From positions 6,882,001 through 6,946,000 of the forward strand of contig JAJTUQ010000003.1 in NCBI GenBank assembly GCA_021399445.1: a stretch of 64,000 nucleotides of DNA, in the 5' to 3' direction. Shown here one piece after another: positions 1-64,000 of the stretch. Both the position numbers and the translations under genes were made by a program. The stretch's first letter is position 1, and each line of letters starts with the position of its first letter. This stretch comes from Xylogone sp. PMI_703 (Eukaryota > Ascomycota > Leotiomycetes). Below the pieces are notes generated by a model. The model was given only the letters and a program-made list of their open reading frames with translations. It was not told the origin of the DNA and did no database searches.

Positions 1-1035
1 CTATATAGGCTTTGACCTGATAGATATTCTACTCCTGTTGCTACTGGTTTGTGTCCATTCCGCGATGTGTTAAACAACACTTTTGTTACCAAGGAGTTTA
101 ATTTCAAGGCGAGTGGATACTTCTGAGAGCCGTCATGGTTTTTAGCATTTAAGATAGGTAGTATAGCATCTCTCGAGCCGGACCGAACTCCGCCAGGCGT
201 CCGGTGAGCTGGAAATCCCCAGATTCCTGTTTGTTGATCGCGGTTTGGAGATGCATTGTTGAGATCTGTTTCAATAAGGTCAAATAGCTTGCTTTTGTCT
301 TGACCTGAAGCTTCTGCAACTGATCTTAGCACTACTTGAGCATTCGAATTATTTCCTAATGGCTCATGATCATTTAATGATATGTCTAAATATCCATTAA
401 ACCCATGGCCGGGTGTTCCTTTTGGGAGATAGTTATTGTGTTCAAATTCTTCGAAATATTTGCGCATATTCGCCGCACTGCGTAGTGTGGTTTAGCTCTC
501 ATCACATAGATATAATGGCTGCTGGTATGATTACTTACGTCCAAGATTGATCATGAGTGAGCTGTGCAATATAGTTCCAGTCGCTATTGCTGGGAAGCAC
601 AGCACACATAGCGTTGTGTGCAGAGCACCCTCCTAGGGTGCCCGCTCGAGGATAATAAACACCGAGCATTGTCGAGCCGGCAGGCGGATCTGTGCCTACA
701 TAGAACTGCCCATCGGAGGTTCTCCACGTAAGATGCTCATATTCCCTTGTTATAGCATCGTCTGAGTGATACTTGACGAAAAATTCCCAAGTCTGCGAGG
801 GATCTTGGTAAGAGTTGAAGAACCACCCTGCGACTTTCTGATTTAGATTCTCTCCTTGATCGTCGCCAGCTTCAAGCAGTAAAACCGATGATCCATGTTT
901 AGCAAGCTTTGCTGCAAGAGGTCCACCACCAGGCCCGGAACCCACCACGACATAGTCATAGGTATTGGAGGTAGCGAATGTTGTGGAGGCAAGAAAAAGC
1001 GACCACGTCGTCACAGAAGACCAGAATCTACCCAT
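1..1035 (-). CDS. GMC-family FAD oxidoreductase, secreted, N-terminal part (cut by window edge)
   Basis: Two exons are visible: 1035-539 and 477-1. They are joined by a 61-nt intron with a GTAAGT donor and a CGCAG acceptor; the reading frame stays open to the window edge, so about 324 N-terminal residues are present and the C-terminal substrate-binding half lies outside. The protein starts with a hydrophobic signal peptide (MGRFWSSVTTWSLFLAS). The Rossmann FAD motif VVVGSGPGGGPLAAKLA follows, then LLLEAGDD, which binds the ADP ribose, and the GMC signature around GTLGGCSAHNAM. GMC enzymes oxidise alcohols, sugars or aryl alcohols with FAD, and the signal peptide suggests an extracellular role. 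The exact substrate cannot be told without the C-terminus. Confidence 0.9.
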
Positions 1036-3943
1036 GATTGCATGGACAGTATTCGGGTTCTAAAAAGCAATCCTCAAGATTGAGTTTTAATTGTATGAAG
1101 TAAAGCCATTGAAGAGCACCAAGCGGTTTGCTGGGGCGGCCCTAATTTAAATGTCTATCGCAGAGGCCCCTGTAAGTCCATGAAATTTCCTGGATTGCCA
1201 TTACCAGGGATGAAGTTATATGCACTATTGAAATGCGATGAGTGATCATGCAAGGTTGGTACAACCAATTCCAAGCATCTATACCGGCTGTTCTCCCGGC
1301 TATACATACAGAGCTGCTTGGACGAAGCTCAGCTGAGTAGAGCACGGCCGATAGCCCAATAGGAAGGACTCTACTTAATTACTGATCCGTAACGACCAGA
1401 AGACCATTAGCTGAATTCAATCTAGCGCTGTGTGTGATAAAAGCAGAGCTTACTTGCATTGCACCAACCCCAACAATAGTCGTTGCGAGGGTCTCAAATT
1501 CTCAATGCAGTAATGTTGGACTGTTAATTCTTGCCTTCCACCTCATCGTGTGGAACAATAGCCAAAGAACGCACATTTCAGGATAACGAATTCTTATGTT
1601 GTACTTTAGAGACTTTTTTTTGATATGCGATGATCTACACTTTGCTGATGCATTCTAGACGAATATATACTATAATTCTTGATGCATTTCAGCATGCGCG
1701 AGAAAGGAGAAGAGGGCATTAGTGAACATCCAGCTGGACGATATTATTGATTGGATTTCTCCTTCCTTGGGTGTACGCAAAAGTGAGGGTCTGAAGATGT
1801 AATGGGTTGGCTCGAAATTCGAGCTAACGGCCTGGTCCGTCGTCTAGGGGAGATTTGCTGATATGGGAGTTGGTGAACCAGCTCTTGGTGGTTCCTTTCT
1901 GGCCAGTTTGAATGGGCATGTGATGCTGTCGCCACTTCATATGGGCAGTTAACAGAGGGCGACTTAACGATATGGCTCGTGGGAATACACGATGGAAAAA
2001 ATCCCTTGTATCACTTTCTCGAGTTCTATGGATAACAATAGGTCCAATACTCCTTGAAGACATGATCAGGGAGTGGCGAAACCATGAATTAGAAATAATA
2101 CCATGTAATAAGATCCATCACGATAGTTAATTCCTGTTCATATATATATCAATAGTTCAATGAGGAGATACCCACGAAGATGATTACCACATAACATCGA
2201 AGAAAATACGGTACACGTAATCTCAGCGCGGTAGAAAACGATAGATGGGGGTAAACAATAAGATGAGCCTTAACAAATCGGACTAAGACCTGTTATAAGT
2301 GTTGACATATTACAACAGAGCAGTCTAAGTTAATCCTGGGGTCCAACCTATTCAAGGTCAGTCTTGAATAACAACACATTATGCTGGTAATCTTCCTTGT
2401 ACGCAGGAGTCGAGGAGTGATCCAAAAGCTCAAACTAGATAATGAGGAGTGGAAGAAGGAAATGGTGTTAGTGTGCGTGCGTATTAGATCAATAAATGGA
2501 GTTCTGAATTTGATAAAGACAAAGACATGGCTCTGAGCAATGCGGTCAACGAAGATCAAGGCAAAGCATAAGATAGATTGTCTCAGCATATGTACTAGGT
2601 CTGGACGAGAATATGTCATTGAGTTGATGTACTAGCACTATTTGATGCTGCTGTTTGGCTATTTGAGTTGGGATAACATGGGTGGAAAGCTGTCGATATA
2701 ACTTGGGACTTAGGAGAGAGATGTTGGATCAAGTATATATTATTGTCAGAGGTGTTGGCTGTATAGAGTGAAGGAAGGCCAAGATGCGACGATACTGTGT
2801 ATATTCGATAGCTAAGCTTCAAGATAACAATACAAATTGATCTCTAGCCTTCTAAATGCAGGCAGAACACATTGTATTTATGGGCGTAACCTTCCAACAA
2901 CTAGCTATATGGTAGCCGTGCTGTCCCTAATTGCAGTGTCCACTGTACTGGCCCATAGCTCTCTAACAATTATGAAGCTAATCCATGGGCACTGGGAAGC
3001 AACACTTGGCGTTTGGAGCCTAGAAATCAAATTTTTCGTGCTGATGTCTTCCTGCATAGCTATTTCCATAGCTACATGGTCTCGTCAATTATCTAACCCA
3101 TTGTACTCCAGCCACTCCCAGTTGTCTGTGCTCTGAAATCACTATGTTCGGCACCCGTTGAATCATGAAGACAATAAGAGAGGTTACTAAACATTGGATC
3201 GGGTGCTAGCGTAACATCGTCCCCATTATGGATCAAGGAGGTACCTTAAGTTTTGATATCACTATCAACTGAGTTTTAAAGGCAGCTCACTTACTATGTT
3301 TTTTGATAAATTGCTGCGACTTTGAAAAGAGAAGATCTTTCACTAATATTTTCGGTACGGTAGGATAATTAAAAAACTCGAAGATGGTAAGTGAGAGCAT
3401 GTTGAGCAAAATAGTATGCTCCTGTGATTCTTGCAACCTCGAGGACCTTTATATATTATCGTCCTTCACTAGACACGCGCCACATCAAATCTTCCATGGA
3501 ATGAAATATACTTTGAATCAAAATAATCTTGACCGAATAGCGCCTTGATATTCGTTTGTTTTTTGACGAAAAGTACACAAGATTAGTGAATCGAGGTGGT
3601 GAAAGAAGACACAACAATAACCTGTCCGTATTAAGTTGTCAGGCACGGGGAACAGTAGTCATGTTCCCAGTATTTGCACTAAATCTGAACTGATTGCCTG
3701 GTAAGTTCAGCCAATCGACGAATCTGTTCGCGTATTTGATTTATTCTAAGATCGCTGTTAGTTCGGAAACCATGGGGTCCTGTTATAAGACATACATTGC
3801 CGTACGTTCTCTGAGGTATATCATTGTCCTATGAAATAAATCTAGCCCAAAATGAGGATATCTGGCAACTATGATAGATTTTCTGTACAGTTCCCATGTA
3901 TTTCTAGGTCCCCAGTGCCAAGTATATGCAGGTATTTGGTTGT
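1036..3943. other. gene-free AT-rich stretch
   Basis: About 2.9 kb between the GMC gene and the F-box gene. Short open frames occur on both strands, but none shows a domain, a convincing start or paired splice sites. I see no recognisable gene, RNA or repeat here. Confidence 0.5.
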
Positions 3944-5041
3944 TCAAAAACATGTCAATTGCCTTTTCAATTGCTTGCTGTAGCCTAAATGCAGTGCCCT
4001 CTCTATTTCACCGAGCCCATGTTTCTCCACTGGAGCTATAACTTCGTTAAATTTGAATTCTGCAACTTCTTCAAATGCAGCACATATTGATCCAGGCTCG
4101 AATTCAACTGGTTCTCTGTCGTCCCGCAGAAGATGATTCTGCCACTGCGGATCCAGGTATGACTCGCAACACCCTAGATTTTGCCACACGGTGCATAACA
4201 TAGAGGCTACTTCTCCTTCAAGTTTCACATAATCGACTCGAAATTCTGTCTGACAAAATTCACATTGTAATAACCCTCTATTTTCTCCTTTTCCAGGCGG
4301 ATTAATTCCGCCAACACGCTTGAATGGCTCCAGCCTCTGCATGCATGCCATAGTCGTCCATGAGTCTTGAGTTATTTCCATGTGAGGGCATATATTGAAA
4401 GACCAGAGTATAAGGGGATCGTCTTCACCTATGATAGTTGGAGCAGGTGTGAATATAGTTTGACGACGGATAAATAGGTTGGTTGCATTAATTCGTGTGC
4501 ATAGCTGGGTCCATTGGACCGCGGGGGGATCATGGAGCTGAAGGTTTCTCGGCGATAGTAGTTTTAAAATCTCGCTATTATCTTGCCCCAGTCGATGGCG
4601 CTTCATTGCCATGCAGCATAGCGCAAAACTGATACGGAAATCTTCCTCGGATAGTCCAAATATTGGACATACGCAGCAGAGGGACTTTTGTGGCAGGCGT
4701 CTAAAACTTTCTGTAGTAGAAATGCGATGGAACCGCTTGCACTCGTAACAAGCCACAAGGTTGGGTGAGTTATTTTTTAGCAACACGGAGAAAGGATACC
4801 AAGTATCTGCATTTCCCTCCTTTCTAAGTGGCTTGAGGTATTGATTTCCCAGTATATTGTAAAGATACTGACATGTAACAGAGCATATGGCTGCTGACTC
4901 CGGCGGAAGAAAACTGGCAATCCTGCGAATGATTTCGGGTGGAAGTAGGTCTAGATCCGAAGTTTGAAGTATTGAGTAGCCAGTCCCTCCAAAGATCCTA
5001 ATGTATCGTGGTATAGGCGAAAAGAATGCTAGGTACTCCAT
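3944..5041 (-). CDS. F-box domain protein
   Basis: Single-exon frame of 365 residues, starting at the ATG at 5041. Residues about 30-70 form an F-box (LPPEIIRRIASFLPPESAAI then CSVTCQYLYNIL), the segment that binds Skp1 in SCF ubiquitin ligases. A cysteine-rich block follows (CYECKRFHR and CCVCPIFGL, residues about 98-130), of the kind seen in many fungal F-box proteins; a second Cys pair (CEFC) lies near residue 260. No leucine-rich or WD repeats are visible for substrate binding, so the target is unknown. Such genes are expanded and poorly conserved in filamentous fungi. The F-box call is firm; the rest is inference. Confidence 0.8.
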   Translation of the reverse strand: MEYLAFFSPIPRYIRIFGGTGYSILQTSDLDLLPPEIIRRIASFLPPESAAICSVTCQYLYNILGNQYLKPLRKEGNADTWYPFSVLLKNNSPNLVACYECKRFHRISTTESFRRLPQKSLCCVCPIFGLSEEDFRISFALCCMAMKRHRLGQDNSEILKLLSPRNLQLHDPPAVQWTQLCTRINATNLFIRRQTIFTPAPTIIGEDDPLILWSFNICPHMEITQDSWTTMACMQRLEPFKRVGGINPPGKGENRGLLQCEFCQTEFRVDYVKLEGEVASMLCTVWQNLGCCESYLDPQWQNHLLRDDREPVEFEPGSICAAFEEVAEFKFNEVIAPVEKHGLGEIERALHLGYSKQLKRQLTCF

Positions 5042-6200
5042 TTTGGAACTTTCATGGAGCTCTGGAAATTGTGCACGAAATTTGTGTGATTTTTGTTCTG
5101 AGAAATCGAACTATGAATTCAAGAATATGAAAGCTATGGAAGGTTGCTATGAGCATTAAAAGCGCCTAGGTTACTCCAGTCTGAATCGCAACCGCTAGTA
5201 GTTACTATTCGGACTAGCGAATAGGACCGCACCAGGCTCCGCGCAGACTCATTGTTGCGTGAGATATGCAGTGAAAATAGATGCATACTAACTGGCTGGC
5301 TATGTGATGGTGTGAATGGCAATTATGTTGCAAGGAACCACCGAGAGCTATTCGTGGCTCGCGAAAACCGATGACTCTTCTCCCAATACTGATTTCGCTG
5401 ATAGCAACCACTTCACCTTTAGCGTTAAAGCCCAGGCAACACTGAAATAGGTAGACGCCGACAGGCTATCAAAAGTATAGACATGTATACCATGAAAGAG
5501 TGCTATATTAATACAGTTTAAATAAATCTAAAATTTTGTTACTGTAGCTATATATCATGTTATTCCCGGCATGGAAGTATCTCCATCCGTGATCTCGTTC
5601 ACTTGAGTAGGCGAGCTAGGCCCTTTTGGCCGATGTGGAGAGATCTGGATGCTTGGCGAGCCTAAACAACAAGCCGTCTAATAAGAATAAGATAGCGCTT
5701 GCATTATCTTTTAAATATCAGTATAAAATGCCTTATGTCCATGCAACTTACAAAAGCTCCAATATCACATGTTAGAGTTTAGCTATCTTATTAAGCCCAC
5801 CCACATTACAGCTTCACAGGATCCCAGACGATAGCTCTAAGCGAATGCTTTATGAAGGCGTTATTGATTATGAATCATCAGCATTTAGTCTAAGCTTGCT
5901 ATCTAGAAAGGGTAAGAAAAACTACATGCTGGCCAACTGGACCAATCTCAGTGCATATTGTAAACTATACGAAGCTGACAGCTGTCTCAACGGAACTAGT
6001 GCTGAGCCAAGATTTCATCTACGGTATTACTCCGTACCGGTACTGTATTATGCAGCCAAATCATGACCTGATACGCAGTTCCCTACCCCACGCGACTTCA
6101 AAACCATGATATTTATTTTGTTTCCCATCATTTCTACATCAACCATCCTATATCTAAATTCTTGATATAATCAGCAGAGGACTATTAATAGTGGATAACA
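5042..6200. other. divergent intergenic region
   Basis: Lies between the F-box gene (-) and the alpha/beta hydrolase (+) and probably holds both promoters. The short frames inside have no recognisable domain, and no repeat or RNA gene was seen. Confidence 0.5.
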
Positions 6201-7073
6201 ATGGCTTCTGGAGCTCTTTCAACCGGGAGTCACAAGTTTACCGCCACAAATGGTGTCACCTATCATTATGTGGTCAGCGGCAGCGGACCCCTTGTGATAT
6301 TCTCGACGGTTGGCTGGGGCCCTTCATATCATTTATACAAGAATACGATGGGGAAACTAGAGGAAGAATGCACTGTGCTATATCTCGAAGTTCGCGGAAT
6401 CGGTGAATCATCTCGTCCATCACCGAAGGAGATGAGTACCAAAGACATGGCATCAGATCTTGAGTACTTGCGCCAGCACCTGGGGCTGGAAAAACTGAGT
6501 ATCGTGGGTCACTCGAATGGTGGTGCTATTTGTTTGACATATGCGGAAGAGTTTCCGGAGAGAGTCGAGAAGCTGGTTTTGATAGATTCGGAAATCCAGG
6601 GATTCAATTCAGACAATTTCAAGAAGTGGATGGAAGCACGGAAGGATGATCCAGTCTATGGTCCAGCGCTTCAAGCACTCCTAGGTCTAGTCCAAAAAAA
6701 TCCAGAAACAGAAGCTGAATTTGCGGAGGCCCTAACAAAGTTGCTCCCCTACTACTTCACGGACACAACCAAAGCTCAACAAGCTATTGATGCACTGAAG
6801 GACGGAAGTGTTTCCTTATTTAATAGGGTTAACCAGACGATATGTGATCAAGAGCTGAAATTCTCGGCGGTGGAGGGATTGGGAAAGGTGAAGGCGCAAA
6901 CTCTTGTGCTTGCTGGAGAAGAAGATCCTATATGTTCCTTCGAGTCTTCCCAGAGGGCCACAGAAGGAATCAGGGGCGCTGAGCTGAAGGGCTTTTCCAA
7001 GAGCGGACATTTTCCCTGGATAGAAGCACCAGAGGAATTCTTTTCTGCCTTGATACCATTCCTGAAATCTTAA
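6201..7073 (+). CDS. alpha/beta-hydrolase fold protein
   Basis: Intronless, 290 residues, from the ATG at 6201 that directly follows a short AT-rich leader. The fold is clear. There is an oxyanion-side strand near residue 30 (PLVIFSTVGWGPSYHLY) and the nucleophile elbow GHSNGGA (Ser about residue 105). The acid is in LAGEEDPICS (about 240) and the catalytic His in SGHFPWIEAPEEF (about 272). All three triad residues are present, so it should be active. Overall layout resembles the proline-iminopeptidase or epoxide-hydrolase branch of small fungal hydrolases, but the substrate is not readable. No signal peptide, so cytosolic. It sits near an esterase and a flavin monooxygenase, which could suggest a small catabolic group; that link is inference only. 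Confidence 0.88.
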   Translation: MASGALSTGSHKFTATNGVTYHYVVSGSGPLVIFSTVGWGPSYHLYKNTMGKLEEECTVLYLEVRGIGESSRPSPKEMSTKDMASDLEYLRQHLGLEKLSIVGHSNGGAICLTYAEEFPERVEKLVLIDSEIQGFNSDNFKKWMEARKDDPVYGPALQALLGLVQKNPETEAEFAEALTKLLPYYFTDTTKAQQAIDALKDGSVSLFNRVNQTICDQELKFSAVEGLGKVKAQTLVLAGEEDPICSFESSQRATEGIRGAELKGFSKSGHFPWIEAPEEFFSALIPFLKS

Positions 7074-7815
7074 ATAGACATTTAGAAAACTGAACTTGGA
7101 ATAAATCACTTAGCTGGAGTCATATTTTTTTATGCTACCGCTCTGGATATTCTCTATTACGGCCCGCGTGCCATATGTTTTAGAAACAATAGAAATATAT
7201 AGGTTGGCCCATCCAACGTGTATTACAGGATACTATAACCTCAAAGATAGCCTCCAGAAGGTTAATATACCTAACTTATTAGAAAGCGAAAATTCACGTG
7301 TTCTACAAAAGTTATTTTGATTAATCAAACAAGTTTTGCCAATAGCTGATTAACCATCTCTTTTAGAATCTATACTTCTATTCGTAAACATAGGTGTGGC
7401 ATCTTGTACAGAATTAGTGGAGATTTTTGTTCCTGATCTGGTGTCTATACCGCCATTCAGGTCATGAAGACGTGGAAAGCATGTGCTGCACTCAGCATAT
7501 TTACGTTGCCTCGAGCTGGTGGGGTGACCATGCAAGTTACTCCTGCTATCATCTACAGGATCTGTATGAGACTAATTGTGGATATACATTAGTGTTCAAC
7601 CATGAGCGATAATATCGGTGTATGGAATGATACTGATGGCACACCTAAGGGAACGTGCGCCTGGCACAAATTCATAATGCCATGGTCATCACCTGGAGCA
7701 TTTGAAGTAAGTCTTCAAATATTTATTGTTTGACAAATCTGGCGTAAACTTAGAACAACATAAAACATGATTATAATCCATAGTCAAACTCCAAGCACTA
7801 GAAAATATTGGTAGA
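7074..7815. other. convergent intergenic region
   Basis: 3' flanks of the hydrolase (+) and the esterase (-). No gene, repeat or RNA recognised. Confidence 0.5.
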
Positions 7816-9022
7816 CTACAATCTCCTTCTTCTTTTCACAGTCCTCTTCGTTGTTTTCTTCAAGTTTCCCTGACCCTCTTCCTCTACTTCTCTCTTTTTA
7901 CTAATATTACTCATGGGAGTTAAGGCCTCATTGAACGACGCCGCAGCCATCAAAACCAGTGCGTGGGCAGTAGGTCCATTCCTTGTTGGTTCAAAAAAGG
8001 CTGTATCATGTACCTGCGCCTCAGCTCTGATCAAACCGCATCGCACCCCGCTAGTCTGAAGCAGCTTTGCAAATTGCCCCGCTTCAGTTCTCACTGGATC
8101 GACTTCACTTACAGTAATTAGTGTTGGTGGTTGATGTGAAGCCTGCTCTTTATCCATAAGGAGTGGCGAGGCGAAGATAGACTCTCGGTCCTTTGGATTT
8201 GGAATATACTGATTGAAGAATGCTGTAGTTGTGGCAACGGTAAGAACCGGAGCATTCATGTATTTGAACTCCGACAAATTGAGGTTATTGGGAAGATCAG
8301 TGAGGTTCGTTGCTGGGCTAAAAAGCACCTGGAAAACGATCGGAATTGATTTCTCTAGATGTGCTTGTCGAATAAGGTTAATTACAGCGACCGAGAGTTG
8401 ACCTTTTAAAAAAGAAAATGAATTAATCCCCAGAAGACATAAACCATAGGGGTAGTTTAATGTGGTTAATACTTACCACCTGCACTATCATCAGCAATAC
8501 CAAACTTGTCGGTTCTCAGCCCCATAGATTTCCCGTTCTTTGCAGTATATTTGACCACGGAAAAGCACTGTTCGTTCTGGACAGGGAATATCTTTTCTGG
8601 AACAAGGGTATATTCTGGGAATACCACTGCGCAACCTGATCGTAGACACAACTCTCTTGCAAAACTATCATACGATAGATGGCTATAATCCCGAGTTAGC
8701 TTAGGTTATTCTTTCTCATACTGGTTACTAACTCTCCAGCCACCCAGCCTCCTCCATGAAGGAAAAATATCACTGGCAAGTCACCAGTGGAATGTTCTGG
8801 GCGGTAGATGAACGTATCTATAACATCTTTTCTCCCAAATGGAACTTCGATTCTGGAGATAGTGACACCTGGTATGGGCGTATGCTCCTGAACTTGATCA
8901 AGAAATTTGCGAAATTCTTGTACACTTAAATTTTGCGCAGGAGGCTCTTGGCTGAATTGGTCCGCGAACTTTTGATTGTCAGGGTCAAGGTAGGGTGCAG
9001 ATGGGGAGTCGAGGTCTGACAT
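7816..9022 (-). CDS. alpha/beta-hydrolase fold-3 (HSL-type) esterase with altered nucleophile elbow
   Basis: Three exons, 9022-8733, 8682-8477 and 8402-7816, give 360 residues. The introns are 50 and 74 nt, with GTTAGT and GTAAGT donors and a GCTAAC branch site in the first. HSL features are present: the oxyanion-hole motif HGGGW (about residue 90), the acid in SEVDPVRTEAG (about 285) and the His in AQVHDTAFF (about 316). The nucleophile motif, normally GDSAGG, reads DDSAGG: the glycine two residues before the serine is Asp (codon 8490-8492). That Gly is needed for the tight elbow, so activity may be reduced or lost. The C-terminus has an unusual basic tail rich in Lys and Arg (about 30 residues). 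If active, it would cleave short-chain esters or lactones in the cytosol. Confidence 0.85.
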
Positions 9023-9968
9023 GTTGATGGATTGGACAAGCTATTCTCTGATTCCATTAAGAGAAGTAACACTGCCAATTTATATTATATTGCGTTGTAG
9101 GAAGGGAAAAGCTGAAAATGACTTTATACAGCCGCTAAGGGTCACAAGGCTGCGCAAATTCAGATTTCAGCAGCTTCATGGTACTAAGCCCTGCTCAGCT
9201 TACCCTCCATAATGTACTTCTGCCTCTACATTCATGACCTGGAGCCTACAGATTCAATGTTCATTAGCAGGGTTGACGTCTAGATGAGCTCGCACATTTC
9301 TATTTGCGGTTGTCTAAATAACACCTAAATCAACTTAACCCATGCAAAGCTGAATGTTGTGCATGTTCATGCGCTGGTTTGTGACTAAATTGCTTACTCC
9401 CTACTACACGATGTACCTGACAAGGTTACGTACATTTGCTGATCTTATACTACAGATCCCTGTTTTCGCATTCCATTCCGCATTAGTATGTAGGTTGATG
9501 TGCACAGTGGTAGGTAGTATAAAGCTTAACAAAGCTTCCCTAGTTATTATGCCGGTGTTGATTTGGCCATAGTGGTATATCCTCCATAAATAGGATTCGC
9601 TCCTGCCGTCTGTACTATCCGCTTTAAAATTGCATTCTCCTAGTCATACAAACACTTCTAGTCTTCACAAGAACTCTATAGAATGACATGGTCTTCTATG
9701 ACAACTTGAGTGTATGTTCGGTCCCGTCCAGGAGCTCCTGAAGGTCAGTGAATTACAGCGAGAGCGAAGATGTAATGCTAACGGAGTATGGGTATCTGGA
9801 TAGCCACATTTTCTAAGTGAATATAGTGGAAGGGAAAGATTGGAGAGTTATCGCTCCAGCATATTGTTTTTAGAGTAGGTGTGGACATTTACTACGAATA
9901 TACACCTCTATATAATCCTTCTATAAATAAAACCGATCGAAATCTATTGACGTATACAAGTAGGTTCA
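9023..9968. other. intergenic region
   Basis: Between the start of the esterase and the 3' end of the flavin monooxygenase, both on the minus strand. Short frames only; no gene or repeat recognised. Confidence 0.5.
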
Positions 9969-11342
9969 TTAGAAAAAAGAGGAAACAAAATTCTTCACAA
10001 GGGTCCCTAAAAACTGACAGACGGCCACGCCAAACCGTATACCGCCGAACTGGAAGAACGTCCCTATCACCTTACTTAAACTTCGCATTTTATTACTGTA
10101 CTTCAAAGCTCCTTTCTCCCACGATGTCCAAGAAATTTCTCCTAGCATAACTTTTTCTAGTAGAAGTGCATCTAACGCAGCTTGGTCAGAGCTGAAAGCA
10201 ACATGAGGCCTAAATTGGCTCAGTGCATCTCCAACAAAGATCATCTTATTGTCATAAAAGCGTCCACGAGGCATCTGAGACTCTGCCACGCCGGATACGA
10301 AAGGCTGGGGTGCTTTCTCCACGAGCTCGAGGAACGGAGGGGCAAGGACCTTTCGAGCATGCACTTTCTGCTTTTCCCATACTGCGGGATCCATGTATCC
10401 TGGTGGCAGAGTGAAACGATGGCGGTGTCCGAATTTGTCCGTCATCATTTCTGCATATTCTGGAGAATCCCCATCGACGTTCACATACCAGACGTAGTTG
10501 TAGAGCCGTTCTCCCTTCTCCAAGCTTCCACCTTTGCCGGGTATAATATAACTATATTTCATGTTAAATGATTCGTCCAGTCGCTGCATGTCTGACAACA
10601 CTCACACTAAGATATATGAATTTTTCATTTTGAAAAACGTGACTCGCTCTCCAAATAACTCTTTCGTCTCATCGGATACTTCGTTTTCAGGGACACATCC
10701 TCTCCAGCTGACATATCCGAGATATGGCCGCTTTATATTACATATGGCTTCACGTAATACCGATCTTGAGCCCTCTGCTACAATAACAAGGTCTGGTGTA
10801 AAGGTCCTTTTAGTTCCATCTACAACATTCTCGACCTGTAATGCTACTCTTCCATCCCGGTAATCCGCAGCCACTACCCTCTTTCCAGGGCTATAGATGG
10901 CATCTCCGTCACTATCCAGTGCTGCTGGAGGATTCAAACAGTATTCACTCTTGAACTTATCAAAGTTCGCCCTGAGCCGATAATGGAGTGTAGTCCAGCT
11001 CGTAAGCGTAGTGACAGTGTTGAGGCTGAATAGAGTCGAGCTATCCTTTCGGATGAACTTTCCACCAGAATATGTTATTGCCCATGGCTCTCTTGTCAGA
11101 TCATACTTCTCAAGGAACTCTATTGTGTGAGGGCCGGCACGCATGCCAGCAGCCTCATTTTGGCGAGTCTCTTCAGTTACTTGCTCAAATATATGCACGT
11201 CATGGCCTAGACGTTTAAGCACAATTCCATGCATGAGACCGGAAAGAGAGCCTCCGACCTAAAAGACGGACTAGTCTGAGCATATATATCTCCAATGCGC
11301 CAAGGTACTTACAATTGCAACATCTAACTTCTTGTTCTCCAT
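9969..11342 (-). CDS. FAD-dependent aromatic-type monooxygenase
   Basis: Three exons, 11342-11313 (only 30 nt), 11258-10606 and 10551-9969, give 421 residues. The start was chosen because the tiny first exon supplies MENKKLDVAI and completes the FAD-binding strand with the second exon's VGGSLSGLMHG (GGSLSG, a variant GxGxxG). The inner motif of flavin hydroxylases appears at about residue 165 (DLVIVAEGSRSVLR). The second FAD motif, GDALSQFRPHVAFSS, is at about residue 322 in place of the more usual GDAAH. The family hydroxylates aromatic or heteroaromatic rings using NAD(P)H and O2. No membrane anchor is evident. Substrate unknown; nearby hydrolases could act on the same compound, but nothing in the sequence proves it. 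Confidence 0.88.
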
Positions 11343-12591
11343 GATAGTCTAGATGCCAGTCGACTATCGACAGGTGGTTTTTTTGTGGAAGACATTGAAA
11401 TAAAGTAGGAGAGAAAGACACTCCTGTTATGATCCGCTGCGCCTATCCACTTTACGTACTTGAGGTTCTAGTCAGCAAGCACTGGCCAAAATGCCACGCA
11501 ACTCCCTGGCCGTTTTCTCCCAGCGGTGTTGATGACCCCTGCAGAAAACAGGGCTTCGGTCCGTGCAGATCGAGCGTTGACAACGTTGCACAACGTTTCG
11601 CGCCGAGCGTTGCTTTAACTCAATACGGTAATGTAGATAGAGGACTGTATTCTCAACGCAGCCCTTTATAGGAATATCGTCTTTCTAATATCGGGCTCTC
11701 TCTTAGCATCACTCAAGACGAACACATTGACAGATTCACTGGTTAAGGCCAAGATGGCAATGCTCGGTTGGCGCACCTACGCAGTCCTAGCGATTATGCG
11801 GCGTAAGCCAAAAAGTGGAATATGAGCTCAGACGTAAGCAGGACCCTTCGCGCTCATAGTTACTGCAATCAAATCACATCTTACGAGAATTGGTGCTTGG
11901 GCCACTGTGTTGTTCCAAGCCTTTAGAGTGGATTACTTTGCAGTACCAAACATATTATGGCAAGCCGCTTTGCTGTTAGGACCTGTAAAAGTATTCGGTT
12001 ACAATACGTATCAGAAATTTACGTCATAAATAACGCTTAAGCAAAGCCGGGCTCTTCTCACAGATTTAAACCAATGTCGATGGGACCCGGGGTTCATACA
12101 GTCATGTTATTACACAGTGCTGTGCCTCTCAAAACTCGAAATATCCGACATCACTATGTACGCGTATAGAGAATACAACTATCCATTTATGATTTCTGTC
12201 GCGTATCAGAGGAAGGCCAAGATATTACGGAGATCTTGTAGCTGCAGGCATATAGCGAGGTTGTAGCGAAGGAATAGTGTGTGTTGATAGCCATATTCGA
12301 GTTATAACACAGACTGATCTCTAGCCACTATATTATAGGTAGTCACTGTACGTGGCTCCCTAGTAGCTAGCTATGTCGTGGTTGTGCCATGCACTGCCGT
12401 CCCTTCGGCTGTCTCCACTTGTGCCAGTCTTCGGCACTCTGGCGCCTCGTTGGTTAAAACTATTGGCATAGCCCTACAAAAATAGACAGTGGTTGGCCAC
12501 GATCTACGTGAGAAAAGCCGATTAAGTCCGCCATTTTAGCTGGTATTATTCTACTACAGCTGAGATTGTAATCTCCAATTCAAACCTGGTC
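11343..12591. other. intergenic region
   Basis: About 1.25 kb upstream of the flavin monooxygenase and downstream of the decayed NACHT-ankyrin gene. Only short frames; nothing recognisable. Confidence 0.5.
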
Positions 12592-15500
12592 CTAATTCTT
12601 TCTTTCATAAAGCTTCAAGATCTCCTTGTTCCCAACTGCTACAGCAAGATCCAGCGCTGTTCTTCCTCCCTCATCCTCTAACAGAGGGTCACAACCCAGC
12701 TCTACTAGCCTCTTGAATAGCATCGCATTATAGTGTGCTTTATATCTCTTTTCAACTAATGGCAAAAGACCCTCAGGTGATCTTTTGGACACAACATGAA
12801 GTGCTGTCTCCTTTTTATTGTTAGCGATGGTGAAATTGGCGCCGTGATCAATGAAGAACCGTGGAGGATCAGGATCTGGTAAGGATCCTAAATGACCTCC
12901 GGATGTAGTGCGACTAGACACGAGATGGTTTAAGAGTGGAGTGTTTCCTTCACTATTGCGAAAATTGACTTGACTACCCAGTATCGGGAATTTTGCTATG
13001 AACCCTAGACGCTCCAATAACCCTAGGTCTGAGGAACTGCGAAATAGATGATGAAGTGCAGTATCACCGTTCGGATCCGGTTTCAGGATATCCGCCGCTC
13101 CTTCTGAGATGAACTGCTCACAAACAGCGAGATTCAGATACTTCAATGCCACATGCAACGGCGAGAAGCCTGCTTTATCTTTCTTGACAATCAGAGGTTT
13201 GATATCAGGGGTAGAGAGAAATCTAGCTGCATGTTTGATACATTCTCGGTTCTGGGCAATATAAAAAAAGATGTGCCTTCCTTCGTTATCGATAGCAAAA
13301 TAATCTATTGATTTACCATACAAAGTCGAGTTAGCCAAAAGAAGATACGATGGTGTATATTCGGCTTCAAGACGCTCTTTTCCTTCCAGCTGTAAATCAA
13401 CGATGTTATACTCATATTTCACAGAGGAAGAAAGAGCTGCCATTAGTAATGTTCGACCTCTTTGATCTCGTATACCCAGATCCAGTCCAGATTTTTCAAC
13501 GAACGGCTGTAATGGAGTGGATCCTGCCCGCTCAAAAAGATAATGGATTAGAGTATCATTATCGCTAATAGCCTGGTTGAATGTTGCACCATGCTCAAGC
13601 AGCAATTTGACCATTTCCTTTGAAGCGCCCTTCCTCCATCTGCTATGATATGGTGGTAAAGCCGCAAAGAGAAGCGGATATTTCTCTTTTAACGAATCAT
13701 CGCGGTGCATGGTGAGATATGATCCAACTTCAGTCGATGTATAGGGAATATTGCAATTTGATCCTGCCTCGAGATATTGCTTTAGTGTTACAACGTCTCC
13801 TTTCTCGATAGCAGACAGAAGTGCACCCTTAGGTCCGGCATTGATGTCTGCACCGTATTTTAGTAGCACTTTGATAAGGGCATGGTCTATACCTGCGCGA
13901 TTCAGTGGGGTTAAACCGCGAGGACTGACCCTGTTAGCGTCGGCCCCGGCTTTCAGCAGCAATTCACAACACTGGGGTGCAAAAAATCCCTGTTCTACGG
14001 GGATCCCATAATCTATGTGAGTAGAAGCAATATCCAGCGGCGTTTGTCCTTCGTCATCAATAGAATTGATGTCCGCTCCTATAGCATAGAATGTCAATCA
14101 TTAAGCATTTAATGGGTCGAAAAGAGGAACAGGACCTGAACATAAGAAATATTATTGAAACGCACCATTGCAAATTAAATATTGAATTGCTTCTATCTGC
14201 CACCAAGATCTTCCAATAGCAAGCACATGAAGAGCTGTTAGGCCAGGAATGACGTTACCTGTTACTCGGTAATCTTTGTCTTCAATTTGTCGATGAGCAT
14301 TAACGTCAACATGACCTTTGGTGACCAGAAGCTTTACCATCTCCATGTTCCAAAACGGTTGTGAACAAGTTACTTGCAATAGTGGACGGATGATAGACCA
14401 CCTTTGCACCTCGTTGGCAAGTGCGTTTGTGAATGACGGGTCATCAAATAGCTTAGCTTTAGAGATGATTTTCTCCACGAACTCTGTCATACCATATCGG
14501 ACAAGTTTTGAAATGGCGATTAACTCATCTGAGTAAGGTATCAGTGGTTTGGTGAAGTCGACCCCCTTCTCAACTAGAGCATCCATAGTAGGTTCAATGA
14601 TGTTAGGAATATCATTTTCCGACTGTTTAGATAAATGAGCAGTACTAGGTTCATCTATGTCTAAATCAAGTCCTCTCAAAGCTCCCTTACTTTTGAGAGC
14701 TGCCAATAGCTCTATATCGCCGGCCTGGACAGCTGCTTCTAGTGCTCCTTTTGTGTCTGCCCCAGCGTCGATCAGCATCTTGGCAATAGCTCCTATTCTC
14801 GGCTTTTCACGATTGCCTCCATAGATGCACTCGTCCTGAGTTTCAATATCTTTGAAACATATGTGTCTGAACTCGTCGGTCTTGGAAAGTCGCTCAGATT
14901 CAGTTCGTGTAGACATTTTGTTTGGATTTTCTACCATTAACAGGTCATTATTGTTCCAGTGGCTTTGCTCATCGATGAACTCAGCACAAGTGACTAAAGG
15001 GGTGCAGTTCGAGAAATCGAGCGCATCGAAATCTGCACTGGCATCAAGCAAAATACGTACTGACCCGGGACAACCAGAGCGGCATGCATCGTGGAGAGGT
15101 GTTCGACCCTGAGTATCCGTAGCGTTGACATTGCTTTTGTGTTTCAACTCCTTTGAAAGTTGTATTATCATAGCTAAGATACCACTTTGGCGCCGCCAGG
15201 GGGCGCCAAAGTGGTATCCTACCATTGTGAGATCTAGCTAGAGGATCAGCCCCTGCTTGAATCAAACTAAATGTTCTAGGTTCTGAGACCACAGCGGCAA
15301 GATGCAACGGGGTATACCCATCAAGATCTGGAGCATTTATATCGAAGGTAGGATCGAAGCCTTGTAGAATTGTAAATAAGAAGTCTCGACCACCTGCCTG
15401 ACGGCTCTTACGACATTCGGTTGAAATGATGTGTGCTGCTGTGCGGCCCTTTTTGTTTAAGGAGTGGAGTGGGACACCGCACTCAATAAGTCGCTCGGTG

Positions 15501-18500
15501 AGCCGGATATCTTCGTCTGAACCTCGAAAGCGTCGACCAATCTCATGTAACAACGTATTCCCATCATCATCCGTCCAAGTAGGGTCGGCTCCATATTCGA
15601 GGAGCATGTGAAGGATTTTGTATGCATCATGGATACTTGGTTGAAGTGCTAAATGTAGAACAGCTTTGCCGCCGTGGACCGTCCTCGCAGCTTATATCAG
15701 GCTTGATTATAGGATGTTGAAACAGCGAATCCCTAAATTTAGCAGTGCAACTCATCGTCACGAATCTTTGAAGAATCGTTTCTCCTTCATTATCCCTAAT
15801 CTCCAGATCTGCGCCTGCATCAATAAAAGCATCTAATATTTCTCGGACAACTTCGATCTTAGTCAAACGGGGCTGGAAGATATGGAGTGGAGTGTAGCCA
15901 TCTTTGTTTCTGATATTGGGATGACAACCAAGATGTAAAAGCTTCCTGATAGATTTGGATTTGATATTATGGCCCTTGCATGCTACATGTAGAACTGTAT
16001 TACCCTCACTATCCTGAACATTAATATCTGTGCCGTGACCTATCATTAGCTCTATAAGCTCCCCTGAGCAGTGCTTATTCTCGGCGGCATTGATAACAGG
16101 TTAACATATGATCATCCAGGATGTAAAAGGAGACCTTGACTAGATAAACAGAAAAAAAGAAGCCTTCAATGAATAAAAGTAAAAATAACGTACCAATGTA
16201 AAACTGTCGCCCCAACGAATGATCTCTTTGATACATCAACCCGAAGTTTCAATACTTGCTTTGCAATGTCTGTTGTAACAAAGCCAGTACATGCGTAAAA
16301 TAGTAACGTTTCGCCATTCTTCGTATTCTCAACATTAGGATCGGCGCCTGCATCTAGAAATATCTGGATAGACGTCAGTAATGTTGAGAGAGAATTGTAC
16401 GATTTGTTAGCGATGGTAGATAGGAGTGGTGTATTCCCCTCGTCATTTCGAGTTTCAAGATTCGCTCCTGCTGCTAAGAGTAGACGGAGGATTTCTCTTG
16501 CAGCAGTATCTTGAGCAGGATTAGTGATACTTGTGGCGAGGATGTGCAGGGGTGACAATAGCTGCTCAAGTCTCTGTCCACGGTCACTCAACAATTTATG
16601 ACTATTCATTGTATCATCAGGTCTGCCTTTAACCGATACTATAGCCCCCCTTTCAAGTAGAAATCTGACAGACTGTATATCAAGACTCCTTACGGCGAGA
16701 TTTAATACTGGCTGCCCTCCGACATTTAACTTCGTGGACCAAGCTTGTGGTCGTGATATGGCATTTGAAGAGGGTTGCTTTTCCGGGTCAGGAATTGAGA
16801 GTAGAGTGTAAACGAGATCGGAATGCCCTGCTGCTGCGGTATTACAAAGGGCTTCCTCAATGTCCTCTCGAGATACATATAGGACCATCTCAAGTACACC
16901 CTCAGTGTGGCCAAGTTTCGAGGCATATCCCAGTGCATCCTCGGCAAATCTGGAGGAAGCAGGAAGAGCGCCTATAGAATAGGTATCAGCTACCTGAAGA
17001 ACATAAGGATAGGATATCGAAAACGCTACATCGTTATTAGGAAAGGAAATATATGTAAGGGAAAATCGCAAAGAAAGATAGTGAATAATGACACACCAGC
17101 TTCAAGTAGAAATTTTATAATGGCTGAATGATTTCTCTGTGCGGCAACTTGTATGGGTTTTATCTTACTAATATCAGGCTGTGCTCCATTCTCAAGCAGT
17201 ATTTTCACCACCTCTGACCATCCTCCCCTAGCCGCCCAGGACAAAGGGGCACTCTTAGCGCTGTCAAATGCATCGAGGTCCGCTCCATTCCGAATTAAAT
17301 ATATTACCCACTGAGATAACCCGTACGCTGCTCCAACGTGTAGTGGACCAGCATTTGGAGCTAATCTCGGTGAATCGTTGGAGTTAGGTGAGAGGAGCCG
17401 CTGCCATGTTTCGAAGCGTATAGTATCAGAAGTGCAGAATTGTAACAATTGGCTGAAGAAGACTGGATCAGCTTCAGCATTATATTGCCGTGCATGATAC
17501 ATCCAATTACTTGCAGCATACTCTACAAATGGGTATTGTAGAACTATAGAACTAAGATTGATGGTATAAGAGCGATCTTGGGAAGGCACCTTTTGCCTTC
17601 TAATTCTTGTAACTTTAGCTGGTTCTGAATGTTCACTGAGGACTGGAATTTGTAGAGTTGCCAGGCATGTTAAAGCAATAGCCTTATGTGCAACCGTTGG
17701 GTCAATGATTGGAAACTGGGATGTCCCTGACTGGCGCTCCAGTCGTGAAGAGTCGAGAAGATATTCTCTAAATGATTGGTGTAATATCTGGATAACTTCG
17801 TCTTCCATAATTTCAAGCAATGGTCCGCATGTGGTCCGAACAATTTCTTTGCTATTCCTATCTTTGATGGTAAAATTAGAACCATAACTGCTCGTTTCAA
17901 TAGCACTAACAACTTCAATGAGACGTAGAGGCCGAGCAGAATGCGTTCCAAGTTGCAGAATTGACATCTGTGTTTCTAGACTAATGTTGAACTTAGTCGC
18001 ATGATCAAAGAGGACTTGATTATACATCTCTTCTAGACCAAGAGGTAATTTGGGAACCATTTGTCTGCACCATGCTATATCCTTTTTGCTTTGTTCTTTC
18101 ACCGTTTGCTTTATTTGTTCAAGCATAAGATGAGCATAAAGGAACAGCTCTTGGGATCGCTCACAGATAGTATGTCTGACTAGAGATTGTGTTTTAGAAT
18201 CAACATTCAACTCCTCTAGTCCTTGAGACACAGGCTGAAATTTCCCTTTTCACGAATTTCTTGTTTGACTCAAAGTGTACTACTTGAGCATTTTTGAGTA
18301 AACGCTGAAGATATTGTGTAGGTCGGCTTGTAATCAGCAATTTAATATGCCTAGGGCGAAATGTCCCCAGCTCGTTTAGCATGGCCAGAAACTTCTCATC
18401 AGTGCTCATTTCGTCTAGGGCGTCAACTACACAGTAAACTTTGTCAATGAAACTGAATGCATATGGAAGATGCCTCCACAATTGAGTTGTTGAAATGCTT

Positions 18501-18980
18501 TCGAGATTATCCCCTCTATCGATGTATTCTCAAAGATCAACCTGTAAGACCTTTGAAAAGGGGAGAAGTTGGGCTATCCAATCACGTATGAGAGACCGCG
18601 CTTTGAAATTATCCTCAATAATTTGTCTAAAAAAGAAAAATAAGACTGGTCCATCGTATTCCCGTTTGAGTGAATCAATCATGCTCGCTGCCAGCACACT
18701 TTTTCCTGCACCGGGGATACCTTTGATCCAAATGAAGTTATAGCTATCGGAAGAATGCCACTGCTCAAACTGCCTTGTTTCTTGAATCCATTTACCAGTA
18801 CCTGGAGACTTAGATAACAGATGACGGCGGTATTATGATGATGGGCCATTGTATTTTGTTGGATCAAGCCAAGAGTTAATGCGTTCAACATCGATTTTTT
18901 TTCTCGTCGGCGATCTCTTCTGCTAAGACTACGAAATCAATGATTTCGAAATCTGAGGTGTCAGAGTCTGTTGCAGTCAT
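12592..18980 (-). pseudogene. NACHT-ankyrin STAND (NLR-like) gene, decayed
   Basis: About 6.4 kb of minus-strand coding remains, read from the ATG at 18980. The order is a short acidic N-terminus, the pre-NACHT motif SKSPGTGKWI, Walker A GIPGAGKSVLAAS (near 18715), Walker B YCVVDALDEM, a winged-helix-like middle, then many ankyrin repeats to the stop at 12592. Such STAND proteins act as fungal self/non-self or stress receptors. Lesions: a frameshift in an 8-T run at 18895-18902, in-frame stops at 18833-18835 and 18530-18532, frameshifts near 18227 and 15680, and a frameshift at a 16-bp palindrome (15179-15217). At least three introns keep good splice sites (near 17093-16974, 16190-16100 and 14155-14073), so decay is recent. 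Long intact ankyrin frames survive (for example 14097-12592), and a truncated protein could still be made. Confidence 0.85.
15179..15217. repeat. perfect 16-bp inverted repeat with 7-nt loop inside the ankyrin coding sequence
   Basis: Arms 15179-15194 and 15202-15217 are exact reverse complements; the spacer is 7 nt (15195-15201). The palindrome sits exactly where the ankyrin reading frame shifts. Confidence 0.9.
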
Positions 18981-19712
18981 GATAAAGTGTAAGGGTATGA
19001 TAAAGGATGATAGTGTTGTACAATTAAACTCCTAAGAGCGTGCCTGTGTCTCCGATCCTGGTTGTCGCGAACAAAGAAAAGGGCTGCAGGAAATGTGTTT
19101 AAATAACCGCCAATCATTCGATCAGATGATAACTGAAAACATCGAAGAATAGCTGTTTCACGATTTTATGAAATTGATGGTATTTTTGAGATTCTATAGT
19201 CAATAAAATCCTGTGTTATCTAGTTTATACCCAACACTACTACGCCTCGTCAAAATAGATGCCTTTATATCGTAACTGCAATCATATGATATATACCGAT
19301 ATAGAGGTATGAATATGGCTATCAAAATGAATATTATTGAGTGGACATACATTGCGTAATCTTCATAAGTACAGCTACCGTATGAGTTCATTTATTTCCG
19401 CCATCTTGATTCTTATAGACTTGGATGATAAGTTGATAAGAAGTGAGAATAAATCGTTGAGGATAAAACCTCATCGATAACGAGACTTAGTTATGTTGAG
19501 CACGAAGATCTTATTTAACTTACTACTAGTATTTTAACAAAGCATCGAACGTACATTTCACTGGGGTAAGACTAGATCCACCCCAGATTACCAGCCATTG
19601 GTTTGATAAGCTATAATGATGCCTTATATAACATACCGCCTTTTATGTCGGATTTATTCCTATATCTTCGTTCTTTTAGTGCCATATCGATACTTCTGCT
19701 CCTATTACACTA
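18981..19712. other. intergenic region
   Basis: Upstream of the NACHT-ankyrin gene and downstream of the LysM pseudogene. AT-rich; no gene recognised. Confidence 0.5.
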
Positions 19713-20604
19713 TTACAAAATGCCGATGCAAACATAGTACGCCAAGAACAAAGTAGCACATGTGCTACCGACGGTAGGATATCGGGGGTAGATTTGAGAA
19801 AGACTGATACTAGCAGCAGTAGCAATTGCTCCGCACTGGTCTCCAGGGACTACCAGGTGGAACTTGTTGCAACTTGTTACCATTCCAGTTTGGATCGGTG
19901 TAGGAGTTGTGATGCCATTGCCACTGGTGGTAGTGGCTGTTGGTTTTGTAATGGATGTAGAGATAACGCCAACACAGGCGTAGTAGTCCAAGAATGTACA
20001 AGTGGTTCCAACTGCCGGGTTCTAAGAATAGAAATTATCAACAGATATTCCGTGTTCTGTAGCAATAGCGCTGTATTAGTCCCCAGACACTACTAGATGG
20101 AATTTATTACACTTCGTTGTCATTCCAGCTTGAAATGGCGTGGGAGTAGAGATCCTGTTTCCGGAAGTTGTCGTTGTAGCTGGCGCCTTAGTTTTAGCTG
20201 TTACTGTTTTGAACGTTGTGCTGGTAGTGGTAGTAGTTGTGGAAGACTGTCTAAGGTTCTCCTGGACACAGAAGGCAAAACAATTGAGTGTACACGAAAA
20301 GCCAACGGCAGAAATCGGATTCTAGAGCTCACCAACCAGCGAATGTAAACTGATAACTCTTTCCTTCAAGGTTCACATATTGAGAAGAGAACTGAAGTTA
20401 GAATCTTACCATCTGCTCGAAGTATGCCACTGTGATATCATATTGAGTAGCAATCGATGCACATATCATGCTGGAGTCCACAACGACCCATCCACTTCAG
20501 GACTGAGTGGTCTCAGGAGCAGCATTTGATCCTGCTGGGGGTGGTACGAGGTACGCTGCTACCAAAGGAATGGCAGCATAAGCCGCGAGAAATTGAGACA
20601 ACAT
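19713..20604 (-). pseudogene. three-LysM secreted protein gene, inactivated
   Basis: Reading from the ATG at 20604 there is a signal peptide (MLSQFLAAYAAIPLVAA), then a degenerate LysM (SSMICASIATQYDITVAYF). After an intron with a GTAAGA donor come a Thr-rich linker and two better LysM units ([11 protein letters not shown] and [17 protein letters not shown]), ending at 19713. LysM proteins bind chitin or its fragments outside the cell, and in pathogens some hide chitin from host receptors. In-frame stops lie at 20497-20499 (at an expected Cys), 20076-20078 and 20022-20024 (the last at the conserved Trp before NPAVG), and a conserved Cys is Tyr next to the second stop. Several of these fit C-to-T changes at CpA, as left by repeat-induced point mutation. 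The last LysM is still an open frame, but no functional protein is expected. Confidence 0.82.
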
Positions 20605-20831
20605 AATGATTTACTAACTGGTTTATTTGATTAGGGCAGAATGTAATAGGAGAAGCCGAACATTGGAGTCAAGGTGAACAGAAGAATACCGGCAAGAAAG
20701 CAGCAAGGCAATCAAGCTATTTAGGCTTGATCATGGATAATTATTCTAAAGATTCACATTCCATTACATGGGTAAGATGTTTATTACTCTTCGTTCCTCT
20801 TCTACTCCTTGCTCTTTCCTGCAGCCTACAG

Positions 20832-22633
20832 TCATTTCTTTCGGAATTCACCTCGCTTCTCAACATTAGTTTTATAGCTCTTGAACCTCCTGGCCGGGAT
20901 TTTCTTCATGAACATCTCATCCAGCTCCTCATATGACCGGAACGAAGTCTCTGGTTGATAAAACCACAAGTAAATAACGCAGAAAACAGAGAGTCCACCA
21001 AAGATGAATGTAACTTTCGCACTATAATAATGTTAATGCCGAGCTACCAGTACAAAATTTACGTATTAACCCAAAACTTACCCAAGATTAGCCTTATCTG
21101 GGTTGAACAAGTACGGCAATACAAATGACCACATTATGTTAAGGCAACTTTGAAGAGAGATGCCAATTGCGATAGTCTTCACACGTAGACGCGACGTGGA
21201 TACTTCACATAGCAATGTGAAGGCGGTGCTACCGATTGTAAGACTATACTAGCAGCAGATATTGGTCAGTAGGAGCAAATCTCTGATTACGGATCATGCC
21301 AACTTACAAACCAGCAGTATAGAAGGAGTAAAGCTACCGTAGCCTTAGTAGCGCTGATAGTTCTTAAATCAGCGCAGCCACCACATATCATCAGAATTAT
21401 CATGAGTCCAATAGTGCCCCAGAGTGTTAGATTACGTCGTCCTATTGAGTCGATCACGAACCATGACATGACATTCCCAATGGTGGAACAAACTTGTTGC
21501 GTAATTTGGAGTTTGAAAGACATTGCATTACTGAAACCTGCAAGTTGAATATAATAGGTCATGTAGGACGCTACAAAAACCACGCCGGCTAGAGACTGGA
21601 TCGAGAGCGGTGCTATAGAGATGATTGTACGACGTAGATTTGAGCTTCTAAAGCACTCTAAGTAACTCGCACTCTCTGTTTCTCGACGGACCTCTTCTAA
21701 CGTGATCTTGATTAGAGACAGGTGTCCGGTGTTTTCCTCTGAGCCGTAGCCTAACCGCTGTAAGCTTTCGAGAGCTCTATCATCACGTCCTTGTGACACT
21801 AGCCACCAGGGTGATTCAGGCATAAACCAAACAAGAACAATGGAAATGACAGAGAAGCCGTATTGTGCGCAGAAAACGGATCGATATGCCCAATGATTAG
21901 TGTACGTTCCTGTAGTATTGATAATCAACGCTACAATTAAAGGACTAATGGTGTAAGAGAGTGCACTCATGCATGTCAGTAAACCACGCAAGGCAAGTGG
22001 GCTGATCTGCGTTGATATATACGTATTAGCTCTTCTCTTGTAATTCATTTGATGGGTAGAGTGTTTTAACCTCTGCAATGTAGCTTACGGAGACAGATGT
22101 CAAGGTGCCAGTTACAAACCCATTCAAAAACTTGCCAGCGAAGAATACTTCGTTCGAGACGGCGGTTGCCTCCAATGTAACTGCAGCAAAAGAGATCAGG
22201 AGAGCAATCGCAATAGTGTATCTCCGCCCAATTTTGTCGGAGACTTGACCAGCAATTAGGGAGCTTATGAGATTTCTGTATGCGTACCAATCAGTCAATG
22301 CAACAAAACGGAAGTGTATACTACTTACGATGCCAACGGCGCGCCACTAAAAGCAGACTGCCATTTCGCATCAAGAACATAGTTTCCGTCGAAGTAGTGA
22401 CCAAAATCCTTTCGAAATTGGGGGATCCCAAATATAATCCCCGATGCTTGGTTATCAAAGCCAACAAGGAAGAGAGTCCAAACTGCGTAGATAGACCACC
22501 AAAAGGCCCGTGGGTTACGCCTGATGGCCTGCCGCTTGAGCACCTCATGATCCTCTTTGTTCACTCGGTCGGCAACTTGTAATTCAACTTCATCCTGGTG
22601 AATAGGCGTTGAAAAATCGTTTTGCAGGTCCAT
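20832..22633 (-). CDS. MFS sugar transporter, alpha-glucoside:H+ symporter type
   Basis: Five exons, 22633-22329, 22275-22071, 22006-21308, 21248-21082 and 21021-20832, give 521 residues, the usual length of the family. The introns (53-64 nt) have GTAAGT or GTTAAA donors. The MFS sugar-porter marks are visible: the loop-2 motif QVSDKIGRR (about residue 112), PESPWWLVSQGR after helix 6, the loop motif DSIGRR (about 340), and near the end PETSFRSYEELDEMF, equivalent to PETKGRSYEELDELF of fungal maltose and alpha-glucoside permeases. It should sit in the plasma membrane with 12 helices. No alpha-glucosidase gene lies next to it, so the exact sugar is inferred from family resemblance. Confidence 0.9.
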
Positions 22634-24063
22634 AGCTGAAAAAAAAAAATTGAGATATAGTCACAAGGTATTCGGTGTGAAGATAAGAAGAGTTTCTGCG
22701 GCAAAAAAAAAGGCAATAAGATGTGGGATGAAAAGGATACTTGCTTGGGGAATCAAATTGTATCAGAACAGAAAAAATCTCCAGTTTCCTAGCTACTTAT
22801 ACCTTTTGAATTGATCTGGCAAAAGCAAAGTGGAGAAAAACAATCTTGCCTTATTATAACGGATAAACGAAACTCAACTTCACTACGTATCACCATAATT
22901 AGTTTTGTAAAGAAAATCGCGGTGTACCATTTAGGCAGTCAGATGAATGAGGTATAGACAGAAAAAATTTGCAGCTGAGTTACTTATTGCTTTTTCTGTA
23001 ACGCTAAGAATGTACAGACCTCTGTCGTTGATTGAGTGAACGAAAGCCGGATCCGCCACATATTCTCACGGGCTTCGTTCGCTACTTTAAGGCTACCTTT
23101 AGGCTACTTTTTGCTGGGTCGCCTTAAGATGGCTTGGTTCTGGACCGCCTTGTGCGTTGTTGTCAGTGGCAAAAATTAGATAATATCATATTATCCTCCT
23201 GTTTTTATGGGACGCTGAAGCCCTGGGCGTGCTATACCTATAGTTCACTTTGGGCATTGCACTTACTCTACGGTCTGTAAAGGATTGCGGTTCGTGCTCA
23301 ATAATTTTCTTGTGGCTGATATACACCATGATTGGACGAAGAGATCAATTTGACTTGCACCTACATGCGAGTTGATTCTGAAGGCCGATTAAAAATGTAT
23401 TGGGATTGAAATCTAGGCTCTTTCAAGAATTAGGAAATACCCCGAATAACAATACTTAGTATACGGCACGGCGGGAAGGTTTCATCAATGCAATAACAAT
23501 AATGCTTGAATGGGAAATGAGGGTCCACCACGGAGAGGATGTAGGCCAAGAAATAAAAGAGCCATCGATAGAGATCGTTGAAAAGGCGATACCTTAGTTG
23601 ATCACATCAATACGATGTAAAAGACGAAGTATCATACCGAACCTCACTCACAGCGGCTTATGCCCCGATAATAGAAACTACAATATATTGACGTGCGAAA
23701 GTTATGATCTATAGCTCTGGAGCATACTAGGGGCATAACTAAAATGAGTTATTTGATTCTTAGTTTCCTTTCTAACTTACACATATCTACTACATCTAAG
23801 GATAAATACGGAGTACTACAGCGGATATCTGCAGAAGTTCAAACACCTCATTACAAGCTTGGGTACACACATATGGGAAGGTACCACTGAACCATTCAGC
23901 ACCAAAAGCTCATACTAGAATCTCAAAATTAACAAGAAAAATATTTTCATTGAAGCAGTAATAGATTATGAATATCTACTCTTTTCTCTCTCCTAGATAT
24001 ACGTATGATTAAATATTATTCATCGAGTAAGTCGCTTATAGATCTTCGAACCTTTTGAATATC
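22634..24063. other. intergenic region
   Basis: About 1.4 kb between the transporter start and the end of the first AsaB-like gene. Promoter of the transporter is expected here; short homopurine runs occur just upstream of its start. Nothing else recognised. Confidence 0.5.
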
Positions 24064-25241
24064 TCAAACTGATATCTTCGTCATGACCAAAGCCCTCACT
24101 TCCATGCTTTGTCGTTTTGGCGAATTGTGCTTTGCACGAGGGAGAACGCAAGATGCGTGGAAAGTAACTGTTTTATTACTACTCCGACCGTTGAAAATCA
24201 GTGTTAGTATTGAACCTACAAGGAATCTCGCCCGGTGCGTGGGAATCCCAACTCGTAAAAATGAATGCTTCGTTAGTCTGCTGCTCACTTAACCAGTACC
24301 AGTGATGCGAGTTAGTGTGTTTGAGGAACGAACACCCACCGACATGGCCAGGAGAGACTAAATCGCACGGTACAACCTGAGCCATCTTTACGGTGCGACT
24401 GTCGCAGAATACAAGAGGGTGGTTCTCCACTGGGTTGTGGGTAGGCTTCCAGAAACTATTTGATATGAGCTGATGAGTATAGTGTTTACGAATCTTTAGG
24501 AATAATACTGTACTTTATTATGCGTGTGCGCCAGCTACCATCGGTAAACTTTTCGTATTCTTCTTCTGTAAGATGCATATGGAGTCGCTGTGCCCCACTT
24601 TCGAGAGTGTAATCTGGAAATATTAGCTCAGGCATACGAAATCAATTCGCTTTACTGAGATTGTACCAGCATGAGGGTTGTTAACCGGAAGGCTATAGTC
24701 TTTGGGTTGTTGAACCACAAATATATTCTCGGTCATACCTTCTGCTTTTCGATGCTAAGCGTTGTGTAAAATGATCAGTGTTTCGTCCCAATGCATCAAG
24801 CTTCATCTGAGCGCTATACGACTTGCAGTTGGGCAACAAATGGGAAGATACTATTTGTGAAAAGCAGAAAACATGTTTGGTGCCAAAAGTTTCTCTCAAA
24901 ATTTGTGCTACTCCAAGCATCTCCTTAGGCTGTGAGCATGACGCAAAGTACTTCTGATCGAGCTCAGTTCGGATATCGGTGATTTCGAAACCATGCTTCG
25001 CAATGCTTAACTGGGTCTTTTGAGCTCTTAGGTCACGGATATAGACTTTCTTCGATTCAAACCCAAGGTTGCTTCGATACTTTTCGTCTGGGAGAGGAAT
25101 CTCGAAATCGATGGCGTACGGTTTTTCATGTACATACTTCGATGTGTCTATTAAATAGGCCAGGGATACGCCTTCTTCGGGTGCATTCTCTCCAAGTTTC
25201 TCTAATAAAGGAACATCATTTTCCATTTTCGAATATGTCAT
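24064..25241 (-). CDS. AsaB/CmcJ-type hydroxylase/desaturase, paralogue A
   Basis: Five exons, 25241-24739, 24692-24667 (a 26-nt microexon), 24613-24514, 24455-24216 and 24178-24064, give 327 residues. The family of AsaB, CTB9, GA4 desaturase and CmcJ is shown by EKPYAIDFEIPL near residue 38 and VYIRDLR. Other marks are HAD spanning the microexon border, RIINFWKP, PLVFCDSRTV, HHWYWLSEQQTNEAF, and FHASC followed by RQSMEVRALV. HxD plus the later His would form the iron site of a 2-oxoglutarate-type enzyme, and no catalytic residue is missing. The last intron (24215-24179) is only 37 nt, so that splice is the weakest part of the model. An ATG at 25226 is an alternative start. These enzymes usually oxidise secondary metabolites; the substrate here is unknown. 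Confidence 0.8.
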
Positions 25242-26591
25242 CAATATAAATTATTGTTCTCTAGCAAAGCTTGGAGCGTTTCTGTTCCTTTTCCTTATCA
25301 CTCCTTCCAGCAGCGCTCCCACGGTCGGTAGTTACAATTACCGCCCCGGAATCTGATACCTAAGGGGCGCCATACAACGACTTTGTCCACGCCTGCTTAC
25401 CCCTATACGCCTCGGACTGGTCGCCTCACAGTTATCCCAGCTTGCCATTCAACGGATATACTGCTCAACTCGGACCAATAGACATCTGCCACGCTACAGA
25501 ATGAGGAAAAGCGATGTCCCTATTCCAACGCAACAGAGCAGTCGCCCAACTTGATGAGGCATATGATAGATCTTCACCCAACTGGGGGGTTGGTTTTAAC
25601 CACACATTGTGAATCTGGTGACGCATATGTGCATACCAATTTGATTGCTGATTCTCTTAGAGGCTCATTGGTGATCTTGCTATTTGTGTAACCAAGCCAC
25701 TCACCACCAGGCCACTTAACTCAAGGCTTGAATCCAAATTAGATCCGTTGGCAATATTCTAACACTCCTAACTGTGGTTTTAAGAACCGATTCTGACCCA
25801 TAAGTGAAGACCAACGCATCTTTGAATTGTGGTTCGATTTGTCGTCTGCTGATAGGTTTAAGCAGATAAGGCATACCCATCACGGCGGTGCTCCACTCTG
25901 GATCTGCCTTGAGACTCATCTAAAGAAGGCCGTCCAAAACTGAGTAGGAATTCCATGATCTAAAGTAAAAAAAATTAAGAACGAGAGCGGTCGAATCAGG
26001 TTAGCCAACTGATTTTATTCTTTTCGAAGTTTGCTAAAGCTGACATGTAGAACCCAAGTTAGCTCACCTCAAAACAGCATGCCGCATTCTGACTCTGAGA
26101 CGGACATCAAACGGGTGGACTCAGAAGAGCAGGTCCCAGAAAGTGTTGCAGAAGCTTCTCAGGAAGTACCAAATGCACCTTTGCAGCAGCCATGGAAAGA
26201 TTTCGTTAAAATTGAAGCACCTCAGACTACCCAATTTAGTGGGGAGGGGGGGAATATCCGTCTTGTTGAAGGCCGCGTTGATGGGAAAATAGTCGGAGGC
26301 TAAGAAGTCCAATCGTTCTTTATACGCCGCTCAAATACTCAGGAGAATCTTGGAAGATATTAACCAGTTGCCTAAGATCCTGCTGGAGGGCGGATGGAGA
26401 TATACTGAAGGAAATAAGTGAGCAACCATAATAAGAATTTTGTCGGTTATATTCTTGATACTGCTGGGCAGTTGTTATGATCACGTACCTACTGTATTTA
26501 CAACACTAGCTTGTTTGTATGAAAACCGGCGAATGATAGTCATTATTTGAGCGTCCTTAATTTATTGCCAACCTCCCTGCAGCTAAATACA
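25242..26591. other. intergenic region with one doubtful small ORF
   Basis: About 1.35 kb between paralogues A and B. The only candidate gene is the short plus-strand frame at 26079-26303, listed separately. No repeat was recognised. Confidence 0.45.
26079..26303 (+). CDS. doubtful small hypothetical ORF
   Basis: 74-residue frame from the ATG at 26079, polar and acidic at the start (SDSETDIKRVDSEEQ) and ending in VEGRVDGKIVGG. No domain recognised. It lies alone between two AsaB-like genes. Composition looks protein-like, but it may be a relic exon or chance. Confidence 0.2.
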   Translation: MPHSDSETDIKRVDSEEQVPESVAEASQEVPNAPLQQPWKDFVKIEAPQTTQFSGEGGNIRLVEGRVDGKIVGG

Positions 26592-27750
26592 CTAGATTTT
26601 GTTACATACAATGGATCTAACTTCAATGCTCTGCCTCCCAAATCTCTGCTCAGATAGTGGATTGTCGAAAGAAGCATGAGGGGTACTCACTGAAATAACG
26701 TTGTTAGATTCTCCCCATTGATTTAGTAACGCACTGAACGCACCTTCGATACCACTTCCAGACATGAAATTGTTAGAATCAAAGACCAGAAACATACTCA
26801 GTTCATTTTGTGTTTGATTAGAGAGCCAATACCACTGATGACTTGGTTGGTGCCGTAGATACATCGACTCATCCACCCTATCTTCATGGACCTGATCACA
26901 AAGTAACCAGTCCATTTCATTTATGCTTCTGATATCACAGATTGCCAGAGGCGAGTCACTGATAATCGGAATGAGAGGTTTCCAAATACTAAAATTATCG
27001 TCAGAGATGATCGCTGGCATGGTTAGCTTCGGCAAGCACTTCACGATCCTTATCCTCCAAAGCCCACGCTCGTAATTATGCCTCTCCGAAGGCGTAAGAT
27101 GTTCCAACACGATCTTATGAGCACTATTACCAGACTCATCTTTTTTTTATCAGTCTACTGAATAATAAAACAAGATACTTCAAGGAGATTAATTCCTCTT
27201 ACCAGCATGTACGTGTCGGGCTGGGGTTAGTAAAAGTCTTCTGTCCGCGCCTAAAGTCGTCAGTGGACTCGGTACTGTGTACTGATTTTGTCGTAACTAG
27301 GATAATTCTGCCTGGTTAGCTATAGCTTTGAAAATATTAAGAACTGAGATATTTATAATTAATACAAATCTAATGTGGACAAGACTTAACTCGCCAATCA
27401 TATAGTATAATCTTTTCGGCCCCAAGAGTCTCTTGAAGCTGCGTGCTCAAGCGTCGGAGATACTCGGATACAATTGCGTTATTACTATCCCCAGAGAGAA
27501 TAATCTTGTCTACATCCAGACCCCAATCATATTTAGAGCTTAAGAACTGGAAACCGTACGTGTCTAAAGTATATCTTTCAGTGTCATCGCGGGCGTCTCT
27601 GACTTCAATGCCATGGCACATTTCAAATGTGAGATTTGTTCGAGGAAATTTGGTTTCATCAATGGGCGCAAATATCTGGTATGGCTTCTCATATCTAAGA
27701 TTTTCAGTATCAGATACATGCGAAAGTGATACATGCATCGGTGCAGTCAT
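26592..27750 (-). CDS. AsaB/CmcJ-type hydroxylase/desaturase, paralogue B
   Basis: Five exons, 27750-27391, 27296-27203, 27139-27040, 26988-26753 and 26689-26592, give 295 residues. Family marks in order are YEKPYQIFAP (about 20), IEVRDARD, IILYDWRLRQN across intron 1 and VHAD across intron 2. Then come RIRIVNIWKPL across intron 3, PLAICDIRSINEMDW, HQWYWLSNQTQNEL, FDSNN, PHASF and RQSIEVRSIV. The HxD...His iron ligands are intact. Exon 3 is exactly 100 nt, as in paralogues A and C, and the last three introns sit at matching places, so the genes share descent. Intron 2 ends in an unusual run of eight A before AG. Likely a cytosolic Fe(II)/2-oxoglutarate-type oxygenase of a secondary pathway; substrate unknown. 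Confidence 0.85.
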
Positions 27751-28501
27751 GGTGTTCTCCGTGTATAGACGATAATCTCTATATGCAATTTTAAGGAGAT
27801 AGATATGAGCGAAACAGCGAAAATGTACCAGACGTAGAAAGAGTAAAAAGCACGATAAGGCCTGCTCTCTGGAAACGATAAGAGATCCTCATTTATAGGT
27901 TGACTCATAATTACGTGTGAGCCGGGCGATAGCAAACATCCTCGAATAGACGCCGTTACAGTCGAGCAGTATGCGACGTGCGAAAACAGAGACCTGCACA
28001 CATGCTGCTAAAACTTGACAGAGCCAACTAGATATCCCGATCGAACCCTCCATAGTTAGTTGACGTGGCCATGCAGAATAAGGCAGAAAACAAACTCGTT
28101 TCAAACTATGTACTTTGCTTGTATAATGCTACCTTTTCGTATTCTAGGACCGAGTTGCGCTAGGAGTGGGCAATCATGAAGCTGAGGTCAGATATCTTCT
28201 TTAAAGCCCCCGTAGGTAAGAAAGCGACCACAGTTATCCAGCTCTGCAGCGAGCTTCTCTAACTCGAGGTTTGGAATCATTTCGATTTTGTTCGTGAGCT
28301 TTCATATCCACCCATCGATAAAGTACAGGTGTAACCTATATCATCTACTCTAGTGATCATCCATTTTTCCTTTCGTCTCCCTAAATTTTAGAGCTAAGTA
28401 GTTTGCAATCTGTATTACTCCCATGGGGAGAAAACGATATAACCTTCCTTTAGCTTGCTTTTTCCAGCGTATAACCACAAGCAAGTTTGAATTTCTGGGA
28501 G
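27751..28501. other. divergent promoter region
   Basis: 750 bp shared by paralogue B (-) and the NB-ARC-TPR gene (+). No gene or repeat recognised. Confidence 0.5.
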
Positions 28502-31500
28502 ATGGAGAGGATTGTTGACGAAGAGTGGCAGGAAGCTGTAGAATATTATGCGGACGAGTTGGGGGAAGAGGACCTCACTCACTTGCATAGATATGAAAGC
28601 GTACAACACCTCATAGAAGAAATTGATCGCATGTGTCGTCCGGAAGATATTGGAAGAAAGGCTGCCTTTTACCTGAAAAGATTCCCTCCCCAGATCACTT
28701 GTATAAATGCTGCTTTGCAAATCGCGTTCGGAGGAAGCGATCTTCCTCGTTCGATCGCTACTTACTGGGGTGCTATCCATCTCATGCTTGTAGTAAGTTT
28801 CGACGAAAAGTTATCAGATACTACTGTGCTTGCGTCTTGTTCAAGTTCATTAGTTCTAACTTCTTCGCGGCTCGAAGTTGGCAGCACGCTCCGAAGTAAT
28901 GCTAATCAGTATCACAAAATTATGGACCAGTTTCGCCTCCACGCTCCAAGTTTTCGACTCCTATAAAATTTATATTGCTCAGAGCAAAGCTCTTCAAATG
29001 GCAGTGTTTCATATACTTCGGGATTTCTTCATAGCCACGGTAGCGGCTATAGTCACCATAAAAAGTATCCCCACTCACATTGAAAGAGGTAACTTCTGCA
29101 AAATGCCCATGATCCAGCCATGGTTACGCTAACTATTTGTCTGCAGGCGCTCTGGAACAAAACAACTCGTGGGTCCAATTAAAAATCACATATGATAGCC
29201 TCATGAGGGACTTGACGCGAACCATTCAGGTAATCAAGGATTCCTCCAAGGGGATGAAAGCTATCGTAGCCACACAGGAAAATACAACGAAAGACCAAGC
29301 AGTGGATGTAGTATTTCGTAAATCAATAGCAAGTTATGAAAATAACACCGGTATACCAACAACTCAAGATGCTGTCGATGCACCCAAGGAATATTACTAT
29401 GTCCCCTTCAAGCCAAACACAAATTTCTTTGGACGTGAGGAGCTTCTGAGCAGTATCGAAGAAAAGCTAGCTCCGGGGCCGAATGCCATCCGATCTCTCG
29501 CCATATGGGGAACTGCGGGGGTGGGTAAAACGCAGATCGCCTTGGAATTTGCGCACCGACAGCATCTGAAGGGGGTGAAATGCATCCTTTGGATATCCAG
29601 CGAACATGATTCGGAATCCGCGAAGTCATTTACCCAGATTGCCAACCTGCTGAACTTCAAAGGAGCGACTACATCAAAAGGTCATGAGCAGAATAGACTT
29701 CTTGTTCTGCACTGGTTACAGCAAACGAGTGAGTCTTTTCAGAAGCTAATAAATTAACCTATCTCATCCACCTTTTCGTTTTAAAAAACATATTGGCTGA
29801 CTTTTGGTTCAACTTTTGAAAGAGGAGTCCTGGCTCCTGATATATGACAATATTGAAGACCATGATATCCTCCAAGGCGCAATGCCATCATGCGGGTCAG
29901 GCTCCATTCTCTTAACGTGTCGAAGTCCAATTCTCGCGTCTTCAGTCGCAGACCAACAACTTGAAATCCCCTGCCTGACAGAAATCGAGGGGAGTGCTCT
30001 GATGCTGAAGGAACTCGGCCTTGAGAAGCCCACAGAGAAGGACCGCAAACTCAGCTGTGAATTCTCTAAGGAACTTGGTGGACTCTCTCTAGCTGTCAAC
30101 TTGATGGCCCGGCATATGCGAGTTCGACAGAGGAGCATTGTGGAGTTCCTCCCGTACTATCGGGAGCACCGCTATCGCCTCCATAGAAATCCCGTACAGG
30201 GAAAGTTGAACCTCTACTACAATAGAAACTTAGAGTCTCTATGGTCAATCTCTTTTAAGGAATTAGATGGGACAGCCTTCCATGTGTTTCAAGTGTTATG
30301 TATGCTTGCACCAGATCAAATCCCAGAGATGATACTATATCACCAGGCCGTAATACGTTCCCATCTACCTTCAGACGAGCGGAATTTACAAGCTGTGGAT
30401 CCAGAAGAGTGAGTGGTATCAAAATACTATGTTATATCCCTGTCCTTGAATATGTACTGATGAGAGTGTGATTTATGTTGGACACAAAAGCCTCGAAGAT
30501 ATCCTCCTTAAACTGGTACACCTTTCCCTTATCAGAAGGAACAGCAACACCAAAATGATCTCTGTGCACCGTCTCGTGCAAATCGCCTTTCGACAACATG
30601 ACGGGAACCAGGCGCAGGCGGAAACATTTGCCCGAGTGTGTCATATTCTACACGAGTTCTTCCCCCAGCAAAAGAAAGGATTTGCTCTTTTTAACCACTG
30701 GAGAGCGTGCGAGAGCCTTCTCGAGCATGTTCAAACACTATGTGAGAGATACAAAGAGCTCTGTAAAACAACACAGCTCAGATACCTTGAAGATTTCTGC
30801 TATCTTCTATCCGATTGCGGAAGGTCAGTACAATCCCATTTTCACACTTCTCTCTTCTCCCATCTTTCCTATCCTGATCATGATATAAAGACCGCAAACG
30901 AAAGAAAGTACGGTCCAATAGTACTAAAAGGAAGAATAATAGAAGAAAAGAGAAAATTCAAATAAACCACTCCTACTAACAAACCATTTACACTACAGAT
31001 ACCTCTGCGAAATTGGCCGCTATAGCGTGGCGAAGAAAGTTGTCCAAGTTGGTTTCGACCACTGCAATATGTACGGCACCACCGTCAGCCTGCCCTTTTC
31101 GAATCTCTGTACCGACATGGGCGCCATCCTCAACGAGCAAGCCCACGACCATGCTGCTCTACAGAGCTTTTCCACCGCTCTTGCCATCCGCGAAAAGCTC
31201 TTGCCTGCTGACGACTCCGAGATTGCAAATGCGATGAGCAACTGCGCAGTTGCCCTCATGGGCACTGGCCGTAATCTCGAGACCGCCCTCAAGTGGCTCT
31301 TGTGTGCGCTCAGGATCGACGAATCCAAGCCGTGGGAGATCAAGAGGAAAGTATTACACCTAAGACACTTCAACTTGTGCTTCGCGTACAAGTCGCTAGA
31401 GATGTGGGCGAAGTTTACTGAACACCTAGATAAGGCGGTAATGTATGTGAAAGAAGAATTTGGACAGGACTCACGGTATCTGGTGGTGTGAGTATTTTCC

Positions 31501-32132
31501 GTGAGGAATCTTTTTTTCCCACCCACCACGTAAAGAGTATAGATAAAAAAGAAAAGGGGAAAAAATACTTAAGCTAATAAGATCACCTTAGAGCCAATAA
31601 CCATCTAGCAGATCTACGACGACGAGAGGGGGACATAGAAGGGGCGTATAACCTGTGTAAGCAGGCCAAGGAAATCGCGGAGAAAGAGGTTGCTACAAGC
31701 CCTTGGGTTTCAACATCCATCTACAAGATGGGATACATGAGGCTTCTCCAAGCGAGACCTGAAGACTCAGTGTAAGAGCTCTCCTTTTCGTTTTCTTTCT
31801 AATATTCTATCCATTTTCGATTTAACCGCAAGCATAGGAACCTCTTAGAAACTGCCTTGCGGATAACCCGCTTAAATGAGCGAGAGAAGGGCGACCAGGG
31901 CGATAGTGCCCGTGTTCTAGATAAACTTGCCCGTGCATATGCCATGAAAGGTGATTCCGAGCGAAGCAGTAAGGCTAGGATCGAGGCAGACAATATCTAT
32001 ACCAGCCTCATGAGCTCTGGTTTATATTCCCCCGTTGGAGATGAAGAGCAAAAGTGGGAATTTCTGGTTTGCCATCAATTTCCAATCAAGTATTCACCAA
32101 CACTGGTAGAAGTTTTTAAGGATAGAAATTAG
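28502..32132 (+). CDS. NB-ARC-TPR STAND protein (fungal NLR-like)
   Basis: Eight exons, 28502-28792, 28878-29088, 29147-29728, 29823-30408, 30467-30823, 30999-31487, 31592-31771 and 31838-32132, join in frame to 996 residues. Every intron has a GT..AG pair, mostly GTAAGT or GTGAGT. The N-terminal ~190 residues match the helical leader of fungal STAND proteins (YWGAIHLML). NB-ARC follows: NFFGREELLSSIEEKL, Walker A GTAGVGKTQIALEF (about residue 285), the second Asp motif LLIYDNIED, a sensor-like SGSILLTCRS and the GLP-like GLSLAV. After a winged-helix region (VHRLVQIAFR) come TPR-like helices from about residue 680, including AILNEQAHDHAALQSF. Such proteins sense non-self or stress and oligomerise. 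No lesion seen, unlike the NACHT-ankyrin gene upstream. The start could be slightly further upstream. Confidence 0.88.
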
Positions 32133-33277
32133 CCTCCCACACGCCTCGAAATTTTATCAAAGTAGCTTCTTGATACTTCCTTGCTCAAACAACCATACCA
32201 AGTGCTCTTCTATTGAAACTTAAGTGATTTAGTAGCATTGCTGCTGCAAGTGGATAATAGAGAAAGCTCTATCAATATACACGTATGCATAATAATTAGA
32301 TCATTTGAAATTTGTTCCCAACACTTCTACTCGCCATCGCTGGGTGTAACGGCTGGTGTAGTGGCAGAGCGGAGTAGTGGCTTGGAAAGCAATGTTAAAA
32401 TTTATTAGTTCTGTTAATTAATAACCAATAAACTAGGATTAAGCAGATATACTTTTTAGCTCAACCGAAGTTCTACTTCAGTTGAGTTGTATATCTTTTA
32501 GCTGAGTTTAAGTACACCACCTATCCTGACTCAAAAGACACACTGGTTTCCGTAAATTCACATCATAATTTTTGCCGCTGAGTGAAGCGCCGCCGTTGTC
32601 CCTTTGCCTGCGTTACTCATTCAGGCTCGGACTACCACCCCTCTGGCACCCAACCCAATACCAGCCGTGCGAGGCTTGACCCACCTCGATACATTTGTCA
32701 AGACTACCACCGGTTGCTCCTTGAAGGAGCCACGTCTTTTGCTAAACGCAGCGGCACCCTTTCCTTGGAGACATTCAGGGCCTAACCTGGAGCCACGTTA
32801 TTGTGCCTTGTTGGACTTCTATTGTGCCCCTATTGCAGCGCCTCACAGTCCCGGTACTGGGCCGGTAGTCAACAAGACAGCCATGATCCATTCTATCCAT
32901 GGATACTCATCTTGTACCATCGTCATGCACTAGACCAAATGTGCGACGAACGACAGTGTACATCGACTTCGAAGTAATCGATCATGGGCATTTCCGAGCC
33001 CTTTACTTACATGGGTGTCACGTACCGATCATCAACTGACCCGCGCAGCTCTCATCTCATAAACAATGATATGATTTGCGAAGGTAGGACACCCTGACCC
33101 ATCTAACAAAATTTTTGAGAACTAGAACAAAGAGGAAGAAGATGCCCGTACTAAATACTCCATGTTCCAGCTTATCATGAGTTCTTTGTTGCCTCGACAA
33201 GTGGTCCAGAGCACCCGCCGCTCTCTCGATCTACCAGTACTCTCCCAATCCAGGCATGGCAGACCAGCTTGGATACG
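32133..33277. other. intergenic region with a short hairpin
   Basis: About 1.1 kb. Contains an imperfect 13-bp inverted repeat, arms 32459-32471 and 32475-32487, with a 3-nt loop. This could be a terminator-like or element-end structure. No gene recognised. Confidence 0.5.
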
Positions 33278-34510
33278 ATGCTCCCGAAAGAGATACGTTT
33301 GCGAATACTCTCCTGCCTGGCCACTGATTTTGCTGCCCATCAGAGTGAGCAGGCACGGCTCATCCGCTTCATGACGGAAGTGGTGCGACAACTCCGCCAC
33401 AACCCGCGAGGGTCAATCAATTTTATAGAAAGGAAACTTCGCGAGAAGAGGGTGATGAAGGAAGTGGTGGAGGGCGACAAACAAGCTGAATCTTGGACAG
33501 CATGCGTCTTCGCGGTCGTAGGTTGGGCCACCCGGCTTTACAAGCCTGATCCACAAGAAGAACTACCCTTGGCCATTGATACACAGCATGCGCCCTGCTT
33601 TTCTGCGCCGAACATCCCCAAGTCTTTCGCGTCGAGATCAGTGGCGGAGATTGTCGACAACATGGGTGATATATTACCCGTTCCAGCACCTACATCGACT
33701 CCAAGGGGCTACACGATTCTCGCCCCTGGGAATGGTGACTCGGAATCCTCGACCGTCCTCTATGTAGCCAGCCTCAATTTCCACACACTTTCTCAGCTTG
33801 GGTCGATCAGGATTGCTTGGGTCGATACCGTAACCGCACACCTCAACTTTGACATCACTAATCTGACCTTATTTCTTTTTCGTTTCCCTTCCTTCTGCCA
33901 GCTTCATGCCACAAGGCATTCCATAGTTGCACCGTGAGTTTGGTCACCATGTTCTTCTTAAGCGTCAGAGAATATCCAGCTGGCTAACCAACAGCTCATA
34001 TACAGCATTCTTAGCTCACATTCTTCCTCCTCGGCTTTCACGTTCCAGCGAATGATGGAAGAGATCCTTCTCTCGTACTCTCTAATCTTCAGGCTACACC
34101 GGCGAGCACAGCAACGCTATCAAAAGGAGAAAGCAAATCCAAGCAATCAACTCACAGATCCCCTCCTCGACGAGCTCTGCCTCGGTCAACCTATCCCAGC
34201 CACAACGGTCCACAGCAGCTTGTCTTCCATCTTCTCCCGGAAGCCCCAGAAAGAATCTTTCGAGGCTATCTCTGAATTCCCCATCTTCTCGGGACGTCTG
34301 CTTCGGCTGCAGAGGTACATGGATGGCATTCCCACCAACCACATTTCCAATTTATGGAAGGATAGAAGGGACATGTCCAAGTGGTATACCTTCTGGGCCG
34401 TAATCTGGCTAGGCGGTGCTAGTCTTATAGTAGGGGTGGTGCAGACAGCCCTAGCAGCCGAGTCTGTCCGGCTGGCTCGCGAGCAGTTAAAAGCTTCTTC
34501 TGCAACCTGA
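33278..34510 (+). CDS. fungal protein of unknown function with C-terminal membrane segment
   Basis: Two exons, 33278-33933 and 34006-34510, separated by a 72-nt intron (GTGAGT donor, GGCTAAC branch, TACAG acceptor), give 386 residues. I do not recognise a named domain. Visible features: a basic helical N-terminus rich in Arg and Lys, a middle globular part (GYTILAPG, LGSIRIAWVDTVTAHLNFD, FRFPSFCQLHA) and amphipathic helices with DPLLDELCL. One strong transmembrane segment lies close to the end (FWAVIWLGGASLIVGVVQTA), followed by a short charged tail. This looks like a tail-anchored fungal protein. The start is uncertain: an ATG at 33256 opens a different frame that stops early. It converges with paralogue C, the stops being 137 bp apart. 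Confidence 0.65.
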
Positions 34511-34647
34511 GCAGTGAACTTGATACAGGTGATGGTGTGTTCAGTGTTCCAATATATATGCAAGAATCTGAAAGTGTAATACCACAGTTTTATTTTATTT
34601 TAATAGAGGATTGATCTTACAGGGTATTTTCCAATATTGATTATCAG

Positions 34648-36208
34648 TCATTCCTTTTCTCCACTGTTTTTCAGCCCCTCTAGACACGTAATGACAATCA
34701 AACGGACCTCAATACTAACCCTTGGAGGGCAATTTCTTCTTGCATTGGGATTAATGAATGCTGCATGTGGTGTATGGCCTATTAGAGAGTTAGCTAGTCA
34801 ACTGAATCTACTTATCCTCGCCTCTCCCGTGACCGCCTATAAGAAAGCAACAAAGAAGCCGTAGCATCCTGGGTATATAGAATCCAACACGACTCTGAAA
34901 ATTATACCTGCGAATCCGTTTGCTTCCGAATCCCAACTCAAGAAGAGGACCGCATCCCTTCGACCCATCTTAGAAACCCAGTACCATCGATGCCACTCCC
35001 TTTCCTTCAACCACATCCCTTCCCCGGGGCCCGTCCTATCGATCCGGTCATACAATAGCCAGTCTTCTTCCCGGACACTTCGTTGATCACACATCGCGAG
35101 CGGGACATCCTCGACTACATCAACTAGAGGACGCCAGAAGCTATGAACGATGAACAAAAAGGTCACAACAAAAAATCCGTTGGGAGATAAGGAAATCACA
35201 ACTTAGAAAAAGGATTGTGTATAATTTTGGCAATAAATCCAACAAAGAAAGAGAACAAAAAGTGAAAAACTTCCATTATACGATACGATAGACGAATTCG
35301 TGTGAAAAAAAATTAGATAAAGGGGACATACTTGATAATTCGAATCCGAGAACCGTTGTCCGTTGCAGCCTGCAACTCCTGCTGACTCATATGGGCGCCC
35401 AAGGTACGGAGACCTCCAGTTGGTGAAAGATCTGAGAGAGAAATAGAATTAATGAAAAAGAGATGGAAATAAAGGAGGAACAGTATGTACCAGCATGTGC
35501 TTTATACGCAGGAAGAATAGGTGAATTCCTCTCCAGATTTGTATCTTCCTCGAATTTCCTCCCTGCCGTTGTCATTGTTGACGGTACTGATAGCTCACTT
35601 TGTCGAACCTGTTCGAGAGTGACTTCTGTTAGAACAGGGTTACAGATAGAGGTATCGTTAACCATCTCTTTAAGAACAAATAATGTAACAATAAAAAGTA
35701 AACATACTCTCCAGTCGATAACGATTACGCTTTCGGCTCTAAAGTACTTTTGCACAAATATCCTCGTCCGCTCTAAATACGAGAGCAACTCCTTACTCAA
35801 AAAAGATTTCTTCAGTTCATCGCCACCAACGCCCAATGGGCCACTACTAGCTATTGAGGAAGCAGGCATTATGAAACTATCTAAAGTCAACAAATTTTCA
35901 TACACATCCTTATCATCATCATCATCATCAGTAGTTTCCGCAGGAATAATAAACTCAAATCCACACCCACCAAACCCATCACTATCCACAGCCTGGACCT
36001 TTCCTCCCTGAGCACGCAAGTTTTGTACCCAAATATCCCTCATGCCCTCAGTAAACACACAATTCGACTTAGGTATGCCTACTTCACCGGGGTGAAGTAT
36101 CATGTACGGCTTCTCGCGCTCGTATTGAGGCAACTCAGCAATATGTGGGATACGAACAGCGGTCTTATCTAAAGCAGATGAAGGGGTTTCTTGCACTTCT
36201 ACTTCCAT
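34648..36208 (-). CDS. AsaB/CmcJ-type hydroxylase/desaturase, paralogue C
   Basis: Five exons, 36208-35708, 35608-35491, 35431-35332, 35140-34908 and 34778-34648, give 360 residues. Family marks are EREKPYMILHPG (about 30), DIWVQNLRAQ, VIVIDWRVRQ across intron 1, AHAD across intron 2, RIRIINFWRPL across intron 3, PLAMCDQRSVREEDW, WHRWYWVSKMGRRD, LSWDSEANG, PHAAFINP and RVSIEVRLIV. The HxD...His ligands are intact. Compared with A and B it has an insertion near residue 95 with a run of six Asp (DDDDDD) and a longer C-terminus. Exon 3 is again exactly 100 nt. The usual role is oxidation of secondary metabolites. It lies at the left flank of the polyketide cluster, but membership is unproven. 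Confidence 0.85.
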
Positions 36209-36584
36209 TTTCGACTTTGGCCTTTGTTCTTCAGTAATTCAACTTTTACCACTTCTTGGGCTTCTCACATGATAATAATAATAATAACAGTGAAGCCAGC
36301 AATTTATAATAGTGGACGGGAGTTTAAGTGTTACGGCTGTACGATTGTATGGTTGCTTGCCAGCTGGCCAGCTGGCTGGGCTCGGCCATCCTCTCCGCTG
36401 GTGGTATGGGAGTGCTTGTTATTGGCAGCCTCTACCGTAAGCCATATATAATAAGATCAGCACTGACACTTCCTCTCTAATACAAGTCACTTACCTCTGG
36501 ATAAGCGAGATCAGCTAAACCAAATTTGGAAATTATACTATACGAGCATATGACTTTTACTCTCACAATTTGATATAAAAAGTA

Positions 36585-36867
36585 GGGGATGCTTAAATCC
36601 ACTTGGGTGCGTTCTTATGTACTTTGAAGCCTGCAAAGACTTTAGTTTAGAGACTAAACCATATAATATTTTTTATTAAGATACAATTAAGTTAAGTAAC
36701 CAGTGAATGATAAAATGAGACGAGAGTAACTGGTTATATAACCGAGTCTCTTTATGCAGTAATAACCTGTATACGATCATAAAGTGCTATTATGCTCCAG
36801 TGCCGGCCGTTAGATGGTCCGTATCAAGTGTAAATAAGGACACACCTAAGTGGATTTAAGCATCCCC
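36585..36867. mobile_element. MITE-like element with about 25-bp terminal inverted repeats
   Basis: The left end 36585-36609 begins GGGGATGCTTAAATCCACTT; the right end 36841-36867 is its reverse complement with a few mismatches. The inside is AT-rich and non-coding. No clear target-site duplication is visible, so the superfamily is unknown. Confidence 0.65.
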
Positions 36868-36883
36868 TTATTTTACACACCCC

Positions 36884-37020
36884 CACCTCCTTAAATGTAT
36901 GTCAGTGGGTCTTTATGGCGGCATGAGTGTATAGCCAATCGAAGGTGACAAAACCTCCTGTTAAGACCAGATCAAGACGCGCCCTACATACCCACTGATG
37001 TACATTTAGGGAGAGGAGTG
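36884..37020. mobile_element. second short inverted-repeat element
   Basis: Arms of about 27 bp, 36884-36910 and 36991-37017, share the core TAAATGTACATCAGTGGGT in inverted orientation with a few mismatches. The total is near 137 bp, non-coding, directly beside the first element. Confidence 0.55.
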
Positions 37021-37053
37021 TAGAGTTATATATACTTACTCTGTACTGAATGG

Positions 37054-37083
37054 ATATATTCGATTCTACACGGATAGCTATTA
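37054..37083 (+). repeat. 30-bp repeat, copy 1 (inverted match to 48121-48150)
   Basis: These 30 bases are the exact reverse complement of 48121-48150. The flanks are only weakly alike, so this is a conserved core or an element end. Confidence 0.85.
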
Positions 37084-37284
37084 CACCAGGACCGGCGACA
37101 ATTGTCAAGTTTATACATAAGTGGTGTCAATCTTGATACAGTGAAAAGGTTAGTGATAACATAATAATTATGATGCGTTCTATGTATCTGAGCTTACTTG
37201 AATATTTAGATTGCTAACAAATTGTCTAGGAAATGATAAGTATTGAATACCAGCTCCGGGGGCAACCCGCTGAGAAGTGAAAAA

Positions 37285-37320
37285 AGGACACGAAGTGCAT
37301 TTAAGTATCCCCTTCATTTA
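37285..37320. repeat. solitary copy of the MITE right end, overlapping the cupin stop codon
   Basis: Closely resembles 36837-36874 (AGGACAC start, TTAAGTATCCCCTT core). The cupin stop (37314-37316) falls inside this copy, so the element end appears to supply the gene's last bases. Confidence 0.6.
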
Positions 37321-37976
37321 TTTTCATACACGTCCTCGAACTGCTTGACCATCTCGTCTGTCAGGGGAACAGTAGAGAAGCGCCTCAGTGCGGCCATGTT
37401 TATTTCCCGTGTGATCTTCTCGCCCTCGCCGACCATCTCCTCTAAGACCTCGAAATAGCGGAGGAAGAAGCCCGGGGTGGCGGTGTTAATGAATACTGCA
37501 TCTTCGTCAAATGGATTGCTGAACTTGTGCGGCAACCGGATGGGCACCGTTATCAGCTCCCCAGGCCCAGCATCTATATAGCCGCGTCCAGGTGCGTGGA
37601 AGCGCACTTTTCCTTTCTGTCACCAATCTCAGCTAAGAATTCAAACTAATTCAAACGTGTGGAACATCTTCTGCCATACCGTCACATAGAATGTCTCGTC
37701 GTGCATTTCATGAAAATGGAAGACAGGCCCGTCGGTGTGAGCGGGAATTAAGCTTTCAATAATCCCTATGCGGTATTGCGTCTGTTTACCATCCTGCAAT
37801 ATACGGTACTTGTCTAGTCACGGTCAGCCAGAGGATATGATATTGCTATTAATGGGCCAATTACATTCGCCCATCCTTCTCCAAGGCATCTTTTTTGGGT
37901 CTGCGTGGCCGATGGTGAGGGTCTGCGAGTAATTGTTCGTGCCATTGTCAACTTTGCCTTCCATTACGTTTGTCAT
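37314..37976 (-). CDS. cupin-fold protein
   Basis: Three exons, 37976-37865, 37813-37680 and 37616-37314, give 182 residues. The small beta-barrel shows the cupin motif 1 metal ligands FHFHEMHDETFYVTKG (about residues 70-85, His, His, Glu) and motif 2 PHKFSNPFDEDAVF (about 115, His). All four usual ligands are present. The ATG at 37976 was chosen because an in-frame GTG further up has no support. Small cupins in fungal polyketide clusters act as oxygenases, cyclases or decarboxylation helpers. It is divergent from the halogenase 536 bp away, so a shared promoter is likely. Its specific reaction cannot be read from sequence. Confidence 0.8.
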
Positions 37977-38512
37977 TGTGGCGGGATGAAGTCTACGGGT
38001 GCGAATGGAATAAGGAAACGCAGCATTGGCAACGTTGCGGTCGTCCACTGTAGCTTAAGACTTATAATAGCTAACGACACGTCGGACTTTCCACGTGATA
38101 GTAACTGAGAATGGAAATATTGAAGTGTTGATGACGCCCGGGTGCCGAGATGCTGGCGCCGAGAGTACCAGAGAGCGTTTAGCCCGTTCATTGCTCACAA
38201 TACAGTAAGCTAAACTAGTCTAATTTAGGTTTTCAAGATTAAGTTTTTGAGCCCATAACTCCATAGTTGTAATCCATCTAGACTAATCCCATAACTATGA
38301 ATACAACCAGGTTAAATCGGAATCCGAGGTGCGAGGACCTCCCGAGAGCGCGAGGTTCGGCAGCCGTATGCGAATCAATAAGTCGACCTTTAACCATGGA
38401 GCCCAGGGCTGTCCAACTTCTCACGCCATTATCACGTTGTATACTTTAGTGCCTTTGCACCTTCATCTGCAGAGTTCTGTACAACAGAAGCATACTGCAC
38501 CGCGAACCAAAA
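37977..38512. promoter_or_regulatory. divergent promoter region cupin/halogenase
   Basis: 536 bp between two divergently transcribed cluster genes. No specific operator is recognisable; a palindrome-like GCCGAGAG/CTCTCGG pair was not found. Role inferred from layout only. Confidence 0.35.
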
Positions 38513-40445
<1,933 letters not shown>

Positions 40446-41493
40446 TCTGATTCTACCAAATACAGTTAGAAGTGGATATGCCAAAACTCTGCTATGAATT
40501 TATACTTGGCCATACCATGAGGAGTAGCGCACGATTGTAATGTAGATCAGAGAAGGCTTGAAGTAGGAGAAAGAGTCTCATGGGAAGCAGCGCTGTTAGA
40601 CATTGATCTGAACCCATATATTGAGCCTAGAGATACTGTTCTCCTCTCTTTTCTTTCGTTTAGTCTCATCAATAAAGTACAATATTCTGTTATACCATTT
40701 GTACAATTGCGTACTCCAAGGTAATTTACGGCGAGATTCTACGCTGTTGATAACTGGCCCTAGTCTGCACCCTTCTAAGCGCCTCCGAAGGACTAGCACT
40801 TTCCGTGCCCCATAGCTTTCAGCGAACCTGAGAAGTTAGCATCTAGTAATATGCACACTTAGCCGTTAACTACTATACCAAATCGGCTCTACCACTATGG
40901 CTAGGGTGGCTGGTTTTTCAATACTTGATTCTCCCGTAGTCAGAGGAAGCAGTTGACACACGGAAGCAAGTGACATAATAGAACTGATTTTCACAGCAAA
41001 ATTTGAAAAAGGTTGATTTTTGTCTAATCAATTTCAAAACTGAAATAATTGTAATTCCTCTTTAATTCCATGTTGTTTTACGCTTAACTCATAAATGACA
41101 GAATTGCAACACAAGGAAACTCGGGCACTGTCTACAGTGGATTTGTAGACTGTACAGATAACTGCCGTTTTGGTAAAAATCACGAACTAAGTGCCTAACT
41201 TGGCAAGACCCCATCGCTCACCTTGAATCTCCAAATAAGTTCTGTTTCGAGCAGAAATGTAAAATAAAGTACCAAATTTGGTAAGTTCCGACCTTCTTGC
41301 GACGGATCAGTTTCATTAATGGCAATCGTACTGATAATGGGTAATATGAAGCTGTGTAAATGGGTCTCCAACAATAAACGCTGCAATGACTCCTCCTTCT
41401 GAAAGCTATAAAGGTGTGGCTTCTCTCAATTTTTAAAAGACAAAAAATCCTCTCTTATCATAATTGTTGACAGTTACTGATATTTACTACAAG
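40446..41493. other. intergenic region
   Basis: About 1 kb between halogenase and dioxygenase genes, AT-rich near the right end; promoter of the dioxygenase expected. No gene seen. Confidence 0.5.
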
Positions 41494-42446
41494 ATGCCTG
41501 TGGATCAATTTGATTGCATTGCCAACCCCAAGGCGGACGAGATCATTGCATCTCTTATTCACAACGGTGGCTGCGTCCTCCGCAACTTCATTGCTGACGC
41601 CACAATCCTCGATACAATTGAAAAAGACGTCCGCCCGTATATCCAGGCAGGCCATGGGAGGGAGTTGACCTCTTCCCACCTGAAACCCGACGAGCTATGG
41701 GCTTGATCGGCAAGTCGCGCGCCTTTACTCATGCTATTCCTGCTAACCGTCTGTACCGCGATATCTGCTCGCGGCTTCTCTCCTCAACATATCGATCTTG
41801 GTACGGCTACCAACTAAACACTACAGTCTCGGAACCCCAGTTGAGCAACACAATCGTCTTCTCCATCCGTCCAGGCGCCAAGCGCCAAGAGCTGCACCGC
41901 GACGACTCAATTCATCATAACCAACTGCCAGAGCTACGAAACTACCAAGACTATCGAATCGGGAGAGACACTAGTGTAGGTCTCTTTGTGGCCGGCAAGA
42001 AGATTACGCGAGTAAACGGTGCTACACGGTTCATTCCAGGGTCGCATCTCTGGGGCGAAGAAAGATGCCCTGACGAGGAATTAGCTTTCTATGCCGAGCT
42101 GCAGCCTGGCGATGCGTTTATTATGCTTGCTTCTTGCTATCATGGAGGAAGTGCAAATACAACTACAGATGAAGAGAGGCTTGTTTACAGCTGTTTTATG
42201 ACCAAGGGATTTCTTCGGCAGGCTTGTCCACCCTCACAACTGAATTTTTGGGTTCATTGCTAATTTGATGTGAAGGAGGAAAACCAGTATCTTGCAAAGC
42301 CCCCTGAACGAGTCAGACAGTATCCTCGGGATGTGCAGAGGCTTATTGGGTATTCAGTCAGTAAGCCCTTTTTGGGCTGGGTTGACCTTGATGACCCTCT
42401 CAAGGTTTTGTATGGCGATGGCTTTGAAAATGAGGGGATGCAGTGA
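41494..42446 (+). pseudogene. phytanoyl-CoA-dioxygenase-family (FtmOx1/AsqJ-like) oxygenase with a frameshift
   Basis: Two exons, 41494-42221 and 42276-42446. The N-terminal frame (MPVDQFDCIANP to about residue 55) runs into a stop at 41704. The body continues in the +1 frame from FPPETRRAMGLIGKSR (about 41670). The body holds the Fe(II) ligands HRDD (about 41900) and the distal His in YHGGSANT, plus the 2-oxoglutarate Arg in DEERLVYS. One base missing from a G run near 41655-41665 would explain the break; an assembly error is possible. The intron has a GC donor (CAG/GCTTGT) and AG acceptor, and joining across it gives FLRQEENQYLAKPP, typical of the family. If repaired it would hydroxylate, desaturate or endoperoxidise the polyketide. 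Confidence 0.75.
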
Positions 42447-42606
42447 AGCTTGGTTACGTTGCACTCTGCCACCTTCAGTAGGAGGAATGCTCAATGTGGG
42501 AGAAAGGGGTATTATTACAGGGGGGAAATTAGGCATCTTGTGAAATAGAACGCTTATTACAATGCACACGTCATGTTCCCAAGAACTAAACCAGTTGTGC
42601 AAAACA

Positions 42607-44040
42607 TCAAACCGCCAACAGCGGCTTGCCATCCCAGGCTTTGGCATTTTCCAGCCAACATTCCGGCTCTTTTTTCCATAGATCTTCAAGGAAAGATGTC
42701 ACAATTTCGTAATTTCTGAAACCAGTCTTCTTGATAATGTCCCTGTACCACTTTAACACCAGACACTGCTTGTCCCTAGAGCCGTGGTATTCGGTCCCAG
42801 CAATGAAAACCGGCCACATTAAGTGTTGGATCAGCGCGCCGATATTTGCACAGTTTTCCAATTTCTCAAACAGCTCTTGCATTGTGAGGAACATCACAGC
42901 ATCTGCAGGTGTAAAGTGGTAGACACACCGGTAGGCATACAACAGTGCCGCAATGTGATGAACGTCAACTAGGTGGATGAAGTTGAGGCGAGTGGATTCG
43001 TCACCAAGAGCTGCTGATGTCGCCGCACTCATTAAAGTGAGACCACGAGTCCTCTCAAACTCGATCCGCAGGGCAGCTGGAGTAGGAACTCTGTGAGCGG
43101 CCGTATTTATATCTGTGCTATAGAGTGTGATTTGATGAATAAGTCTTATATATTCTGACAGCAGGGCTTCCAGATCACCAAGCCTCGGTAGCACCACATC
43201 ATCAGTCCCAAGGTAAAGGCATGTTGTTGTTGATGCAAAGACGTCGTGAATTGAGAACTGAGCCCGCAGAAATCTAAATAGCTCGCTTGATTCAGCACTA
43301 GAATCCGAAAATCCGTTGATGAAGAGGCATGCGCCGAGACGATGCGAGTACCATGCTGTAGACGTGTCCCCAATGCACTCATAGTTGGAAAGGATGAGCA
43401 TCGCGGCGAGGATCCATTCCGCAGTCTCCTGGTCTAAGACTTCTCACTGCTCTTCGCTGCCGAGGCGCTCTATGATTCTGGACAGCTCTTGAGTAATTCT
43501 CAAAATAACCACATCGCGTGCCTTGGGGGCAAATGTAGTGAGTGGTGATGGTGCGGAGGCCATATGCTCTGCCGATACTGCGAGTATGGCAAGCAATATG
43601 ATGGGGGATGATCTCGCCTTAGGTACAACAAGCCGCCTATAAGGATTCAAAGGCGAATCTACCCAAATCATGTTTCCAGCGATTCGTCTCGAGTAGTAAG
43701 AGACTAAATACTCAATCTCACTTGCGTTTGGCGCCCCGGGGGCCATTTTGGCTATCTTTGCAGCAGCCTCAGTCCAGGATGATTTTGACAATCCACCAGA
43801 GGAAACGACATCTTGAGACGCATCCTTGGGGTATTGCAGTCCTTTGAGACGGCCACGTACTGCCAGAGCATTTATCCATCGTAGATTTCGTCCATAACCT
43901 GAGTATTCTATACTTCGATTCATACATTTGACACAAGATGGTGTAGTGCGATCACAACGGATCATCCGGCGGACACAGATTTTGCAATCCCTTGCGTTGC
44001 GCCCGGCGAATGCTACATTTTCAATTGTGCCGGTGCCCAT
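42607..44040 (-). pseudogene. Zn2Cys6 transcription factor with nonsense codon and lost zinc ligand
   Basis: Single exon of 478 codons, read from 44040. The binuclear zinc cluster CKICVRRMIRCDRTTPSC plus VKC is followed by six residues and then Tyr (TAC at 43903-43905) where the sixth Cys belongs. This is a single-base change from TGC. A TGA at 43444-43446 interrupts the frame after SEEQ; on both sides the frame is the same and the downstream part (ETAEWILAAMLILSNYECIG) is a normal fungal regulator body, so this is a simple nonsense mutation, not an intron. Intact relatives activate the cluster in which they sit. Here both DNA binding and full-length protein look lost. A 198-residue truncated product remains possible. 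Confidence 0.85.
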
Positions 44041-45180
44041 TGTTTAAATTGCCAACTGTGATGGAAGGTTATAGCCAAGTATGCTGTTAATATGGACTAC
44101 AGGTTCACAGTTTTCTTTGCCTGAGAGTTTTGAAGGTTGTGAATGAGTCAAGCCGTGGGGCGATAATTTGAGAGTCTTTGCACTTAACTAAAAGCTTACT
44201 AGTTAAAACATAGTAAATGTCATGAACTAATTAAGTACATGAAAGGTATAATAGTCATCTCGCCAGGATTTGTTATAACATAATGCTACATAACAAGAAG
44301 TACATCCTCAAGTTGACTGAAAAACTCTTTTTTTAGTTAGATTAACGCGTATTTTGACCAGTTGTTATGATTTAACTGTTACGAACCCCACCTGGGTGTT
44401 GTTACGAACCAATCTATCTCATTTTCTTGAGATGGTGAAGAAGGCGGATTCCAGCTTTCTTCTTGGAAACGACTGCAATAAAGATCCGTCTATACAGTCT
44501 CTAATTATCAATCTTCTTCAGCCGTCGAGTACCCAGAGACACATCAAGACTCACCTGAGATCCCAGAAGCTGCCTCATCATATAATGGGAAAACGGTATA
44601 ACTAATTGATCAAAACAAAATATCGGTCAAGAAGCACTTCGAAAACCAAACCATACTCGATTGCGCTTTAACACTATCTGGGGAAGGGATTGGAACTTCA
44701 CCTCAATATTGGGCAGTGCGCAAATTACTATGAAATCTGTAAAAGAATCCTATGCAACAATATGCGCGCATCGCAAATATGAATCACTTGTCTATATTCG
44801 CTCTTCTAAGGTATTTATCCGCGGATTTTCGTTAGAATTTACTATAGGGGCAAACGTTACTGAACATATACAACTTTGCCCTAGTCTTACTATGTATAGA
44901 ATAGTGGATATAATTTATGATTTTATAACTATTTCTACTATAGGACTGATTAATACGCTAAAGGCAAAATTATATCCCCGTTTAATAGGGTAGTAGACGA
45001 GGATACAATATTGCGTGTAAACACTCATATAATATCTTTCATGTTTTCACAAAGTTGATCATTGTAGCGTGCTGTTGTGTCGGGCTGTTATGAGCATTGT
45101 AGCATTTTGATTTCACAAAGCGCTGATGCTCTGGCCAAAGACAGGTAAGTCGTATATACCATATTTATTTTCACTCTGTA

Positions 45181-45275
45181 AAGTACTTGCAGTTTTAAGA
45201 CGAAAAAATTATAACACTTATGATCTGAATAACTACTGAAATGGATAAAGAAACATCATGATTGATATACAATGC
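45181..45275 (+). repeat. diverged direct repeat, copy 1
   Basis: About 95 bp matching 45558-45647 in the same orientation with scattered mismatches and indels (shared blocks such as AATAACTACT and ATCATGA). It lies upstream of the P450 relic. Confidence 0.7.
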
Positions 45276-45308
45276 CAGCTACGAATATTCCCATTTTAGG
45301 GAGCTATT

Positions 45309-45506
45309 ATGAATGGGTATATGTTATCCCCGAATGGCTGTATTCGTGCATGGACTATGACATACATTATCGTCCAAACCCCACAGCATGAGTCTATCCG
45401 CCAGAGGTTTTTATCAGCGACTTACCAAGCTATTCATTTCAGAGTCGTATTTGATGTTCTATTGCTATGTAGGCCGAACAATTCGGTATCCGGCTTCCGA
45501 TGCTGA
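45309..45506 (+). pseudogene. cytochrome P450 relic
   Basis: A short open frame whose middle (HESIRQRFLSATYQ) resembles the HNIRQRFYHIAFSQ segment of the intact P450 that follows. It sits behind a copy of that gene's upstream sequence. Nothing else of a P450 is left, so it reads as the remnant of a tandem duplication. Confidence 0.4.
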
Positions 45507-45557
45507 ATCTTGTTGCGCAGGACTCTCGTTGGATCGATCCGGGTCCCGTGTCCCGTC

Positions 45558-45647
45558 AAGTGCTTGCATTTTCAAGACGAAAATATTAACACGTTTCAGA
45601 TCTCAATAACTACTTAAATGAATAAGGAATCATGACGATATACAACA
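45558..45647 (+). repeat. diverged direct repeat, copy 2 (P450 upstream region)
   Basis: Partner of 45181-45275, ending 46 bp before the P450 start codon, so it is probably part of that promoter or 5' leader. Confidence 0.7.
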
Positions 45648-45692
45648 CAGGTGTTTTGTAGGTATACTTGGATATACCTAATCAGGTCCATA

Positions 45693-47359
45693 ATGGCTAC
45701 CCCAAACACCGGATTCCTGGCCCGAGCTGGAGAATCCTCTCTAGAGCTTGCGAGCCATATCACCGCTAGATTTGGGATCAGGAACACAGCGGTGATTGTG
45801 ATCATTACTATCTTTCTTGGCTATAATATCATCAGAGTAAGTCTTACGCTTTCCAAAGTGGGCTATCTCTAACCAGGCTGCAGCGGATCCAAGTGGCCTA
45901 CTTCTCGCCGTTAAGCCGCATTCCGGGACCATGGCATGCACACCTGACTGGCCTCAACCTCAAGCTGAACATTCTGCGAGGGAATCGAGTTAATTATGTA
46001 CATGCACTGCACGTAAAATACGGCCCATACGTTCGGGTCGCCCACAATGAGGTCGTAACATGCGATCCCGCCGCCGCGAAGGACATCCACGCAGTTGGCA
46101 CACGTTGGCGCAAGTGTGTTCCCCAACAAACTACTCCAAATATCTTCAGCATTGCAGATCCAAAAAAGCATAACATCCGGCAGCGGTTCTATCACATAGC
46201 CTTCAGCCAGGCGGGCTTAAGGGAGAGAATGGAACCAAAAGTATTGGACCTGGCATTGGAGGCGGCAAAAGGAATCAAAAAAGACGCTGAGAGTAATGGT
46301 GGCCTTGTCAACGTGCATGAGTGGTTCATGCTCTTTGGCAACGACGTGATGTGCATATTGACGTTTGGTGAAGGCTTTGGGTTAATCCGGCAGGGCAAGA
46401 GACTAGAAGATGTTGTGACGCCGGTATATGTCCACCAGATGATTGGCTGGATAGAGCTCTCTCTCCCCATTTTCTTGTTTGGTCGATTCGTTCTATCACG
46501 CTTTTCAGCACGTGCGCAAAGGATCTTCTGCGCAGATGTGAAACTTAATCCTACCAAGAATGAAACCGTGGCACAATTGAATATGAGGCCGAAGAATGAA
46601 GAAGGACGAACAGTGTTTGCGCAGGCCATTGAGGATGCCAAGGGAGACGAATTGCTTAAAAGCCACGGTAAGACACGCTTGACTGATGACGAGATCGCAG
46701 CGGACGCATTAGGCTTTCGATTAGCTGGATCGGAACCCGCCAGTGTCACCCTGACGTATTTGATATGGTGTGTCCTGAAGCGTCCAGAGGTGCAAAAGTT
46801 AGTGGAGGAAGAAGTCGCAGACGTTGAAATTACGGATGAGGCCACCGAGAAGCTACCGATCCTCAGTGCTGTGATCCTAGAGACGCTGCGCCTATGGGGC
46901 GGAAACGCAACGGCTATGAGAAGGAGGGAGGATGAGACCGCAGAGGGGACGGTTCTCGGCGGATACCGCATCCCCAAAGGAACGACAGTATCAACGCAAG
47001 CATATTCGTTACACCGCAATCCAGATGTATGGGAAGACGCTTACAGGTAAGGCAGTACAAGTATCCGCTGACGGTCAAAGTACTGATAACTTGCCAGGTT
47101 CGACCACACGAGATGGCTAGACCCGTCCCAAAGCCACGCCCTTGCGCAAGATCGCTTCCAGCCGTTCAATGTAGGCACCCGTATGTGCGCTGCATATCAT
47201 CTTGCTATGATGGAGATACGTCTCATGGCTACCGTGTTCTTCAAGACTTTCCCTGGAGCAAAATTGGCTCCATCTGTAACCGATGAAAGCATGGAGATGA
47301 TAGATCGATTCAACCTAATTCCTAAATATCACCGTTGTGAGATTATTGTAAAACCTTAA
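45693..47359 (+). CDS. cytochrome P450 monooxygenase
   Basis: Three exons, 45693-45836, 45884-47046 and 47098-47359, give 522 residues. An N-terminal membrane anchor (TAVIVIITIFLGYNII) is followed by the proline hinge SRIPGPWHA. Then come the I-helix region LAGSEPASVTLTYL, in which the usual AGxDT reads AGSEP, the K-helix ETLRL, and the haem loop FNVGTRMC with the Cys ligand in exon 3. All essential motifs are present, although the I-helix acid/Thr pair is atypical, which may alter oxygen activation. It should sit on the ER membrane and hydroxylate or couple the polyketide. The gene lies within the cluster next to the broken regulator. Confidence 0.92.
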
Positions 47360-48854
47360 AAGAGCTTTATTAGTATATATAACTCTTAGAATAAAGTTTT
47401 AGAAATAAAGAGTTTATAAGATAAACATAAGGAAGTATGTAATTAATTATAAGTACATAATAAGTAGTTATTTCAGAAACTGTCGTACCGACTACTTGTA
47501 ACAGCAAATCAACCGGCCTGAATTTGGAGTCAATAAGATCGGTAGTAGAAAGTACGGGCCTCCTGATTCTCTATCCATATTGTTCATCACTACTAGGGAG
47601 ATCATAGCTGTGGTGGCAAACTAGAATTGTAGCTAATTATGAGTTCAAATAGTGTTGCGAGCCTCCGTGTCGGCCCTCTCCATAGCCACTCGGTCCTTAT
47701 ACCCCTTGTCTTCCGCGAATAAAGTATTATCTATCTTCGATAGTGAAGGGCACACAGAGCAAGTTTGGCCAAGATACGGATATAGAAACATCTAAGCAAT
47801 TCTGAGTATATTTCCAGATAGCCCTACGCGGTAGACAATATAATCTAGGAATAGATATCCCAGAGTCGATCTATCTTAATTTGAATGCTGTTACAATTTA
47901 TTGTTGTTACAAACCAAGTAATGTGACTCGTGATGATTATCTAATGGGTTATGGGGGTATTCAGTGGGACAGTTGGGCGGGATATGAAAATGGTGTTGCT
48001 AGTAGTACCACATTAATACGGAAACGATAGAACAAGTAATCAATTGTACTAATGATCGGATCATACTATACAAGTATTAGTATGAACAAAAGGATGAGAT
48101 TATGGCTACGGTTCATGGCCTAATAGCTATCCGTGTAGAATCGAATATATGCAATCCTATTTAGAGCAAGCATTCCAACCCTATTGGCTAGAAAAATAAT
48201 CTGTGGGGTAGAAAGAAGGGAAGTAAGGAGACCCTGCTCTTACTACTATATATAGAATCAGGTCGTTATAGCCGAGCCTATCCGGAATTGTATCCACCAA
48301 GCTCAGTTTCTACACTGTTGATTGCTAGTCCCCAGTCTCGTAGGGTCTCTATTGAAGCTGTCCCCTATGGCCTAAGGCCTAGAGATCGCTCGGCCAGCGG
48401 GCGTGGATAGTAAAGGAATGCAGGTCCTGAGCAACTGGCTATTATTCTCATCCTTATCAGGGACGGGCCCAAACCGTTTTCCATAGCGGGCTCACCTACG
48501 CAAAATCGTGCGAATGGATCAGGAGCACATTGTCCGAAGTAGTTGACCCTTGGAAAGAGCGCCCTTGAACCCAGTAATGATGAGGCAAGATCTACAAGAC
48601 GGTATAGACGGTCAAGCGACGGGGCTGAGTCTCCGGTGCCCGGACTCCGTCCTGCAAATGCATACAACATACAGGCACGAACTAGATCCAGGTTTTATGG
48701 CCAGGTACAGGATTATAAGACGTATGAGTAGGCAAGTAGAGGAAGGTTCCATTTGCGTATCCAGCTTTCTGCTGCCTTCTCGCAACCTATATTTTGGGCG
48801 TCGTACCTATTTCTCACATCGTTTCCACCTTTTATCGTAGCCCTTACCCTAGGA
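47360..48854. other. intergenic region with one repeat copy
   Basis: About 1.5 kb, AT-rich, between P450 and aldo/keto reductase. Contains the second copy of the 30-bp repeat at 48121-48150. No gene recognised. Confidence 0.5.
48121..48150 (-). repeat. 30-bp repeat, copy 2 (inverted match to 37054-37083)
   Basis: Exact reverse complement of 37054-37083, about 11 kb away, non-coding. Confidence 0.85.
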
Positions 48855-50159
48855 ATGAGAGAAATGGGGGACATCAGTGACCCTATTCTCAAGTCCATTA
48901 GTGAGACTAAGGCCAAATATGTACGTCTAGGCAAGAGTGGCCTCTATGTCTCCGTTCCCATCCTGGGCGCCATGGCATTTGGCAGTAAAGACTACCAACC
49001 TTGGGTGCTTGACGAGGAAGAATCCCTTCCAATCTTGAAGGCGGCGTACGATCGCGGGGTCAACACTTGGAACACCGCGAACGTGTATAGCAACGGGGTC
49101 AGCGAGGAGATCATTGGCAAGGTATGCCTGAACGAAGCCGTCTTATATCGATAGTGCGGGCTTGTTATAGATATTGCAGTCCTAAAACTGATTTTTTGCA
49201 GACTATCAAAAAGTATCAAATCCCACGAGAGAAGCTAGTTATCTTGACCAAGTGCTTTAACTGGGTCGGTGACTCGCCTAGCTCCAAAGCATGGATGCAT
49301 AGGCACAAGTGTAGAGAGAGCAAAGATCTTGTGAACCAAGGGGGCCTCTCGCGGAAGGCTATATTCTCGGCCGTGAATGCTAGCTTAAAGCGCATGGATA
49401 TCGAATATATCGACCTATTCCAAATCCACCGCTTTGACCCTTACACGCCAATAGAGGAGACTATGGAAGCACTGCATGATCTTGTGAAGGCTGGAAAAGT
49501 ACGCTATATCGGGGCCTCCAGCATGTGGGTGAGTAAACTAAAAGGATAGAATATTTATATCACAATCCGAGCTCAAGCGAAGCTACTCCGTATACCATGA
49601 AGCACTAAGCGGTGCCACAGAGGTTCAGAAACTTACTAATACTGCTCTTTTATACTAGACATATCAGTTCGCAATGATGCAGTTTTGCGCGGAGAAGAAT
49701 GGCTGGACGAAATTTATTAGTATGCAGAATCATTATAATCTACTTTACCGAGAGGAAGAGCGAGAAATGAACAAGTTCTGCAAGGAGACAGGAGTTGGCC
49801 TTATTCCATGGTCTCCGCTATGCAGAGGGCACCTCGCAAGGCCTGTTCCATCACCGACCGAACTCACTGCACGAGGGCTGGAAGAGAAGAAGATGGTGCA
49901 TATTTTGTCCTCTGGACATACCGAAACCGATCATGCTATTATCGGCCGCGTACAGGAACTGGCTGAAAAGAGGGGATGGACGATGACTGCTGTCGCATTA
50001 GCATGGATTAATAAGAGAGTGTCAAGCCCGGTTGTAGGGTGCAACAGCATCGTGAGGATAGATGATGCACTAGCCGCCCGGGATAAAGAGTTGACAGAGG
50101 AGGAGGAGAAGTATCTCGAAGAGCCGTACGTGACTAGGGACATTATAGGACATTACTAG
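48855..50159 (+). CDS. aldo/keto reductase (AKR) with Asp-to-Asn at the catalytic site
   Basis: Three exons, 48855-49121, 49202-49528 and 49659-50159, give 364 residues, typical of fungal versiconal-hemiacetal-acetate-reductase-like and aryl-alcohol-dehydrogenase-like AKRs. The start is [21 protein letters not shown]. The active-site strand reads [12 protein letters not shown], where the family has DTANVYSNG: the tetrad Asp is Asn (AAC at 49071-49073). The Tyr in this strand, Lys in VILTKCF and His in [10 protein letters not shown] are present. The NADPH-binding end is normal ([14 protein letters not shown]). The Asn may lower the rate or leave a binding role only. In the cluster it would reduce a carbonyl of the polyketide. 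Confidence 0.88.
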
Positions 50160-50706
50160 GTTACAACATGGGGAAATAGCGCATGAATTAGATGATAGCC
50201 TGCTCGAGCGATCAGTCAGTTACTTTAGCATATTATATTTTGGCATCTCTTTGGATCTGTGATAGGGCATCGTTACCTGGATAACACTCTTGTGTGTGTT
50301 CTATCATCCTCTCTGGGGCTAGATCGCTATTGCTTGATCCGAGGTGCTAGGAAGAGGACTCGGGTGTTACTCGGAAGTAAAATAGGGAATTTATTTAAGC
50401 TGGAAAACATGAGATTATCATGCACCAATCTTGACGTGAAGGAAAAGTGTTCTTGTGCAGAAAGGCGAGCGGAGCTGCTTGGCAATTTTGAGTGAACAAG
50501 AGCAAGTGGAATGTGAGACGATAAGGGACGCAAAGCGACTTGTTTTTGATCCTCGGTTGGTCTGGTGGGGTCTGCTTTTGGAAAGAGGCCCCTTTCGGAT
50601 CCCTTTCTGTTGGGAATAGCGGAAGGCTCCCATGACCAAAGAGATCGTAAATGGTCCACAATTCAGTTATATTAATAAACTAAGATAAGAAAGGGTGGCT
50701 ATCCAC
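50160..50706. other. intergenic region
   Basis: 3' flank of the aldo/keto reductase and 5' flank of the tRNA gene. No gene recognised. Confidence 0.5.
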
Positions 50707-50835
50707 GCTCCTTTGGCGCAATGGCAGCGCGTAAGTCTACCAGTAAAACCAAGTTCTTATTTAAACATTTAACTAAAATCTTCGTAGGCAAGACTTCTAA
50801 TCTTGAGGCTGCGAGTTCGAGTCTCGCAAGGAGTG
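50707..50835 (+). tRNA. tRNA-Arg(UCU) with a non-canonical 57-nt intron-like insertion
   Basis: All arms can be drawn: acceptor 50707-50713 with 50828-50834, D stem GCGC 50716-50719 with 50727-50730, anticodon stem CAAGA 50789-50793 with TCTTG 50801-50805, loop CTTCTAA giving anticodon TCT (50796-50798). The T arm is GCGAG/CTCGC with loop TTCGAGT (50811-50827). The A box lies at 50714-50724 and the B box around 50814-50824. An 11-T run at 50847-50857 would end Pol III transcription. Without the block 50731-50787 the tRNA is perfect. That block starts GTAAGT, has TTTAACTAAA as a branch-like site and ends TAG. The anticodon loop itself has no intron at 37/38. Confidence 0.85.
50731..50787 (+). 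other. spliceosomal-like intron inside the tRNA gene
   Basis: 57 nt lying between D-stem position 25 and G26. Donor GTAAGT, branch-like TTAACTAA about 16 nt from the end, acceptor TAG. It has the size and signals of the protein-gene introns in this window, not of a tRNA-endonuclease intron. Confidence 0.7.
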
Positions 50836-51580
50836 CTCTTTGTTCCTTTTTTTTTTTCCCTTGTCAATATATAATAATCGTCAGGCTTCAGCCACACGTA
50901 TTGCCTAAATTTCTCGCATTCGCTTAAAGTGGAGTCGCAGTTGAACGCGGGTTATAATTTTCTCAGCGCGGGTACGTGGTGTGGCGCGACGTGACCTCAT
51001 CAGGGGTAAAAATTTCCAAGCTCATTGATTTTGTGTGAAAACCAAATAGAAATTCAATGACACCTAATTTTCAACTTTGAATTATCAAAACACTATCTTA
51101 TATTTTAATGTATATAATTATAAATAATACATAAATTTTAATAGGTTAACCTTTTTAAATTTGGAATATCGATTCTCTGATATATATATCCACCGAGTAA
51201 GAGAAACTGCTCCTTAAGTTATGCGTTTGCATGCATTCATGTATAGCTTTAACTCCTAAGAATATAATCCTTTATATTGCACTGTAATTCTCCCTCCTGT
51301 CTCTGCGAAGGTAGCCGCTTATGCGCCCATCGCACTGATTTCGCAACAGTGGTGATCTTGGACCAAGGCTCGGATTCCGCTGACCGACGACACATATATG
51401 TACATTTGCGAAAAATCCGAAAGTCCGCGAAATCTGATCTGGGCCTCAATGTTATGCATACGACGCTAGCAACCTTTGTGTTTGAAGGTATACGGAATAT
51501 AAAGAGATCTTTGTAGGCGCGCTTTTTGTGTGGGCTCTCCCAGCCCTCCTCCAGTCTCGCCTATTTATTCTCCTCTAGCA
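50836..51580. other. intergenic region
   Basis: tRNA terminator followed by an AT-rich stretch and the promoter of the NmrA-type gene. No gene recognised. Confidence 0.5.
50847..50857 (+). terminator. RNA polymerase III T-run terminator
   Basis: Eleven consecutive T, 12 nt after the tRNA discriminator base. Confidence 0.8.
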
Positions 51581-52813
51581 ATGGCCACAGCAAACCATAT
51601 TAGCAAGATTGCCATCGTTGGCGTGAGTGACCCGATCTTATGCCCACTCTCTCCTGTATCTCCTTGGCTGACTCACTGGCACAGTCGAGCGGCAATGTTG
51701 GCCGCTACATGACCGAAGCCCTGCTCAAGACGGGCAGGCACACTGTCACAGCCATCACTCGGCCGGAAACTAAGGGCACATTTCCTCAAGGTGTTGTCGT
51801 GAAGGAGGTCGATTACAGCAAGCCGGAGACACTGGTCGAGGCCCTCCGCGGCCAAGAGGCGCTCGTCATCACCATCAGCGGTCATGCTCCAATTCGAGAG
51901 ATTGAAGAGAAGCTGATCAGAGCTGCCGGAGAGGCGGGCGTGCCTTGGATGTAAGTCTAGCGATGATTGCCGTCGCTGCGTTGTACATCCACTGATTCTC
52001 GCCTTCGCTATCGACAGTCTACCTAATGAATGGTCCCCAGACTCTGCACACGAGGGGATAGTAAACGACGTTTTTATCTTTAAGTCGAAGGGTGAGTGCA
52101 ATCGCACTGGATATGCATATTAATCATAAACGCTGACCACGAAGGGTCTTGTGGTTGTAGTGGCTGCTCGCAAGCTGATCGAAGAAATCGGGAAGAGCTC
52201 GTACATCGCTGTTGCAACTGGCTTCTGGTACGAGTATAGTTTGTCCATTCCGAGTAACTACGGCTTCAACTTCGCCAACCGCACCGTCAGATTTTACGAC
52301 GACGGTGAGATCAAAATCTCGACCTCGACATGGCCACAGGTTGGCCGTGCCGTCGCCGGGCTTCTCAGTCTCCCAATCACGCCTGAAGGCCCGAATACAG
52401 AAGCCTGCCTTGAGAGTCTCAGAAACAAGGTTGTTTATGTTAACTCCTTCACTATCAATCAGAAAGATATGCTAGCATCTGTTCTTCGTCAGACAGAGAC
52501 CAAGGAAGAGGACTGGACGATTACAAAGGTGCCAGCTCAAGAGCTCCATTCAACAAGTAGTAAGCAGATTGCGGAGGGTAAGAAAGATGCTTATGCCAGC
52601 TACTTATACTCTCGAATCTTCTTTCCCGATGGCAGCGGTGACTTTGAGCATAAGGGGACGTTAAATAGCATGCTAAACTTACCGAAGGAGGATATTGACG
52701 AAGCAACTAATAATGCGATCAAGCGCCAGTTAGGCCTACAGGAGAAGGAGATTAACGAAACAACAAATGTTACGATGAAGCGCCAGATGGCTCAAGCAAC
52801 CGAAGGACATTGA
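51581..52813 (+). CDS. NmrA-like / isoflavone-reductase-type NAD(P)-binding protein
   Basis: Four exons, 51581-51622, 51685-51950, 52018-52091 and 52161-52813, give 344 residues. The nucleotide-binding loop is split by intron 1: KIAIVG joins SSGNVGRYM, giving GxxGxxG. Family blocks follow: DYSKPETLVEALRGQEALV, PWILPNEWSPD, a conserved YIAVATGFWYEYSL, ISTSTWPQVGRAVAGLLSLP, VYVNSFTINQKDML and RIFFPDGSGDFEHKGTLN. The protein should be a cytosolic reductase, or an NADP sensor, of the atypical short-chain family often found in polyketide clusters. The C-terminus carries a 19-residue near-duplication (EDIDEATNNAIKRQ then KEINETTNVTMKRQ). Substrate unknown; membership of the cluster is by position. 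Confidence 0.9.
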
Positions 52814-54482
52814 TGGAGCGATTAACGGCGTTATTATGCGGTTCCCTGCCATTTGCTTATTTAGGTATAGAAGTGTTTATAACTGATTATATGGTAGAAG
52901 TAATGAGTTCTCCTATATTAAGGTTTTAACTTAATGTAAAGCTTTTATATAATTAAGGTAAGTTATGTTAGTCAATTTCGAAATTGTTGAGTTCTCCAAT
53001 CAAATGCGACCGTCCCTTGTTGGTGGCTTGCACAACTATGGGTGCACATACATAAAAAACGCGCCCCAGGTGAGCCATTTTCACCAGCCAAGAAGGGGAT
53101 AGGTTAATATTTCTCATTCACCAATGGGTATATTGGCGTATGGGCTAGAACAGATATTTCTGCCTATATCTTTCCCTATAATAGCCCTATATGTACATGA
53201 AGCGCCACTGCCTACTACTAACTAAATCTTCCGGAGCGCCCAGATATGTATCAAATTCTTTAATCCTATAGGATCATTTTGACTTGTTTTCTAAAGCCTC
53301 TTACGATTCGCCTTAGTTGTCTCTGCTATACTTAATAGTTAATATACTCTGAGTGTTACCTTGATTCACGATTATAACGTGTGTATTACCTAACCTCTGC
53401 TCAAGATGAAATACACTTAAAATAAGTTATACGTATTTAGACAAAGGAGGGATAGTACTCTTCACATTAATATAAGAAGACTGAATTTCGAAAGAAGAGA
53501 CCTCAGGCTTTTGCGCCCAGATCATCCTGCTTAATTGTTGAAGTAGGATAGTGTGGTTACACCCTCGAACAGCCGCTGCGTGCTATTAATATCGAGTACC
53601 CACCGGTGACACTACGATCAAGAGCCTGGTTGAGTCTGGTTGGGTTCCCAAGGCAGCCCATAACAGTTAGACTGTTATGCGCGCACACCCAGCTCGGACT
53701 GCGGACGCCGTGGACCTCTCATCCAGGAGTGAGGGAGCCCATCATGCTCCTGATTCATACGGCCGGGCATGTCATGTAGAAATGATGCTAGGAGTTCTGT
53801 CATTATAGGCCTTATTCAATCTGAATCGACGCTAGCCCCTTTTGTGCGGAACATTTGGAATCATCAAAAAGCGCCCGGCCTTGATGAGCCGGCCTTTCGT
53901 TGTTGATGTGGGTCCGGAAGGTACTCAGGCCCACAAGGCTGACATTACCAGTATACAAGAAGGAGACGTATTGTGCACAGATGTGGCCGAGGTCTGAATC
54001 ATTGTATTGCCGATATCTTCAATATGAGGACCGAATCGGGCAGACTGCCAACGCTGAATAGACGTGATGTCTTTCAATCTCGGATGATGAAGAGGAGATC
54101 GTGCTACATGATGTGGAAGAAGTTAAATGCTCAATCGAAAACGAGATCACGCTCTATGGTTTGAGCAAAGGTAAAGCAGAGTCCTCTTTTATAAACGCTT
54201 CCGCCAAAATGAGAGACTATGATATACGTACGAAACGAATATGGACCATGAGGCAAACCAGAAGAAAGCTGACGTGACTCGAAGCCTTCAAGCAATGGCC
54301 ACATCCACTACTCAGAAGAAGTAGGGGAATAATTCGTGATTGGTGTACAGAGTCGAGTGTTCACAGGGTGAGAGCACAATGAGAGATGTGTGATGCGTAA
54401 CTTGGTAAGGAATATTTAGTCTTTTTGGTTTTCATGATGTTTTAATCTAGGCAAATCAAAGCGAACAAAATTCTTCTACGTT
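52814..54482. other. intergenic region
   Basis: About 1.7 kb of convergent 3' flank between the NmrA-like gene and the EthD gene. A moderately GC-rich block (53.5-54.2 kb) looks different from its surroundings but has no readable gene; it may be eroded coding or transposon sequence. Confidence 0.45.
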
Positions 54483-54946
54483 TCAGACTTGCACAAGCTT
54501 TCCATCCTTCACATGCCTTTCAAACCACCCAAATGACATCAGGGTGTTAGGGCCGTCCGCGAAATTGCCATGATCAGGGTTGACAACACTCAGATAATGT
54601 GGATCATTCTTCACACTGATGTAATCTTCTACATTGCGGAAGACAATGGTAACGAATGCATCGGAGGGTGATACGTTAACGGAATTCAAATTTGGAAAAA
54701 GAAGGTTGATATCCTTCATTAATTCAGATGTATTGTGTTGCTTGAAATAGTTAGCTGTGAGGGAAGATCTACTGCAGTCGATTAGGAACTTACCATGGTG
54801 TAATCAACGATTTTTTTCTGTACCAATAGCTCCTTCAAATGTCCTGAATGCGTCTCGCTGATGTACTTGTGATATGCATCTTCATCCATACCAGGTTTGC
54901 GTTTGGCGCAAATGGTGATAGAGAATAAGCCTTGGGATTTGCCCAT
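54483..54946 (-). CDS. EthD-domain protein (polyketide-tailoring type)
   Basis: Two exons, 54946-54794 and 54740-54483, give 136 residues. The small ferredoxin-like EthD fold shows ITICAKRKPGMDEDAYHKYI near the start, then HSGHLKELL and VDYTMQHNT across the intron. DAFVTIVFRNVEDYI, VNPDHGNFAD and MSFGWFE follow. Fungal EthD proteins near non-reducing PKSs act as decarboxylases, dehydratases or cyclases on the freshly released aromatic acid (as in anthraquinone pathways). The start at 54946 was preferred over an in-frame TTG further up. It is divergent from the PKS gene with 454 bp between, so the two are probably co-regulated. Confidence 0.88.
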
Positions 54947-55400
54947 CTTGGAATTTGCTTGTTGGTTTGGTTTAGTGTATCTCAGAATCAGGGCATGCAA
55001 AATGTTTTGATCTTGGACTATGGGGCCAATATCTGCTTTGCTTAAATCGCTCAAGGGATGATTCTCTTTGAATACAGTCCCTGCTCCGCCTCGCGCAGAG
55101 CGCCGTCAGCCCGTGATGTGAGGTCGGATTCCGACATTCTGAACTGAACTGAATAAGTCGGCACCCGGCATCCATGTTCACCTTGCCCTCAAGCCTACTT
55201 GCTCGTAGAGTCTGAAGTTCTGATAGCTAATCAATCTCTTTGGCTCAGCGGACGCCGGGGGCACACACCATGCGTGACTAATACGAGGGATTGGACATAG
55301 AGATATCAGAGCACTTAACTATATTCAGGCCTATGCTGTGCTTTTATATGCCTGTCTCTTTCATATCACTTTTCAATACTTTGTCACAGCTTCAATAATC
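54947..55400. promoter_or_regulatory. divergent promoter region EthD/PKS
   Basis: 454 bp shared by two core cluster genes. It should bind the pathway regulator; no clear CGG-N-CCG site could be singled out by eye. Confidence 0.4.
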
Positions 55401-58400
55401 ATGGAGCCAGTAGTTTCTTCTGCGCCTTTCATGCCTCCTATAGGCAGCCCTCAACAATGCAATATCCTTCTTTTTGGAGATCTTACAGGCGCGTTCGAAG
55501 ACGATCTTCGTCAGCTGCTCCATTGCAAGAGCAATGGCTTGTTGCAGTCATTTTTTCACCAGGTCAGCCAGGCATTTCGGCAGGAACTTGCACTATTGCC
55601 TAGCCAACAGCAAGAATGGTTTCCACGGTTCACCGATCTTGTAGATCTAATGGCCAATCTTGATGGTATGGTTGGTAGGCATGCCTTGAGATTTGGCCTT
55701 CTTTGCGTCTATCAAGTTGGTCGATTAATTAAGTGAGAAGTGCCCCGTTGATTAGAATACCAATGGGCTTCAGGCTAATCATCCGTTCTTTTGTCATTAG
55801 CTCTGATTTCTATCCTAATGCTGCTAACTCCTATCTAATGGGAGTCTGTACTGGCACGTTCGCCGCTGCGGCGGTTGCGTCGTCACAGTCGATACGAGAA
55901 TTGGTCCCAGCTGGCGTTGAAGCAGCAATTGTAGCCTTTCGGACCGGACTACATTCCCTCAAGATGCAGCGGGACATCGAGCCCTGCTCAGTAGAGGAGT
56001 CACGTCCATGGTCATGTATCGTTGGCTTACAAGAAATCAAGGCTCTTGAGATTCTCCGACAGTTCAATGCAGAGGAGGTGAGGCTTTTATGAACGTATCA
56101 TACAGACCCCAAAAACTGACCTAGATAGCGCCTGTCGAGAAGCCTGCAACCTTACATAAGCGCTGTCACGCCGTCTAATGTGACAATAAGCGGCCCTCCT
56201 CGTGTTTTAGAACGCCTAATCAGCTCTTCTTCGCTCAAAGCTCATGCAATCACAATTCATACTCCGTATCACGCCACTCATTTGAATGGAGCTGAAGAGG
56301 TAACTGAGGTGCTTGGGCGCTTAAGCGATCGGGGCTTGAAGGCGCGTCGGCAACGGATGCGGCTCATGTCGGCCGCGGCTGGTACTTTTACGACGGCAGA
56401 GGACTTCAGGGGCCTTTTACGCAAGGCTGTCGAGGAAAGCCTCTGTGAGCAGGTACGGTGGGATAAGACCTGCCTTTCAATCTCATCTACTCTCGCCAAG
56501 ATAGATGAGTTGCAGTCATGTGTAGTGATACCTGTGGTATCGAATGCTGCCACGATATTAAGCTCTGCTCTTCAGAAGAAATCTCACCTGCATACCACGA
56601 TATCGAACATACTAAACTCGAAAGTAGAGGGCATTGACATGAACCCGGCAGCTGGGACGTTTCAGGATTCTAAAATTGCCATCGTGGGATTCTCTGGTAG
56701 GTTCCCGGAGGCAGCTTCGAACGATGAGCTTTGGCAGGTCCTTATGGCTGCTCGTGATTGTTCGCGTACCATCCCAAAAGACCGGTTCGACTGGGAGGCA
56801 CACTACGATCCAACTGGCAAGAAGAAGAACCATACTCGTGTGAAATACGGGTGTTTCATCAACGAACCCGGCGTTTTCGATGCCAAATTCTTCAACCTCT
56901 CGCCGCGTGAGGCGGACAATACTGATCCGGCGCAGCGTCTTGCGCTCATGGCAGCTTACGAGGCCATGGAAATGGCCGGCCTCGTACCTGATCGGACACC
57001 ATCCACTCAGCGTGACCGCATTGGTGTCTTCTTTGGTGTGACGAGCGACGACTGGCGCGAAGTCAACAGCGGCCAGGATGTTGATACCTATTTTATTCCT
57101 GGCGGCAACCGTGCCTTCGTGCCTGGCCGTATCAGTTACTCCTTCCGACTGTCGGGGCCGAGTATCTCGGTGGATACGGCATGTTCGTCCAGTTTCGCTG
57201 CCATATCGACGGCATGCAAGTATCTATGGCAAGGCGACTGCGACTCAGCGATTGCAGGAGGCACCAACGTACTGACCAACCCCGATAACTTTGTTGGGCT
57301 TGACCGTGGCCACTTCTTATCGACGACAGGTAACTGCGCTCCATTCGATGACTCAGCCAGTGGCTACTGTCGAGCAGATGGCGTCGGTGCTGTTATACTC
57401 AAAAGGCTGGAAGACGCGCAGGCGGACAATGATCCTATCTTCGGCGTGATCGTTGGAAGCAGCACCAACCACTGTGGCCAAACCGTCTCTATCACCCGGC
57501 CGCATGAAGGCGACCAGCTCTCGTTGTTCAAGCGTATCTTGCGGCACACCAACACCAACCCGACAGATGTCAGCTATGTGGAGATGCACGGCACGGGGAC
57601 GCAGGCCGGAGATGCTGCTGAAATGCGCTCGGTGCTGTGTGCCTTTGCCTGGGACCGCCGGCGTACAATTGCATCTCCTCCACGACCACTGCACCTCGGC
57701 GCAGTCAAGGCCAACGTAGGCCACGCAGAATCGGCCTCGGGCGTCACGTCGCTGATCAAGGTGCTAATGATGATGCAGCACAGCCTGGTGCCGCCGCACC
57801 GTCTCGATGGTGAGCTGAATCGGAACTATCCAACCGATATGGCTGACCGGAACGTGCATATTGCCTTCAAGCCAACACCGTGGCGACGTGAGGACTCTCC
57901 GGGCGACAAGCGGATGGTGTTCCTGAATAACTTCAGTGCTGCTGGCGGCAACACTGCTATTTTACTGGAGGATGCTCCACGTAGGGCTGCACCGCTACAG
58001 CCGGCGGATCCTCGCACCGTCTTCCCTATCGCTATTACCGCCAAGACGCCTGCGGCGCTAGAAGCAAATTGCCGCGCGCTTATCGCCTATCTCGAGAGCA
58101 ACCCGCAGGCATCGCTGCCCGCACTATCGTACACTACCACGGCTCGTCGTTCCCACTACAAGTTCCGCCAGCTGGTGTCCGGTAACAATGTTGCTGCAGT
58201 TAAGGCCGCTCTACAACGCCTTGTTGACGAGAAAGGGTTGGCTGTCAAGGCCCAACCCACCGCGCCTCAGGTAGTCTTTACGTTCACAGGGCAGGGAACG
58301 CTCTACGCGGGCATTGGGAAACAACTATTCGAGCATGTCCCTGCCTTCCGTGCTGACATCCTCCGTCTCAGCCGTATTGCGCAATACCAGGGTCATCCGA

Positions 58401-61400
58401 ATATCCTGTCCTTGATTTCAGGCAACGCAGGTGCTGACGAGAATGCGGACGACCCGGTCGTGGCCCAATTGGCTGTTGTTTGCATTCAGATGGCCCTCTC
58501 GCATCTCTGGACCTTCTGGGTTGGTGAACCATCGTCTGTTATCGGCCATAGCCTAGGAGAGTACGCGGCTCTCTACGCTGCTGGGGTTTTGTCTGCCAGC
58601 GACACAATTCACCTCGTTGGTAGCCGCGCTCAACTACTTGAAAAGCACTGTACCAAACGAACACACTCGATGCTCGCGGTCAAAGCTCCCGTCGCCGCAA
58701 TCACCGCTGACTTGGCCAAAACTACTTGCACCATTGCCTGCATCAACTCCCCTTCAAGTACTGTCGTCAGCGGGCCGAAGGCAGAGATTCGGAAATTGGC
58801 AGAGTTGCTGAAATCTAGGAATGTAGATGCTATAACACTCGATGTCCCTTATGCCTTCCATTCTTCGCAGGTGGAGCCTATTTTGGCCGAATACGAGATA
58901 CTTGCGAGTACCGTACATTTTAACGAGCCAAAGGTGCCCTATTTGTCGCCACTTCTTTCCAAGACGGTTGCAGTGGGCGCCCACGGCATACTTAATGCGA
59001 CCTACCTTGCGCGGGCAACTCGAGAGTGTGTTGACTTCAAGGGTGCTATCGAGGCTGCTCTTGTCGGAAAGGTAGTCAATGACTCTACTATTTGGATTGA
59101 GATCGGTGCCCATCCAGCGTGTTCAGGAATGGTGAAACAGATAATTGGTTCTCACGTCCTTACCGCTCCTTCATTAAGGAAGGATGCCGATACGTGGAAG
59201 GTGCTTGTTGGCTCTCTGGAAACTCTTTATCTCGCGGGTGCTGTTATCCATTGGAACGAATACCATCGTGACTTCGAAGCTGCCCACGAGGTCTTATCTT
59301 TACCAAGTTATAAATGGGATCTCAAGAACTACTGGATACAGTATAGGCACAACTTCTGTCTTACAAAAGGAGATGATCCAGCAAGCCTCAGGCCCCAAGT
59401 TCCCGCCACGCTCTCTGCTAATGTCCTGACTGCGCCATCACTGTCTTCATCGGTGCATCGTGTACTGGAAGAGAACAACTCGGACGAGGTCTCTGTTTTA
59501 CTTACCGAATCTGATCTACATGACCCACGACTCATTCCTATACTGTCGGGTCATAAAGTCAACACTGCCATGTTGTGCCCGTCTTCTCTCTACGCTGATA
59601 TGGCCCTCACCATTGCAAACCACATGCTCAAATCCAGCGGGAAGCTTAATGATAAGGTTGGGGTAGATTGCGGTGCAATGAATGTGCATCGCCCATTGAT
59701 TTATCAGTCGGGTGACACCTCTCAGCTATTCAGAGTAGCAGCAATTGCAAAATGGCCGAAGAACGAAATATCTCTAAAGTTCTTTAGTGTTGATGCCGCC
59801 GGACGCGAACTGGCGGATCATGCCTCCTGCATCGTGAAGATTACGAAGAGTCAGAATTGGCTTGATGACTGGAAGCGCAACTCCTATTTGGTCACTAGTC
59901 GGATCTCGTCTCTTCACGAGGCTACCGACACGGGTAGAGCCCACAAGTTAAAGAGGGGCCTTGTGTACAAACTTTTCAGCGCCTTAGTCGATTACGCCCC
60001 TAACTACCAGGGAATGCAGCAAGTCGTTCTAGACAGCGAGTATCTTGAAGCCACGGCCGTGGTTAAGTTTCAAGTAGGCGACCAAGGCTTTCACTGGAAT
60101 CCTTGCTGGATTGACAGTCTGGGCCACATTGCCGGCTTCATTATGAACGGCAATGAGAACGTCGCATCTAAAGACCAGGTGTTTATTAACCATGGCTGGG
60201 ATTCAATGCGATGTGCTAAACCGATCGATGGCGGACGAGAATACGTGACCTACAACCGCATGCAATTAGAGACAGGCACGATGTATGTTGGAACTACGTA
60301 CGTCTTCGAAGGTGAAGAACTTGTGGCAGAATTCCAAGGTGTCAGAGTAAGTTTCCTCTTTTTACAAGATAACTTTCTAGAATCTAAAATTATGTAGTTT
60401 CAAGGAGTAAATCGCTCAGTCTTAGACAGACTGTTGCCTGGGAAAGCAGAAACGGCAGTCAAACGCTCTACTCCCGAAGCATCTCTCGCCGCTCCGGCTA
60501 ATAATTCCACCAAAGTCGACCAAGTGAGGAAAGTAATAACCCCCACTCCTCCTCAGAGTCAGCCTCAGAGCCAGCCTGGGAAGGCCGTCGGAGCCCTGAA
60601 GATTATAATAGACGAGGTTCAGATCAGCGAGGACCAAGTTGAGTTGGACGCAGAGTTTGCCGACCTAGGCATCGACTCCCTTCTTGCTCTCACTATTGTC
60701 AGCCGTCTGCGTGAGGAGCTGGATATCGATATCCCATCCTCCGCCTTCATGGACTATGCAACAATCCGAAGCCTTCTTAGCGCTTTAGGAGGCGAAGCAG
60801 GTTTAGAACCTTCGTCAACGCAAACTGCAGCCTCCACGCTCCCGTCCAGCAGCAGTAGTCAAGTTGAAGACGAATACGAGACTGATGCCACTCCTCCTAT
60901 TGATGACAGTAGTGACTCGGATGCCGACATTATGGTCACTGTTCGAAAGACTATTGCACAAGAGACTGGAACAGATATTAACGATATATCGCCGAATTCG
61001 GTCCTCTCGGAGCTTGGTTTGGATGATGTACTCGCACTCACAATAACGAGCAAGATCTCAGAGGATATCGATGTCAAACTACCACCTGGCCTCTTTACTG
61101 ACAATAAAACACTTCGTGATGTCGATGCCGCTCTTCGAGAAGCCGGAATAATCGACGGAACTGGGCCAAAGATCGCCAGCGAGAATAAAACATCTTTCAT
61201 ACTGGATGCCCCACCACATGCGACCTCAGCATTGCTTCAAGGCTCTCCCAAGGCGGCAAATAAAACACTCTTCTTCTTTCCCGACGGTGCTGGATCCGCC
61301 ACCTCATACATGAACATCCCTGAGATATCTCAGGATGTCGTTGTCTATGGTCTGAACTGCCCATGGCTTAAAACTCCAGAGAATCTTAAGTTATCATTCG

Positions 61401-62002
61401 AGGACTACGTTTCCAAGTTCCTAGTAGAGATCAGAAGGCGCCAGCCGCGTGGGCCTTATAGTTTCGGCGGTTCATCCGCAGGAGGCATTCTCGCATACGA
61501 GGCAGCGCAGCAACTCGAACGCGTCGGAGAGAAGATTGACCGACTCATCTTGCTCGACACACCGGACCCAGTTGGGCTGGAGAATCCCAATCAACGCATG
61601 TATGATTTCTTAGACAGCATGGGAGCGTTTGGCATGATGGGCAAGAAGACTCCCTCATGGTTGCGCCCGCACTTTGACGCCTTCCTGGTTCTCCTTGACG
61701 GTTACAAGGTGAAGAAATACACTGGAAGCTCGCCCCCTCCCACCTATATTATCTATGCCCGCGACGGCATGTGCAAGTATCCGACAGATCCGCGTCCAGA
61801 AATCCGACCCGACGATCCAAGGGAGATGCTGTGGCTGTTGAACAACAGAACTGACTTCAGTGGCGCAGGCTGGAACACCTTGCTCGGTAAGCAGAACCTG
61901 CACATCAGCGTGCTAGATGATGTGAATCACTACACAATTTTACAATCTGGGCCGAAGATCAAAGAGTTGAGCCGTCTTATTGCTCGTGCTATGCAGGAAT
62001 AA
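55401..62002 (+). CDS. non-reducing polyketide synthase, SAT-KS-MAT-PT-ACP-ACP-TE
   Basis: Four exons, 55401-55732, 55801-56077, 56129-60346 and 60398-62002, give 2143 residues. Domains in order: SAT with [10 protein letters not shown] (Cys near residue 126); KS from about 385 with DTACSSS (Cys 57182-57184), [11 protein letters not shown] and NVGHAES. MAT has [12 protein letters not shown] (Ser 58550-58552). PT has ILSGHKVN and the Asp in WIDSLGH. ACP1 has GIDSLLAL (Ser 60676-60678); ACP2 reads [10 protein letters not shown] has GGSSAGG (Ser 61475-61477) and His in NHYTIL. It makes an aromatic polyketide from acetyl/malonyl units, folds it in PT and releases it by TE. ACP2 has Asp in place of the phosphopantetheine Ser and should be inactive. 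No reductive or methyltransferase domain is present. Chain length cannot be read by eye. Confidence 0.95.
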
Positions 62003-62771
62003 TGCGACATGGGCGTTCTCGTGGAGACATGATGACATTTTGCACAGTTTGTTTGTACTGATATTAGTAGAGCATGTAAATTGGCTCTTTAAAGCTTAAA
62101 ATGTATAGAATTCAATGTAGATAGAACATCCAAAGAAAACCATCATTTTTATTTGATAAAAGTAATAAATAAATGGCCTAAGCTAAAGGCACTTAGCATC
62201 GTCACTGCCATAATACAAGTGCACATTACAACTTTGTTTCACGTTTATTATACTCGAACTTGTGATTAAAGTTAGTTAATTATAACAGATTCCATAAATG
62301 CACTTCATAATTACTATATCAATTGTAGAGATGTAATATTCCTACCGAAATTTGAAGAGTGGTTTAAGGAGCTAACAGCCTAAAGAGCAGAGTTCCTGAA
62401 GTGCCTGAAGTTTACAATTTACTAACAAAATCTAAGGGGCTTTAGCTAACCCATGGCTGCCTTTAGCTCATGCCTGAATAAAGGGTTATTAGGATTGGCG
62501 AATGGGCGGCATTGATGCATCAGATATTGAGCTCAGACTAGGTCAATCAATATTACGAAGTACTTCCTCAAAAATACAGTAAACTCTAGATATAGCAGAA
62601 TAAAATGAGTAGTAATTACATTCCGATAAGTGATAATCGTCAGCTCTACTTATATCACCTCCCACATCACCTTTGCTACTAGCTAGTAGAAGCAAGCTCG
62701 TTCTATAACTAAAGACAGTATATTATAATTTTCACTCCTGTGGACAATTACTGGCTTCCCATTCACGGTTG
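62003..62771. other. convergent intergenic region
   Basis: 770 bp, AT-rich, between PKS and O-methyltransferase 3' ends. No gene or repeat recognised. Confidence 0.5.
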
Positions 62772-64000
62772 CTATGCTAGGAACTCGATGCACCACATAC
62801 CACGACAGCTATGTGACGAATATCTCTCACTATACACCACCTAGAGAAAAAATTGTGTTAGAGAGTGGTGTTACTGTACACGGAGATTGAGATAGGAAAA
62901 GCCGAGCCTTACCTTGAAGTCTGGATCCGCGCTGCGGATCAACGTGTCCCATTCACTTGCTGTCCGCTGCTTGACATTATGCATCGTCATCAGGGTCACG
63001 TCGCGTCGCCGGTAAGCTCTTTCAATATTTGGCTCAAATGTTCCCCATGTGGGCGATACCAGGTCATTGACGAGGAGTGAAACTCCCTTGCGGTCTTTCA
63101 TCACGAGAGCAAAATTCTGCAGCAATTTAACTACATCATTGTCTGCAAGATTCCACAGAACCCCACGCAATAGAAAGATGACGGGCCCACGGCCACCCTC
63201 GGAATCGTCTCTCTGGATAGATGGCTTCACGAAGAGATCTGCCTGGTGAAATCGGACATGCGCGGCAATCTCAGGGGATACACTTTGTTCCCCTCGTCGA
63301 AGCAATTCTGGGGATGAGTCCTGGACCTCGAAGGAGAGATCCGGGAATATGTTGGCCAATTGACAAGAGAAGGCTCCAGTCTTCCCCGCGACTTCGACAA
63401 TAAGGGGCTTTGCACCTTTTCCGTTGCTTTTTTGCTGGTTGGCAAGCCAGTCAATTATCATGCTGTTGCCAGGATCGAGGCCTAAGTTATGATACTACAT
63501 AAGTCAACGCAACATGGATCAACCTCGCCCTTGATCTTACCTTGGGACACACTGCCCATTGCCTGAGCAAAGCGTTTTCCTTTCTCCGGATGTTTTGCAT
63601 GCCAGTCGTACATGGGCATTCCAAACCTACTCCATTGATCAGGTCTCTCATGATCGGTGTGTAATGCAAGTGAAGATATACTCACGCGTACTTAAACGCA
63701 GACTGGCCCGTCCAGTAGGGATTGGGCCTCCACAGCGAATCGGACAGATTGGCGCTGGCTATTCTCGTCTCGAACAATTGGAACCGGATGAAGCTCTTGT
63801 AGCCCTCGTCCCGTACGAGCATCTCAGAGATGGCTGTGTGCGCAAAAGACCCCTCCTCTTTCTCCTGCAGGATCCCAACGCAGGCCACCAGGCGACAGAT
63901 GCGTAGGAGCTTCTCTGAAGATATCCCGACTTGCTCGGCCAACAGATCAGCCGTCACTGCTGTGCCATCCAGGGGAAGCTTTTCCAAGACGTCGAACTCG
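62772..64000 (-). CDS. SAM-dependent O-methyltransferase, N-terminus outside window
   Basis: Four exons are visible: 64000-63686 (open at the edge), 63626-63541, 63481-62913 and 62840-62772. The N-terminal winged-helix dimerisation part shows ADLLAEQVGISSEKLLRICR. Then come FGMPMYDWHAKHPEKGKRF and the SAM-binding region VEVAGKTGAFSCQLA, where the usual DVGGGxG reads EVAGKTG. PDLSFEVQDS (ribose-binding acid region), RFHQADLF and LLRGVLWNLADN follow, the last holding the position of the catalytic His region, with Leu/Trp in place of the common LHDW. The glycine-rich loop and catalytic area are thus atypical and activity is uncertain. The short last exon is the weakest part of the model. Role in the cluster: phenol O-methylation of the polyketide. 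Confidence 0.85.

Follow-up and report, generated by a model that had tools for sequence, protein, structure and literature searches.

A nuclear tRNA-Arg(UCU) gene of Xylogone sp. PMI_703 with a putative spliceosomal intron between positions 25 and 26

The tRNA-Arg(UCU) gene in the window

The window analysed here is a stretch of 64,000 nucleotides from Xylogone sp. PMI_703 (contig JAJTUQ010000003.1, here called C19; G000:C19:6882001-6946000) within a 50.1-Mb assembly of 25 contigs, the genus being placed in the Leotiomycetes as incertae sedis. At positions 50707-50835 the window contains a tRNA-Arg(UCU) gene whose exons, of 24 and 48 nt, surround an insert of 57 nt (Table 1). The second exon comprises the anticodon arm CAAGA-CTTCTAA-TCTTG, the variable loop, the T arm, the 3' strand of the acceptor, and G73; the names of the A and the B box follow the Pol III consensus.

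Table 1. Positions of the elements of the C19 tRNA-Arg(UCU) gene within the window
Feature	Position	Strand	Basis
TATA-like upstream element TATATTAATAA, resembling that of the C20 paralog	50668..50678	+	direct reading; function putative
tRNA-Arg(UCU) exon 1 (positions 1-25: acceptor 5' strand, D arm)	50707..50730	+	24/24 bases same in C20 paralog
Internal promoter A box TGGCGCAATGG	50714..50724	+	located by sequence; name after Pol III consensus
mRNA-type intron, 57 nt, GTAAGT...TAG, between positions 25 and 26	50731..50787	+	55-nt paralog insert at matching junction
5' splice site GTAAGT	50731..50736	+	common to both copies; 7/20 tubulin introns start GTAAGT
Putative branch site ATTTAAC, branch A 50772	50767..50773	+	15 nt 5' of exon 2
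3' splice site TAG	50785..50787	+	kept in both copies; 11/20 tubulin introns end TAG
tRNA-Arg(UCU) exon 2 (positions 26-73), discriminator G73 included	50788..50835	+	48/48 bases same in C20 paralog
Internal promoter B box GAGTTCGAGTC, 88 nt 3' of A box	50813..50823	+	located by sequence; name likewise after consensus
11-T run, presumed Pol III terminator	50847..50857	+	direct reading; 50857 is the last T

The original prediction had stated that every arm pairs once 50731-50787 is left out, and the letters bear this out: the insert-free product of 72 nt has 7/7 pairs in the acceptor, 4/4 in the D, 5/5 in the anticodon, and 5/5 in the T stem; it carries the anticodon UCU along with A37 and G73, and was identified by ARAGORN as tRNA-Arg(tct). 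The G73 and the G1-U72 pair presumably agree with those of yeast tRNA-Arg(UCU). In the minimum-energy fold of the joined exons the D and T arms were kept, while pairs near position 26 were altered. The insert itself begins with GTAAGT, contains TTTAACTAAA, and ends with TAG, just as had been described. The boundary is not fixed by pairing alone, because a 57-nt cut after exon base 24, 25, 26, 27, 28, or 29 leaves the same full arm pairing in all six registers; one of these, the cut after base 24, gives GT...AG, and the proposed placement at about 25/26 is upheld by a paralog with an insert at the same junction.

In the uncut window the Rfam tRNA family gave a partial match at 50769-50829 (32.8 bits), the tRNA itself being the sole feature of the window to match Rfam at the gathering score; and ARAGORN, with the bacterial default, reported no tRNA at the locus. 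Among the surrounding open reading frames we recognised, by eye from the translations, one that is flavoprotein-like (39027-40127), one P450-like (46229-47050), a large one resembling a polyketide synthase (56357-60397), and one thioesterase-like (60749-62002); the interval 39027-62002 is perhaps a secondary-metabolite cluster around the tRNA gene.

A second copy, insert-less relatives, and the search for further UCU genes

The joined exons, used as a BLAST query against the genome (E<=10), matched six pieces distributed over four loci, among them a second complete gene at G000:C20:1776664-1776790, whose exons are identical to those of the C19 gene at 72/72 bases and which bears a 55-nt insert at the same 25/26 junction. 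The two genes lie on separate large contigs (8.06 and 6.93 Mb). Their inserts agree in 39/60 alignment columns, what is retained in both being GTAAGT, TAACT (which includes the TAAC of the putative branch site, present in the C20 copy as TGGTAAC 13 nt before exon 2), and TCTTC-TAG; the interiors—that is, the inserts minus 6 bases at the start and 20 or 18 at the end—align no better than shuffled sequences (1143/2000 as good). The 60-nt upstream flanks of the two genes align with a score of 17.5, which value was reached by 0/1000 shuffles, the best scores against 32 other tRNA flanks being 11.0 for C19 and 13.5 for C20. The downstream flanks, with a score of 12.5 (14/1000 shuffles as good, and 13.5 and 13.0 attained by other tRNA flanks), are not clearly related.

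Since the upstream flanks are related, and the exons and splice signals were held while the interiors drifted, the two genes are to be regarded as an old duplicate pair, and the intron probably predates the duplication. The exon identity of 72/72 as against the intron identity of 39/60 between the paralogs further indicates purifying selection on the exons. As judged from these alignments, the existence of a second copy with identical exons, a diverged insert, and preserved splice signals is the strongest evidence for the observation as a whole. The same facts—two loci on different large contigs, with diverged inserts—speak against the notion that the insert is a mobile element or an assembly artefact within a tRNA gene; and, although introner-like elements occur in some fungi, an element that spliced itself out would still suit the spliceosomal explanation, so that to this notion we give practically no weight.

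The comparison of the copies likewise decides the register of the intron. Rfam aligns the whole C20 gene (47.5 bits) as though it contained a canonical 37/38 intron, the anticodon arm being placed where the insert begins (GTAAGTTTTCTAA in C20) and the arm further along becoming either intronic or part of the variable loop; and the anticodon-loop option of ARAGORN models both copies in a similar manner, as Arg(tct) in C20 and as Gly(acc) in C19. In that event, however, the anticodons of the two copies would differ, UCU versus ACC; the ARAGORN models contain one (C20) and two (C19) anticodon-stem mismatches along with some 20 extra variable-loop bases; and in the Rfam-like version the supposed exon bases are alike between the copies at 9/13 positions, whereas the supposed intron bases are alike at 13/13. 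A join at 25/26, instead, pairs the anticodon stem at 5/5 and produces the 72/72 identity. On the basis of this inter-copy conservation we rejected the 37/38 position, even though both programs prefer it, and consider a misread canonical intron extremely improbable. Canonical models, which the original prediction had named as incompatible with its proposal, accordingly do exist, but are contradicted by the conservation between C19 and C20, and the 25/26 position stands.

The other two BLAST loci are relatives of the exons without the insert: C21:5038121-5038179 (plus a 5' part) and, on the minus strand, C12:89379-89437. In both, the insert is absent exactly at the junction and the arms are broken; the identity to the exons is 62/72 columns in C21 and 59/74 in C12, and neither was recognised as a tRNA by Rfam at E<=10. 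A G run in the T arm is common to the two. These relatives are a possible record of the state before the intron was gained. We also considered C21 as a retrocopy of a spliced tRNA, which origin would have been direct evidence of splicing, but this idea was unsupported, its downstream flank resembling that of C19 beyond the T run (score 19.5, the best of 32 other tRNA flanks being 13.5); for its upstream flank, 152/1000 shuffles aligned as well with that of C19. Because the downstream flank is related to that of C19, the C21 relative looks like a DNA duplicate rather than a retrocopy, either ancestrally intron-less or having since lost the intron.

With the original prediction had come the proposal to count the other tRNA-Arg(UCU) genes of the genome, and that count, by three patterns and BLAST at E<=10—a search narrower than a full tRNA census—yielded no further intact one. 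The first pattern, TTCTA-N14..16-GTTCRANNC (UCU anticodon, A37, and T loop), produced 40 matches in the whole genome compared with 74 for the reversed control; C19 and C20 share one context, as do two other matches, so that 38 different contexts are represented. Only in C19 and C20 were both the anticodon and the T stem paired at 5/5 among those 40, and the Rfam search of 18 of the 40 stretches recovered none at E<=1. A looser T-loop pattern gave 27 matches (51 in the control), of which 20 were taken as loci, ARAGORN finding a tRNA at C19 and C20 only. The third pattern, which admitted a UCU gene whether or not it has a 37/38 intron (D arm GGCNYARNGG, C32, CTTCTA), gave 38 matches versus 49 in the control; five had the spacing of a tRNA, with at most 2/4 D-stem pairs. 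In addition, a search of the genome with the Rfam tRNA family, in which 63/1824 candidates were scored, provided 51 other tRNA matches; no insert of the GTAAGT type was noted in these, the check with ARAGORN covering the anticodon loop alone. The decoding of AGA requires the UCU anticodon, and AGA accounts for 54/290 Arg codons in 15 open reading frames of the window (5598 codons; 15 of 17 frames were counted, the two left out including one antisense to another).

These results bear on the possibility that the two interrupted genes are dead or silent, the cell being supplied by another UCU gene missed by the patterns. In favour of that possibility are the scope of the search and, according to the excerpts of PMC4090602, the circumstance that eukaryotic tRNA genes with insertions in the D or T arm are usually interpreted as pseudogenes, the interrupted gene being for the most part one among many synonymous ones. 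In this genome, both of the intact synonymous genes found carry the insert, so that the usual ground for the pseudogene call is removed. Nor were the broken arms, promoter, or terminator of a pseudogene found in C19, where all arms pair and the A box, the B box, and the T run are present; promoter boxes and T runs speak against death or silence, as do the exons that stayed identical while the introns drifted, the lack of any other arm-paired gene in the 40 + 38 pattern matches or by BLAST, and the fact that the decayed copies are the insert-less ones. The original prediction had left two options, a tRNA gene interrupted by a spliceosomal intron or a gene that is dead; our results support the former, and the dead-gene branch becomes unlikely because of the identical exons, the diverged inserts, the only intact UCU genes found being these two, and the decay of the insert-less relatives. 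We would thus assign to it a low probability.

Splice signals in the tRNA inserts and in other small-RNA genes

As a reference for the mRNA introns of this genome we used 20 introns from four tubulin genes, obtained by spliced protein alignment (identity to the guide proteins 432/445, 419/445, 362/445, and 321/444 residues; one more tubulin-like gene, L119/L120, is outside the set), which procedure replaced an ab initio intron finder whose models of the window genes were unreliable. The tubulin introns measure 48-127 nt, with a median of 57, the tRNA inserts being 57 and 55 nt long. A matrix of the 5' site, the branch site, and the 3' site was built from those 20 introns, the branch sites being picked by a CTRAY-like rule, and gave the tRNA inserts scores of 19.5 and 20.0, each of which is at least as high as 14 of the 20 leave-one-out tubulin scores. 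The two strands of the window together contain 2309 stretches of 54-58 nt with GT...AG ends, whatever true introns occur there being counted; five of these score as high as the C19 insert and one as high as that of the paralog, a likeness beyond what chance would give.

The donor GTAAGT contributes 9.9 bits on the tubulin matrix; the branch sites of the tRNA inserts, at 4.8 and 5.3 bits compared with 8.8 and 9.6 for two U6 sites, score moderately and are the weaker part of the match. Also against the spliceosomal reading, the exon ends in C before GTAAGT instead of the usual G before GT. Nonetheless, both copies exhibit features of a U2-type intron: they run from GT to AG, with a 5' site complementary to U1, have a branch site near the 3' end, and are of typical length for this genome. 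Group I and group II self-splicing introns are far larger than 57 nt.

Another enzyme that might remove the inserts is the tRNA endonuclease (TSEN), acting on a non-canonical intron as in archaea and Cyanidioschyzon, in which event the GT...AG ends would be coincidental. Non-canonical tRNA introns, at 25/26 among other positions, are known in archaea and are also present in Cyanidioschyzon merolae and in nucleomorphs, as stated in the excerpts of PMC4090602; furthermore, many of the genome's other tRNA genes use anticodon-loop introns, ARAGORN placing them in 18/20 genes (L122-L141), which count does not exclude other positions, since the option employed is restricted to the anticodon loop. 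Nevertheless, a simplified, purpose-made scan, run on the C19 and the C20 gene with the junction set in each of two registers, did not detect the bulge-helix-bulge motif at either junction: at C19 there was no central helix, and at C20 0/25 candidates (22 + 3 by register) had an outer helix of at least two pairs. The pre-tRNAs, moreover, fold no better than shuffled sequences (z of 0.51, for a fold begun at the third base of the gene, and of -0.22), and cleavage by TSEN would leave the conserved GTAAGT, TAAC, and TAG unexplained; we therefore hold this mode of removal to be very unlikely. Among the 20 genes, ARAGORN designated the one at G000:C12:5150310-5150830 a selenocysteine tRNA; by eye, it appears more like an intron-bearing tRNA-Leu and is perhaps a miscall.

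The U6 snRNA genes were also inspected. A search of the genome (47/3687 candidates scored) produced at least four matches, one above the family cut-off. By eye, the gene that we call U6a (G000:C20:2705871 onwards) has a 53-nt insert GTAGGT...GCTAAC...TTCTTAG after GGTCAATTT, and U6b (G000:C21:3523558 onwards) has three inserts (52, 51, and 54 nt), of which the first occupies the site of the U6a insert and the second lies inside ACAG/AGA, where it interrupts the ACAGAGA box. Once the inserts are removed, the exons of U6a and U6b are identical over 103 nt. Both of the intact U6 genes found thus carry GT...AG inserts of the mRNA type (one and three, respectively). Of these four inserts, three score like mRNA introns, equalling or exceeding 10, 14, and 20 of the 20 tubulin introns, and the second insert of U6b scores weakly (1/20). 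At G000:C12:1734791-1734884 lies a decayed U6 that by eye is without inserts, in parallel to the decayed insert-less tRNA-Arg copies. No inserts were present in the 5S rRNA, for which 28/28 matches span exactly 120 nt (47/2097 candidates scored). Two matches to the U3 snoRNA (G000:C22:2032557-2032818 and G000:C12:5079676-5079944), at 262 and 269 nt, exceed the 219 positions of the model in length and perhaps contain introns, like their counterparts in other fungi.

Proposed maturation and comparison with known systems

Taken together, the pairing, the paralog, and the splice signals make it highly probable that the C19 locus, one of the two found, houses a functional nuclear tRNA-Arg(UCU) gene with a spliceosomal U2-type intron at 25/26. 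According to this proposal, Pol III would transcribe the gene from the A and B boxes observed in the exons up to the T run; the spliceosome would then recognise GUAAGU and the UUUAAC branch site—both of them visible in the sequence—within an uncapped pre-tRNA, releasing the 57-nt intron as a lariat and joining C25 to G26. The joined RNA can form the full cloverleaf, as the pair counts indicate, and RNase P, RNase Z, and CCA addition would complete a tRNA that decodes AGA. With less assurance, though we think the balance inclines that way, every functional AGA-decoding tRNA gene in this lineage would have a spliceosomal intron, which arrangement would make the spliceosome obligatory for an essential tRNA.

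If the proposal is true, the spliceosome is able to mature a Pol III tRNA transcript that is uncapped and has to fold, and codon-specific translation would be tied to splicing capacity; on the broader reading, AGA translation would be directly dependent on the mRNA-splicing machinery. In teaching, the splicing of tRNA is kept apart from that of mRNA, each having enzymes and intron types of its own; and the presence of U6 and tRNA introns in one genome constitutes a natural test of intron entry into Pol III genes. The description of tRNAscan-SE 2.0 in the excerpts of PMC8450103 has the search for non-canonical introns for archaeal candidates only. Because eukaryotic tRNA finders ignore introns of this kind, such genes may escape annotation in other fungi, a gene class missed by tRNA annotation being thus predicted. 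The excerpts of PMC6777427 and PMC8216456 contain nothing further on insertions in tRNA genes. In a search of open-licence literature, we found no paper describing a tRNA gene interrupted by a spliceosomal intron.

The nearest precedent is that of U6: Tani and Ohshima in 1989, Potashkin and Frendewey in 1989, and Canzler in 2016 are said to have described mRNA-type introns in fungal U6 snRNA genes, and the spliceosomal step proposed here therefore has a precedent in a Pol III transcript. As in the present gene, those introns are small, with GT...AG ends and a branch site, and interrupt a structured Pol III RNA; here, in contrast, a tRNA is the host: its A and B boxes are internal, and it has a separate splicing enzyme of its own. 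Fungal U3 snoRNA genes, as described in the excerpts of PMC5832005, carry short normal spliceosomal introns, U3 and U6 being, according to that paper, the sole small structured RNAs in which introns are known to occur often; the likeness consists in a short spliceosomal-type intron in a small structured RNA, but U3 is no tRNA, whereas the insert described here lies within the body of a cloverleaf. The introns of archaea, C. merolae, and nucleomorphs, again on the excerpts of PMC4090602, resemble the present one in splitting a tRNA gene outside 37/38, and differ from it in relying on the bulge-helix-bulge or on a mechanism there given as unknown, where in our two genes we encountered mRNA splice signals and did not find that motif. 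Finally, the canonical eukaryotic 37/38 introns, many of which are present in this same genome, are likewise removed before the tRNA works, but are set apart from the intron of the tRNA-Arg(UCU) genes by their position, their sequence signals, and the enzyme presumed to excise them.
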